From an uncultured Actinomycetes bacterium (GTDB taxonomy: Bacteria; Actinomycetota; Acidimicrobiia; Acidimicrobiales; Ilumatobacteraceae), in NCBI GenBank assembly GCA_937876415.1, contig CALEHE010000340.1, positions 1-48,673 of the forward strand: DNA of 48,673 nt, in the 5' to 3' direction. Position numbers and translations under genes: made by a program. Below, piece after piece: positions 1-48,673 of the stretch; position 1 is the first letter of the stretch, and every line of letters starts with the position of its first letter. The notes below the pieces were generated by a model. It made no database searches, had not been told where the DNA came from, and was given only the letters and a program-made list of their open reading frames with translations.

Positions 1-938
1 GCTTTGATGCCAGCATCAATGGGCGCACCGACGGCGGCGACAGGGTCAGCGATTTGGTCGGGACGACTTGCGCCAATAATTGGCGACGTGATCGTTGGGT
101 TGGCGAGTACCCACTGCACGGCCAAAGTCGCCATAGAAACTCCGGCTTCTTCGGCGATCGGACGTAACTGATCAACCGTGTCAAACATGCGGTCATGCCA
201 GTACCTGTCTTGATAACGACCGGCGGCAAAACCAAGGGTGAAGCGTCCACCTTCGGTCGGTGCGCCACGCATGTGCTTGCCACTTAAGAATCCACCAGCA
301 AGAGGGTTGTAAGGAATGACCGCAATGTTTTCCTCTGCGCAGAACGGAAAAAGTTCGCGTTCATTTTCGCGGAACAACATGTTGTATCGCGGTTGAACAC
401 ACTCAAAGCCGCTGACGCCCAACACTTCGGCACGGCCAACCGACCGAGCGAGTTGGTACGACAAGAAGTTTGAGCAACCGACGTAACGAACCTTGCCTGA
501 TTTCACGAGATCGTCCATCGCAGTCAAAGTTTCATCGACGCGAGTTTCAGCATCCCAGGAATGAACTTGGTAGAGATCGATGTAATCGCTACCAAGGCGC
601 TTGAGTGATATATCTACTGAGCGCATGATGTTGTGACGGGAGTTGCCAGACTCCCAAGCCTTTCGGCCAGTCGGGAAGAAGCATTTTGTCGCAACGATGA
701 ATTCTTCGCGACGACCTTTCAACCACTTGCCAACGATTTCTTCAGTGCGGCCAAAGAGATCTGGGGGAGCGCCAAGCGGATACATGTCGGCGGTATCAAT
801 GAAGTCAATGCCAGCCTCGGCCGCTGCGTCCATAATCGCAAACGATGTGTCTTCGTCACATTGATAGCCAAAGGTCATGGTGCCGAGGCAAAGGCGTGAA
901 ACTTTGAGGCCAGTGCGACCAAAACGAACATGATGCAT
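1..938 (-). CDS. Aldo/keto reductase, 3' end cut by the window
   Basis: This encodes an NAD(P)H-dependent aldo/keto reductase of the soluble TIM-barrel superfamily. 312 codons are visible from the ATG at 938, and the reading frame runs open off the left edge, so only a short C-terminal tail should be missing. The N-terminus MHHVRFGRTGLKVSRLCLGT is typical. The catalytic tetrad is visible: Asp48 and Tyr53 in DTADMY, Lys in VATKCF, and His in LYQVHSWD. The cofactor-phosphate region near the C-terminus reads PIIGASRPDQI. A -10-like box lies six bases before the ATG, so the transcript may be leaderless. The gene is divergent from the EamA permease. The natural substrate cannot be inferred. Confidence 0.93.
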   Translation of the reverse strand, partial: MHHVRFGRTGLKVSRLCLGTMTFGYQCDEDTSFAIMDAAAEAGIDFIDTADMYPLGAPPDLFGRTEEIVGKWLKGRREEFIVATKCFFPTGRKAWESGNSRHNIMRSVDISLKRLGSDYIDLYQVHSWDAETRVDETLTAMDDLVKSGKVRYVGCSNFLSYQLARSVGRAEVLGVSGFECVQPRYNMLFRENERELFPFCAEENIAVIPYNPLAGGFLSGKHMRGAPTEGGRFTLGFAAGRYQDRYWHDRMFDTVDQLRPIAEEAGVSMATLAVQWVLANPTITSPIIGASRPDQIADPVAAVGAPIDAGIK

Positions 939-944
939 GCTTGT

Positions 945-950
945 ACCTTA
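945..950 (-). promoter_or_regulatory. -10 box for the aldo/keto reductase, leaderless type
   Basis: Read on the minus strand, TAAGGT is followed by exactly six bases (ACAAGC) and then the ATG at 938. This places the predicted first transcribed base on the start codon. No clear -35 box is seen. Confidence 0.45.
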
Positions 951-1030
951 GGTGACTCAGGCCAGTTGGGGTGAAACAAAAGGTCACCACATGGCTCATC
1001 TTGAGCAGGGTTGCGTGCTATCCATCTCAT

Positions 1031-1882
1031 GTGGAGATTTTGCTTGCCGCCGCTGCAGCACTTGTTTATGGAGTCGGCGACTATTGCGGTGGCCGAGCAT
1101 CCCGAAAGATTGACAGTTTGGTCGTGACTTGTGCTGGTCAAGTATTTAGCTTGATGCTGTTGGGTATTTTTCTAGTAGTTCTTGGAGATCCGACGCCGGG
1201 ACTTCATGACTGGCTGTGGGGTGCTGCTGGCGGCATTGGCGGGTTTGTTGGTCTGACGCTTTTCTATTACGCGTTAGCAAATGGATCGATGACAGTTGTT
1301 GCTCCACTTGCTGCGGTCGTGAGTGCATCTCTTCCCGTAGGCGCTGGTTTGTTCCTCGGTGATCGTCCATCATTCATCGCCTATGTCGGAATTGTGATTG
1401 CGATTGTAGGTATCGCTTTAGTGACAGGCGCATTAGGAACCGCACATGCACCAACCAAGATGAAGATCGTTGGAGTCGCAGTGATGGCTGGTTGCGGATT
1501 TGGTTGGATGTTTGTGTGTCTTGATCGCACGTCCTCAGATTCGGGCATGTGGCCGTTACTTGCTGCTCGAATCGCATCAATCTCGATTGCGGCAAGCATT
1601 ATTTTCGTTCGACAACTCTCTCGTGACCGTTCCGACCGACCAGCAATTCGTGTCACCGCAATTGCTCTATGGGCTGGACTCTTTGACATGGGCGCCAATA
1701 TTCTTTTCGTTTTCGCTAATCGACAAGGTCTGCTGTCGTTGGTCGCGGTGATCACTGCTCTGTACCCAGTCAGCACCATCATTTTGGCTTTACGACTCGA
1801 TCATGAAAAGGTGAATCGGTCGCAGTATGTGGGAATGGTCTGCGCCGGCTTGGCTCTGGCTTTTGTGAGCCTCGGACGCTAG
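1031..1882 (+). CDS. EamA/DMT-family permease
   Basis: This is an inner-membrane transporter of the drug/metabolite (EamA) superfamily with about ten hydrophobic segments arranged as two repeated halves. I chose the GTG at 1031, giving about 283 residues and the N-terminus MEILLAAAAALVYGVGDYCGG, which enters the first membrane helix directly. The frame is open back to 971, but that extension adds a poorly hydrophobic 20-residue stretch and would fill the divergent promoter gap. The GDYCGGRAS segment after helix one and the second-half motif ALYPVSTIILA are typical of the family. The substrate is unknown. The gene stands alone, between the aldo/keto reductase and icd. Confidence 0.88.
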   Translation: MEILLAAAAALVYGVGDYCGGRASRKIDSLVVTCAGQVFSLMLLGIFLVVLGDPTPGLHDWLWGAAGGIGGFVGLTLFYYALANGSMTVVAPLAAVVSASLPVGAGLFLGDRPSFIAYVGIVIAIVGIALVTGALGTAHAPTKMKIVGVAVMAGCGFGWMFVCLDRTSSDSGMWPLLAARIASISIAASIIFVRQLSRDRSDRPAIRVTAIALWAGLFDMGANILFVFANRQGLLSLVAVITALYPVSTIILALRLDHEKVNRSQYVGMVCAGLALAFVSLGR

Positions 1883-1943
1883 TCCCCGCCGTTGAATTGA
1901 TTGGTGACTAGTTGCCTTGCCGGTGCCGGTGGGGGCTAAGGTT

Positions 1944-1963
1944 GACAAGTACAATACAAGTGT
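1944..1963 (+). promoter_or_regulatory. icd promoter containing the acn/gntR-type 20-base box
   Basis: The 20 bases at 1944-1963 match those at 16337-16356 (the acn/gntR start region) at 19 of 20 positions. The box contains the -10-like TACAAT (1950-1955) and the inverted half sites GTA-CAA-TAC (1949-1957). The predicted start near 1962 leaves a leader of about 47 bases. The ribosome site GGAGG is at 1998-2002, seven bases before the ATG. No good -35 is present. I infer that this is an operator for the GntR regulator encoded at 16355. Confidence 0.6.
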
Positions 1964-2008
1964 CAAAACCTGTGGTCGCCGAGCGATCACCGCACCCGGA
2001 GGCGCCCC

Positions 2009-3226
2009 ATGGCCAAAATCAAGGTTGATAATCCAGTCGTTGAACTCGATGGCGACGAAATGACTCGCATCATTTGGCAGTTCATTAAGGACCGCCTCAT
2101 CCTCCCATATCTCGACATCAAACTTGAGTACTACGACCTCGGTATGGAGTATCGCGATGCCACTGATGACCAAGTCACCATTGATTCAGCGAATGCAATT
2201 TTGAAGCACGGTGTTGGTGTGAAGTGCGCAACCATTACCCCTGACGAGGCTCGCGTTGAAGAATTCGGTTTGAAGAAAATGTGGAAGTCGCCTAATGGCA
2301 CCATCCGCAACATTCTTGGCGGCGTGGTTTTCCGCGAACCCATTATCTGCAGCAACATTCCGCGACTTGTTCCGGGTTGGACGAAGCCCATCGTGATCGG
2401 ACGTCACGCTCACGGCGACCAGTACAAAGCAACTGACTTCAAGGTGCCCGGTGCTGGCACCGTCACGATGACCTTCACTCCTGAAGATGGCAGCAAGCCC
2501 ATGGAATTCCAGGTTGCCAACTACGGTCCCGATGGTGGCGTTGCCATGGGTATGTACAACTACAACGAGAGCATTCGTGACTTCGCTCGTGCGTCGATGC
2601 GTTATGGCCTGAGCCGTAACTACCCGGTATACCTCAGCACCAAGAACACGATTCTCAAGGCTTACGACGGACAGTTCAAAGACTTGTTCCAAGAAGTTTT
2701 CGACAATGAGTTCAAGGCTGATTTCGATAAGGCTGGTCTGACTTACGAACACCGTTTGATTGACGACATGGTTGCATGCGCTATGAAGTGGGAAGGCGGC
2801 TACGTGTGGGCCTGCAAGAACTACGACGGCGATGTACAAAGTGACACTGTTGCTCAGGGTTATGGCTCACTTGGTTTGATGACATCAGTTTTGATGACAC
2901 CAGACGGAAAGACAGTTGAAGCCGAAGCTGCCCACGGAACTGTGACGCGTCACTACCGTGAACACCAAAAGGGCAACAAGACATCGACTAACCCCGTTGC
3001 GTCGGTGTACGCCTGGACTGGTGGCCTCAAGCACCGTGGCAAGCTTGATAACAACCCCAAGCTCATCGAGTTCGCGGAGAACCTCGAAAAGGTCTGTGTT
3101 GAGAGTATCGAAGCTGGCGAAATGACCAAGGACTTGTCAATCTTGATTTCGAAGGATCAGCCATGGTTGACAACCGAAGATTACTTGGCAGCGCTTGATC
3201 GTCGCCTTCAGCAAAAGATGGCCTGA
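2009..3226 (+). CDS. icd: NADP-dependent isocitrate dehydrogenase, dimeric eukaryote-like type
   Basis: This cytosolic TCA-cycle enzyme oxidatively decarboxylates isocitrate to 2-oxoglutarate and makes NADPH. The 405 residues match the short homodimeric (type II, eukaryote-like) family rather than the E. coli-type enzyme. Seen motifs are [12 protein letters not shown] at the N-terminus, [13 protein letters not shown] (substrate loop), [13 protein letters not shown], and the C-terminal [16 protein letters not shown] that binds the NADP adenine and phosphate. The ATG at 2009 is preceded by a good GGAGG site. The quinone oxidoreductase follows within 15 bases and is probably cotranscribed. The promoter shares a 20-base element with acn/gntR. 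Its product feeds the glutamate synthase at 23.6-29.6 kb. Confidence 0.97.
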
Positions 3227-3240
3227 GTCAGATCTTGCTC

Positions 3241-4233
3241 ATGCGAGCTGTTGTATTGCGGTCGCACGGCGGACCGGAGGTCCTTACATTTGAGGATGCT
3301 CCGGTTCCTATGCCCGGACCAGATGAAGTGCAAGTTCAGATTCGGGCGACTGCGCTCAATCGTGCCGACATTTTGCAACGCATGGGCGGATATCCCGATC
3401 CGCGCGGCGCAGGCTTCTTAGAGATCCCCGGCCTTGAGTACTCAGGAGTCGTGAGCGCTGTCGGTGAACGCGTGAAGATGTGGAAGATCGGCGAACGCGT
3501 GATGGCGATTGAATCGGGAGGCGCGTACGCCGAGTACATCTGCACCCACGAACGCCAACTGCTTGCAGTTCCAAGCAGTATTTCACTTGCTGACGCGGCT
3601 GCGATTCCTGAAGTATTTCTGACTGCGTGGGATGCCTTAGTTCTGCAAGGTGGACTCACATCGGGTCGTTGGGCTTTAGTTCATGCTGGAGCCTCTGGAG
3701 TGGGCACGGCAGCAATTCAAATTGCCAAGGCCATTGGAGCGCGCATTGCTGTGACTTGTTCGGCCGGTAAAGCAAAAGCCTGTCGTGATCTTGGTGCCGA
3801 TCTCGTTGTCGAGCGTTCGCCACACGATTGGTTGAGCGAACTGCAAACTGCAGTTCCGCAGGGTTTCGACGTTGTGCTTGACGTCATCGGTGGTGACGAA
3901 GTTGATCGCAACCTGAAAACTGTTGCCAACAAAGGAACCATCGTTCAAGTTGGCTTAATGGGCGGAGGCTCAACGCAAGTCAACGTCGGCTTGTTGTTGA
4001 TGAAACGAGCACATTGGATCGGCACCACACTTCGGGCACGACCGCTTGAAGAGAAGGCCGCTGTGACACGCAAGTTCGCAACAGAGATGTTGCCACTGTT
4101 TGATTCAGGTCAACTGAAACCGATTATCGATAGCCGTTATCCGTTTGAACAAATCGCCGATGCGCATATCGCAATGGGTGAAAATGCCAACACTGGCAAA
4201 ATATTGATTGATATCTCTTCCGCCGGTGACTGA
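3241..4233 (+). CDS. NADPH:quinone oxidoreductase, PIG3-like MDR family
   Basis: This is a zinc-free medium-chain dehydrogenase/reductase of the TP53I3/PIG3 type (330 residues), predicted to reduce quinones with NADPH. Family signatures are LNRADILQRMGGYP, IPGLEYSGVV, PEVFLTAWDAL, the Rossmann glycine motif HAGASGVGTAAIQIAK, and IGTTLRARPLEEKA near the C-terminus. The ATG at 3241 gives the standard N-terminus MRAVVLRSHGGPEVL. A TTG two codons upstream is also open but less likely. The gene begins 14 bases after icd. Its end overlaps the start of the next gene, so the three probably form one transcript. Confidence 0.92.
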   Translation: MRAVVLRSHGGPEVLTFEDAPVPMPGPDEVQVQIRATALNRADILQRMGGYPDPRGAGFLEIPGLEYSGVVSAVGERVKMWKIGERVMAIESGGAYAEYICTHERQLLAVPSSISLADAAAIPEVFLTAWDALVLQGGLTSGRWALVHAGASGVGTAAIQIAKAIGARIAVTCSAGKAKACRDLGADLVVERSPHDWLSELQTAVPQGFDVVLDVIGGDEVDRNLKTVANKGTIVQVGLMGGGSTQVNVGLLLMKRAHWIGTTLRARPLEEKAAVTRKFATEMLPLFDSGQLKPIIDSRYPFEQIADAHIAMGENANTGKILIDISSAGD

Positions 4234-6241
4234 AGAAACTCAACAACAAGTATCACTCGCACATCATCGCGGGTTGGACGGACTTCGAGGTGTTGCCGTC
4301 ATCTTGGTGATCATTTTCCATTCAGGCCTTAGCTGGTTGCCTGGTGGCTTTTTGGGAGTGTCCGTCTTCTTTACGCTCTCGGGCTTCTTGATCACTTCGT
4401 TGTTGATCAATGAGTGTGAAAACACTGGACGAATTGATCTCAAATCTTTTTGGGGACGCCGACTGCGTCGATTGGCGCCGGCTTCGCTGGTTGTCATTGC
4501 GGGCGTCATCGGATTAGCCAGTCGGCTCAGTACAAGTATTGAAGCGAGTCGCATTAAGGGTGACGCAATTTCAGCGACTCTGTATTTCAGTAATTGGCAG
4601 TTCATTTATTCGGGTCATTCGTACGGCGAACTTTTCGCCGCACCGAGTCCGTTGCAACATCTTTGGTCATTGTCAATTGAAGAGCAGTTGTACGTCATCG
4701 TTCCCGTTGTGATTGCTGGATTGTTTGCTTTGGGATTGCGGCGACGGGCTACTGGCTATGTGTTTCTGGTTGCCGTTGCCGCTTCAACGATCGCGACGAT
4801 GTTTACGAATAGTCACGAACTGATTTACTACGGGACGCATACTCGAGCCGCTGAACTTTTGCTTGGCGCAGCGTTGGCTTGTTTGTTTGGACAACGAATT
4901 GAGAAATTGGCGGTTAATCAGGCCAAGTCATTGTCAACTTTGTACATCGTGCCAATAGTGGGCGTTGTTGTCCTGTCGCGCTTTTCTTCGGTTGATTCGC
5001 CATGGGTGTATTCCGGAGCTTTGACAGCCTTTGCAGGCTTGTCGGTGATTTGTCTGATCGCAGCGATACAAGCAGGGCCAGTGAGATCGTTTTTGTCGTG
5101 GTCTCCGCTGGTGCGAGTGGGCGAGGTGAGTTACGGCCTGTATCTCATTCATTGGCCAGTGATCGTATGGTTGAATTCAGAACGAGTTGATCTACAACCC
5201 ACGGCTTTGTTCGGAGTGCAAGTCATTGTCATGGTGATTTTGACTGTGGCAAGCTATTGGCTCATCGAACAACCAATTCGCCGGCGCAAAGTATTGCTAT
5301 CGGTGCGATGGGCGGCAAGCACTTTTGTTGCGGCAGTCGTGGGCGTATTGTTTTTGGCGAGTGCAATTCTGGCGTCAGCATCGACGCAAGTTGATACGGC
5401 GTCAGAGGTACTAGCTACCGTTGCTCCAACGACATCGGTCGTTGATCCATCAAACGTAAACTCAACGACAATTGCGAGCAGTTCGGTAAAGCCAGCCCGC
5501 GTTGATCGTACGGGACCGCTTTCGGTTCTGGTGATTGGCGACTCAACGGCAGAAAACATCGCCACTGCATTAGCCCAAGCATCAGACGGAAGTCTTGGGG
5601 TGATTTCGGGGGGAGTTCTTGGGTGCCCCTTGCTCAAAGTCGCTCAGGTTCGTGATCGCAAAGACTCGCAGCAAGATGTCTCGTATTGCCCAAACAACGA
5701 GCAAATTGTACGCGAGCATGTTTCAGAAGTTGATGCCGTCGTTGTCATTGCTGGTGTTGCGAATCAATGGGCTTTTCAATATGCGGGATCGGACGTTTGG
5801 GTTGAACCCGCTTCAGATCAATACAAAGCCGACCTCAATGGATTCTTAGAAAATATTGAAGCGATTGTCGCTCCGCGAGGTCTACCAGTTCTGGTTTTTG
5901 AAACCCCGCCCGTTCGCGATAACCCGAAAATTCTCGGAGACGACATTGCCGCACTTGTGCGGTGGGCTGATGTGATTCAACAATGGGATGCAGACTGGCA
6001 TTCAGTAAAGACGATTCCATATGCCGATGCGTTGAGCGACCCTAACTCTGATGAAGGAAAAGCTGAGCGACCAGACGGCGTTCATCTTGCGGAGGACTTC
6101 GGCAAAGAACTTGCGCGTGTCATTTTGATTCCGCGATTGCGCGACAAATACTTTGATGCTTTAGATGAGATGAATCAAACACAATGTCGATCAGTGGTTG
6201 AAATGACCCTTGATTTAGATCTGTGTCGAGTGAGTCAGTAG
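4226..6241 (+). CDS. Acyltransferase-3 membrane protein with C-terminal SGNH domain
   Basis: This is an OafA/YrhL-type O-acyltransferase: an N-terminal acyltransferase-3 domain of about ten membrane helices (residues ~15-360), a Ser/Thr-rich linker (~390-430) and an extracytoplasmic SGNH-hydrolase-like domain (~435-660). Seen motifs are the family start HHRGLDGLRGVAVILVIIFH, the RRLRRLAPA loop, QHLWSLSIEEQ, the SGNH nucleophile block VLVIGDSTAENI and the C-terminal catalytic PDGVHL. Such proteins O-acetylate cell-envelope polysaccharides or lipids. The GTG at 4226 overlaps the preceding stop by eight bases. A TTG at 4208 is an alternative. A paralogue with the same layout lies at 17127. Confidence 0.9.
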   Translation: MTEETQQQVSLAHHRGLDGLRGVAVILVIIFHSGLSWLPGGFLGVSVFFTLSGFLITSLLINECENTGRIDLKSFWGRRLRRLAPASLVVIAGVIGLASRLSTSIEASRIKGDAISATLYFSNWQFIYSGHSYGELFAAPSPLQHLWSLSIEEQLYVIVPVVIAGLFALGLRRRATGYVFLVAVAASTIATMFTNSHELIYYGTHTRAAELLLGAALACLFGQRIEKLAVNQAKSLSTLYIVPIVGVVVLSRFSSVDSPWVYSGALTAFAGLSVICLIAAIQAGPVRSFLSWSPLVRVGEVSYGLYLIHWPVIVWLNSERVDLQPTALFGVQVIVMVILTVASYWLIEQPIRRRKVLLSVRWAASTFVAAVVGVLFLASAILASASTQVDTASEVLATVAPTTSVVDPSNVNSTTIASSSVKPARVDRTGPLSVLVIGDSTAENIATALAQASDGSLGVISGGVLGCPLLKVAQVRDRKDSQQDVSYCPNNEQIVREHVSEVDAVVVIAGVANQWAFQYAGSDVWVEPASDQYKADLNGFLENIEAIVAPRGLPVLVFETPPVRDNPKILGDDIAALVRWADVIQQWDADWHSVKTIPYADALSDPNSDEGKAERPDGVHLAEDFGKELARVILIPRLRDKYFDALDEMNQTQCRSVVEMTLDLDLCRVSQ

Positions 6242-6251
6242 CAGCAAAGGT

Positions 6252-7862
6252 TTAGGCGACTTCAACTTTGCGGGTGTGCCAGCCCGTGGCTCCGTCGGGG
6301 GCCACGCTCGTCACTACGTCGGTTTGGGTGTATCCACTCTTGTCAGTTGCACGAACCTGAATGGTGTGCTTGCCACTTGTTGCCATCCAGTCATAAGTCC
6401 AGAGTCGCCACGCATCATCGGTGAGGTCATCTGATAATTCGGTGGTGTTCCACTCGCCGTCGTCAATGCGTACCTCTACTTTTTCGATCCCGGTATGTTG
6501 CGCCCAGGCGACCCCAGCGATCTTGTTGAGGCCTGCTTGTAGTTCTTGCTTCTTGCGGGGCACGTCAATGCGTGACTGGGTCTTAATGGGAGCATCGCGA
6601 GCCCAACCCAGAGGGATCCAATAGCCCATCGCGTCGGACCACTTATTGATGGCAATCTCTTTGAGCCATTTCGTCGCCGACACATAGCCATAAATTCCTG
6701 GCACAATCAGGCGGGCCGGAAATCCATGTTCGAGGGGGAGTGGTTCGCCATTCATGCCGATTGCCAACATTGCGTCTCGTCCGTCAAGGGCGACACCGAT
6801 CGGGAACCCACTGGTCCAACCATCAATACTGCGACTGAATAACTGTTCGGCATCGCTGTGAACACCTGCTTGATCTAGTAGATCTTTGAGAAGCACTCCT
6901 TGCCACACTGCATTACCGATGTACGGCCCACCAATTTCGTTGGAGACACAGCAAATGGTGATCGTGCGTTCAATCTGTGGCATGTCCAGGATGTCTTGAT
7001 ACGACAACACAATTTCGCTGTCAACCATGCCATGAATGCGGAGCTGCCAGGAATCAAGATTGACATTTGGAAAAGATAACGCAGTGTCGATGCGGTAGAA
7101 GTCGTCGTTAGGTGTGATGTATGAAAGTTCGCCCGAGACCGATGCATTGTCGTAGTTATTTGAGGATTCAACGGTGCCGGGTAGCGAGTCGGGAATTTGT
7201 GCTTCGATACGGTCAATGCGTTGTTGTTCTCCATTGTGAGCCAAGGCTCCTAGAACAACTGCGCCCACACTTGCTGTAGAAGCCGAGCGAATAAAGCGTC
7301 GACGATCCCAGCCAAGCGGTACTTGTGATTCGCGGGGGAAATGTTTGAGTAGCCACTGATTGTTGATCTGTCGTAACAAGATCAGGGCGATGGTGATGCC
7401 AACGATTGAGCCAACACACGGAGCGGCGATGGATACCCAAGTAGATCCGCTACGTTCGGACGCACTGAGCGCACCAAGAAAACTGAAGATGACGATTGCT
7501 GATATCAATGGACTTGGAGACTTGTTACTCAATGATCCGCTTACCAGTGAGACAAGTATGAGAACGATGACAATCCCGATTCGGAGGGCGGTCTTGTCAT
7601 TGGTTCCGAACCAGTCGATAGCTAATTCTTTGAGCCAACGGGGAGTTCGGTCAATAAATGAACTGCCGACAGCATCAATTGGTGATGCAACGCTTCCGAG
7701 TGCTGCGACCATCATTCCGGTGGTGACGGCGAGAGCGCCAGAAATCATTCCAACAAGACTGGAGATCTTTCGGCTTGGCGTGAGATGTAAGGTAGTGACG
7801 ACCTGGGGCGCGCTTGGGTCAATTTCGCGATCTGTTGAATCGGGAGAAATGCTGTCGCTCAT
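6252..7862 (-). CDS. Membrane-anchored sulfite-oxidase-family molybdopterin oxidoreductase
   Basis: This 536-residue protein has an N-terminal region with about four or five membrane helices (~20-180), then a twin-arginine-like segment DRRRFIRSAS followed by a hydrophobic stretch (~195-220). A sulfite-oxidase-fold molybdopterin domain follows, with a dimerisation domain at the C-terminus. Cys305 in TICCVSNEIGG is the expected molybdenum ligand, and the pterin-binding segments GMNGEPLPLEHGFPARLIVPG and GYVSATKWLKEI are clear. The catalytic domain is probably periplasmic or extracellular, and the substrate is unknown. I chose the ATG at 7862 because a -10 box lies exactly six bases upstream. 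The frame is open to 7886. No redox partner is adjacent. Confidence 0.9.
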   Translation of the reverse strand: MSDSISPDSTDREIDPSAPQVVTTLHLTPSRKISSLVGMISGALAVTTGMMVAALGSVASPIDAVGSSFIDRTPRWLKELAIDWFGTNDKTALRIGIVIVLILVSLVSGSLSNKSPSPLISAIVIFSFLGALSASERSGSTWVSIAAPCVGSIVGITIALILLRQINNQWLLKHFPRESQVPLGWDRRRFIRSASTASVGAVVLGALAHNGEQQRIDRIEAQIPDSLPGTVESSNNYDNASVSGELSYITPNDDFYRIDTALSFPNVNLDSWQLRIHGMVDSEIVLSYQDILDMPQIERTITICCVSNEIGGPYIGNAVWQGVLLKDLLDQAGVHSDAEQLFSRSIDGWTSGFPIGVALDGRDAMLAIGMNGEPLPLEHGFPARLIVPGIYGYVSATKWLKEIAINKWSDAMGYWIPLGWARDAPIKTQSRIDVPRKKQELQAGLNKIAGVAWAQHTGIEKVEVRIDDGEWNTTELSDDLTDDAWRLWTYDWMATSGKHTIQVRATDKSGYTQTDVVTSVAPDGATGWHTRKVEVA

Positions 7863-7868
7863 ACCGTC

Positions 7869-7902
7869 ACAGTATGTAACCACCAAGTCCGAATATGTCG
7901 GA
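7869..7902 (-). promoter_or_regulatory. Promoter and inverted repeat of the molybdopterin oxidoreductase
   Basis: On the minus strand, TACTGT (7869-7874) is followed by six bases and the ATG at 7862, which fits leaderless transcription. An inverted repeat, TCCGA-N5-TCGGA (7888-7902), sits where the -35 region would be. I read it as a possible operator, but the binding protein is unknown. Confidence 0.45.
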
Positions 7903-7937
7903 TCGAGGCGGTCTTATTGTTGCAACTGATGTTTCAT

Positions 7938-9206
7938 TCAGCGGGCGGTGATTGGAGAATAATCGCGGGCTTCGACGCCCGTGTACCACTGGCGGGGGCG
8001 GCTGATCTTTTGGTCCTTGTCGCCCAGAAGTTCTTGCCAGTGAGCCAACCAGCCGACGGTACGCGGAATAGCAAACAAGACGGTGAACATCGAAACCGGG
8101 AAACCCATGGCCTGGTAGATCAGGCCTGAGTAGAAGTCGACATTTGGATACAACTTGCGATCGGCAAAATATGGATCACTGAGCGCGGTTTCCTCAAGTT
8201 TGAGAGCAATGTCAAGAAGCGGGTTCTTGCCGGTGACTTCAAAGACGTCGTAGGCGGTCTTTTTGATGATGGTCGCTCGCGGGTCGTAGTTCTTATAGAC
8301 GCGGTGACCAAATCCCATCAAGCGACTGCCCTTGCCGCTCTTGACCTCGTCGATGAAGGCAGGAACATTTTCGATGGATCCGATGTCTTCAAGCATGCGG
8401 ACCACTGCCTCGTTGGCTCCACCATGAAGCGGACCATACAGGGCCGACGCAGCGGCGGCAGCGGAGGTGTACGGATCAGCGTGGCTTGAACCAACCACGC
8501 GCATTGCTGTGGTGCCACAGTTCTGCTCATGGTCGGCGTGCAGAATGAACAGCACGTCCATGGCTCGCTCGAGGCGCGGATCGATGTGGTAATCGCCGAC
8601 CTTCCACATCATGTTGAGGAAGTTGCCAGAGAATGACAGATCGTTATCGGGGTAGACGAAGGGGAGACCAGCCGAGAATCGGTAGGCCATGGCTGCAAGT
8701 GTCGGGGTCTTGGCGACCATCCGCATGATCTGCTTGTCACGGCTGGATTTGTCTTCAATTTCTTTGGCGTCGTTGTAGAAGGTGCCAAGCGCGGCTAACG
8801 AACTCACAAACATTCCCATGGGGTGGGCGTCGTAATGGAAGCCATCAACGAAACGCTTACGCATATTTTCGTGAATGTACGTGTGGTGAGTCACTTCGCC
8901 CGTCCACTTGGCGAGTTCTTCCGAGGTGGGAAGTTCGCCATTCAAAAGAAGATACGCAACTTCGAGATAGGTGCTCTTTTCGGCGAGCTGCTCGATGGGG
9001 TAGCCGCGGTAGCGCAGGATTCCATTTTCCCCATCAAGAAAGGTGATGGCACTTTTACAGGCAGCAGTCTGCATGTAGGCCGGATCGTAGATGTACAGCG
9101 ATGGATCTAATTCGCGTACTGCTGAAGCGGGGAAAACCCCGTCGGTGATCGGGACAGTGATTTGCTTGCCCGTGCGGTCGTCAATAATCGTGATGGTCTC
9201 GGACAC
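7938..9206 (-). CDS. gltA: Citrate synthase, type II
   Basis: This cytosolic enzyme condenses acetyl-CoA with oxaloacetate to give citrate, the first TCA-cycle step. The 422-residue length and motifs fit the hexameric-type bacterial citrate synthases. Catalytic His lies in LHADHEQN, the second His in GPLHGGANEAV and FGHRVYK, and the catalytic Asp in YPNVDFYSG. The C-terminus SRPRQWYTGVEARDY is typical. The start is the GTG at 9206, preceded on its strand by AGGGGA at ribosome-site distance. The gene lies downstream of the carboxyltransferase gene on the same strand, but 187 bases separate them, so it probably has its own promoter. Confidence 0.97.
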   Translation of the reverse strand: MSETITIIDDRTGKQITVPITDGVFPASAVRELDPSLYIYDPAYMQTAACKSAITFLDGENGILRYRGYPIEQLAEKSTYLEVAYLLLNGELPTSEELAKWTGEVTHHTYIHENMRKRFVDGFHYDAHPMGMFVSSLAALGTFYNDAKEIEDKSSRDKQIMRMVAKTPTLAAMAYRFSAGLPFVYPDNDLSFSGNFLNMMWKVGDYHIDPRLERAMDVLFILHADHEQNCGTTAMRVVGSSHADPYTSAAAAASALYGPLHGGANEAVVRMLEDIGSIENVPAFIDEVKSGKGSRLMGFGHRVYKNYDPRATIIKKTAYDVFEVTGKNPLLDIALKLEETALSDPYFADRKLYPNVDFYSGLIYQAMGFPVSMFTVLFAIPRTVGWLAHWQELLGDKDQKISRPRQWYTGVEARDYSPITAR

Positions 9207-9330
9207 CGAGATCGTCCCCTTGTATGTAGGACCCGTTGTTCGGGTCGGTCGTCGTTTGGAGGCTTGCTCCTCCGTTAAGCAGGATAATCAGTCGTGGGGG
9301 TAAACCCCGTACTCACAGCGCCAACTCCGG

Positions 9331-9368
9331 GAATATTCGCACAGGGAGGATTTGCTGCGTGAATATTC
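9331..9368. repeat. Two copies of the palindrome GAATATTC, 30 bases apart
   Basis: The 8-base palindrome GAATATTC occurs at 9331-9338 and 9361-9368, so the centres are exactly 30 bases apart, close to three helical turns. The extended forms are GGGAATATTCG and GTGAATATTCG. They lie between the carboxyltransferase stop and the gltA start. A paired binding site upstream of gltA is possible. No binding protein is suggested by the sequence. Confidence 0.4.
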
Positions 9369-9393
9369 GTATCGCCGAGAGATCGGAGGTGCT

Positions 9394-10737
9394 TTAGAGG
9401 GGAGTGTTGTCGTGCTTTTTGCCTCGCAAGACTTCACGCTTGTCAACGAGGGCATCAAGGGCCGCACAAATGGCTGATCGAGTGTGGGCTGGCTCGATCA
9501 CGCCATCAACATAACCGCGTTCGGCAGCCACGTAGGGGTTCAGAAGTCGTTCGGTGTAGTCGGCCTCGAAAGCTGCTTTTTCTTCAGGAGTCGCGCGGCG
9601 TTGCAAAATTGCCGCGGCTTGTCCAGCGCCCATGACTGCTAACTCTGCCCAAGGCCATGCCAAACAGAGGTCGTTGCCCATCTTCTTAGAGTCCATCACG
9701 ATGTAGGCGCCACCGTAACTTTTGCGCAAGATGATGCAAATACGCGGAACAGTGGCGCGCCCGTAAGCAAATACCAACTGTGCGCCGTGACGAATCATGC
9801 CGCGCCATTCAAGATCTTTGCCGGGATAAAAACCAGGAGTGTCGACAAGGGTGATGATTGCAATGTTGAACGCATCACAAAACGCCACAAATCGGGCACC
9901 TTTTTGTGAGGCTGGGATATCGAGTGTTCCGGCGAGAGCTACTGGCTGATTGGCAACAATTCCGACCGGTCGACCGCCAAATGTGGCAAAGCCGGTGACG
10001 AGATTGGCCGCCCATCGCGGTCTGAGTTCTAAAAATTCACCATCATCAGCAAGCGCACGAATCACGTTTCGTACGTCATAACTTCCGGTCGATGAAGCGG
10101 GGATAACTTCGCCGGCCTCTGGTGTTGAACGATTGTTGTCATCGTCGGTCTCCCAAAGTGGAGGCTCTTCATCAAGATGATTCGGGAAGTATGCGATCAT
10201 GTTTTCGGCGAATGCGATAGCGGCATCACGATCAGTCACGACAGCAGCGGCAGCGCCAGTGAACTTTTCGTGAGCCGCAGCACCGCCGAGTTCGGCAGTG
10301 TCAATTGGTACGCCCGTAAATTCAGTGACCATTGAAGGTCCAGAGACAAACGCGTAAGCCTGTTCGGTCATGATGACATGATCAGCGATTCCGAGTAACA
10401 GGGCGGGGCCAGAAACTGCGGGTCCATCGACGATGATGATGGTCGGCACGATTCCTGAGCAGTCGGTGAGTGCTTTTGCGGCAAGTCCCCAACTATGTAA
10501 AGCAGAGAAACCCTCGCGAAGGTCGGCTCCTGATGACGCCATCACCGCTATCAGCGGTAGGCGAGCATCAACTGCGGCGCGAGCGGCGGTAGCGATCATG
10601 AGTGATGCGTCAGATGACAAGGCGCCGCGATGATCATCGGCGGTGACTTCAAGCCAGACCACTTGTCGACCGTTGAGACTTCGAATATCGGCTTGGGCTA
10701 CGCCAGGCACCTTCGATCTCAACGCCACTGGATTCAC
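9394..10737 (-). CDS. Acyl-CoA carboxylase carboxyltransferase (beta) subunit
   Basis: This protein resembles the carboxyltransferase subunit of biotin-dependent acyl-CoA carboxylases (AccD/PccB type), which moves CO2 from carboxybiotin to an acyl-CoA. The C-terminal half is well conserved: LVDTPGFYPGKDLEWRGMIRHGAQLVFAY contains the usual PGF..G..E....I..GA pattern, and RKSYGGAYIVM and KAAFEADYTERLLNPYVAAERGYVDGVI follow. The N-terminal half is divergent and the protein (447 residues) is shorter than the usual ~510-530. No biotin carboxylase or biotin-carrier gene is in the window. The GTG start at 10737 lies 17 bases after the LysR stop, so the two may be cotranscribed. The acyl substrate is not predictable. 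Confidence 0.85.
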   Translation of the reverse strand: MNPVALRSKVPGVAQADIRSLNGRQVVWLEVTADDHRGALSSDASLMIATAARAAVDARLPLIAVMASSGADLREGFSALHSWGLAAKALTDCSGIVPTIIIVDGPAVSGPALLLGIADHVIMTEQAYAFVSGPSMVTEFTGVPIDTAELGGAAAHEKFTGAAAAVVTDRDAAIAFAENMIAYFPNHLDEEPPLWETDDDNNRSTPEAGEVIPASSTGSYDVRNVIRALADDGEFLELRPRWAANLVTGFATFGGRPVGIVANQPVALAGTLDIPASQKGARFVAFCDAFNIAIITLVDTPGFYPGKDLEWRGMIRHGAQLVFAYGRATVPRICIILRKSYGGAYIVMDSKKMGNDLCLAWPWAELAVMGAGQAAAILQRRATPEEKAAFEADYTERLLNPYVAAERGYVDGVIEPAHTRSAICAALDALVDKREVLRGKKHDNTPL

Positions 10738-10751
10738 AACTTGTACAGTAC
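10738..10751 (-). promoter_or_regulatory. -10 box and GTA-N3-TAC element before the carboxyltransferase gene
   Basis: Read on the minus strand, GTACTGTACAAGT begins at 10751 and TACTGT ends seven bases before the GTG start at 10737. The pattern GTAYNNTACAAGT is shared with the icd and acn/gntR boxes. Much of the match lies in a -10-like context, so a regulatory link is only suggestive. Confidence 0.35.
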
Positions 10752-10754
10752 GCC

Positions 10755-11690
10755 CTATGGAGCCTTGAGCGGGAATGCGTCGGTGCCTACATGGAGTCCG
10801 GGTTGTCGTCCGCCGCGTTGGTTGATGAGTTCGCGAGCAATGTTGAGTGCTTCACGCGTTGGTGGGCCAGGGCGTGGGCGTTTGCGTTGTACCCAACCGA
10901 CCACTCGTCGCGGCAGTCCGGGAACCGTGATGCGTGAAAAATCTCCGGTTAACCAATTAGGAATGGCCGTGGCAGGAACGATTGCAGCCCCAAAGCCCTC
11001 AAAGGCCAGTGAAGTCATGAGCCGTACTCCGTCGATCTCGGCTTTAACGGTCAACGAAACGCCGTGGGTGTCAGCGGCTCGGCTGATGATGCGTCGCAAC
11101 GTGGCCGAACGAGGAGGTAGCAGTAACGGATGATCGCCTAGGGCTGACATCGGCAAACTTGGCAGTCCGTGCCATGGATGTTTGCTGTGAACGAGCAACA
11201 CCAGATCCTCGGCAAACAATGGTTCGACGAACAGTTCAGTGTTCTCAACAGGTAGGTGGACAATCGCAGCGTCAATTTGCCCCGCCAATAAGCGGGGGAT
11301 GAGGCTCGATGTGCCGCCTTCAGAGATGGTTGGGCGCACCCCAGGATGAGCCTGTTGTAACCGAGTTAAGAACTGTGGCATCAACCAACGACCCGTGGTG
11401 CCGATGACGCCCAGGCGGGTGTCGCCCGTGACGACATCATCAAGGGCGGCAATATCGGCCGAGATATCGTCGAATTCACGCAAAATACGACGGCCCCTCT
11501 CAACCACAAGGTTGCCCTCGTCAGTGATGTGTCCTGTTGCTCGATCGATCACGATGATGCCCAATTCTTTTTCAAGGCGGGCGATATGGGCCGACACATT
11601 GGACTGCACGGTGAACAGGGCTTTGGCGGCTGCCGAAAATGATCCATGATCGGCGATTGCGACAAGAGTTGAGATCTGGCGGAGGTCCAT
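10755..11690 (-). CDS. LysR-family transcriptional regulator
   Basis: This 311-residue protein has an N-terminal winged helix-turn-helix (residues 1-60, MDLRQISTLVAIADHGSFSA, with the recognition segment TVQSNVSAHIARLEKELG) and a C-terminal periplasmic-binding-protein-like effector domain (~90-300). It is predicted to bind DNA as a tetramer and to respond to a small-molecule co-inducer. The start ATG at 11690 has a TATCAT box eight bases upstream and a partly symmetric 22-base element over the promoter (11701-11722), suggesting autoregulation. The carboxyltransferase gene follows 17 bases downstream on the same strand and is a likely target. The 6C RNA is divergent. Confidence 0.93.
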   Translation of the reverse strand: MDLRQISTLVAIADHGSFSAAAKALFTVQSNVSAHIARLEKELGIIVIDRATGHITDEGNLVVERGRRILREFDDISADIAALDDVVTGDTRLGVIGTTGRWLMPQFLTRLQQAHPGVRPTISEGGTSSLIPRLLAGQIDAAIVHLPVENTELFVEPLFAEDLVLLVHSKHPWHGLPSLPMSALGDHPLLLPPRSATLRRIISRAADTHGVSLTVKAEIDGVRLMTSLAFEGFGAAIVPATAIPNWLTGDFSRITVPGLPRRVVGWVQRKRPRPGPPTREALNIARELINQRGGRQPGLHVGTDAFPLKAP

Positions 11691-11698
11691 CTCAAAAA

Positions 11699-11722
11699 AT
11701 GATAGTGGATATCTGCTCTATC
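11699..11722. promoter_or_regulatory. LysR-gene promoter and inverted-repeat operator
   Basis: GATAG and CTATC bound the 22 bases 11701-11722, and eight of eleven base pairs are symmetric, with GATATC at the centre. On the minus strand TATCAT (11699-11704) lies eight bases before the LysR ATG, so the element overlaps that promoter. Its other edge is three bases from the -35 box of the 6C RNA. I infer a LysR autoregulatory site. Confidence 0.5.
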
Positions 11723-11725
11723 TAC

Positions 11726-11754
11726 TTGAGTTGTAGGTGCTGATAGGGCATACT
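11726..11754 (+). promoter_or_regulatory. Promoter of the 6C RNA
   Basis: TTGAGT (11726-11731) and CATACT (11749-11754) are separated by 17 bases, which is the ideal sigma-70-type spacing. The predicted start near 11761 lies nine bases before the first 6C hairpin. Confidence 0.6.
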
Positions 11755-11760
11755 TTTCTT

Positions 11761-11870
11761 GTTATTCGCTGAGCGTTTCCCCCCAAACGCTCACGAAAGA
11801 TCCTCTAGCGAATCCCCCCATTCGCAGGGAATCAGGTTGAGAAGCCTCGCATCCCCCATGCGAGGCTTTT
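11761..11870 (+). ncRNA. 6C RNA, actinobacterial small RNA with C-rich hairpin loops
   Basis: Three hairpins follow one another. The first has a 9-base-pair stem (11770-11778 with 11785-11793) and a loop of six C. The second has a 6-base-pair stem (11808-11813 with 11820-11825) and again a loop of six C. The third is an 11-base-pair stem (11842-11852 with 11858-11868) with five C in the loop, followed by T residues, which looks like an intrinsic terminator. Two stem-loops with six-cytosine loops define the 6C RNA family of actinobacteria. A promoter lies directly upstream. From memory, the M. tuberculosis homologue B11 is next to an HAD-family hydrolase gene (Rv3661). Here too an HAD protein lies just downstream. 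Confidence 0.93.
11842..11870 (+). terminator. Intrinsic terminator of the 6C RNA
   Basis: This is a perfect 11-base-pair stem (AAGCCTCGCAT with its complement) around a CCCCC loop, ending in TTTT at 11867-11870. It separates the small RNA from the downstream HAD-PlsC gene. Confidence 0.85.
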
Positions 11871-11910
11871 CCCGTTCTTGGGACATGTTCGCTCGCCCCG
11901 CTCGGGCAGT

Positions 11911-11916
11911 TACCGT
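11911..11916 (+). promoter_or_regulatory. -10 box for the HAD-PlsC gene
   Basis: TACCGT lies seven bases before the ATG at 11924, in the same near-leaderless arrangement seen at other genes here. It lies after the 6C terminator, which supports independent transcription of the coding gene. Confidence 0.4.
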
Positions 11917-11923
11917 ACGAGTC

Positions 11924-13360
11924 ATGACCAAGGTCAACATGGGCGCGGCATTTTTTGATCTGGATCGAACTTTGTTGACCGGAGCCTCGGGAGCGGTTTT
12001 TTCTCACGCGATGCGCGACGCTGGATTGTTGACGCGCTCGGTCCCTGGCGAAGCAGCGCTCTACGAACTTTTCAATCGCATTGGTGAAACATTGCCGTCG
12101 ATGGCGTTGGCACGTCAAGCAGCAACTTTGGCGAAGGGTCAAAGACAAAGCGATATTCAACGGGTCGCTGCACATGCCGCGCAAGAACTTTTTGATCTAG
12201 TTCCACCGTACGCGTTGTCGGTGATTGCGCATCATCGTGCTGAGGGTCGCAAATTAGTGATGGCAACAACAACGCCGTACGACTTAGTAAAACCATTGGC
12301 AGATTTGTTGAAGTTTGATGATGTCCTCGCAACGCGTTATGGATTGAACTCAGACGGAACTTATAACGGTCGCATTGATGGCCCGTTTGTGTGGAATCAC
12401 GGAAAGCTTTCGGCCGTTCGCACATGGTCTGAAGCACAAGGAATTGACTTATCCGATTGTTACGCCTATTCCGACAGCGTTTTTGATACTCCGTTGTTGG
12501 CTGCTGTTGGCAGTCCTGTCGCGGTCAATCCTGATCCGCGCATGATCTTGATGGCCGCGGCGCGACGCTGGCCGGTCATGCACTTTGATGTTCCCTTAGG
12601 TGTTGCGAAGATTCCGGTGATCAATCTTGAACTGCAACGTTTGCTCTTGCAGTTGGCACGACCCGCTTTTATTCCGTTTGCTCAATTTGATATTGACGGA
12701 ACCGAGAACATTCCCTCTGCGGGAGGAGCAATTCTGTGTGGCAACCACCGCTCGTATTTCGATGTGATGGCGATTGCAGTCGCAGTTGCAAAGACTGGTC
12801 GACCCGTGCGCTTCTTAGGAAAGAAAGAAGTTTTTGATGCACCACTCATTGGTCAACTAGCAACAGCATTGGGTGGAATTCGCGTTGATCGTGGAACAGG
12901 AAGCGATGAGCCATTGTTGGCGGCCTCGCAAGCACTCTCTGCGGGCGAACTTGTGGCCATCATGCCGGAGGGAACAATTCCTCGCGGGCCGGCATTTTTT
13001 GATCCAGTGCTGAAGGGACGTTGGGGAGCAGCGCGTTTAGCCAAAGAAGCCAAAGTGCCAATCATTCCGCTTGGTTTATGGGGAACCGAAAACGTGTGGC
13101 CCCGTTCGTCGCGTTTACCGAATCTCTTGAATGTGACAAGTCCGCCTCAGATCACGATTCGCGTGGGCGAAGCATTGACGATGACAGCAAAGTCGCCAGA
13201 TCCCGACACCAAGCGCATCATGTTGGCGATTAGTGCCCTGTTGCCTGAAGAGGGTCGGTTGAAGCGAGCACCAACTGAAGAAGAATTACGGCGCTCGTAT
13301 CCGTCAAGTTACAAAGGTGAACCTGCGAACGAATCAAAGCGTCGTCCCGGCACTGACTAG
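11924..13360 (+). CDS. Bifunctional HAD-IB phosphatase / PlsC acyltransferase
   Basis: This 478-residue fusion resembles mycobacterial PlsC (Rv2483c type). The N-terminal HAD subfamily IB domain (~1-205) has motif I FFDLDRTLL (Asp12, Asp14), motif II in MATTTPYD and motif III AYSDSVFDTPLL. The PlsC 1-acylglycerol-3-phosphate acyltransferase domain (~250-450) shows GNHRSYFD (His275, Asp280) and PEGTIPRG. It probably makes phosphatidic acid by acylating lysophosphatidate at the membrane. The role of the HAD part is unknown. The frame is open back to 11759, but that stretch is the 6C RNA, so the start is the ATG at 11924. The gene is convergent with the nitroreductase, ten bases away. Confidence 0.9.
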   Translation: MTKVNMGAAFFDLDRTLLTGASGAVFSHAMRDAGLLTRSVPGEAALYELFNRIGETLPSMALARQAATLAKGQRQSDIQRVAAHAAQELFDLVPPYALSVIAHHRAEGRKLVMATTTPYDLVKPLADLLKFDDVLATRYGLNSDGTYNGRIDGPFVWNHGKLSAVRTWSEAQGIDLSDCYAYSDSVFDTPLLAAVGSPVAVNPDPRMILMAAARRWPVMHFDVPLGVAKIPVINLELQRLLLQLARPAFIPFAQFDIDGTENIPSAGGAILCGNHRSYFDVMAIAVAVAKTGRPVRFLGKKEVFDAPLIGQLATALGGIRVDRGTGSDEPLLAASQALSAGELVAIMPEGTIPRGPAFFDPVLKGRWGAARLAKEAKVPIIPLGLWGTENVWPRSSRLPNLLNVTSPPQITIRVGEALTMTAKSPDPDTKRIMLAISALLPEEGRLKRAPTEEELRRSYPSSYKGEPANESKRRPGTD

Positions 13361-13370
13361 CCGGCATCGT

Positions 13371-14036
13371 TTAGATCGTAAACGGTGAGCCGTTGAACGC
13401 GTCAATGGTTGTGAACTTGTCGACCGCGTGACGTTTGAGTTTGGTTGTTTGTTTGATCGGATGGCCAAGAAAGATGGTCGCGGCAAGTGCCCAGTTTTGC
13501 GGTAGTCCGAGTAATGGTCCAGTAGTTGGCTCAACGCGTGAAGCAAAAGTTGTGATGACGCCGCCTAGCCCGCGAGAACGAGCAGCAAGAACAACGCTCC
13601 AACAAAACGGGTAGATCGATGCGCCACCAGTGATGGTTGCACGGTCGAGATCTTTGTCCATCATTGCTATCGAGCCGAGATCGGCGGCTACTGCTAGTAC
13701 AACTGGAATATTTCCGATGTTGTCTAAAAGGTCGTTGGGAACATTTCCTGGCGTTACCGATGCAAGTTGATAAGCCGATGCATCGACAACTGTGAATGGA
13801 GTTTTCCCGGTCGCAGATATTGCAACGTATTCATCCCAAACTGGTTTCATGGACTCGCCAAGTTGGTGACGCAACGTTGGATCTTTGACGACAACTACTC
13901 GCCACGGCTGGCGATTGCCGCCACTCGGTGCAAATCTCGCATCGTCAAGAATGTCATGTACGACTTGATCGTCAACAACTTGGTCGGTGAAACCACGAAT
14001 GGCACCCGTGGTTCGGATGCCATCGCGAAGTTCCAT
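13371..14036 (-). CDS. Nitroreductase-family flavoprotein
   Basis: This 221-residue protein is a predicted FMN-dependent NAD(P)H oxidoreductase of the nitroreductase superfamily. The FMN-phosphate-binding start is visible in RTTGAIRGFTDQVV, followed by the hallmark DARFAPSGGNRQPWRVVVVKD (residues ~31-52) and the C-terminal half with SRGLGGVITTF and ALAATIFLGHP. The substrate cannot be predicted, since the family also reduces quinones, flavins and nitroaromatics. It lies 30 bases downstream of aconitase on the same strand and is probably transcribed with it. Confidence 0.9.
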   Translation of the reverse strand: MELRDGIRTTGAIRGFTDQVVDDQVVHDILDDARFAPSGGNRQPWRVVVVKDPTLRHQLGESMKPVWDEYVAISATGKTPFTVVDASAYQLASVTPGNVPNDLLDNIGNIPVVLAVAADLGSIAMMDKDLDRATITGGASIYPFCWSVVLAARSRGLGGVITTFASRVEPTTGPLLGLPQNWALAATIFLGHPIKQTTKLKRHAVDKFTTIDAFNGSPFTI

Positions 14037-14066
14037 ATTGATGATCTCAGGTCAAGCAGCGACGGC

Positions 14067-16334
14067 TCAGTTGCCGCTGGCGACTTTGGCCCGCACGATG
14101 TTGAGTGCCGAACCTGCCTTGAACCATTCGACTTGTTCGGGGCTGAAAGTTTGGACTCCTTCAAAGTCAATGATGGTGCCATCGGGCTTGACGATCTGAC
14201 ACTTCACATTTTGACCAGGAACCGGAGGAAGGTTGAGCACGTTGATGCGATCATCCTCGCCGATGAGGTCGTAGGTGTTTGGATCAGCAAATGTCAACGG
14301 GACCAAACCCTGCTTCTTGAGATTGGTCTCGTGGATGCGAGCGAATGAACGAGCGAAAATCACAACGCCACCACGGAAGCGCGGTTCCATTGCAGCGTGT
14401 TCGCGTGATGAGCCTTCGCCATAGTTGCGGTCGCCAATTGCGCACCAGCGAATACCAGCATTGCTGTAGTTCTTGGCGATATCGGGGTAGAGGCGGGTGG
14501 CTCCATCGGTGATGTCTTTACCTTCACCAACTGCATCGTCGTATGCATTGACAGCACCGATGAACAAGTTCCCCGAAATGTTTTCGAGGTGACCGCGATA
14601 GGTGAGCCATTTACCAGCGGCCGAAATATGGTCGGTGGTGCACTTGCCTTTGGCCTTCATGAGCACGGGCAGACCAAGATAATCCTTGCCGTCCCATGCG
14701 GGGAATGGTTCAAGCAATTGCAAGCGTGTACTCGTTGGGCTGACGGCAACAGAGACTCCACTTCCGTCTGCAGGAGGAGCAGTAAATGTATTTGAGCCCG
14801 GGTCGTAACCATCGCTTGGCAATACCTCGCCGATTGGTGCAATCAGGCGCACTTCGGTTCCATCAGGGGCAGTGATGGTGTCGGTCGTGGGATCAAAGTC
14901 GAGTCGACCAGATAGAGCGATTGCCATCACAGTGTCGGGCGAAGTGACGAAGCTCAAAGTGTTCGCCGAACCGTCAGCACGCTTGGGGAAGTTGCGGTTG
15001 AACGAGTTGACGATGCTGTTCGGCTTGTCAGTTGCTTCTTTTGATCGTTCCCATTGACCAATGCACGGACCACATGCGTTCGCAAGAACGGTTGCGCCGA
15101 CCGCTTCAAGATCGGCGAGTAAACCATCTCGTTCGATGGTGGCACGAATTTGTTCTGAGCCTGGGCTGATGAGTAGTTCACACTTGGCCTTGAGTCCAGC
15201 CGCGACGGCTTGACGAGCAATTGATGCAGCACGAGTGATGTCTTCGTATGACGAGTTAGTGCATGAGCCAATGAGCGCTGCCGAAACTTCAATGGGCCAA
15301 TTGTTTTCACGAGCAGCGTCACCAACTGCTTTGCCAGTTCGGTGGGCGCGATCTGGAGAGTGAGGTCCGTTGATGAGCGGCTTGAGATCGTCGAGGTTGA
15401 TCTCGATCATCTGGTCGTACTGTGCGCCTTCGTCGGGACGAAGATCGGCAGCGACTGCATCGGCGGCTGCGGCGATGGCAGCACGATTAGTGGCCTTTAA
15501 GTAGTCCGACATGTTTGAGTCGTAAGCAAATACCGAACACGTTGCGCCGATTTCGGCTCCCATGTTGCAGACTGTTGCTTTTCCGGTTGCAGAGATGCTG
15601 TCGGCGCCGGGTCCGAAATATTCGACGATTGCTCCGGTGCCACCTTCGACCGTAAGAACACGAGCAACTTCAAGAATGACGTCTTTGGGTGATGACCAAC
15701 CGCTGAGTGTTCCGGTCAGTTTGACGCCGATCACTTTGGGCCATTTCACGTTGAAGGGGAAACCAGTCATCACGTCAACTGCGTCGGCTCCACCGACACC
15801 AATGGCAACCATTCCGAGTCCACCAGCATTCGGTGTGTGGCTGTCGGTGCCGATCATCATGCCGCCGGGGAACGCATAGTTCTCGAGCACAACTTGGTGA
15901 ATGATTCCGCTACCGGGACCCCAAAAACCAATGCCGTATTTAGCCGACACGGTCTTCAAGAAGTCGTACACCTCGTGGTTGTCTTCAATGGCAACACCGA
16001 GGTCGATCTTGGCGCCAACTTTGGCCAAGATGAGGTGATCGCAGTGAACAGTCGATGGCACTGCGGTGGTTGGGAGACCGGCTGTCATGAACTGCAGCAA
16101 AGCCATTTGTGCCGTGGCATCTTGCATGGCCACGCGATCGGGATTGAAGTCGGCGTAACTTCCGCCACGCACCATTTCTTGAGTGGTGGGATCAACGAGG
16201 TGGTTGATCAAAATCTTTTCGGCCAATGTGAGTGGGCGCCCAAGACGTTGGCGACCTAGCGCGGAACGCTCGGTGAGCGTGGAATACACGTTGTTGACTA
16301 GTTCGACGGGGGTGCCTGCGGAAACGGAGCTCAT
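14067..16334 (-). CDS. acn: Aconitate hydratase, mitochondrial-type
   Basis: This cytosolic [4Fe-4S] TCA enzyme interconverts citrate and isocitrate through cis-aconitate. The 755-residue sequence fits the mitochondrial-type clade rather than the longer AcnA/IRP type. The three cluster cysteines are Cys358 in [10 protein letters not shown] and Cys421 and Cys424 in [11 protein letters not shown], the same numbers as in mature mammalian mitochondrial aconitase. The C-terminal swivel domain carries [20 protein letters not shown]. The frame is open a few codons further, but ATG 16334 has a TATACT box exactly six bases upstream and gives [12 protein letters not shown]. The gene is divergent from a GntR regulator with which it shares overlapping promoters. 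Confidence 0.97.
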
Positions 16335-16336
16335 CA

Positions 16337-16356
16337 GACAAGTATAATACAAGTGT
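16337..16356. promoter_or_regulatory. Overlapping divergent promoters and putative operator of acn and the GntR gene
   Basis: On the plus strand TATAAT (16343-16348) is followed by six bases and the GTG at 16355. On the minus strand TATACT (16346 down to 16341) is followed by six bases and the ATG at 16334. The two -10 boxes overlap by four bases and both transcripts are predicted to be leaderless. The 20-base element has the half sites GTA-TAA-TAC and matches the icd promoter at 19 of 20 positions. I infer that this is the GntR-family operator. Confidence 0.7.
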
Positions 16357-17086
16357 GCGTCAGATCAGGTACAGAGTCATAGCCGATGAGTTGCGCACGC
16401 GCGTGCAAGACGGCACTTATGGCGCCGGTCGTTTATTGCCGTCTGAATCAGAATTGGGCTCGGAGTTTGCGGCGAGTCGAGTGACGATTCGTCGAGCACT
16501 TGAAACTCTGCGCGATCAGGGACTTGTTGATGCTCGTCAAGGTTTTGGGTGGTTTGTTGCGGCGGCTCCGCTGCAACAAAGTTTGGGTCAGTTGGCGACG
16601 ATCGAAGCGCAGCTGTCCGACGGCGGCATTAAACCAGAGCGGCGAATTTTGGAGTTTGCCTTTGAAAAGGCCTCGATACAGGTCGCCAAGATTTTGGGAG
16701 CCGATCAAGTGTTGCGCGTGAAACGACTGAATTTGGCCGACGGTGAGCCATTCGCATTAGTGACGGTGTGGTGTCGCTCCGACCTGGGCCAGCATTTGTC
16801 GAGGGCTGATGTTGAGCGGTCTCCGTTTTATGAACTGTTAGATGTGCCGCTCAAAGGGGCAACTCAGACCATTGGGGCTGACGCCGCTTCGGCAGAGAAT
16901 GCCCAATTATTGGGAATACCCGTCGGCTCGCCCGTGCTTCGTTGTACCCGAACCACAACCGACACCGATGGCCGAGCCGTTTTGTTATCAGAACATGTCT
17001 TTCCGGCGCACCGCACCGAGTTTGTCGTTGAATTACCCCACGCCGAACGATCAATGGCGCCGACGGGGTTGCGTTTAGTCGAGTAG
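16355..17086 (+). CDS. GntR-family regulator with UTRA effector domain (HutC type)
   Basis: This 243-residue protein has an N-terminal winged helix-turn-helix (~1-68; [19 protein letters not shown], then [18 protein letters not shown]) and a C-terminal UTRA ligand-binding domain (~85-235; [42 protein letters not shown]). HutC-subfamily proteins are usually effector-responsive repressors. The gene is divergent from aconitase, its GTG start sits on the predicted first transcribed base, and a 20-base element in its promoter recurs at icd. The best hypothesis is an autoregulated controller of acn and icd, sensing an unknown metabolite. This role is inferred from position and sequence repetition only. 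Confidence 0.92.
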
Positions 17087-17126
17087 CCCTCAGCCGTTGA
17101 CTATCAACAACTAACCTTGCCTCGGC

Positions 17127-19205
17127 ATGTCGGACGAACCTCGCATTGAAACGCGTCTTGGGCATTTGCCTGCATTAGACGGTGTTCGCGGTCTTGCGGT
17201 CATCATTGTTTTGCTCTATCACCACAGCATCACGTGGATGACCGGCGGTGAGCTGACCGTTTCCATGTTCTTCACGCTTTCTGGATTTTTGATTACGCGA
17301 TTGATTGTGGCCGAGTGGGATAAGTCGGGAACGATTTCGCTACGCACGTTCTATGAAAGACGAGCGCGACGACTGTTTCCAGCATCGTTTGTCGTGCTCT
17401 TGGCGGTCGTCGTTATTTGGACATTGTTTCCAGGTTCTGGTCGTCGACTCGCGCCATGGGAATGGTTCGCCGGCCTGTCGTACTTTGAGAACATCTATTT
17501 GCAATCAGCGGGTAAGAGTTACGGCGGATTATTTGGTCTTGGTAACCCGCTTCAACACCTGTGGAGTCTTTCGTTAGAAGAACAGGTGTATTTGGTTTTT
17601 CCAGTTTTGTGTCTGTTTCTCTTACGTAAGAAAATGACGCGACGCACCGTGTGGAAACTATTTGTTGTTCTCACAACGCTTGCCACCGGCGCAATTGCAC
17701 TTGGTGCGTACTATCGCACGAATTCGCCGTTGTGGAGTCAGTTGCCAGTCTTGAACGCTCAATGTTCAGATTCGTCGTGCGCTTATTACGCAACTGAAGT
17801 GCGTGTTGGCGAGTTTTTGATGGGCGCAGCGTTTGCTGTTTTGTGGTCGGTTTGGCGTTATGTTCCGCGCATCATTGACACGTTGCGCAAACCATTGTTT
17901 GTTGCCTTGTCATGGCCGCTGATTGTTGGGGCATTCATTGTTTGGTTCAAGATCGGTTGGCAAAACCAATGGAGTGATGTTTTCTTCCCCTGGGCAGTGT
18001 TCTTTAACGGATTGATCACCTTGTTGATCATTGCGTATGCGGCGAGCGGAAGCGGCATGTGCAGTTTCTTATCGTGGCAACCTCTTGCCTGGATGGGTCA
18101 AGTGACATACACGATTTACTTGGTCCATTGGCCAATGTTCTTATTATGGGAATCACTACGACTTAATCCGAACTTGCCGCGAATTCGTGTGCCAGGAACC
18201 GATTGGGTCACGGTTGATCATTTCTGGATGTTCGTTGCGAAAGCCGCAAGCACCATGTTGGTGGTGTGTTTGATCTATTATTTGCTTGAGAATCCAGTAC
18301 GTCAACGCAAGATGTGGCAGGGCAAGAAACTTTTCATCTATCTGGCGTTGATGGCATTCGTGGGCACTGTTATTGCATTTGCCGGTAATGCTCATCGGAG
18401 TCGTGCTGATGATGTGATGTCAACTTTGAGTGAAGAAGCGCTCGCACTGCAGCAACAGGCCCTTGCAGATTTGCCTGACCTACCAGCGAATGCACCAATC
18501 GTTTCACCAGTTGACGAAGAGTTGCCCGCTCGCATCATGATGGTGGGTGACTCACAAAGTTGGGTTTTGGCGTCTGGACTTGATGATTGGGAAGAAACCA
18601 ATCAAGTCACCGTTCAGCCAAGTCCAGGAGTTGGTTGTGGAATTGGTAAAAATACGCCGATCAATTATCTCGGAGTCGAACAAGATTTTCGTCCAGGTTG
18701 TACCGAGTGGCGTGATTCGCTGGGACCGATTGTGCAGAAGTTTCGCGCGAATTTGGTGATCATTGTTGGAGGTACAGCCGATCTTTCCGATCGAAAGATT
18801 CCGGGTGTGGATGGTTGGTCGCACATTGGTCAAACTAAATATGACGCATGGCTACTTGAACAGTTCACGAGTTTCATTGATGTGATGTCATCGGCGGGTT
18901 CGCAGATTGTGTGGCTTTCAACACCGAATGTTGATCCTCCCTACATCGTCGGCGAAACTGGGGTGCCCCCGTTTGTTGAGGCAGATCCCAGTCGTTCGGC
19001 CCGATACAACGAACTCATTGAACGATTCGCCGAGAATGATGATCGCGTCGTCTACGCCGATTTTGCGAGTGCGGTGAAAGCCCATCCGGGCGGAGAGTTT
19101 GAACCAAAGATGCGTCCAGACGGTGCACATATTGATTTGAAGTACGCCCCAGATTTGGTGATCTGGCTTGATCAGATGATTCGAGATGTGTATGTCGCTC
19201 CGTAG
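17127..19205 (+). CDS. Acyltransferase-3 membrane protein with C-terminal SGNH domain (second copy)
   Basis: This is a 692-residue paralogue of the protein at 4226. The acyltransferase-3 domain (~12-420, about ten or eleven helices) opens with LPALDGVRGLAVIIVLLYHH and includes RRARRLFPA and QHLWSLSLEEQVYLVFP. After a linker, the extracytoplasmic SGNH-like domain (~465-690) carries IMMVGDSQSWVLA and RPDGAHID. It probably transfers acyl groups to a cell-surface glycan or lipid. The start ATG at 17127 has a TAACCT box nine bases upstream. The 3' end overlaps the start of the next membrane protein by up to 20 bases, suggesting one transcript. Confidence 0.9.
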   Translation: MSDEPRIETRLGHLPALDGVRGLAVIIVLLYHHSITWMTGGELTVSMFFTLSGFLITRLIVAEWDKSGTISLRTFYERRARRLFPASFVVLLAVVVIWTLFPGSGRRLAPWEWFAGLSYFENIYLQSAGKSYGGLFGLGNPLQHLWSLSLEEQVYLVFPVLCLFLLRKKMTRRTVWKLFVVLTTLATGAIALGAYYRTNSPLWSQLPVLNAQCSDSSCAYYATEVRVGEFLMGAAFAVLWSVWRYVPRIIDTLRKPLFVALSWPLIVGAFIVWFKIGWQNQWSDVFFPWAVFFNGLITLLIIAYAASGSGMCSFLSWQPLAWMGQVTYTIYLVHWPMFLLWESLRLNPNLPRIRVPGTDWVTVDHFWMFVAKAASTMLVVCLIYYLLENPVRQRKMWQGKKLFIYLALMAFVGTVIAFAGNAHRSRADDVMSTLSEEALALQQQALADLPDLPANAPIVSPVDEELPARIMMVGDSQSWVLASGLDDWEETNQVTVQPSPGVGCGIGKNTPINYLGVEQDFRPGCTEWRDSLGPIVQKFRANLVIIVGGTADLSDRKIPGVDGWSHIGQTKYDAWLLEQFTSFIDVMSSAGSQIVWLSTPNVDPPYIVGETGVPPFVEADPSRSARYNELIERFAENDDRVVYADFASAVKAHPGGEFEPKMRPDGAHIDLKYAPDLVIWLDQMIRDVYVAP

Positions 19206-20724
19206 TGAAGAATCTAAAGTTTTAATAGTGGCAAAAATGGTGCGTGAATCTGGGCCACGAGCAGCCCTGATTTGGTTCGCGGTTTATGTCTTTGTTTGCC
19301 TGACTGGTCAGAAATTCAATACTGACTATCTCAATTACGGTTGGCAGCTCATTCCGTGGGACATCTTGTCGACCGATCCATTGCGCAGCGTTTTCTATCT
19401 GCATATTCAGCCACCGTTATGGAACTTGTTGTTGGGCACCGCTGCTTGGGTGTCGCCGTTTTCTGATCGGCTCACACTGCAAGCACTCATGGCGATGATT
19501 GGTATTGCAGTCGCATGGCTCGCAGCGGTGTTAGCCCGACGATTGGGTATGTCGCGAAATACCGCGGTTATCGTGGCGTTGATTGCGACTTTGCACCCAG
19601 AAGTTTTCAAAGGTGCGTTCGAACCAACGTACGAATTGGCAACTGCCGGGCTGCTGCTGGTGGTTTTGATTGCCATCGCCGATTTGTCGCGGAGAGTGAA
19701 CGTGCGGCGCTCGTTAATCATTTTGGCAAGTGCGGTCACCGTTACTGCGCTCACACGTAGTTTGTTTCATCCGGTCTGGGCCATCTTGATCGTGCTATTC
19801 GGATTGTGGTTGATGCGACATCGCATTAACTGGAAATCGGCGATCTTGGTGTTGTCAATCCCTGTGATTTTCATGGGCGGCTGGATGGCCAAGAACCAAG
19901 TTGTGTTTGGTCATGCGACGTTGTCGAGTTGGTTCGGTATGAATATGCAACGCGCGGTCATCCCAGTTCTTCCTAAGGATGATCTCGATGAAATGTATGC
20001 GAAGGGTCAAATCTCCGACATCGCGATGATTGGTCCATTTGGAAATTATGAGCTCTATCAAGATGTTGTTGAACCATGTGTGCCTGAGCACAATTTCAGG
20101 TCGCTGACAGAAGTCACTCGCACAACCGATCAATGGAGTCCGAACTTTAACGCCGAGTGTTTCTTGCCGATCTTTGATCAAGCCGGCAAGGACGCCATCG
20201 CAGTCATTAAAGAGCACCCCGAAGCGTGGCTTGAGGGTCGAATGTGGTCTTTGCGAACAACGATTGCCGTTTCGCCGATTCCGTCAGAGAGTCCTTCTGT
20301 GGTTGTGCGAAGTCTTGATCAATTGTTCTCAGTTGCCCGACTTGATTTTGGGGGAATACTGTCCACAGAAGGTTGGGGCACGCCGATTTATGGGCAACTC
20401 GAAGCTCGTGCCGATTTCGGCTTGATGTTGATTCCGATGTACGTGGTGGTTGGTCTGTTGGGACTGTGGCTCATCATTCAAAGATTGCGCAGAAAAGTTT
20501 TGAGTTCAACGGCACCGATTTATCTTGTCGGATCTTTCACCGTGGCATTTACTGTGATCGTTGGGGCAATAGCCGAACTTGGAGAGCAATCGCGGTTTCG
20601 CACGATGGTTGATCCGATTGTGACAGTGCTGTTCTTGGCGATTGTTGTGCCAGTCGTCCAGCGCCGATATCGGCAGATTCGCAAGTCAGATAATCAATCA
20701 CACGAAGTAGCAGTAGGGAAGTAG
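19186..20724 (+). CDS. Polytopic membrane protein, probable GT-C glycosyltransferase
   Basis: This protein of up to 512 residues has roughly ten hydrophobic segments and an extracytoplasmic stretch (~255-395) between the helix groups. A first-loop pattern NTDYLNYGWQL followed by YLHIQPPLWNLL resembles lipid-phosphate-sugar-dependent GT-C enzymes of the GT39/ArnT kind, and ELGEQSRFRTMVDP fits their last loop. The assignment rests on topology and loop motifs, so it is tentative. It overlaps the acyltransferase gene upstream. Alternative starts are GTG 19228 and ATG 19237, which would remove the overlap. Its 3' end overlaps the convergent neighbour by 31 bases. Confidence 0.75.
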   Translation: MCMSLRSEESKVLIVAKMVRESGPRAALIWFAVYVFVCLTGQKFNTDYLNYGWQLIPWDILSTDPLRSVFYLHIQPPLWNLLLGTAAWVSPFSDRLTLQALMAMIGIAVAWLAAVLARRLGMSRNTAVIVALIATLHPEVFKGAFEPTYELATAGLLLVVLIAIADLSRRVNVRRSLIILASAVTVTALTRSLFHPVWAILIVLFGLWLMRHRINWKSAILVLSIPVIFMGGWMAKNQVVFGHATLSSWFGMNMQRAVIPVLPKDDLDEMYAKGQISDIAMIGPFGNYELYQDVVEPCVPEHNFRSLTEVTRTTDQWSPNFNAECFLPIFDQAGKDAIAVIKEHPEAWLEGRMWSLRTTIAVSPIPSESPSVVVRSLDQLFSVARLDFGGILSTEGWGTPIYGQLEARADFGLMLIPMYVVVGLLGLWLIIQRLRRKVLSSTAPIYLVGSFTVAFTVIVGAIAELGEQSRFRTMVDPIVTVLFLAIVVPVVQRRYRQIRKSDNQSHEVAVGK

Positions 20725-22289
20725 ACAGTTGCCGAGTCAGTTGCCTCGACTGTTAACCGGTCAGCCTCAACTTCCTGGGTGAGCAACTCGTTGTTTGCGC
20801 CCGAAAAAGTGAAATCGTTACTCAGGACGACAACACCGTTGTGTCGCAGTAGCGCGCATGGAAGTTCTGCATACAAAGTTGCGACATCTTGAGCCTCTCC
20901 GGTCAGTGCTTTGACCGGAAGTGGCGCATACGCAGATGGCAGGCCGGTATCCCAATGGACTCCGTCGGCATCATTCGTGATGATGATTGCGGCACCCGAT
21001 TGAAGCGCGGCAATTGAATACGGCTTAAGTTCAGAACTATCGCTGAAACTTTCCGTGATATTCCAAGGTCGAACCGCTAACACTGCGAAAAGAATGAGGG
21101 CCGCCATCGCGAGTGAAAAGCTTTGAGTGCGACGTGATCCATTTTGTTTGCTCACGAATTCGTGCACTGACCAAACGATTGCCGCGAGAGTGAGAATGCC
21201 AGTTGGCAACATCAAGCGGTTATCGGCAATCACTAATGCATCAAATCCCATCATTCCCGCAACTAATCCTGCCGAGATAATGGCTGAAGCTGCCAGTGCG
21301 AACTCGGCTGTTGCTGTCAGAAAATGACGTCGGCGCACGATGCTGTAGAGCGCAACGATGACCACTACTAGCCATGCGGTTGCGACAAACCATGACCACC
21401 ATGAGGGGCCTTCATTCGTGAAATACGTCCGGCGTAGGTCGCCCTGTTTGGCGTCGAACCATCCGCCGATTGAGCGGACGAAGACTTCAATATCGAGTCG
21501 TCCGAGCCCGCGCCATCCAGCGTTATGTCCACCACCTGCAGAGGACGCCCACAGAATATTGGAGGCGGCTGGGATCATCATCGCGATTGTCCACATCAAA
21601 GATGACAGTTTGCGCCCAGTCTTTTGATAGCGCTCCCATCCAGCGAGAATTGCGAGAGGCGCCCCGATAAAGCGCAATAGGCCAGCAGTAATTGACAGGG
21701 CTACGACGGGGGCCCATTTTCCGCCACTGCGGAATTTTGCGAGTGCAATGACGAGCCACAGTGCAATCGCGCAAAACAATGGTTCAGATAATGCACCTTG
21801 GGTGACGAGTCGGGTTGCGGGTGACATCGTGATCAAGATTCCCGTTGCGCCGAGCAATAAAGGGGCGATTTTGGATTCTGTTGATTTCTTGGCGCCAGAA
21901 ATGAATGCCATCGCAATTGCAATGAGAGCGACGATGCAGAAAAGTTCCATCGCATGACGTGTACCGATAACGACTCCGAGTATCCCAGCAACGAGTGGAT
22001 ACCCAACGGGGAAGTCGACGAACGGCAATCGGCCAGAACGCTCGAGAAACTCGATCGCCGAGAAGTTTGAAAACGACGGAGCGAGGTTGGTTGTGAACGG
22101 GTGTCCGTTGCTGGTGGCCTCGGCTCCGCTCCAATAGGTCACAGTGTCGAGTAGGTGGACGATTCCGTGGCGAAATTGCAGGATGCCGACGGTTAGTGCA
22201 CCCAAAGAGGCAAGGCCGTACGCCGCTAAAACCCAAGGCCCCTGGCCAGTCAGCTGGCTGAGGGAGAGTCGTTCTTTAAACCGAGTCAC
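20694..22289 (-). CDS. Polytopic membrane protein resembling GT-C glycosyltransferases
   Basis: This is a 531-residue protein with about ten or more predicted membrane helices and an extracytoplasmic C-terminal domain of about 120 residues (~410-531; GAAIIITNDADGVHW, LRHNGVVVLSND). The first loop contains DTVTYWSGAEATSNGHPFTTNLAP and a VDFPVGYPLVAG segment, which resembles GT39-type enzymes. I cannot assign a substrate. The start is the GTG at 22289. Its stop lies inside the 3' end of the convergent gene. Position suggests a role in surface glycan assembly with the two genes to its left. Confidence 0.75.
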   Translation of the reverse strand: MTRFKERLSLSQLTGQGPWVLAAYGLASLGALTVGILQFRHGIVHLLDTVTYWSGAEATSNGHPFTTNLAPSFSNFSAIEFLERSGRLPFVDFPVGYPLVAGILGVVIGTRHAMELFCIVALIAIAMAFISGAKKSTESKIAPLLLGATGILITMSPATRLVTQGALSEPLFCAIALWLVIALAKFRSGGKWAPVVALSITAGLLRFIGAPLAILAGWERYQKTGRKLSSLMWTIAMMIPAASNILWASSAGGGHNAGWRGLGRLDIEVFVRSIGGWFDAKQGDLRRTYFTNEGPSWWSWFVATAWLVVVIVALYSIVRRRHFLTATAEFALAASAIISAGLVAGMMGFDALVIADNRLMLPTGILTLAAIVWSVHEFVSKQNGSRRTQSFSLAMAALILFAVLAVRPWNITESFSDSSELKPYSIAALQSGAAIIITNDADGVHWDTGLPSAYAPLPVKALTGEAQDVATLYAELPCALLRHNGVVVLSNDFTFSGANNELLTQEVEADRLTVEATDSATVYFPTATSCD

Positions 22290-22332
22290 AAGTTGAGTCT
22301 GGCAGGCTACGACACCCGAACTGTTGACCTGT

Positions 22333-22338
22333 CAAGAT
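22333..22338 (+). promoter_or_regulatory. -10-like box of the crotonase gene
   Basis: CAAGAT lies exactly six bases before the ATG at 22345, the same geometry as the stronger leaderless promoters in the window. The box is a weak match and no -35 is evident. Confidence 0.3.
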
Positions 22339-22344
22339 GTACAC

Positions 22345-23166
22345 ATGGCTGTTGAAGATCGCGTCTCAGTAACTATTAGCAACGGAATTGCCGATGTGCG
22401 CATGAACCGTCCCGATAAGCGCAATGCCCTGGACAATGAAATGTTCTTGGCTTTGGCGGCTACCGGAGAAAAACTCAAGTCTGATAAGTCGGTCCGCGTC
22501 GTGGTGTTATCCGGTGAGGGTTCGTCCTTTTGTGCAGGGCTCGACTTCGGTTCCTTCCAGCAAATGGCCGGTGGCACGAAAGCCGAAAATGCCGGTGAAG
22601 GTAATCCGGGAACCATGGCTGCTGGTCGCATCACCCACCTTGGCCAGCAGGTGTCGTGGGTTTGGCAAGAGATTGCTGTACCGGTGATTGCCGCTGTCCA
22701 CGGACACGCTCTTGGCGGCGGAATTCAGATTTGCCTTGGTGCTGATATTCGCATCGTGCACCCCGATACTCAGATGTCGGTTCGTGAAACTCACTGGGGT
22801 CTCGTGCCCGATATGAGTGGAACTCAGGTTCTGTCAAATTTGGTACGTCCCGATGTCGCTAAAGAACTGACGTTCACGGCGCGAGTGTTTAGCGGCCGTG
22901 AAGCCTTTGATTTGGGGCTGGCGACTCGTTTGTCAGATACACCTCGCGAAGATGCAATGGTGATGGCCGCCGAAATCGCTGGTCGCAGCCCCGACGCAAT
23001 TCGCGGCTCTAAGGAACTGTTTAACCGAGTGTTTTCGGCTGGAGCGGCCGAGCAGTTCGCTGAAGAGCGTCGGGTGATCGGCTCATTGATTGGTCGCCCC
23101 AATCAGGTTGAGGCCGTGATGTCGAACTTCGAAAAGCGCCCCGCCAACTTCATCGACCCGAGCTGA
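22345..23166 (+). CDS. Crotonase-family protein (enoyl-CoA hydratase/dienoyl-CoA isomerase-like)
   Basis: This 273-residue crotonase-fold protein should act on an acyl-CoA thioester. The oxyanion-hole region AVHGHALGGGIQICLGADIRI and the CoA-binding MNRPDKRNALDNEMF are clear. Catalytic positions are mixed. Gln128 replaces the first acidic residue (Glu144 of hydratase, Asp176 of dienoyl-CoA isomerase), Glu148 matches the second (Glu164/Glu196), and Asp156 sits where the isomerase has Asp204. Spacing (20 and 8 residues) agrees exactly. It may therefore be an isomerase or another crotonase rather than a classical hydratase. The ATG at 22345 is preferred over an open TTG at 22324. It is monocistronic. 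Confidence 0.9.
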   Translation: MAVEDRVSVTISNGIADVRMNRPDKRNALDNEMFLALAATGEKLKSDKSVRVVVLSGEGSSFCAGLDFGSFQQMAGGTKAENAGEGNPGTMAAGRITHLGQQVSWVWQEIAVPVIAAVHGHALGGGIQICLGADIRIVHPDTQMSVRETHWGLVPDMSGTQVLSNLVRPDVAKELTFTARVFSGREAFDLGLATRLSDTPREDAMVMAAEIAGRSPDAIRGSKELFNRVFSAGAAEQFAEERRVIGSLIGRPNQVEAVMSNFEKRPANFIDPS

Positions 23167-23590
23167 AAACTGCAAGGTCTCCACTCTTCGGAAAATAGGC
23201 GAAAAGACACAATCTCGCTCAGTCACCACGATCTTCGTTGATGACTGTTTCTGTTTTTATCTGGGACTTGCGTCGCGGAAGGTTGCCCAGTTTGGCCATT
23301 CTTAATGGTGGCCTGATCGTCTGATCAAAGTCAGATTTTGGAATTATTGCGGAATCGGCATCAGCCTTATTCTGCTCTGACTTTTGGGTCCGAAGTTCTG
23401 TGGGCAGCTTGTTCTTCGCAGTTTGAAATTAGTCGGTGTCACTTTTTTCACAAAGCGATATTCGGTAATGAGAAACAAGCGGGCTTAATTGGTTGGCTGG
23501 AAGCCGAGGCAGACCATAGAGTGGAGTTTGTCGATCGGGCCAGCGTCGTCCCGGGAGCCACAACCCATTTAGTTCGTGGAACCTAGAGAG
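23167..23590 (+). other. 424-base gene-free leader region upstream of gltB
   Basis: This is the only long stretch without a convincing gene. It contains several modest hairpins: GGCC-centred pairing at 23294-23313, TGATC/GATCA at 23314-23326, and TCTGA-N6-TCAGA followed by TTTT at 23320-23339. The last two share bases and are mutually exclusive. An 82-codon frame from TTG 23338 to TAG 23586 ends just before gltB, but it has a poor start and no recognisable features, so I do not call it a gene. It probably holds the crotonase terminator and the gltB promoter or leader. Confidence 0.5.
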
Positions 23591-26500
23591 ATGACGATGT
23601 ACCCGCAGATCAATCCTTCTGGCCTGCCGACCGCGCATGGCTTATATGACCCTCGCTTTGAGCATGATGCCTGTGGTGTCTCGTTTGTCGCCGACATCAA
23701 GGGTCGCGCCTCGCACGACATCGTCATGCGCGGGCTCGGTGCACTGTGCAACATGGAACATCGTGGCGCCACTGGTGCCGAGGCTGACACTGGTGACGGT
23801 GCTGGTGTGTTGTTGCAGATTCCCGATCGTTTCTTGCGAGGTGTCGTCAACTTTGAATTGCCAGTCGCTGGTTCGTACGTCGTTGGTATGGCTTTCTTGC
23901 CATCGGATGTTTCGGTTGCCGCCAAAGCTCAGAGTGCAATTGAAGCCATCGCTCGCGAAGAAGGTCTCACTGTTTTGGGCTGGCGTGATGTTCCGACTGA
24001 CCCGACGACTCTTGGTGCGGGTGCACGAGCAGTCATGCCAACATTTCGCCAGTTGTTCTTGAGCGATCCTCAAGGTGCTTCAGGCATTGATCTTGATCGC
24101 AGAGTGTTTGTGACTCGTAAGCGAGTCGAACATGATCTTCCGGCCGAACAAGAGACGTATTTCCCTTCTTTGAGTTGCCGCACGATTATTTACAAGGGCA
24201 TGTTCACGACTCCGCAACTTGGAGCGTTCTATCCCGATCTTGCCGATGAGCGAGTCGAGAGTGCTTTGGCTTTGGTGCACAGCCGCTTCTCAACCAATAC
24301 TTTCCCGTCGTGGCCGTTGGCTCACCCATATCGATTCATCGCTCACAACGGTGAAATCAACACGGTGCAAGGCAATCGCAACTGGATGCGTACGCGTGAG
24401 GCACTGTTGCAGTCCGATCTCATTCCTGGTCTTGAACGAGCATTCCCGATTTGCACCGTTGGCGGTAGTGACTCGGCAAGTTTTGACGAAGTACTTGAGC
24501 TCTTGCACTTTGGTGGACGTTCATTGCCGCATGCCGTACTCATGATGATTCCTGAAGCTTGGGAGAATCATGAAACGATGGACGCCAAGAAGCGGGCTTT
24601 CTATCGCTTCCATTCATCATTGATGGAACCTTGGGATGGACCAGCCTGTGTGGCGTTCACTGACGGAACTGTGATTGGTGCAGTACTCGACCGTAACGGA
24701 CTACGCCCGAGTCGTTTTTGGGTGACCGACGATGACATGGTCGTGCTGGCCTCAGAAGTCGGTGTTCTGGATATAGATCAAAGCAAAGTTGTGCGAAAGG
24801 GACGTTTGCAGCCTGGCCGTATGTTTTTGATTGATACTGCAGAAGGTCGCATTGTTGAAGACGAAGAGATCAAGCAATCATTGGCCGCTGCCGAACCGTA
24901 TGAAGAATGGTTGTCGGACGGATTGATCGAACTCGCCGACCTTCCCGAACGCGAACACATGGTCTACAGCCACGACAGCGTGATGCGCCGCCAGCAGATG
25001 TTTGGGTATACGCACGAAGAACTCAAGGTCATCCTTGCACCAACTTCGAAAACCGGGACTGAACCGATTGGTTCAATGGGAAACGACACACCAATTGCGG
25101 TGTTGTCCGATCGTCCGCGACTGTTGTTTGATTACTTCCAGCAGTTGTTTGCTCAAGTAACCAACCCGCCCCTTGACGCGATTCGTGAAGAAGTCGTGAC
25201 GAGCGTTGGTTCAACCATTGGTCCCGAAAGCAACTTGCTGAATCCGGGTCCAGAGAGTTGTCGCCAATTGGTATTGCCTTTTCCGATCATTGACAACGAT
25301 GAACTCGCCAAGATCGTTCATGCCGATGACGACGGTTCATTTCCAGAACTTCATGCGCACGTTGTCTCGGGCTTGTACCGCGTCGGCGGTGGTGGGGCGG
25401 CCCTGAAGGGAGCGCTTGATGACATCAGGGCAGGAGTTTCTGCAGCAATCGAATCTGGTGCTCGGGTCATTGTTTTATCTGATCGCAATAGCGATGAAGT
25501 ATTGGCTCCGATTCCGTCGTTGTTGTTGACTGCGGCAGTTCACCACCATCTCATTCGTGAAAAAACTCGTACACAAGTTGGTCTGATTGTTGAGTCGGGC
25601 GATGCTCGCGAAGTGCATCACATGGCTCTCTTGGTTGGCTTCGGTGCTGGAGCGATCAACCCGTACCTCGCCTTTGAATCAATCGAAGATATGATTCGGG
25701 AAGATGTTCATGGTCTGGGTGGCGTTGATGCCGAATATGCACTGAAGAAGTACATCAAGGCCTCTGGCAAGGGCATCTTGAAAGTGATGTCGAAGATGGG
25801 CGTGAGTACTGTCGCTTCGTACACCGGAGCACAGATCTTTGAAGCCATTGGTCTCGGTACCGAACTGATCGATGAGTATTTCACTGGAACCGTCAGTCGC
25901 CTCGGCGGAATCGGACTTGATGAGATCGCCTCAGAAGTTGCATCGCGTCATGCCGTTGCCTACCCGAAGAACCCTGAGCGTCGCGCGCACCGCAAACTTG
26001 AACTTGGTGGTGAATACCAGTGGCGTCGTGAAGGCGAGTTTCACGTATTCAACCCCGAGACGGTATTTAAGTTGCAGCATGCAACTCGCGCCAAGCGTTA
26101 CGACATTTTTCGACAGTACACCCAGTTGGTGAATGATCAGTCAAGGCACCTCGCTACTTTGCGTGGCCTTTTTGAATTCAACGGAGAAGGTCGTACGCCT
26201 ATTTCAATTGACGAAGTTGAATCGGTGTCAAACATTGTGAAGCGATTCTCAACGGGTGCAATGAGTTATGGATCAATTTCGGCCGAGGCTCATGAAACTC
26301 TTGCAGTTGCGATGAACTCAATTGGCGGCAAGAGCAATACCGGTGAAGGCGGCGAAGATCCAGAGCGCCTCCATGACCCGACGCTTCGTTCGTCAATCAA
26401 GCAAGTGGCATCTGGTCGATTTGGCGTGACGAGCGAATACCTCGTGAATGCTGATGATTTGCAGATCAAGATGGCTCAAGGCGCCAAGCCGGGCGAAGGC

Positions 26501-28159
26501 GGACAATTGCCTGGGTACAAGGTGTACCCATGGATAGCGAAGACTCGTTACTCGACGCCAGGCGTTGGACTCATTAGTCCGCCGCCTCACCACGACATCT
26601 ATTCGATTGAAGATCTCAAGCAACTCATTCACGACCTCAAGAACTCAAACCCGTTAGCGCGTGTACATGTGAAGTTAGTTGCGGAAGTTGGAGTTGGAAC
26701 AGTTGCTGCTGGTGTGAGCAAGGCCAAAGCAGACGTCGTTCTGATTTCTGGCCACGATGGTGGAACAGGAGCATCACCGTTGACATCGCTGAAACATGCA
26801 GGTGGCCCTTGGGAACTCGGTTTAGCCGAAGCGCAGCAGACGTTGATGCTGAATGGTTTACGCGACCGCATTGTTGTGCAGGCAGATGGACAGATGAAGA
26901 CCGGACGTGACGTCGTTGTGGCAGCGCTTCTCGGAGCAGAAGAGTTTGGTTTCGCGACGGCTCCGCTTGTTGTGAGCGGTTGCGTCATGATGCGTGCATG
27001 TCACCTTGACACTTGCCCAGTTGGTGTTGCCACCCAGAACCCAGTTCTGCGAGCACGCTTTAGTGGCAAGCCTGAGTTCGTCGTGAACTTTTTTGAATTC
27101 ATTGCCGAAGAGGTTCGCGAGATCATGGCTGAACTTGGATTCCGTACGATTGAAGAGATGGTGGGGCGTAGCGAATTGCTGAACACCAAAAATGCCATCG
27201 ATCACTGGAAAGCCAAGGGCCTTGATATTTCGCCGATTCTTGCGGTGGCTCAAAACCCGTACGAGCAGACGATGTACAACTCGGTCGCCCAAGATCATGG
27301 GTTGAGTGGAGCGCTTGACAACGAACTCATGGCTCGTGCCGCCAAGAGCATAGAAACTGGCGAGAAGATTCGTTTCTCATCCCCGATTAAGAACGTCAAC
27401 CGTACGGTCGGAACGATGCTGGGTAATGCAGTAACTCGTCGTTGGGCTGGCGCTGGTCTGCCCGATGACACCATCAGCATCGACTTCAGCGGATCCGCAG
27501 GCCAGAGTTTTGGCGCCTTCGTACCAAAGGGAATCACCTTGCGTCTTGCTGGAGACGCCAACGACTATGTCGGTAAAGGTTTGTCGGGTGGTCGCATTAT
27601 GGTACGACCCGATAGCGCGACTTCATTTGTCGCCGAAGACAATGTCATTGCTGGCAACGTTATTGGTTATGGCGCAACCAGCGGCGAAATTTACTTGCGT
27701 GGCATGGTCGGCGAACGTTTCTGTGTGCGTAACTCGGGAGCAACAGCAGTCGTCGAAGGTGTTGGCGACCACGGTTGTGAATACATGACCGGTGGTCGAG
27801 TCGTAGTGCTTGGCCCGACTGGTCGCAACTTTGCGGCTGGTATGTCTGGTGGTATCGCTTATGTCTACGACCCTCAATCGGTATTTGGGGCCAAGGTCAA
27901 CTACGAGTTGGTCGAGCTTGAATCACTGACAAGTGCAGATCTTGAAGAGTTGAAGGTAATCCTGACGGTGCATCTCACCGAAACCGATAGTGCCGTTGCC
28001 GCGAAGGTTTTGGGTAGTTGGGCAACTGAGTCAGCCAACTTCCGCAAAGTCATGCCTCGTGACTACAAGCGGGTTCTTGAAGTCATGGCTGACGCCAAAT
28101 CAAATGGACTCAACGAAGAAGAAACATTGAATCGCGTGATGGAGGTGGCTCGTGGGTGA
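23591..28159 (+). CDS. gltB: Glutamate synthase large subunit
   Basis: This is the large (alpha) subunit of NADPH-dependent GOGAT, which makes two glutamates from glutamine and 2-oxoglutarate. The 1522 residues show the full layout: an Ntn-type glutamine amidotransferase (~28-440; nucleophile Cys28 in EHDACGVSF after a short propeptide), central domain, FMN synthase domain (~840-1210; [14 protein letters not shown]) and the GXGXG beta-helix domain (~1260-1460). The [3Fe-4S] ligands are Cys1131, Cys1137 and Cys1142 (C-x5-C-x4-C). Start choice is ATG 23591, with ATG 23597 and GTG 23576 also possible. gltD overlaps the 3' end by eight bases. Confidence 0.97.
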
Positions 28160-29603
28160 GACAACCGGATTTTTGAAATGGGAGCGCCAAAGCCCGAGCC
28201 ATCGGCCCGTGTCGGTGCGCTTGCGTGACTGGAAAGAGGTGTACGAATCTTTTGATGCTGACGAACTCAATCGTCAAGCAGGTCGCTGTATGGATTGTGG
28301 TATTCCATTCTGTAATAACGGCTGCCCGCTTGGCAACTTGATTCCCGACTGGAACGATCTTGTCTATCGCAATCACTGGAAAGATGCGATTGAACGTTTG
28401 CATGCCACGAACAACTTCCCGGAATTCACTGGTCGACTGTGCCCCGCCCCGTGCGAATCGGCATGTGTCGTTGGCATTAACTCCAACCCAGTGGCTATTA
28501 AGCAAGTTGAAGTCGAAATCATTGATCGCGCATGGGACGAGGGTTGGGTTATTCCGCAAATGCCCAGTGTGAAAACTGGTAAGCGTGTTGCAGTTATTGG
28601 ATCGGGTCCAGCAGGGCTGGCAGTTGCACAACAACTCACTCGCGCTGGACATGAAGTGGTTGTGCTTGAGCGCGCCGACCGCATTGGTGGCTTGCTTCGT
28701 TATGGCATTCCCGAATTCAAGATGGAGAAGCGCCACGTTGATCGTCGTGTCGCGCAAATGGAGGCAGAAGGTACCGAGTTCAGGACCAATGCAATCGTCG
28801 GTCAAAATATTGACATTGACGTATTGATGGCAACGTACGACTCGGTGGTCTTGGCGTGCGGCGCAACTGCTTGGCGCGATCTTCCGGTGCCTGGTCGCGA
28901 ACTTGCGGGCATTTATCAAGCCATGGAGTACTTGCCATTGGCGAACAAAGTGCAGCACGGCGACATGGAAACTTCACCCATCAATGTTGCGGGCAAGCAT
29001 GTCGTCATCATCGGTGGTGGTGACACTGGTGCCGACTGTCTGGGAACTTCGCATCGTCAGGGCGCGGCGTCGGTAACACAACTTGAAATCATGCCGCAAC
29101 CACCCGAGAAGCGCGGCGGAGCGAATCCTTGGCCACAATTCGCCATGGTGTACAAAGTGACATCGGCTCATGAAGAGGGTGGCGAGCGCCTGTACAGCGT
29201 GAATACTGAACGCTTTATTGATGATGGTTCGGGCAACGTGCGCGCCTTGTTGATCCACGAAGTTGAAATGAAAGACGGCAAGTTCGTCAAGGTCGAAGGC
29301 AGCGATCGTGAATTGCCCGCTGACTACGTCTTCTTGGCCATGGGGTTCGTCGGCCCCGAAAAGGGTTCATGGCTCGACAAGTTGGGTGTTGAACTCGATG
29401 AGCGGGGCAATGTCCAACGAAATGATGTGTACATGTCGAATGTGCCAGGCGTCTTTGTGGCTGGCGACATGGGACGTGGACAAAGCCTCATCGTGTGGGC
29501 AATCGCCGAAGGTCGAGCCTGTGCAGCGGGTGTGGACGCTTATTTGATGGGCGAAACCACCTTGCCGGCACCAGTCTTGCCGTCAGCTCGACCACTCGTT
29601 TAA
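28152..29603 (+). CDS. gltD: Glutamate synthase small subunit
   Basis: This is the beta subunit of GOGAT (483 residues), which takes electrons from NADPH through FAD and two [4Fe-4S] clusters to the large subunit. The N-terminal cluster domain has [13 protein letters not shown] starting at residue 46 and CPAPCESAC further on. FAD- and NADPH-binding glycine motifs are [15 protein letters not shown] and [12 protein letters not shown], and the C-terminal FAD motif is [19 protein letters not shown]. The GTG start at 28152 lies inside the end of gltB, with GGAGG nine bases upstream, so translation is probably coupled. Its stop overlaps the ATG of the LysM lipoprotein. Confidence 0.97.
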
Positions 29604-30229
29604 TGCACCCTGCCATGTTCGGGGTATCGAGGCGATCTAGATTGAAGGGCGTGTTACGTCTTCAAATGATCCTTTTGTCTGCTGGCTTTGGAGCAATGGC
29701 TCTGTTGAGTTCTTGCGGTAGTGACCCTGGGTCATCGGTGACGACATTGCGTCCACTCACATCGACGAACTACGCAACAACGCCACCGTCAGTTGTCACC
29801 ACAGTTGACCCCGCGAACACACTTCCGCCAGCAATTAGCTACACGATTGTGGCTGGAGATTCGGTGTACGGAATTGCGGGCAAATTTGGAATCGCTCCTG
29901 ACAAGTTGGCGAGCTATAACAACTGGCCCGAAGGCGTCATGCACCCGCTGACTATTGGTAAGAATATTTTGATTCCACCATCGGCCACTCAGACCACAAC
30001 TTTGCCGGGTTTGCCGATTCCCACCGAGACGACGACGCCTGGACCTGATCCTGGTCAAGGTAAATACACCGTTGTCGAGGGCGACTGCTGTTTGTCTCGT
30101 ATCGCTGACAAATGGGGCGTTGAAGTGTCGGCGTTGATGGCAGCCAATGGCTGGGTTGATGCCTCAGTGGTGATTTTGCCGGGCGATGAAATCAACATCC
30201 CCGCACAGACCAAAACACCCAAGCCCTAA
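29603..30229 (+). CDS. Lipoprotein with two LysM domains
   Basis: This protein of about 208 residues has a basic N-terminus (SRRSRLKG), a hydrophobic signal and a lipobox ending ALLSSC, so it is probably lipidated and exported. A Thr/Pro/Ser-rich linker leads to two LysM domains (starting YTIVAGDSVYGIAGKFG and YTVVEGDCCLSRIADKWG), which bind peptidoglycan or related glycans. The first ATG at 29603 shares one base with the gltD stop. ATG 29615 is an alternative. The role is unknown, and the link to glutamate synthase may be only transcriptional. A long inverted repeat follows the gene. Confidence 0.85.
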   Translation: MHPAMFGVSRRSRLKGVLRLQMILLSAGFGAMALLSSCGSDPGSSVTTLRPLTSTNYATTPPSVVTTVDPANTLPPAISYTIVAGDSVYGIAGKFGIAPDKLASYNNWPEGVMHPLTIGKNILIPPSATQTTTLPGLPIPTETTTPGPDPGQGKYTVVEGDCCLSRIADKWGVEVSALMAANGWVDASVVILPGDEINIPAQTKTPKP

Positions 30230-30232
30230 TCC

Positions 30233-30291
30233 TTGTGATTCTGGTGTGTTTTAGTTTGGTATTACCAAGTCAAATGACACCAGAATCACAA
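30233..30291. terminator. Long inverted repeat between convergent genes, probable bidirectional terminator
   Basis: A perfect 15-base inverted repeat (TTGTGATTCTGGTGT at 30233-30247 and its complement at 30277-30291) encloses 29 bases. Those bases contain a second symmetric element, TTGGTATTACCAA (30256-30268). It lies between the LysM gene stop and the end of the leftward PlsC operon. There is no long T-run, so it is not a textbook intrinsic terminator. Confidence 0.6.
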
Positions 30292-30304
30292 TGAAAATGC
30301 GGTT

Positions 30305-31351
30305 CTAGTTTCCGATGTCGGGCCAGCGGCGCTTTTGACGGCGACGTAGTCCAGCGGTTCCCATTTCACGGCGTTCTGATAACGCCCACTGACGACGCCA
30401 ACCTGTGTACTCAGGCCCAGTCAATTTCGTGCTTTCGTTGCGGGCCGAACGTTGACGTGCCGTCCAAAAATCAGTGAGTGATTCATCGCCGAGTTCGGCG
30501 ACTTCCGCTTCAATGCGGGCTGAGAACCGGCGGGTGTTCTCGTCTTCAAGGGCACGCATAGGCGCACCGAAAACAACTTTCGTTGTTCCGATCTTGGGAC
30601 GCTTCATACCCTTGCCAAAGAGAGCGCCGGTTCCGTCAATAAAGACGGGGACAACAGCTGCGCCAGTGCGAGCAGACAAATACGCGGCACCGCCCTTGAA
30701 ATCTTGACCCCAACCGTCGGGCGAGCGGCCGCCTTCGGGATAGATCATCAAACTCCAGCCGTCATCGATGAGTTCTTTGATCATGTCTGAAGATTTACGA
30801 CCAGTAACTTCGCGATCAATCGGGATTGCGTTGAGCGCCAAGGCCGCCATGGTTGCTTTCCAGCGCTTGTCAAAAAAATAGTCAGCAGCTGCCGCGACAA
30901 CCAGTTTTGAACGCCACGGTTCAGGAACTGCGACTGCCATGACTGCCGTATCAAGATGTGAATGGTGATTCGGCGTAAAGATCAAGGGTGGGGGATCTTT
31001 GAGTTGTGCGAGATCGTGCAAGCGGTCGACGCCGTACACCTTGGGACTAGCTAATCCTCGAACAGCAAGACGAATGGGTCCATTAACGAGACCCTTACGT
31101 ACAAACTTGGCCGATGAGCGACGCGCCCAATCAGTGTCGTAGTCAGCGCCAAGCGTTGGCTTGTCTTCTGGTACTTCTACACCGAGCGGAATCGTCGGGG
31201 GTAAGTACGGAAAGCCTTTGCGGTAGGTGCGCTTGGCGATGGGGTGAGTGATGCGTTCAACTAACTCGCCAATGCGCGCGGCTTTGGCGAGGTTGCTTGG
31301 TTTCCAGGGTGCGTCGTCGCGGGCCATTACAAATTCCGAATCACGAAACAT
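30305..31351 (-). CDS. PlsC-type glycerolipid acyltransferase
   Basis: This is a 348-residue membrane-associated lysophospholipid acyltransferase-superfamily protein. The catalytic motif is TPNHHSHLD (NHx4D) around residue 128. Further motifs are the substrate-binding IYPEGGRSPDG and, near the end of the domain, PVFIDGTGALF. An N-terminal ~100-residue and a basic C-terminal extension flank the domain. It is the last gene of a four-gene leftward operon. Its ATG at 31351 overlaps the LarA-like gene by 11 bases, with ATG 31327 an alternative start. The context suggests it esterifies an acyl or alkyl glycerolipid made by the upstream enzymes. The exact acceptor is unknown. Confidence 0.88.
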   Translation of the reverse strand: MFRDSEFVMARDDAPWKPSNLAKAARIGELVERITHPIAKRTYRKGFPYLPPTIPLGVEVPEDKPTLGADYDTDWARRSSAKFVRKGLVNGPIRLAVRGLASPKVYGVDRLHDLAQLKDPPPLIFTPNHHSHLDTAVMAVAVPEPWRSKLVVAAAADYFFDKRWKATMAALALNAIPIDREVTGRKSSDMIKELIDDGWSLMIYPEGGRSPDGWGQDFKGGAAYLSARTGAAVVPVFIDGTGALFGKGMKRPKIGTTKVVFGAPMRALEDENTRRFSARIEAEVAELGDESLTDFWTARQRSARNESTKLTGPEYTGWRRQWALSERREMGTAGLRRRQKRRWPDIGN

Positions 31352-32927
31352 CGGCCACCATCAAAGGCGGCGCATGAAGGTGAGTAATGGTTGGTGCACG
31401 ACCAACGACGTCGCTGGCAATTTCTAAGGCGTCGTCCATTGTTGAAGCAGGAACAAAACCGAGGCGGCGAACAGTCTTGGGGTCGCCACCAACAATGATG
31501 ATGCGACTGCAATGTTGCAATGCGTGACTGCCCCAGTACCACATGTAGAAGGGGTGAACTCCGTGATAGGCGTAGGTGGTGCGGTAGAGATGCTTGTACC
31601 ACTCGTCTTCGGCGTACTGCTTTTCCCACTTCTGTGACATCACATGCGGATCGGTTGTGTCGGCAAGGACTTGTTCAAAGAAATCGATGTACGAAGGATG
31701 ATGAACTGGGTGGAAATCGGGTTGTGTTGGGTGAGTCATGATGATGACTCCACCTTCACGGACAAGCGGCATTCCCTTGTACATGTTGAAGTAGTAACCA
31801 AGGCCCATGCACATCACCAAGATGGGGTTCAGAATTGAGTGCACGTTGTACGGGCTGATGTAGGGGATGCCCAACGTCAAAATGTCGGTTTGACCCTTCA
31901 CTTCAACGAGTTGTTGTTTGTACACATGCTCGGTGGTGATGCGGTGAACCGCTTCAACATCGCCGGCCTGAACGCTGGTCATCTGGTGCGGGGCTTCAAT
32001 TGAATGGAAGATTTTGCGGGCCAAACGAGTTGGTGTTCGATTCAATGCTTTCGTTGAAGCCAAGAAAGTCATGCGATCTGAAGGCTTCCATTCCCATTCG
32101 CGCTTGGCCAAGAAGCCAAACGGTGACGGGAAAGTGTCGGTATTGAGAGTGGTCTCAATCTGGAAAACCTTGACGCCACTGTCAAGAAGCACCTTGCCCA
32201 TGCGCCAGTTGCTCTTATGCAATTCACTGCGATGTTGATCCATGAAACTGCGGGAATGAATCATGGTCTCAGGATTGTGGTGGTGACGTAACGACTTGTA
32301 AGACGACAAGCCAGTAGCCGTGCTCTTCCAACCACCGTCCATGGCCACGAGGTTGATGTTGACATACACAAGCAAGTCGCTTTCGGCGGCCCGCTTATTG
32401 ATCTCGACATCTTCGCCGTGAGGAGTCGTGCCGAGGTACGACAAGTTGTCGGGATCTTCGGCGTCATGTTGGTACAGCGTTCCGCGAGGTGCGAATGCGT
32501 CATACACGCGGTCGCCAACGGCATGGCGTAATTCGGCTTCGGTCATGCGGCGGTGAAGTGCAAGCGCAGAAATGATGTGCACATCATCAACGCCGGCTTC
32601 TGCAGCCATGTCAAGTACTGCCTCTATAACTCGTTGACGAATGTCGGGACGCTGCATTTTCGGAAGCGGCAAACTGACATCGTCAAAGGCGATAGTGAGC
32701 TTCATTCCCGGGAACAATTGCTCGGGCAACGGATCTTGCTCGATGGGGTTGAGTAATGCATGACGAATCGCACCATCAACATCTTCAATTGCAGGCAATG
32801 GTTCTGGCGCGTAGATCACGCGACTGCGACCAGCGGGGAGCTTCTCTAATGAGAAGTTTTCGCCACGCCAAAAAAGAATGGGGGGAGTCGACTTATCGAC
32901 TTCAAGGACAAATCCGGGACGGGGCAT
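31341..32927 (-). CDS. LarA-like DUF2088 protein, function unknown
   Basis: This 528-residue protein resembles the nickel-pincer racemase LarA family (DUF2088), but is longer and divergent. Recognisable elements are FDDVSLPLP (residues ~81-89, where LarA has D-x-x-R), His125 in ALALHRRMTEAEL, and Lys201 in MDGGWKSTATG at the position of the cofactor-binding lysine. The histidine expected ten residues before that lysine is absent, so the activity may differ. No larB, larC or larE is in the window. The gene shares its ends with its neighbours: the start base is the last base of the dehydrogenase stop, and the stop lies inside the PlsC start. It may act on a hydroxylated lipid intermediate. Confidence 0.75.
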   Translation of the reverse strand: MPRPGFVLEVDKSTPPILFWRGENFSLEKLPAGRSRVIYAPEPLPAIEDVDGAIRHALLNPIEQDPLPEQLFPGMKLTIAFDDVSLPLPKMQRPDIRQRVIEAVLDMAAEAGVDDVHIISALALHRRMTEAELRHAVGDRVYDAFAPRGTLYQHDAEDPDNLSYLGTTPHGEDVEINKRAAESDLLVYVNINLVAMDGGWKSTATGLSSYKSLRHHHNPETMIHSRSFMDQHRSELHKSNWRMGKVLLDSGVKVFQIETTLNTDTFPSPFGFLAKREWEWKPSDRMTFLASTKALNRTPTRLARKIFHSIEAPHQMTSVQAGDVEAVHRITTEHVYKQQLVEVKGQTDILTLGIPYISPYNVHSILNPILVMCMGLGYYFNMYKGMPLVREGGVIIMTHPTQPDFHPVHHPSYIDFFEQVLADTTDPHVMSQKWEKQYAEDEWYKHLYRTTYAYHGVHPFYMWYWGSHALQHCSRIIIVGGDPKTVRRLGFVPASTMDDALEIASDVVGRAPTITHLHAPPLMVADVS

Positions 32928-34150
32928 TAGTTTGTCTCCTTCTTGTTACGAGCGTCAGACGCACGTAAGTCGAACACGATCTTGACTGCACCACGACGAC
33001 CGGCACCGGCGGCGTGGGCAAGGGCATTTTGATAATCGTCTAAGCGATACGTCGCCGAGACAAGGCGGTTGAGTTGGCAATCGGCAGCAGTTTCAATCGC
33101 GAGATCGAAAGTGTGACGCTTGGTTCCATCAGGCATTGATTCGGTTCCGTAGGTGTATGCGCCAATGAGGGCGGTCTCGCGATGCCACAATCCGGTGAGG
33201 TCGAGCGAAACAACCGCTGGCATACCAAGCAAAACAACGCGACCACGAGGACGTGTGAACTTCAGACAATCCATGATGCTGTCTGATGAACCAACTGCGT
33301 CAATGGTCGCATGACATCCGCCCGACAAATAGTCGCCAACAATGTGGCCGCCCGATTCGCGTCGTACTGCACGTGCTAGTTCGGCGGCCGGAACAACCAC
33401 ATCGGCTCCGAGTGAGCGAGCGAATGCTTGTTGATGGGGATAGCGAGCCCCAACAATGATGCGTACTTGTGGAACGTAACGACGCAGGCCAGCAATAGCG
33501 CATAGTCCCATAGAACCTGCACCGAGTACAGCAACGATTGGTGTTTCACCCCGTTGAATTGCTGCTTGCACAGCGGGCCACGTCGCAAGTGCCGCGTGAA
33601 TTCCGCCAGCTGCTGGTTCGACGAGTACTGCTTGCTCATCGGACATGCTGTCGGGTACTTCATGAAGTTGGCTGTCGTGAGCGATGAGTTCGGTTGCCCA
33701 ACCTCCGCCAGTTGATGAACAAAATCCAGTTTGAATGCCGGGTTCAAGGTGTCCGCCAACAAGATGGGCGTAGTCATCGCCGTCGCCAGGTGCTGCGCCT
33801 TCGAAAGGTAACGGTAAACCTCGACAGGCATGACCGAGTACGGGTTCAAGAACAACACGTCGGCCGTCATCGCAATCGGCGACAACTTCGTGACCCGGAA
33901 CGAACGGGAAAGACACCCAGTCATCGAAGTATGTCGAGGCATGACCTTCAACTAATGAAAGGTCACTCCCACAAATACCGGTGAGTCGCGGCTGAATGCG
34001 GTGCCAACCTTCGGCGTTGGGCATCGTCGGTGCAGATTCGTTGACCAATGACAATGGTCCAAACTTGGCGGCACCGATCGTGCTCACTGGACTCATCAAA
34101 CGAGCAACCGCAAACTTGGCGGTCTTGCGGGAAATCTTGAGTGCTTTCAT
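32927..34150 (-). CDS. Zinc-type medium-chain alcohol dehydrogenase-like protein
   Basis: This 407-residue protein belongs to the medium-chain dehydrogenase family. Catalytic-zinc ligands are plausible: Cys60 in LTGICGSDLS and His87-Glu88 in VPGHEVV. The Rossmann motif is VLGAGSMGLCAI. The four-cysteine structural-zinc lobe is not seen, since the region EPVLGHACRGLPLPFEG has only one cysteine. I chose ATG 34150, 13 bases after the upstream stop, because the frame open to 34222 would overlap the preceding gene by 59 bases. It probably interconverts an alcohol and aldehyde or ketone in the same lipid pathway. Confidence 0.85.
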   Translation of the reverse strand: MKALKISRKTAKFAVARLMSPVSTIGAAKFGPLSLVNESAPTMPNAEGWHRIQPRLTGICGSDLSLVEGHASTYFDDWVSFPFVPGHEVVADCDDGRRVVLEPVLGHACRGLPLPFEGAAPGDGDDYAHLVGGHLEPGIQTGFCSSTGGGWATELIAHDSQLHEVPDSMSDEQAVLVEPAAGGIHAALATWPAVQAAIQRGETPIVAVLGAGSMGLCAIAGLRRYVPQVRIIVGARYPHQQAFARSLGADVVVPAAELARAVRRESGGHIVGDYLSGGCHATIDAVGSSDSIMDCLKFTRPRGRVVLLGMPAVVSLDLTGLWHRETALIGAYTYGTESMPDGTKRHTFDLAIETAADCQLNRLVSATYRLDDYQNALAHAAGAGRRGAVKIVFDLRASDARNKKETN

Positions 34151-34163
34151 TTGAACGACCAAA

Positions 34164-36548
34164 TCATTGGAACGACCGATACGAACTGCGTCCATTACGA
34201 ACCGAGAAACGTTTTTGTTCACGTTCAGACATCATGGGACCAAGTGGAAGTCGGGGACGAGGTCCACCTGGCGACTTTTCCCAGTTCTCAACGAGCCACC
34301 CGCGTTTGCGAGCGATGGCTGCAAGCCGTGTTTCTGGGTTCACAGCAACCGGGAACCCCACTGCTTCAAGCATCGGAAGGTCGCTACTTGAGTCGGCATA
34401 GGCAATTGACTCTTCGAGTCTGAGCCCTTCGGCAGCGCAATAGTCGGCCAACACTTGGGAGCGTGTTTCGCCTGTAGGCGGAACTTTGGCGAGTTCGCCT
34501 GAATACGTTCCATCGGGGCGAATCGTCATTTCGGCGGCGACGATTTCATCGAAGAGTGGTCGCAGACCTTCGACGGCGAAGCTCATGGCGCCGGTAATCA
34601 AGATTGTGCGGTGACCAAGTGCGCGGTGCTCGCGAACACGACGAAGGCCGGCTGGGAAACTCTTGGTCATGATGAGTTGTGCGAGAAGTTCGCGTGAGTC
34701 TTCTTCGATTTGTTCAACCGGAGCATCTTCGTAACGGCGATAGAAGTAACGCAAGAAGTCAGATCGATCTTTGCGATCCATCGACAACAAGTTGGGTGCT
34801 TCCCTCATTGTGCGCAAGACATAACGCACCCGTTCGGGCGAATTGAGTCGACGTGTCGCAAGCCATGAATAGCTCTCAACCACGTTGCTTGAGATCAGCG
34901 TGTTCTCAAGGTCGAAGGCAGCGACGTGGCGTTTGGGATCAAGGATCTGCTTGCGCAGGCGATCACTGCGGTCAAGTGTGCTCTTGCCTGGTGTTGTCTT
35001 GACTCGGCTATGCAAGACAATCGACGGAAGGTGAATGGTCGAGATGTAGGTGGGCCAATGAACAACTCGAGGATCAAGGCAAAAAGTCGCGCGATCATGC
35101 GCATCAAGTTGATCATTGATTGCGAGAAGATTGTCGACTGAATAAATGGCCTCGCACTCGGTGTACAGGCCGTACAGTTCAACGTATTCAAGTGCTCTTT
35201 CGATCTCACTGCGCTTATCTTCGAGTTTGGCTGACCAATTCGCTTGGGTGCCGCGCAACGGCAGTGCCTGTAAAACCTTTTCACTCTTGGTGATTAACGA
35301 CTGAGCGCGGTTGAGTTGCTTCTCGACTTTTCCACGACCCGGGAATTTCCAGTCGGCAACAACGATGGGTTGACCTTCAGAGTCGTAGATGGGGTGTTCA
35401 GTGAACCAATCGCGAACATTGTCAACGAGAGTTCGGTACTTCAGCGGATTAGTTGAACCGCTGGCGACTTGAGTGATGTGCGGTGCATCTTTTGGACCAA
35501 GGGCTGCCACCGCAATGATTGCAGCAACCACAATGTCAACCGGAATAACGTCAACAGTTCCTTCTGGTACTCCAGGGAATTGATCAAGTAAGCCACGGGC
35601 ATACGAGATGATGACCGGTTCGGCCATACGGAAACCACGAATCCAACCCGGTGATGGTTCGGCCAATGCAGATTCAATAATTGAAGGTCGCACAATGCTG
35701 ACGGGCACAGAACCTTTGGTTTCGTGAAGTGCTTGTTCGCCTAATGCCTTGGTGAACGCATAGGCGTCGGGCCAGCCGACACTTGCGGCGCGTGAACGAC
35801 CCGCTTCAACGAGTTGGTCTTTTACCCATCGTTCACGGTTTTGCTCAGTCTTTTCGGCGAGAGCGGGTGCACCGGCGGCACCAAGTTCTGACCGCGCAGC
35901 AACACGAAATTTCTGCAATTGATCGGGCATACGACTGGCTGCTTCGGCGTCGCCATGTAAACGACGTGCTGCACTGACTTCGGTTTTCCAGTTGAGCCCA
36001 ATATCAAATGGTCCAGCACTTACTAGTTGTTCTGGTGCAGTGCCGCGCCGGTTGCCAGCGACGTAACACGTACTCACTGCAACGAGGTGCGGAAAAGTTC
36101 CATCTGTTCGCGGACCAACACGATTGACTAATTCAGCGATTCGCATCGGTCCGAGCAAGTTGACTTCGACAGCGCTGTCGAGCGGAGAGTCAAATGAAAC
36201 ACTTGCAGCCGAGTGGATAATGGTGTCGCATGAGGCAAACGTTTTGGCATCTTCTTCTGACAATCCAAGTCCGTCAGTTCCGACGTCGCCAGCGACAACG
36301 CTGACACGACGTTTCATCGTGGCATCGAATTCGGGTCCAAGAGCAGCACGCAGGCGATCAAATGCATCATTCTTGAAAATCTCTCGTCGCACGCGCTCGG
36401 CCGCGGCAGTACGGCGACCGTTACGAACCAGTAGCACGACTTCGCAATCAGGAACACTGAACAGCAAACGCTCAACGAGAGCGGTGCCCACAAAACCGGT
36501 CGCCCCGGTGACTGCGATGCGTTTGCCGCGAAGATTTTCGGAAATCAC
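34164..36548 (-). CDS. Acyl-CoA reductase-like SDR fused to an HAD-IB domain
   Basis: This 794-residue two-part enzyme begins with an extended SDR domain of the male-sterility/fatty acyl-CoA reductase type (~1-400): the NADPH motif TGATGFVGTALVE and catalytic Tyr263-x3-Lys267 in YAFTK. A linker (~400-540) precedes an HAD-IB-like domain (~541-760) with motif I AFDLENTL (Asp546, but Glu548 where Asp is usual), motif II TGAMSF and motif III AYADSSSDLPMLEAVG. It probably reduces a fatty acyl-thioester to an aldehyde or alcohol. The HAD role is unknown. The start is GTG 36548, placed six bases after a TATAAC box. It is the first gene of the TetR-controlled operon. Confidence 0.87.
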   Translation of the reverse strand: MISENLRGKRIAVTGATGFVGTALVERLLFSVPDCEVVLLVRNGRRTAAAERVRREIFKNDAFDRLRAALGPEFDATMKRRVSVVAGDVGTDGLGLSEEDAKTFASCDTIIHSAASVSFDSPLDSAVEVNLLGPMRIAELVNRVGPRTDGTFPHLVAVSTCYVAGNRRGTAPEQLVSAGPFDIGLNWKTEVSAARRLHGDAEAASRMPDQLQKFRVAARSELGAAGAPALAEKTEQNRERWVKDQLVEAGRSRAASVGWPDAYAFTKALGEQALHETKGSVPVSIVRPSIIESALAEPSPGWIRGFRMAEPVIISYARGLLDQFPGVPEGTVDVIPVDIVVAAIIAVAALGPKDAPHITQVASGSTNPLKYRTLVDNVRDWFTEHPIYDSEGQPIVVADWKFPGRGKVEKQLNRAQSLITKSEKVLQALPLRGTQANWSAKLEDKRSEIERALEYVELYGLYTECEAIYSVDNLLAINDQLDAHDRATFCLDPRVVHWPTYISTIHLPSIVLHSRVKTTPGKSTLDRSDRLRKQILDPKRHVAAFDLENTLISSNVVESYSWLATRRLNSPERVRYVLRTMREAPNLLSMDRKDRSDFLRYFYRRYEDAPVEQIEEDSRELLAQLIMTKSFPAGLRRVREHRALGHRTILITGAMSFAVEGLRPLFDEIVAAEMTIRPDGTYSGELAKVPPTGETRSQVLADYCAAEGLRLEESIAYADSSSDLPMLEAVGFPVAVNPETRLAAIARKRGWLVENWEKSPGGPRPRLPLGPMMSEREQKRFSVRNGRSSYRSFQ

Positions 36549-36554
36549 AGTTCA

Positions 36555-36588
36555 GTTATAACACGGTTCTCTACCAATTGGTAGAGAA
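36555..36588 (-). promoter_or_regulatory. Promoter and 22-base palindromic TetR operator of the lipid operon
   Basis: On the minus strand TATAAC (36555-36560) stands six bases before the GTG at 36548. The bases 36567-36588 are a perfect 22-base palindrome (half site TTCTCTACCAA). It covers the -35 region of the operon promoter and lies 49 bases before the divergent TetR start. This is the expected arrangement for TetR-family repression and autoregulation. Confidence 0.75.
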
Positions 36589-36637
36589 ATCTGAGAAAAT
36601 CGGGATTCTTGGTCGAATGGGCTGGTAGGAATAGGGA

Positions 36638-37261
36638 ATGGCCAGTCGCCCAGTGAGCCCAAATCGACGCGGAGATACCCGTGAACGCATCCTCGAGAGC
36701 GCCACGATTCTGTTCGGGACCAGGGGTTTTGATGCAGTCAGCCTCGATCACATTGCATCTGAAGTCGGGGTTGCTAAACAAACTTTGTTGTACTGGTTCG
36801 CTTCGAAAGATGAGCTCATGCAGGCAGTTCTCGCCAATATGGCGGGTGAGTTAACCGTTGTCGTTGAGGCGGCAATGCGGGCGGCACCTGATGATCCTCT
36901 TGATCGCCTCGAAGCCGTCGTCCACGCTGTCTTTCGGTCCGCGGTCCGTCGACCGGCTTTGCTGGGGTTATTGCGTGAGTTGAGTCGGCTACCCGATGGC
37001 GCAACTGGTTACATGACCGATCATTTACATCCGCTGGTTGATCGAGCGGTGAGTTGGATGCAATCAGAAATGGATCGAGGTCGACTCCGTCAAGGTAATC
37101 CGGCCATCATCGTGGCGATGGTGTACGCGACCGTGACCGGAATCGCGACCGAACCAGAAGCATTGCGCGTCGTGGGCTGGCAACAAGACATTGCTGGATT
37201 GCGCAATCTGCGCCATGAGATGACGCTCTTCTTGCGCGCGGCTTTAACGCCCAACTCGTAA
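36638..37261 (+). CDS. TetR-family transcriptional regulator
   Basis: This is a 207-residue homodimeric repressor-type protein. The N-terminal helix-turn-helix (~10-60) reads TRERILESATILFGTRGFDA, then VAKQTLLYWFASKDEL. The C-terminal all-helical ligand domain (~65-200) is unassigned. The ATG at 36638 has AGGA seven bases upstream. The gene is divergent from the acyl-CoA reductase operon, with a perfect 22-base palindrome between them, so it most likely represses that operon and itself until an acyl-CoA or similar lipid ligand binds. The ligand is inference. Confidence 0.92.
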   Translation: MASRPVSPNRRGDTRERILESATILFGTRGFDAVSLDHIASEVGVAKQTLLYWFASKDELMQAVLANMAGELTVVVEAAMRAAPDDPLDRLEAVVHAVFRSAVRRPALLGLLRELSRLPDGATGYMTDHLHPLVDRAVSWMQSEMDRGRLRQGNPAIIVAMVYATVTGIATEPEALRVVGWQQDIAGLRNLRHEMTLFLRAALTPNS

Positions 37262-37263
37262 CT

Positions 37264-38355
37264 TCAGTGAACGGTATTGCGACGCCGACGGCTGTGGCGT
37301 TCGCGAGCGAGATCAACGAGACGATCAATGAGATCTGAGTAGTTCAATCCCGAGGCCATCCAGAGTTTCGGGTACATCGAGATCGGTGTAAATCCGGGCA
37401 TGGTGTTCACTTCGTTGCATAAGAAACCACGGCCATTTTCTTCAAAGAAGAAATCAACACGAGCGAGACCTTCGCCACGAAGTGCTTGAAAAACTTCAAT
37501 GGCGAGTTGACGTACTTGCGAACTTTGATCCTCGGTCAGTGGCGCTGGAATCATCAGTTGTGCACCATCGCTGAGGTACTTGTCTTCGTAGTCGTAGAAC
37601 TCGTGTCCGGGAACAATTTCGCCAGCAACACTTGCCTGCGGTCGATGACTACCAAGAACAGCAACTTCAATCTCGCGACCGACAATGGCTTCCTCAAACA
37701 CGATCCATTCGTCGTAGGTCATGGCAAAATTGGCGGCGCCTTGCAGTTCAGCAACGTCCTGGGCCTTGCTCACGCCAACCGAAGACCCCATATTCGCAGG
37801 CTTGACAAAGATGGGGTAGTGAAGTTCGGCGGCGATTTGTTCAAGTCGTGATGGAGAAATGTCGCTATCGCGCACGGCGACATAACGCGGTTGTGCAATG
37901 CCGTGTCGGGCCAACACATCTTTTGATAGGGCTTTATCCATACCAACTGCTGACGCCAAGACTCCTGCTCCGACATACGGGACATCAAGCAGTTCAAGAA
38001 GTCCTTGCACTGTGCCGTCTTCGCCCAGAGGTCCGTGCAGTAGTGGCATGACGACGGTTGCGCCACTAGCCGATGCGGCACTCAGCGCAAGGGCTGACGA
38101 CACTGATCGACCAGAAGCCTCGAGTTGAGCAGGGATAGCGTCGGGGCCCTGATCGAGCGCAGCCATGGCTGACTCGGCCAGATGCCATTGTCCAGTTCGG
38201 TCAATACCAAGAGCAGTGACGGTGTAGCGATCAGGATTGACGGCTTTCATGACATGGGCAGCTGTTGAACAACTCACATCGTGTTCGGCCGATTGGCCTC
38301 CGAAGATAATGACGAGATTGATGCGGTCGGTCCCGCTGCTCTCATTTTGGCCCAC
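37264..38355 (-). CDS. ddl: D-alanine--D-alanine ligase
   Basis: This ATP-grasp enzyme (363 residues) joins two D-alanines for peptidoglycan synthesis in the cytoplasm. Motifs are IIFGGQSAEHDVS at the N-terminus, PLLHGPLGEDGTVQG, the ATP-binding VKPANMGSSVGVSK and the metal-binding EVNTMPGFTPISMYP. The frame is open to ATG 38382, but GTG 38355 has TATCGT exactly six bases upstream and gives MGQNESSGTDRINLV. I prefer the GTG and a leaderless transcript. It is convergent with the TetR gene (two bases apart) and divergent from the winged-helix-like gene. Confidence 0.95.
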   Translation of the reverse strand: MGQNESSGTDRINLVIIFGGQSAEHDVSCSTAAHVMKAVNPDRYTVTALGIDRTGQWHLAESAMAALDQGPDAIPAQLEASGRSVSSALALSAASASGATVVMPLLHGPLGEDGTVQGLLELLDVPYVGAGVLASAVGMDKALSKDVLARHGIAQPRYVAVRDSDISPSRLEQIAAELHYPIFVKPANMGSSVGVSKAQDVAELQGAANFAMTYDEWIVFEEAIVGREIEVAVLGSHRPQASVAGEIVPGHEFYDYEDKYLSDGAQLMIPAPLTEDQSSQVRQLAIEVFQALRGEGLARVDFFFEENGRGFLCNEVNTMPGFTPISMYPKLWMASGLNYSDLIDRLVDLARERHSRRRRNTVH

Positions 38356-38361
38356 GGTTAG

Positions 38362-38367
38362 ACGATA
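38362..38367 (-). promoter_or_regulatory. -10 box of ddl, leaderless type
   Basis: Minus-strand TATCGT is followed by CTAACC and then the GTG at 38355, so the predicted first base is the start codon. Confidence 0.45.
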
Positions 38368-38442
38368 GTGCGCTAGGACCATCCATAAAGGCAGGCAATA
38401 GGTAAGTCACCAACGAACCTGACGCACTAGATTTGACGGCGT

Positions 38443-39072
38443 ATGGCACGGTCACAGTCAAATAGTTCAGATCCCAAGTTTCTCACCCATCACGCTTTGC
38501 GAATTAAGGGCTTCTCCAAGAGCGACACCTTGTCCGAAATCGTGGCTCTTGATGTCGATGTCGTCGAGAAGCATTTACAGGATCTGCAGGCTGAAGAGAT
38601 GGCGATGTTCCGGGAGGCTCGTTCCTTGTGGCAGCTAACTCCCGCTGGTCGGGCTGCTCACCCCGAAGCCTTAGCCAAAGATGTTGCTGGTCTCGATCTC
38701 GCTGCATTGAAGCCGCACTACCACAACTTCCTCGAAATCAATGACACGTTTAAGCATCTGTGTGGCGACTGGCAATTGCGCGATGGAGCGCCCAACGATC
38801 ACTCTGATGACAAGTACGACCAAGAGATCATCAAGCGACTAGTAACTCTTCATACGGCTGCCGCGCCGGTGGTCTCGTCGATGGCAACAATCATCCCTCG
38901 CTTGTCGCCGTACGTGCCCCGACTTGATTCAACCTGCAAGTTGGTTGTGGGTGGCGCGAACAACATGTTTACGGGAGTCATGTGTGGGTCATTCCACGAT
39001 GTTTGGATGGAGCTTCACGAAGATCTCATTTTGTCCCAAGGCATCGATCGTGCCGCTGAGGGTTCCTTCTAA
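38443..39072 (+). CDS. Uncharacterised protein with a winged-helix-like N-terminus
   Basis: I do not recognise a characterised family. The 209-residue protein starts with a helix-turn-helix-like region (~12-75; ALRIKGFSKSDTLSEIVALD, then LWQLTPAGRAAH, as in MarR-like winged helices). The remainder is mostly helical and polar, with HYHNFLEINDTFKHLCGDWQ and FHDVWMELHEDLI. A DNA-binding role is possible but unproven. A TAGATT box lies nine bases before the ATG. Its stop overlaps the dapA start, so it is probably the first gene of the dapA-RNase J transcript. Confidence 0.8.
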   Translation: MARSQSNSSDPKFLTHHALRIKGFSKSDTLSEIVALDVDVVEKHLQDLQAEEMAMFREARSLWQLTPAGRAAHPEALAKDVAGLDLAALKPHYHNFLEINDTFKHLCGDWQLRDGAPNDHSDDKYDQEIIKRLVTLHTAAAPVVSSMATIIPRLSPYVPRLDSTCKLVVGGANNMFTGVMCGSFHDVWMELHEDLILSQGIDRAAEGSF

Positions 39073-39971
39073 TGGCCCGCTTCGGACGGGTGATCACTGC
39101 AATGGTGACGCCATTTGATGCAAGTGGTGCACTCGATCTTGATGGAGCACGTCGGTTAGCCCGTTGGCTTCAAGACAACGGCAACGACGCCTTGGTTATC
39201 GCTGGCACAACTGGCGAAGCACCGGTGCTCACTGACGATGAGCGATTGAGTTTGTTTGCTGCAGTCACCGAAGCAGTCACGATTCCAGTCATCGCCGGAA
39301 CTGGCACTAACGACACACTGCATTCGATTCATATGACAAAAGAAGCCACCAAGTTGGGTGTTGCCGGTCTGTTGGTCGTGGCTCCTTATTACAACCGTCC
39401 ACCGCAGTCGGGTATTGAGGCTCATGTACGCGCCGTTGCCGCCGCTTCTGATTTACCAGTTGTTGTCTATGACATCCCTGCGCGCACTGGTCGCAAAATC
39501 AGCACGTCAACCTTGTTGAAGTTGGCCCATGATGTAAAGAATGTCGTTGCGCTCAAAGACGCTGCAGGTAATCCTGCCGAAACGGCCAATGTCATCGCGA
39601 ATGCGCCAACTGGTTTTGAGGTGTACAGCGGAGACGATGGATTGACTCTGCCATTGATGGCGGTAGGTGCAGTTGGCGTGATTGGTGTGGCAACACACTG
39701 GGCCGCTCAAGATCATCAACGCATGTTTGATTGTTGGGAAGTCGGCGACACCGCTGGGGCAATCGCCATTAACCAGACGTTGCTCGAAAGTTTCGCGTTC
39801 GAGACTGGCGATGAATCACCTAACCCGATTCCGAGCAAGGTGATGATGAATCTGCTCGGACTGAATGTGGGTCAATGTCGTTTACCGATGGGTCCGCCAG
39901 CAGACTTTGTTGCTGAGAAAGCCAAGACAGTCTTGGCTAATTTGCAAGCTTCCCGTCAGCGAGTTTCCTGA
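39072..39971 (+). CDS. dapA: 4-hydroxy-tetrahydrodipicolinate synthase
   Basis: This TIM-barrel enzyme (299 residues) condenses pyruvate with aspartate semialdehyde, the first committed step to diaminopimelate and lysine. Seen motifs are AGTTGEAPVL, VAPYYNRPPQSG, the active-site Tyr in VVYDIPARTG, the Schiff-base Lys in VVALKDAAGN and the YSGDDGLTLP loop. The ATG at 39072 shares one base with the preceding stop, and its own stop shares one base with the RNase J start. This indicates tight coupling. The product feeds peptidoglycan synthesis, in keeping with ddl nearby. Confidence 0.96.
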   Translation: MARFGRVITAMVTPFDASGALDLDGARRLARWLQDNGNDALVIAGTTGEAPVLTDDERLSLFAAVTEAVTIPVIAGTGTNDTLHSIHMTKEATKLGVAGLLVVAPYYNRPPQSGIEAHVRAVAAASDLPVVVYDIPARTGRKISTSTLLKLAHDVKNVVALKDAAGNPAETANVIANAPTGFEVYSGDDGLTLPLMAVGAVGVIGVATHWAAQDHQRMFDCWEVGDTAGAIAINQTLLESFAFETGDESPNPIPSKVMMNLLGLNVGQCRLPMGPPADFVAEKAKTVLANLQASRQRVS

Positions 39972-41632
39972 TGGCCGCCCCGGTCCGCGTGGCCTTTTTA
40001 GGAGGCCTTGGCGAGATCGGTCGCAACTGTATGGTCATCGAACAAGATGACAAGTTGTTACTCATTGACTGCGGTTTGATGTTCCCTGATGCCGACATGC
40101 ATGGCATTGATTTGGTTCTTCCCGACTTCACCTGGCTTCGTGAAAACGCTGATCGAGTTGTTGCATGTGTGGCGACGCATGGTCATGAGGATCATGTTGG
40201 AGGACTGCAGTATTTGCTACGCGATCTCAGCTTTCCGGTCTATGGCTCAGACGTCACCCTCGGGCTTGCGAAGAATCGCATTGAGGAAGCTGGTCTTCTG
40301 GGCAAAACCGAACTCATCGTTGTGCGCGATGGCGAGCGACGAATGATTGGCCCGTTTGATGTTGAGTTCATTCCGGTCACGCACTCGGTGCCGCATGCGT
40401 TTGCAATTGCCGTTCATACGCCGCAAGGAGTCATCCTGCACTCTGGCGATTTCAAATTAGACCTGACACCAGTCGATGGTCGCCGAACCGACTTGGCTCG
40501 CATTGGCTCAATTGCAACAAACGAAGGTATTCGTTTGTTGCTGTGCGATTCAACGAACGCTGAAGAACATGGTCATGCGCCGAGCGAAACGTCAATTAGT
40601 GGCGTGTTGTGGTCGCTGTTTCACGAACATCGCGATCGGCGAATCATCACCGCAAGTTTTGCGAGCCACATTCATCGCATCCAGCAGATCATTGATGCCG
40701 CAGTTGAAACCGGTCGCAAAGTTGCGACGATGGGTCGTTCAATGCAAAAGAATGTTCGTATGGCGCGCGATCTAGGGGTCTTGCGAGTTCCTGATGACAC
40801 CTTGATTGATATTGAACAAGCAGATGATTATCCGCCCCACAAGGTGTGCATTATCTCGACCGGCAGTCAAGGTGAACCGATGTCAGCGTTGTCTTTGATG
40901 GCGCGTGGTGACAGCAAGTGGCTCAAGGTCGGCGAACGTGATGCAGTGATTTTGTCAAGTCACGCAATTCCAGGAAACGAAACCAATGTCACCCGAGTGA
41001 TTGATGGTTTGTTGCGGCTTGGCGCAGAAGTCGTACACTCCGGAATCGCTGATGTTCACGCAACGGGTCACGCTCAGGCCGATGAACTAAAAACGTACTT
41101 GTCAATTGTGAAACCCGAGTTCTTTGTTCCGGTCCATGGTGAATATCGCCATCTCGTCGCCCATGCCAAACTCGGTATTTTGATGGGCGTTGCGAAAGAC
41201 AATGTCTTGCTTTGTGAAGACGGCGATGTTGTTGAGTTATCGGATGAGGGACTCGAACACGCCAACCGAATTCCGGCCGGATATTTGTATGTTGACGGAA
41301 TTGTGGGCGATGTCGGTCAAGGAGTTTTGCGTGATCGCAAGGTCTTGGCCGAAGAAGGCGTTGTTGTCGTAGTTGTGACTGTCGATGTTGGTTCGGGCAA
41401 GGTGCTCACTGGCCCCGAAATCATCACGCGTGGTTGGGTGTATGCGCCCGAAGCCGAAGATCTACTTGATGAAGCCTGCGATGTTGTTGCGGCCGCAGTT
41501 GAGAAAGCACTTGCCGAAGGAGTGCGTAGTCCGGAAGCACTTGAAAAAGATGTGCGTCGCGCAGCAGGTCGGTTTGTGAACGAACGTACGAAGCGACGAC
41601 CGATGATCGTGCCAGTTGTCATGGAGGCGTAA
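39971..41632 (+). CDS. rnj: Ribonuclease J
   Basis: This is a metallo-beta-lactamase/beta-CASP ribonuclease (553 residues) for mRNA decay and rRNA maturation, with 5'-exonuclease and endonuclease activities in the family. The zinc-binding motif THGHEDHVGG lies at residues ~62-71. Other motifs are HSGDFKLD, LLCDSTNAE, FASHIHRIQQI and, in the beta-CASP part, ISTGSQGEPMSAL and SSHAIPGNE. The C-terminal domain is present. Placement after dapA is a common actinobacterial arrangement. Translation is coupled to dapA through an overlapping TGATG. Confidence 0.96.
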   Translation: MAAPVRVAFLGGLGEIGRNCMVIEQDDKLLLIDCGLMFPDADMHGIDLVLPDFTWLRENADRVVACVATHGHEDHVGGLQYLLRDLSFPVYGSDVTLGLAKNRIEEAGLLGKTELIVVRDGERRMIGPFDVEFIPVTHSVPHAFAIAVHTPQGVILHSGDFKLDLTPVDGRRTDLARIGSIATNEGIRLLLCDSTNAEEHGHAPSETSISGVLWSLFHEHRDRRIITASFASHIHRIQQIIDAAVETGRKVATMGRSMQKNVRMARDLGVLRVPDDTLIDIEQADDYPPHKVCIISTGSQGEPMSALSLMARGDSKWLKVGERDAVILSSHAIPGNETNVTRVIDGLLRLGAEVVHSGIADVHATGHAQADELKTYLSIVKPEFFVPVHGEYRHLVAHAKLGILMGVAKDNVLLCEDGDVVELSDEGLEHANRIPAGYLYVDGIVGDVGQGVLRDRKVLAEEGVVVVVVTVDVGSGKVLTGPEIITRGWVYAPEAEDLLDEACDVVAAAVEKALAEGVRSPEALEKDVRRAAGRFVNERTKRRPMIVPVVMEA

Positions 41633-42181
41633 TTGTTGCGTCGGTTGATTGTTGCTGTGTCAAGTGTGTTGCTCGTCGTTTCATCTTGTGGAAACGACTC
41701 AACGGCGCCCACTACTGCTGGTTTGCGCCTGGATCAGATTGAGGATGCTCTTGACGCGGTTGAAGAAGTAGCGGGACCAAACCTGAACTTGTTTGAAGTT
41801 AACGCGACAACTGAATTGGTCAATATCTTTGTGGCGACTGATCTTGATGGTGTGCCAAACGACGATGGACTTCCCGACGCGGTTCAGCGTTTCGTCTTTA
41901 CCGAAAGAGATGGCCTCGAAATTGATCCTGAGTTAGTTGGGGCAAATGGACCAACTTTTCAACGATCGGTTCTTGATTACGACCCGACAACGATTTTGAA
42001 CAAGGTGTTAGCAGAACTACCAAATTCAACGCCCCAGATGTTTGTCATCACGGCTGCGGGTACCGCCGAGGCTTCCTCGGGGATGGTTCAGTACCGGTTG
42101 TTGATGCTGTCCACGCAGGGTGGCCAAATGTCGGTCGTTCTCACGAACGCTGGTGAAATTGTGGGAACCGACGCCGAATAA
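41633..42181 (+). CDS. Small lipoprotein of unknown function
   Basis: This 182-residue protein has a short basic start (MLRRL), a hydrophobic signal and a lipobox VVSSC at residues ~15-19, so it is probably an exported lipoprotein. The mature part shows no domain I recognise. It is acidic and mixed alpha/beta in character. The TTG at 41633 directly follows the RNase J stop and has GGAGG five bases upstream. The next TTG is an alternative. It lies between RNase J and FtsK. Confidence 0.75.
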   Translation: MLRRLIVAVSSVLLVVSSCGNDSTAPTTAGLRLDQIEDALDAVEEVAGPNLNLFEVNATTELVNIFVATDLDGVPNDDGLPDAVQRFVFTERDGLEIDPELVGANGPTFQRSVLDYDPTTILNKVLAELPNSTPQMFVITAAGTAEASSGMVQYRLLMLSTQGGQMSVVLTNAGEIVGTDAE

Positions 42182-42221
42182 TCGCCTCGGTCGTGAATTG
42201 TGTGCTTTTTGATGTGAGTAA

Positions 42222-42239
42222 TTCGGGGGTATGCCCGAA
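42222..42239 (+). terminator. Hairpin between the lipoprotein gene and ftsK
   Basis: TTCGGG and CCCGAA (6 base pairs) enclose a six-base loop, 41 bases after the lipoprotein stop. There is no T-run. An ATG in the loop (42231) opens the ftsK frame, but it is an unlikely start. Confidence 0.35.
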
Positions 42240-42272
42240 CGCATGTGCGCCTCATTGCTAGCGTTCAATGTG

Positions 42273-44624
42273 ATGGCCGCCAAGAAACCTGCAGCAAAAA
42301 AGCCTGCATCACGTACAAAATCTGCTTCAGAATCTGAAGTCAGCAAGCCAACGAAGCGTGAACCGCGTCAAAGCGAAGTGCGGCAGGCTATTGATGGTCG
42401 TCAGAGTGAGTTTTCTGCTATTGCGTTCATGTTGCTCGGCATCATCGTGGGTCTCGCGGTGTATCTGCGTTTGGCCGGACCAGTGGGTCGGGGAGCAGAC
42501 ACCGCCTTAGGAAGCCTGCTTGGGCTCGGTCGGTACCTTTTGCCACCGATATTTGTGGCCGTTGGTGTCACTCACCTTCGTGGTGATGAGAAACCGAACC
42601 GCATGAAACTCGTTCTTGGTTGGGGCGGGGTGGTTTTGTCGGCTTTAGGAATTTTGCACGTCGTCAAGGGGCCAGACGCTTTTACGGGTGTGGACGAACT
42701 TGGTGGAGCAGGCGGTTGGTTGGGAGCACTGCTTGGTCAGACGCTCGGATCGGCAGTTGGGGCGGTTGCGGCGGTCCTCATTTTGGTGGCCGCGGCCCTC
42801 GGATGCAGTTTGTTGATTACATCACTCAGCCTGAAAGACGCCGCGACCAAAATCAGCGAGATCTTCGCCAAACTTTTTGGTAAAGCCTCATCACGTGTGC
42901 GTGCGGCTGCACAAGATTTGAGCACATTGTCTGGCGATCAACAAGTTGATGAAAATGAAGAAACTGAATATGAAAATGGGGCTGATCCAACGCCGCCAAT
43001 GTTCATTGTTGAACCAGAAGATCGTCGTGCTCCCGAGGTTGTCGAAGAAGAACCCGAAGCCCCCAAACCAGAACGTAAAAAGCCGGCCCCAGAAGTTGTC
43101 GTTGACGAACCTCACACTCAAGGTCAACTAGATACGGGGCCATCACCCAAAAAGGGTTCGTGGAAATTGCCCCCTGCTTCATTTCTTGTGCGTAGTGGCA
43201 AGCAAGCCATCGATCAGGCCGAGGTTGACCAGCGTGGAAAAGATCTAGAAGAAGCGTTGCAGGCACATGGTGTCGACGTTCGCTTGGTTGACAAGACAGT
43301 TGGTCCAACGGTCACACGTTTCGAACTAGAACTCGGATCAGGCGTCAAAGTTGCTCGAGTAACCAGTCTGCAAAAGGACATTGCGTACGCGATGGCCGCT
43401 ACCGATGTGCGAATCTTGGCGCCGATTCCTGGTAAGTCGGCAATTGGTATTGAGGTTCCGAATAAAACTCGTCAGTTGGTTTCGCTGGGTGACCTCATGG
43501 CATCAAACGAGTCAAAAGTTGCCAATCATCCGCTTGACGTAGCAATGGGTAAGGACATTGCGGGGCGTTCGGTTTTCTTGAACTTGGCAACGACACCGCA
43601 CTTGCTCATTGCCGGAGCAACTGGTGCTGGCAAGTCAAGTGGTATTAACTGCATCATCACGTCAATTTTGATGCGGGCAACTCCCGATCAAGTGAAACTG
43701 ATTTTGATCGACCCCAAACAAGTTGAAATGGGTCAGTACGCGCGTTTGCCACATTTGCTCACGCAGCCAGTGACGAACCCCAAGAAGGCCGCAAATGCTT
43801 TGGCGTGGGCTGTGAAGGAAATGGAAAAGCGTTACGACTTGCTTTTCGAAATGGGCTATCGCGACATCACTGGTTTTAATGCGGCGTTTGACCGGGGCGA
43901 GATAAAGGTCGAGATCGGCTCTGAGCGCGAGTTTGAGCGCATGCACTACATCGTTGTTGTGGTTGACGAATTAAACGACCTGATGATGGTGGCGGCGCGC
44001 GATGTTGAAGAAAGCATCACGCGTATCGCTCAGAAAGCTCGTGCAGTTGGTATTCACCTCATCGTTGCGACGCAGCGACCGTCGGTCAACGTGATCACGG
44101 GTGTTATCAAGGCGAACGTTCCAGCGCGTGCAGCGTTTGCGGTGTCGTCGCAGATGGACAGTCGAGTCATCCTTGATCAGATCGGTGCCGAGAAATTGGT
44201 CGGTAAGGGTGACATGTTGTTGTTGCCCGGTAACTCGTCCGTGGCTCAACGTATTCAGGGTTGCTGGGTCGACGAAGAAGAGGTGCGCAAGGTCGTCGCC
44301 TTCTGGCGTCAGCAGGCGCCATCCGTGCAGTACGTCAGCGGTGTTGAAGGCGAAGAAGCCCCGTCAGGCGGTAGCGGTGGTCAATCCATCACCGATGGTG
44401 TGGGTAGCGACGACAGCGATGAAGCATTATTGAAACGAGCAATGGAACTTGTTGTACGTAGTCAAATGGGCTCAACTTCAATGTTGCAACGCAAGCTTGG
44501 CGTCGGGTTCGCTCGAGCGGGTCGATTGATGGATCTGCTTGAACAGAACGGCATTGTCGGACCAAGCGTGGGTAGCAAGGCCCGTGAAGTGTTGATGACC
44601 GTTGAAGAGTTTGAGGCCCTGTAA
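42273..44624 (+). CDS. ftsK: FtsK/SpoIIIE DNA translocase
   Basis: This septum-located ATP-driven DNA pump (783 residues) clears and resolves chromosomes at division. There are about four N-terminal membrane helices (~45-200), an acidic/proline-rich linker (~225-300) and a RecA-like motor with Walker A AGATGAGKSSGIN (~448), LIDPKQVEMGQY and Walker B VVVVDELNDLMM, where most relatives have DELADLMM. The gamma winged-helix domain ends the protein (MLQRKLGVGFARAGRLMDLL). I chose ATG 42273 (MAAKKPAAKKPASR), with TAGCGT eight bases upstream, over ATG 42231. Confidence 0.95.
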   Translation: MAAKKPAAKKPASRTKSASESEVSKPTKREPRQSEVRQAIDGRQSEFSAIAFMLLGIIVGLAVYLRLAGPVGRGADTALGSLLGLGRYLLPPIFVAVGVTHLRGDEKPNRMKLVLGWGGVVLSALGILHVVKGPDAFTGVDELGGAGGWLGALLGQTLGSAVGAVAAVLILVAAALGCSLLITSLSLKDAATKISEIFAKLFGKASSRVRAAAQDLSTLSGDQQVDENEETEYENGADPTPPMFIVEPEDRRAPEVVEEEPEAPKPERKKPAPEVVVDEPHTQGQLDTGPSPKKGSWKLPPASFLVRSGKQAIDQAEVDQRGKDLEEALQAHGVDVRLVDKTVGPTVTRFELELGSGVKVARVTSLQKDIAYAMAATDVRILAPIPGKSAIGIEVPNKTRQLVSLGDLMASNESKVANHPLDVAMGKDIAGRSVFLNLATTPHLLIAGATGAGKSSGINCIITSILMRATPDQVKLILIDPKQVEMGQYARLPHLLTQPVTNPKKAANALAWAVKEMEKRYDLLFEMGYRDITGFNAAFDRGEIKVEIGSEREFERMHYIVVVVDELNDLMMVAARDVEESITRIAQKARAVGIHLIVATQRPSVNVITGVIKANVPARAAFAVSSQMDSRVILDQIGAEKLVGKGDMLLLPGNSSVAQRIQGCWVDEEEVRKVVAFWRQQAPSVQYVSGVEGEEAPSGGSGGQSITDGVGSDDSDEALLKRAMELVVRSQMGSTSMLQRKLGVGFARAGRLMDLLEQNGIVGPSVGSKAREVLMTVEEFEAL

Positions 44625-44720
44625 GTTCAGCGTGTTGTAACTTCCGAGTCATTGGCCTCTCGGCCAGGTGATTAACATGACTTCCTGTAGGCCCAAGTTG
44701 GCCATGAACGGGGGAGTGCC

Positions 44721-45644
44721 ATGGAACTCATTGAAGTCGCATCTGGTTTGAAGTTTCCAGAAGGTCCGATCGCAATGCGCGACGGCAGTGTGATCTTGGT
44801 TGAAATGTTTGGTCCGCGAATTACGCGCGTGCGTCCCGATGGATCTAAAGAAACGATCGCCGAAATCACGGGTGGGCCTAATGGCGCTGCGATTGGTCCA
44901 GACGGCGCCTTGTACTTGTGCAACAACGGTGGGTGTTTCACTGAAATTGATTTTGGTGGTTTGTGTTTTCCTGGGCCGTTTGATAAGACGAAGTACAGTA
45001 ACGGTCGTATTCAGCGCGTTGACATTGCCACTGGCGCAGTCACCGATTTGTATACCGAGTGCGATGGTCGTCCATTGCGTGCACCAAACGACTTGGTGTT
45101 TGACACCGTTGGAGGTTTTTACTTCACCGATCACGGTATTCGCGATCTTGAAGCACGTACCGCCGACTTCACGGCGATCTATTACGCCAAGGCTGATGGT
45201 TCATCGATTCGCGAGATTGAGTTCCCGGTTGAAGGTCCGAACGGAATTGGTTTGTCGCCCGACGGTAAGAAGGTCTATTGGGCTGAAACTCACACGGGTC
45301 GCGTATTTCAGCGAGACATCGTTGAACCAGGTGTGCTTGCACCAACAATGCCTGGCGATTCAAGCGTTGTATTGCACGGCCTTTCCGGTTACCAACTGCT
45401 CGACTCTCTCGGTGTCGATGGTTCGGGCAATGTCTGTGTGGCAACTTTGGTGAATGGTGGCATCACGGTCATCTCGCCTTCGGGTGAGATTCTCGAACAT
45501 GTTGCGACTGGCGATATGTTGACGACCAATATCTGCTTCGCCGCAGACGGAAGCGATACGGCGTACATCACCTTGTCAGGAACAGGTCGATTAATGAAGA
45601 CTAAGTGGACCTACGGTGGCTTGAAGTTGGCATATTCGGCTTGA
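44721..45644 (+). CDS. SMP-30/gluconolactonase/LRE-family beta-propeller protein
   Basis: This 307-residue six-bladed beta-propeller is predicted to be a calcium-dependent lactonase or related hydrolase. Conserved pieces are the metal-binding start ASGLKFPEGPIA, LRAPNDLVFDTVGGFYFTDHG and VEGPNGIGLSPDGKKVYWAE. The substrate is unknown. The ATG follows a strong GGGGGAG site. The gene sits between ftsK and rimO but is not an expected member of that cluster. A weak TGGCC-TCTC-GGCCA hairpin (44653-44666) separates it from ftsK. Confidence 0.9.
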   Translation: MELIEVASGLKFPEGPIAMRDGSVILVEMFGPRITRVRPDGSKETIAEITGGPNGAAIGPDGALYLCNNGGCFTEIDFGGLCFPGPFDKTKYSNGRIQRVDIATGAVTDLYTECDGRPLRAPNDLVFDTVGGFYFTDHGIRDLEARTADFTAIYYAKADGSSIREIEFPVEGPNGIGLSPDGKKVYWAETHTGRVFQRDIVEPGVLAPTMPGDSSVVLHGLSGYQLLDSLGVDGSGNVCVATLVNGGITVISPSGEILEHVATGDMLTTNICFAADGSDTAYITLSGTGRLMKTKWTYGGLKLAYSA

Positions 45645-45674
45645 CGAGAACCTGAGCAGGTAGCCTCGGAGATC

Positions 45675-46946
45675 GTGACCAATCAAGCAAAGCGCTTCTA
45701 CGTTGAAACCCTTGGTTGTCCCAAAAATCAGGTTGATTCCGACAAATTGATCGGCACTTTGTTGGCCGATGGCATGCTGGCAACCGACTCGGCTGAAGAC
45801 GCCGACTTGGTCGTGGTGAACACCTGTGCATTCATTGACGAGGCTCGACGAGAATCAATTGACACGATTCTGAGCCTTGATGAACAACGCAAGAAGTCGT
45901 CACGGTTAGTGGTGACTGGTTGTATGGCCGAACGTTACGGACAAGAACTCGCTGATGAATTGCCCGAGGTTGACTTGGTTGCTGGCTTTGGAGTTCCGGT
46001 ACACACACCTGCGCCGAAGAAACTGATTCCTGTCGGATCGGCGCCAGTTCCATCGCTTGATTTGTTGAACTTGCCACGCCCCAAGAGCTCATCACCGTGG
46101 GCGTATGTGAAAATCGCCGAAGGTTGTGACCGTACCTGTGGGTTCTGCGCCATTCCTTCATTCCGCGGACCGCAACGCAGCCGTGACGTTCACTCGATCA
46201 TCACTGAAGTTGAGCAATTGCAGGCTCGTGAAATTGTGTTGATCGCTCAAGACTTGGCGAGTTACGGAAAAGATCGCCCTGACGAACTAGGGGCCGGCAG
46301 CATTGTTTCGCTGGTGCGCCAAGTTTCATCAATGGTTGACCGAACGCGTTTGTTGTATCTGTATCCGAGCGACTTAAGTGATGGACTCATTGACGCCATC
46401 TGCGAGTCGGGTGTGCCGTATTTCGACCTTTCGTTGCAACATGTCAGCAAGCCGCTTTTACGTCGCATGCGTCGTTGGGGAGATGGTCAACGATTCTTAG
46501 ATCGCATCGCCGATATTCGCAAACGCGAACCCGATGCCGCCTTCCGTAGCAATTTCATTGTCGGGTACCCAGGTGAAACCGAAGAAGACCACGATCAATT
46601 GCTTGATTTCGTTGAAAAAGCCGAACTTGACTGGTGTGGCTTCTTTGCCTATTCAGCCGAAGACGGTACCTATGCCAAAGACCTTGACGGTCAAGTGCCC
46701 GAAGGTCTGATGCGTGAGCGTCTATCTGAGCTGAGCGAAATGCAGGACAACATCACGTTTAGTCGTCGCGATGATTTGGTTGGCCGCACCGTCAATGTGT
46801 TGGTCGACGAGCCAGGCGTTGCTCGCAGCCATCGTGAAGCCCCAGAAATTGATGGAATTATTGAAGTTCCGTCGTCGCTTGAAGTCGGTCAGTTTTTTGA
46901 CGTCACGGTGACGTCGGCCATGGGTCCCGATCTCGTCGCCGAATAG
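45675..46946 (+). CDS. rimO: Ribosomal protein S12 methylthiotransferase
   Basis: This radical-SAM enzyme (423 residues) adds a methylthio group to an aspartate of ribosomal protein S12. The N-terminal cluster domain starts VETLGCPKNQVDSD, which marks RimO rather than MiaB, with further cysteines in VVNTCAFI and VVTGCMAE. The radical-SAM motif is CDRTCGFC (Cx3Cx2C). A C-terminal TRAM domain runs from ~360. The GTG at 45675 lies eight bases after TAGCCT. It heads the common rimO-pgsA-cinA order. Confidence 0.95.
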   Translation: MTNQAKRFYVETLGCPKNQVDSDKLIGTLLADGMLATDSAEDADLVVVNTCAFIDEARRESIDTILSLDEQRKKSSRLVVTGCMAERYGQELADELPEVDLVAGFGVPVHTPAPKKLIPVGSAPVPSLDLLNLPRPKSSSPWAYVKIAEGCDRTCGFCAIPSFRGPQRSRDVHSIITEVEQLQAREIVLIAQDLASYGKDRPDELGAGSIVSLVRQVSSMVDRTRLLYLYPSDLSDGLIDAICESGVPYFDLSLQHVSKPLLRRMRRWGDGQRFLDRIADIRKREPDAAFRSNFIVGYPGETEEDHDQLLDFVEKAELDWCGFFAYSAEDGTYAKDLDGQVPEGLMRERLSELSEMQDNITFSRRDDLVGRTVNVLVDEPGVARSHREAPEIDGIIEVPSSLEVGQFFDVTVTSAMGPDLVAE

Positions 46947-46965
46947 TCACACAAACGAAATATCG

Positions 46966-47565
46966 TTGAGCGAGGGCTCGGTGTGGCAGGCTTACAGGGT
47001 GCCGGTTGACCCTAATGCCATTGCTACTTGGGCAAATGCAGTAACCGTCGGGCGTATTCTTGTGTCGCCTTTGATGTTCGTGGTGATTCCTGATTATCCG
47101 GGTGGCTCGTGGGTTGCGTTCGTCTTGTGGTTCGTGCTGTGCTCGAGCGACGGAATAGATGGTTACTTGGCGAGGCGTCACGGCGCAACGCGTTCTGGGG
47201 CATTCCTTGATCCGCTGGCCGACAAAGTTTTGGTGTTAGGTGCGATGTTCACGTTGGTGAGTCGTGACGTGTATTGGGCATTGCCGGTGTTGATCATCGC
47301 CGCTCGTGAAGTGGCAATCAGCATGTATCGCGTCATGGTTGGTGCAAAAGGAATCAGCGTTCCGGCCAGCCGCTTGGCCAAATGGAAAACGGTGTTTCAA
47401 CAACTCAGTGTGGGCTTTGCCATCATCCCGCTAACAGCCGATAAAGCCACATGGATCTGGTTGTGGTTGTTATGGATCGCCGTGGCCTTCACAACCGTCA
47501 GTGGCTTGCAGTATCTATGGCGCGCCCAGAAGTTGCGTAAGACAACTCCGAACTTGTCGGTCTGA
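46966..47565 (+). CDS. pgsA: CDP-diacylglycerol--glycerol-3-phosphate 3-phosphatidyltransferase
   Basis: This inner-membrane CDP-alcohol phosphatidyltransferase (199 residues, about five or six helices) makes phosphatidylglycerol phosphate. The signature DGYLARRHGATRSGAFLDPL, followed by the last Asp of ADK, matches DGx2AR...Gx3Dx3D, with seven residues between AR and G where many homologues have eight. The N-terminus is variable. TTG 46966 gives the longest product and GTG 46981 is an alternative. It lies 19 bases after rimO and is followed almost directly by cinA. Confidence 0.9.
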   Translation: MSEGSVWQAYRVPVDPNAIATWANAVTVGRILVSPLMFVVIPDYPGGSWVAFVLWFVLCSSDGIDGYLARRHGATRSGAFLDPLADKVLVLGAMFTLVSRDVYWALPVLIIAAREVAISMYRVMVGAKGISVPASRLAKWKTVFQQLSVGFAIIPLTADKATWIWLWLLWIAVAFTTVSGLQYLWRAQKLRKTTPNLSV

Positions 47566-47566
47566 C

Positions 47567-48673
47567 ATGCGTTGCTCGGTTGTTGCCGTCGGAACCGAAT
47601 TGTTACTTGGTCAAATTGTTGATACCAACTCGTCGTGGATTGGCGAACAATTAGCCGCGAATGGAATTGATTCGCTGTTGCAGGTCAAAGTAGGCGACAA
47701 CCATCAACGCATTGTTGATGTTGTGCGCTCGGCTTTGCGCGAAGCAGATGCTGTGATTATGTGTGGCGGACTCGGGCCAACTCACGATGACTTGACTCGT
47801 GAAGCAATCGCCGAAGTCATGGGCGTCAAACTTGTCATGCACGACGATATTGCGCAAGTGATCCGTAACATTTTTGAATCCCGTGGTCGACGCATGTCCG
47901 ACAACAATTTGCAACAAGCAATGGTGCCTGTTGGGGCCACAGTGATTCACCAAACTCGGGGCACTGCACCGGGCTTGATGTGTCCTGTCGGCGACAAAGT
48001 GATTTACGCCGTGCCAGGCGTGCCACATGAAATGCAAGACATGATGGAGCGCGCGATCTTGCCCGATCTTCGAGCCCGAAGTGGTGACACCAGCGTGATT
48101 GCGAGTCGGGTTATTCGCACATGGGGCGAAAGCGAAAGTGGTCTGAACGAACGCCTCAACCCGATCATCGCCCAACTTGAAGAAGTCGGCAATCCAACGT
48201 TGGCTTTCTTGGCAAGTGGTTGGGAAGGCATCAAGGTTCGTCTCACCGCCAAAGGGGCCGACAGCCAACAAGCTCACGCAGTTCTTGATGAATGGCAAGC
48301 GAAGGTTCTCAAACTTGTCGGTGATGTGGTCTTTGGTTTTGACACCGACAATATGGAAACAGTTGTGCTGAACCTTTTGCGTGAACAAGGTCTCACTCTT
48401 GGTCTCGCCGAATCGGTAACTGGTGGGTTGGTGTCGGGACGTTTGACATCGATTCCTGGTGCGAGTGACGTGCTTCGGGGGAGCGTGGTGTCGTATTCAA
48501 GTGAGGTCAAGTTTGATCTGCTTAATGTTCCGCGCGGACCAGTTGTGAGCGAAGATGCTGCAGTGGCAATGGCCGAAGGCGCTCGACGGGTACTTGGTGC
48601 CGATGTCGCGCTGTCATTGACTGGCGTTGCTGGTCCGGCTGAACAAGATGGTCAGCCGGTTGGCACGTTGTGT
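47567..48673 (+). CDS. cinA: CinA-family protein, 3' end cut by the window
   Basis: 369 codons are visible from the ATG at 47567 and the frame runs off the right edge. The N-terminal MoCF-like domain (~1-170) carries VGTELLLGQIVDTNS and MCGGLGPTHDDLTREA. The C-terminal nicotinamide-nucleotide amidase (PncC-like) domain begins near residue 265 with GLAESVTGGLVSGRLTSIPGA and reaches LTGVAGPAEQDG. The protein is predicted to act in NAD by-product recycling. Roles linked to competence are known for some relatives. The start follows the pgsA stop by one base, so the two are cotranscribed. Confidence 0.95.
   Translation, partial: MRCSVVAVGTELLLGQIVDTNSSWIGEQLAANGIDSLLQVKVGDNHQRIVDVVRSALREADAVIMCGGLGPTHDDLTREAIAEVMGVKLVMHDDIAQVIRNIFESRGRRMSDNNLQQAMVPVGATVIHQTRGTAPGLMCPVGDKVIYAVPGVPHEMQDMMERAILPDLRARSGDTSVIASRVIRTWGESESGLNERLNPIIAQLEEVGNPTLAFLASGWEGIKVRLTAKGADSQQAHAVLDEWQAKVLKLVGDVVFGFDTDNMETVVLNLLREQGLTLGLAESVTGGLVSGRLTSIPGASDVLRGSVVSYSSEVKFDLLNVPRGPVVSEDAAVAMAEGARRVLGADVALSLTGVAGPAEQDGQPVGTLC

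Follow-up and report, generated by a model that had tools for sequence, protein, structure and literature searches.

A conserved actinobacterial operon with a predicted nickel-pincer-nucleotide enzyme and a possible role in ether-type lipid synthesis

The window, a 48,673-nucleotide stretch of DNA from an uncultured member of the Ilumatobacteraceae (Acidimicrobiia), carries four genes that our computational analysis supports as one co-regulated and co-conserved unit. They encode a fatty acyl-CoA reductase fused to a HAD domain (FAR-HAD), a medium-chain dehydrogenase (MDR), a LarA-family homologue (LarAH) and a PlsC-type acyltransferase, with a divergent TetR gene alongside. The conservation of the operon suggests a lipid pathway not described so far, one step of which would use a nickel cofactor. 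We tentatively favor a TetR-autoregulated operon for a fatty-alcohol-derived acylated (glycero)lipid, likeliest a 1-O-alkyl ether-type precursor, in which the nickel-pincer nucleotide (NPN) would serve a new type of step. The features are as follows.

36638..37261, + strand: TetR-family regulator (TetR_N, E 2.3e-13), divergent from the operon
36567..36588, no strand: predicted operator, perfect 22-bp palindrome TTCTCTACCAATTGGTAGAGAA, 19-40 bp 5' of the FAR-HAD start
34164..36548, - strand: FAR-HAD fusion, predicted alcohol-forming fatty acyl-CoA reductase with a HAD-IB phosphatase domain (Pfam, PDB)
32927..34150 (start corrected from 34222), - strand: Zn-dependent MDR, sorbitol/ketose-reductase-like (PDB 1e3j match)
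31341..32927, - strand: LarAH14/15/16-family protein, predicted NPN enzyme with a single catalytic His (NF052592)
30305..31351, - strand: PlsC/AGPAT-type acyltransferase (PF01553, E 1.5e-17)

All five genes and their domains were found at these positions, and the transcription order proposed in the first-pass annotation (FAR-HAD, MDR, LarAH, PlsC, with overlaps or tiny gaps) holds. Since the homologues begin with MKALK, MDR probably starts at 34150 rather than 34222. With this start, a 13-bp gap replaces the 59-bp overlap at the FAR-HAD/MDR junction; the remaining operon junctions are overlaps of 1 and 11 bp. Clustering of ORFs for further conserved neighbours gave only Ddl, gltD, DapA and LysM in close relatives, which were set aside as background synteny.

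Among the Acidimicrobiia loci with room for the respective gene, FAR lies 5' of LarAH in 60/60 and PlsC 3' of it in 72/72, while MDR is present in 51/60 and a divergent TetR in 48/58. FAR and MDR also adjoin LarAH in all 13 loci from other actinobacterial families, a probable Rubrobacter among them. At the genome level within Acidimicrobiia, FAR was found in 75/76 genomes with LarAH and in 0/220 without it, and some genera within this family and order lack both. Since the gene order is kept in essentially all relatives and the two genes co-occur so strictly, the grouping is not due to chance; the synteny survey thus bore out the expected co-conservation. The operon core of FAR-HAD, MDR and LarAH extends to family f25, one member of which is presumably Rubrobacter xylanophilus. 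At four f25 loci PlsC is not in the cluster, and at one f25 locus (L133) PlsY adjoins FAR-HAD. Two Sva0996-type chromosomes have no MDR in the operon and carry a 57-58% identical copy elsewhere, which led us to reject the idea that MDR is dispensable. The neighbours of the relocated copy include an Ldh_2-type dehydrogenase and methylmalonyl-CoA-type genes, which offer no plain hint of its role. A search of plasmids for LarAH14 gave no match.

Control of the operon by TetR, also suggested at first pass, is well supported at the sequence level, because relatives keep the palindrome in the divergent TetR-FAR region and the 2.08 Mb of fetched loci contain its core at no other place. Of 56 TetR-FAR intergenic regions, 52 have the core, TACCANNTGGTA, unchanged and 4 have it with one mismatch; barring duplicate copies of the same site, it has no further exact match in those 2.08 Mb. 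It is also missing 5' of FAR in TetR-less loci, save in contigs that end before TetR. A promoter scan of the TetR-FAR intergenic region detected no sigma-70-like site. TetR bound to the predicted operator would repress, rather than activate, both its own gene and the operon, and a lipid or acyl-CoA ligand would free the DNA.

The FAR-HAD protein contains NAD_binding_4 (E 7.8e-59) and HAD (E 5.3e-24) domains within one ORF, with a Sterile domain match only below the Pfam threshold. Its FAR part (residues ~1-514) best matches the fatty acyl-CoA reductase 7eoz in the PDB (E 1.2e-60 across residues 2-514), and its HAD part (~540-753) best matches 3fvv. Across 83 relatives, the TGxTGFxG and YxxTK motifs and HAD residues D546, T550, D719 and D723 are conserved; HAD motif I is mostly DLENT, with Glu replacing the general-acid Asp, while the nucleophile D546 and D719/D723 are kept. 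The Rossmann and YxxxK motifs predict an alcohol-forming fatty acyl-CoA reductase. MDR has ADH_N/ADH_zinc_N domains, matches the ketose reductase 1e3j (E 2.5e-15) and retains C84, H111, E112 and E202 at at least 97% (110 sequences). PlsC shows the HX4D (H129...D134) and EGxR (E206-G207-x-R209) motifs at at least 97% (102 sequences), which predict a PlsC/AGPAT-type enzyme. Thus, the motifs of FAR, Zn-MDR and PlsC and the NPN-anchoring residues of LarAH are intact, and those of HAD mostly so.

LarAH carries a Lar_N domain (E 2.1e-40) and scores 899.4 bits against NCBIfam NF052592 (curated cut-off 740), which by sequence places it in the uncharacterised LarAH14/15/16 branch. In an alignment of 41 sequences D83, H125, H217, Y360 and H458 are invariant and K201 is kept at at least 90%. 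D83, H217 and K201 align with D73, H211 and K195 of LarA Sp (the ribose Asp, Ni-binding His and thioamide-link Lys). The catalytic H125 is kept in the same alignment, whereas the position of LarA His174, which with His108 makes up the catalytic pair of L. plantarum LarA, has no conserved His, and LarA Arg75 has no counterpart, with FDDxSLPLP replacing the Arg/Lys-bearing segment. The AlphaFold2 model (pLDDT 95.8) has the fold of LarA/LarAH racemases and epimerases (Z ~29-32 to 5huq, 6c1w and 9eia) and shares with them the NPN-linking Lys, the Ni-binding His, one catalytic His and the ribose-binding Asp. Unlike these enzymes, it has neither the second catalytic His nor the carboxylate Arg, and it lies outside a hydroxyacid or sugar operon. 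The closest solved structures are the single-His LarA proteins of Streptococcus plurextorum (9q2u/9q3k; Z 41.7, best match to 9q3k) and Blautia wexlerae (9q3j; Z 38.2), and outside LarA-family chains the structure comparison returned only Z ~6 or lower. Y307 and H401 of the S. plurextorum protein correspond to Y360 and H458, and both proteins have one catalytic His. In contrast, its His306 is replaced by Pro359, and the Asn that replaces His174 in the single-His enzymes is not clearly in register in LarAH, which has a gap there. Single-His LarA genes occur among carbohydrate genes, and groups 14 and 15 are described as missing the canonical catalytic residues (PMC12611868).

The host genome contains a LarC gene running off a contig end and, at a different contig end, an N-terminal LarE fragment (E 8e-6). 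LarB was not seen in the host contigs; it adjoins LarC in a genome of the same genus (G252). LarC is present in 69/76 LarAH genomes of Acidimicrobiia. Since the NPN anchors and one His are kept, the second His and the Arg are missing, and LarC tracks LarAH, this protein is probably an NPN enzyme, presumably loaded with the cofactor, and not a classical alpha-hydroxyacid racemase; a canonical two-His racemase or epimerase is not what its sequence predicts. The first-pass proposal of a LarA-type racemase making a stereochemical adjustment of a hydroxy intermediate is not supported in that form, given the missing His and Arg, and a Frankia relative was inactive in seven alpha-hydroxyacid tests (PMC7583248). 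A one-directional or a different NPN reaction is more likely.

In the ether-type pathway that we prefer, FAR would reduce a long-chain acyl-CoA or acyl-ACP to a fatty alcohol, which would be coupled to a glycerol- or ketose-phosphate-type backbone. MDR could then interconvert a ketone and a secondary alcohol on the backbone, LarAH14 could use NPN and a single acid/base His to transfer hydride at the secondary carbinol, the fused HAD domain could remove phosphate, and PlsC could acylate the free hydroxyl. As a best guess, the product of this putative sequence would be an acylated lipid of the alkyl (ether) or diol type. The ether reading draws on the ketose-reductase likeness of MDR and on the resemblance of FAR, HAD and PlsC to the elb operon of Myxococcus xanthus (elbA-elbE, with MXAN_1674-1676), with which the operon shares FAR, HAD, AGPAT-like and NAD(P)-dependent dehydrogenase-type parts. 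ElbD combines a FAR with an AGPAT-like domain, the HAD protein is ElbB, and the ElbD-dependent synthesis of ether lipids proceeds for the most part without AGPS (PMC9131029). The likeness is one of domain content. FAR is fused to HAD here, whereas in ElbD it is joined to FadD-ACP-AGPAT; Pfam detected neither FadD nor ACP in the proteins of the operon, which thus differs from the ElbD-type architecture. In place of ElbE, which is of the epimerase/dehydratase type, the operon has MDR, and its central enzyme belongs to the NPN family. Against the ether reading, no ether-bond-forming enzyme was identified within the operon, and four f25 loci have no PlsC in the cluster. In its favor are also the intact motifs, the operon core in f25, PlsY beside FAR-HAD at one f25 locus, the tracking of LarAH by LarC and the lack of an AGPS match in the two f25 genomes searched. 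Sinninghe Damste 2023 reportedly found Rubrobacterales to be dominated by mixed ether/ester lipids, and its abstract reportedly mentions a putative 1-O-alkyl glycerol phosphate operon. We know of no lipid data for Acidimicrobiia. Literature searches for DUF2088/LarA with FAR or lipids, and for Acidimicrobiia ether lipids, found nothing, and in the literature searched no described pathway has this exact gene set, as had been suspected.

A 2-hydroxy-acyl/1,2-diol pathway, with LarAH14 acting on a C2 carbinol, FAR yielding a 1,2-diol, MDR working on the secondary alcohol and PlsC acylating the diol or its phosphate, is an unlikely alternative. All active LarA enzymes surveyed act at C2 of 2-hydroxyacids (PMC7583248), and at the three loci examined the divergent f29 relatives of LarAH (38-40% identity) have an AMP-binding acyl-CoA ligase-like protein and a family III CoA-transferase as neighbours, an acyl-CoA setting; however, LarAH14 has neither the carboxylate-binding Arg/Lys nor the second His, the inactive Frankia member was assayed on short 2-hydroxyacids, and the operon has no 2-hydroxylase. 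We consider it quite improbable that the genes serve the metabolism of fatty alcohols and wax esters or of storage lipids, with a secondary part for LarAH14. FAR and PlsC do serve wax and storage lipids, WS/DGAT is common in Ilumatobacter, and it lies near PlsC-HAD fusions in marine Actinomycetota; PlsC-HAD/WS-DGAT clusters such as the Rhodococcus atf9 region likewise combine PlsC with a HAD-type phosphatase in a lipid context (PMC10351704). Here, however, HAD is joined to FAR and not to PlsC, WS/DGAT is neither in nor adjoining the operon, and wax synthesis has no need of an NPN enzyme or of a ketose-reductase-like MDR, despite the nearly perfect co-occurrence of FAR and LarAH. Of the first-pass lipid reading, the lipid-type chemistry (FAR plus PlsC) is supported and the racemase step is not, and the wax-like product is the least supported because the operon has no wax synthase.

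The conventional DHAP route, in which FAR would feed fatty alcohol to AGPS at a separate glpD-AGPS-glpK operon and MDR would be the alkyl-DHAP reductase, has similarly poor prospects. The host does have an AGPS homologue with SHHHGVG (closest in the PDB to alkyl-DHAP synthase, E 1.3e-52), flanked by glpD and glpK homologues, but AGPS occurs in 51/76 genomes with the operon and 69/220 without it, the single-contig genomes G031, G113 and G080 have the operon and no AGPS match, and LarAH14 would be left unexplained. As AGPS sits at a separate locus and its presence does not track the operon, the AGPS-linked pathway was rejected as the operon's basis. There is only a very slight chance that the genes are neighbours through history, with LarAH14 as a passenger unrelated to the others or a protein that does not use NPN: group 14/15 proteins are without canonical catalytic residues and have yielded no activity, yet the strict co-occurrence with FAR, the joint absences, the retention of MDR as a close orthologue even after relocation, the conserved NPN-anchoring Lys and Ni-binding His and the co-occurrence of LarC all argue otherwise.

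To our knowledge, the only enzymes described with NPN are racemases and epimerases of 2-hydroxyacids and sugar acids, with no prior link to lipids. A bolder extension of the ether-type reading, that NPN functions in membrane-lipid synthesis through a single-His, non-racemizing enzyme and that the operon is an AGPS-independent alkyl-ether route in Actinomycetota such as Rubrobacter, seems to us rather unlikely, if less so than any of the alternatives above. Within a superfamily that uses a rare organometallic cofactor, LarAH14/15/16 is a branch with a name but no assigned function. Its fixed partners FAR-HAD, MDR and PlsC place it for the first time in a pathway context that can be tested, and the conserved predicted operator offers a direct handle on regulation and inducer. 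If the proposed pathway is correct, lipids would join NPN chemistry, and the operon could explain ether or unusual lipids in AGPS-less actinobacteria, including the abundant uncultured Acidimicrobiia and Rubrobacter.

Four genes on the minus strand of the window are preceded by a TetR-type regulator gene of opposite orientation, and family searches agree with each assignment:

34164-36548, minus strand: FAR-HAD, first gene, a fatty acyl-CoA reductase (FAR) fused to a HAD-IB-type domain
32927-34222 (start probably 34150), minus strand: MDR, second gene, a Zn-dependent medium-chain dehydrogenase
31341-32927, minus strand: LarAH, third gene, a LarA-like protein
30305-31351, minus strand: PlsC, fourth gene, an AGPAT-type acyltransferase
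36638-37261, plus strand, opposite to the operon: TetR

The four-gene operon proposed in the first-pass annotation is borne out by these coordinates, the family searches and a conserved gene order. MDR homologues begin with MKALK, which puts the probable start of this gene at 34150, 13 bp past the FAR-HAD stop. Over residues 2-514, FAR aligns with 7eoz, a fatty acyl-CoA reductase of known structure (E 1.2e-60), and the C-terminal portion of FAR-HAD matches HAD-IB proteins. The nearest match of MDR is a ketose reductase/sorbitol dehydrogenase. HAD motif I (34899-34931, minus strand) reads DLENT in most homologues, with the general-acid Asp of HAD phosphatases replaced by Glu, which may alter or slow phosphatase activity. 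Elsewhere in the window, a 209-aa protein (38443-39072, plus strand) without a match in a Pfam search lies between Ddl and DapA, a position kept in close relatives (68-95% identity).

The host draft genome (2.4 Mb, 348 contigs, 92.6% complete) has its closest relatives in the Acidimicrobiia. Co-conservation in relatives had been named as a test of the operon, and the result is decisively in its favour. Among 80 loci collected with LarAH as query, FAR lies upstream of LarAH on the same strand in 60/60 Acidimicrobiia-type loci with enough contig, MDR lies between them in 51 of the 60, PlsC follows LarAH in 72/72, and a divergent TetR is present in 48/58. Loci whose operon lacks MDR come mostly from a Sva0996-type group, and two chromosomes of this group carry MDR outside the operon (57-58% identity). 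In a second set of 13 loci, mostly from other families (LarAH at 54-66% identity), all 13 have FAR and MDR beside LarAH, and 8/12 have PlsC. All four loci lacking PlsC are from one family, f25, probably Rubrobacter; one f25 chromosome, judged by its length of 3,225,748 bp, is probably that of Rubrobacter xylanophilus. A protoglobin gene fills the gap between MDR and LarAH in two f25 loci (L131 11670-12323 and L132 10807-11394, both minus strand), and a PlsY gene adjoins FAR-HAD in one. No operon partners were found beside LarAH proteins of 31-41% identity (0/14 loci). Pairwise identities of the four operon proteins correlate (r 0.70-0.88), as shared descent alone also predicts.

The LarAH family is present in 109/396 genomes of the phylum and 76/296 of the class. 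FAR-HAD occurs in 75 of these 76 versus 0/220 class genomes without LarAH, an association whose Fisher value is inflated by relatedness. Since families and orders hold both joint carriers and joint non-carriers, the two genes were probably gained or lost together more than once.

The TetR-FAR intergenic region contains a perfect 22-bp palindrome, TTCTCTACCAATTGGTAGAGAA (36567-36588). Of 56 such regions, 52 contain its core, TACCANNTGGTA, unaltered and the other four contain it with a single mismatch; shuffled intergenic regions almost never match as closely. No further exact copies were found in 2.08 Mb of compared loci, bar one site in two overlapping loci, and the core is absent from loci without TetR, except on contigs ending before TetR. 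From its sequence conservation, the palindrome is the predicted footprint of a self-regulating TetR; action as a repressor or activator, and the releasing agent, are matters of inference.

LarAH is a member of NCBIfam LarAH_14_15_16 (899 bits, cut-off 740). In alignment with Streptococcus LarA, the residues invariant in 41 homologues are D83 (ribose-binding Asp), H125 (catalytic His), H217 (Ni-binding His), Y360 (Tyr307) and H458 (His401); K201, the Lys linking the nickel-pincer nucleotide (NPN), is conserved in at least 90%. The 41 share no conserved His at the lactate racemase His174 position, and the carboxylate-binding Arg/Lys of LarA is missing from LarAH. The AlphaFold2 model (pLDDT 95.8) best matches the single-His LarA 9q3k (Z 41.7, 2.1 Å over 453 residues), and classical LarA fits less well (Z 29-32). 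Published LarAH groups 14 and 15 also have no His174 equivalent (PMC12611868), and a Frankia LarAH14 had none of seven tested activities (PMC7583248).

Of the NPN-making enzymes, the host has LarC, which a contig end cuts short, and part of LarE; LarB adjoins LarC in another genome of the host's genus. Within the class, LarC accompanies LarAH in 69 of 76 genomes, and just 4 genomes have LarC but no LarAH. Given the conserved and missing residues, the model fit, the published groups and this co-occurrence, LarAH very probably uses NPN without being an ordinary two-base racemase, which makes the stereochemical adjustment of a hydroxy intermediate envisaged earlier, read as a racemase-type role, unlikely as stated. 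A search of open-licence papers turned up no account of a lipid operon with an NPN enzyme. LarC is apparently split in three genomes, from families f6 and f85, where the stretch matching its C-terminal domain lies about 1.5 kb upstream of the N-terminal stretch, both on one strand:

G563 C7:14386-17051, same strand: apparently split LarC
G629 C78:25257-27916, same strand: apparently split LarC
G631 C28:111-2840, same strand: apparently split LarC

The main rival for the product, a 2-hydroxyacyl or 1,2-diol route, is less likely than the alkyl-lipid route favoured below; it gains some support from the divergent LarAH of family f29, which adjoins CoA-transferase III and acyl-CoA-ligase-like genes. 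The f29 loci concerned (L138, L139, L152), where LarAH has 38-40% identity and its neighbours are a CoA-transferase of family III and an AMP-binding protein, place relatives of LarAH14/15/16 in a further acyl-CoA-type setting that differs from the operon.

A conventional ether-lipid pathway uses the alkyl-DHAP synthase AGPS. The host homologue lies in a cluster of a glpD homologue, the AGPS homologue, a small membrane protein and a glpK homologue (contig C185:3611-8804, locus L194), possibly an alkyl-DHAP route apart from the operon. With FAR, HAD and AGPAT-like domains side by side, the present operon is reminiscent of the Myxococcus elb operon, in which ether-lipid synthesis relies less on AGPS than on ElbD (PMC9131029). 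AGPS presence does not track the operon: it is missing from 25/76 operon genomes, including the single-contig G031, G113 and G080, and occurs without the operon in 69. The two f25 genomes examined carry the operon core, and their FAD-oxidase proteins have no AGPS HHH motif; Rubrobacterales are reportedly dominated by mixed ether/ester lipids. On the strength of the likeness to elb, the Rubrobacterales lipids and the distribution of AGPS, we tentatively favour an AGPS-independent alkyl-lipid route as the function of the operon.
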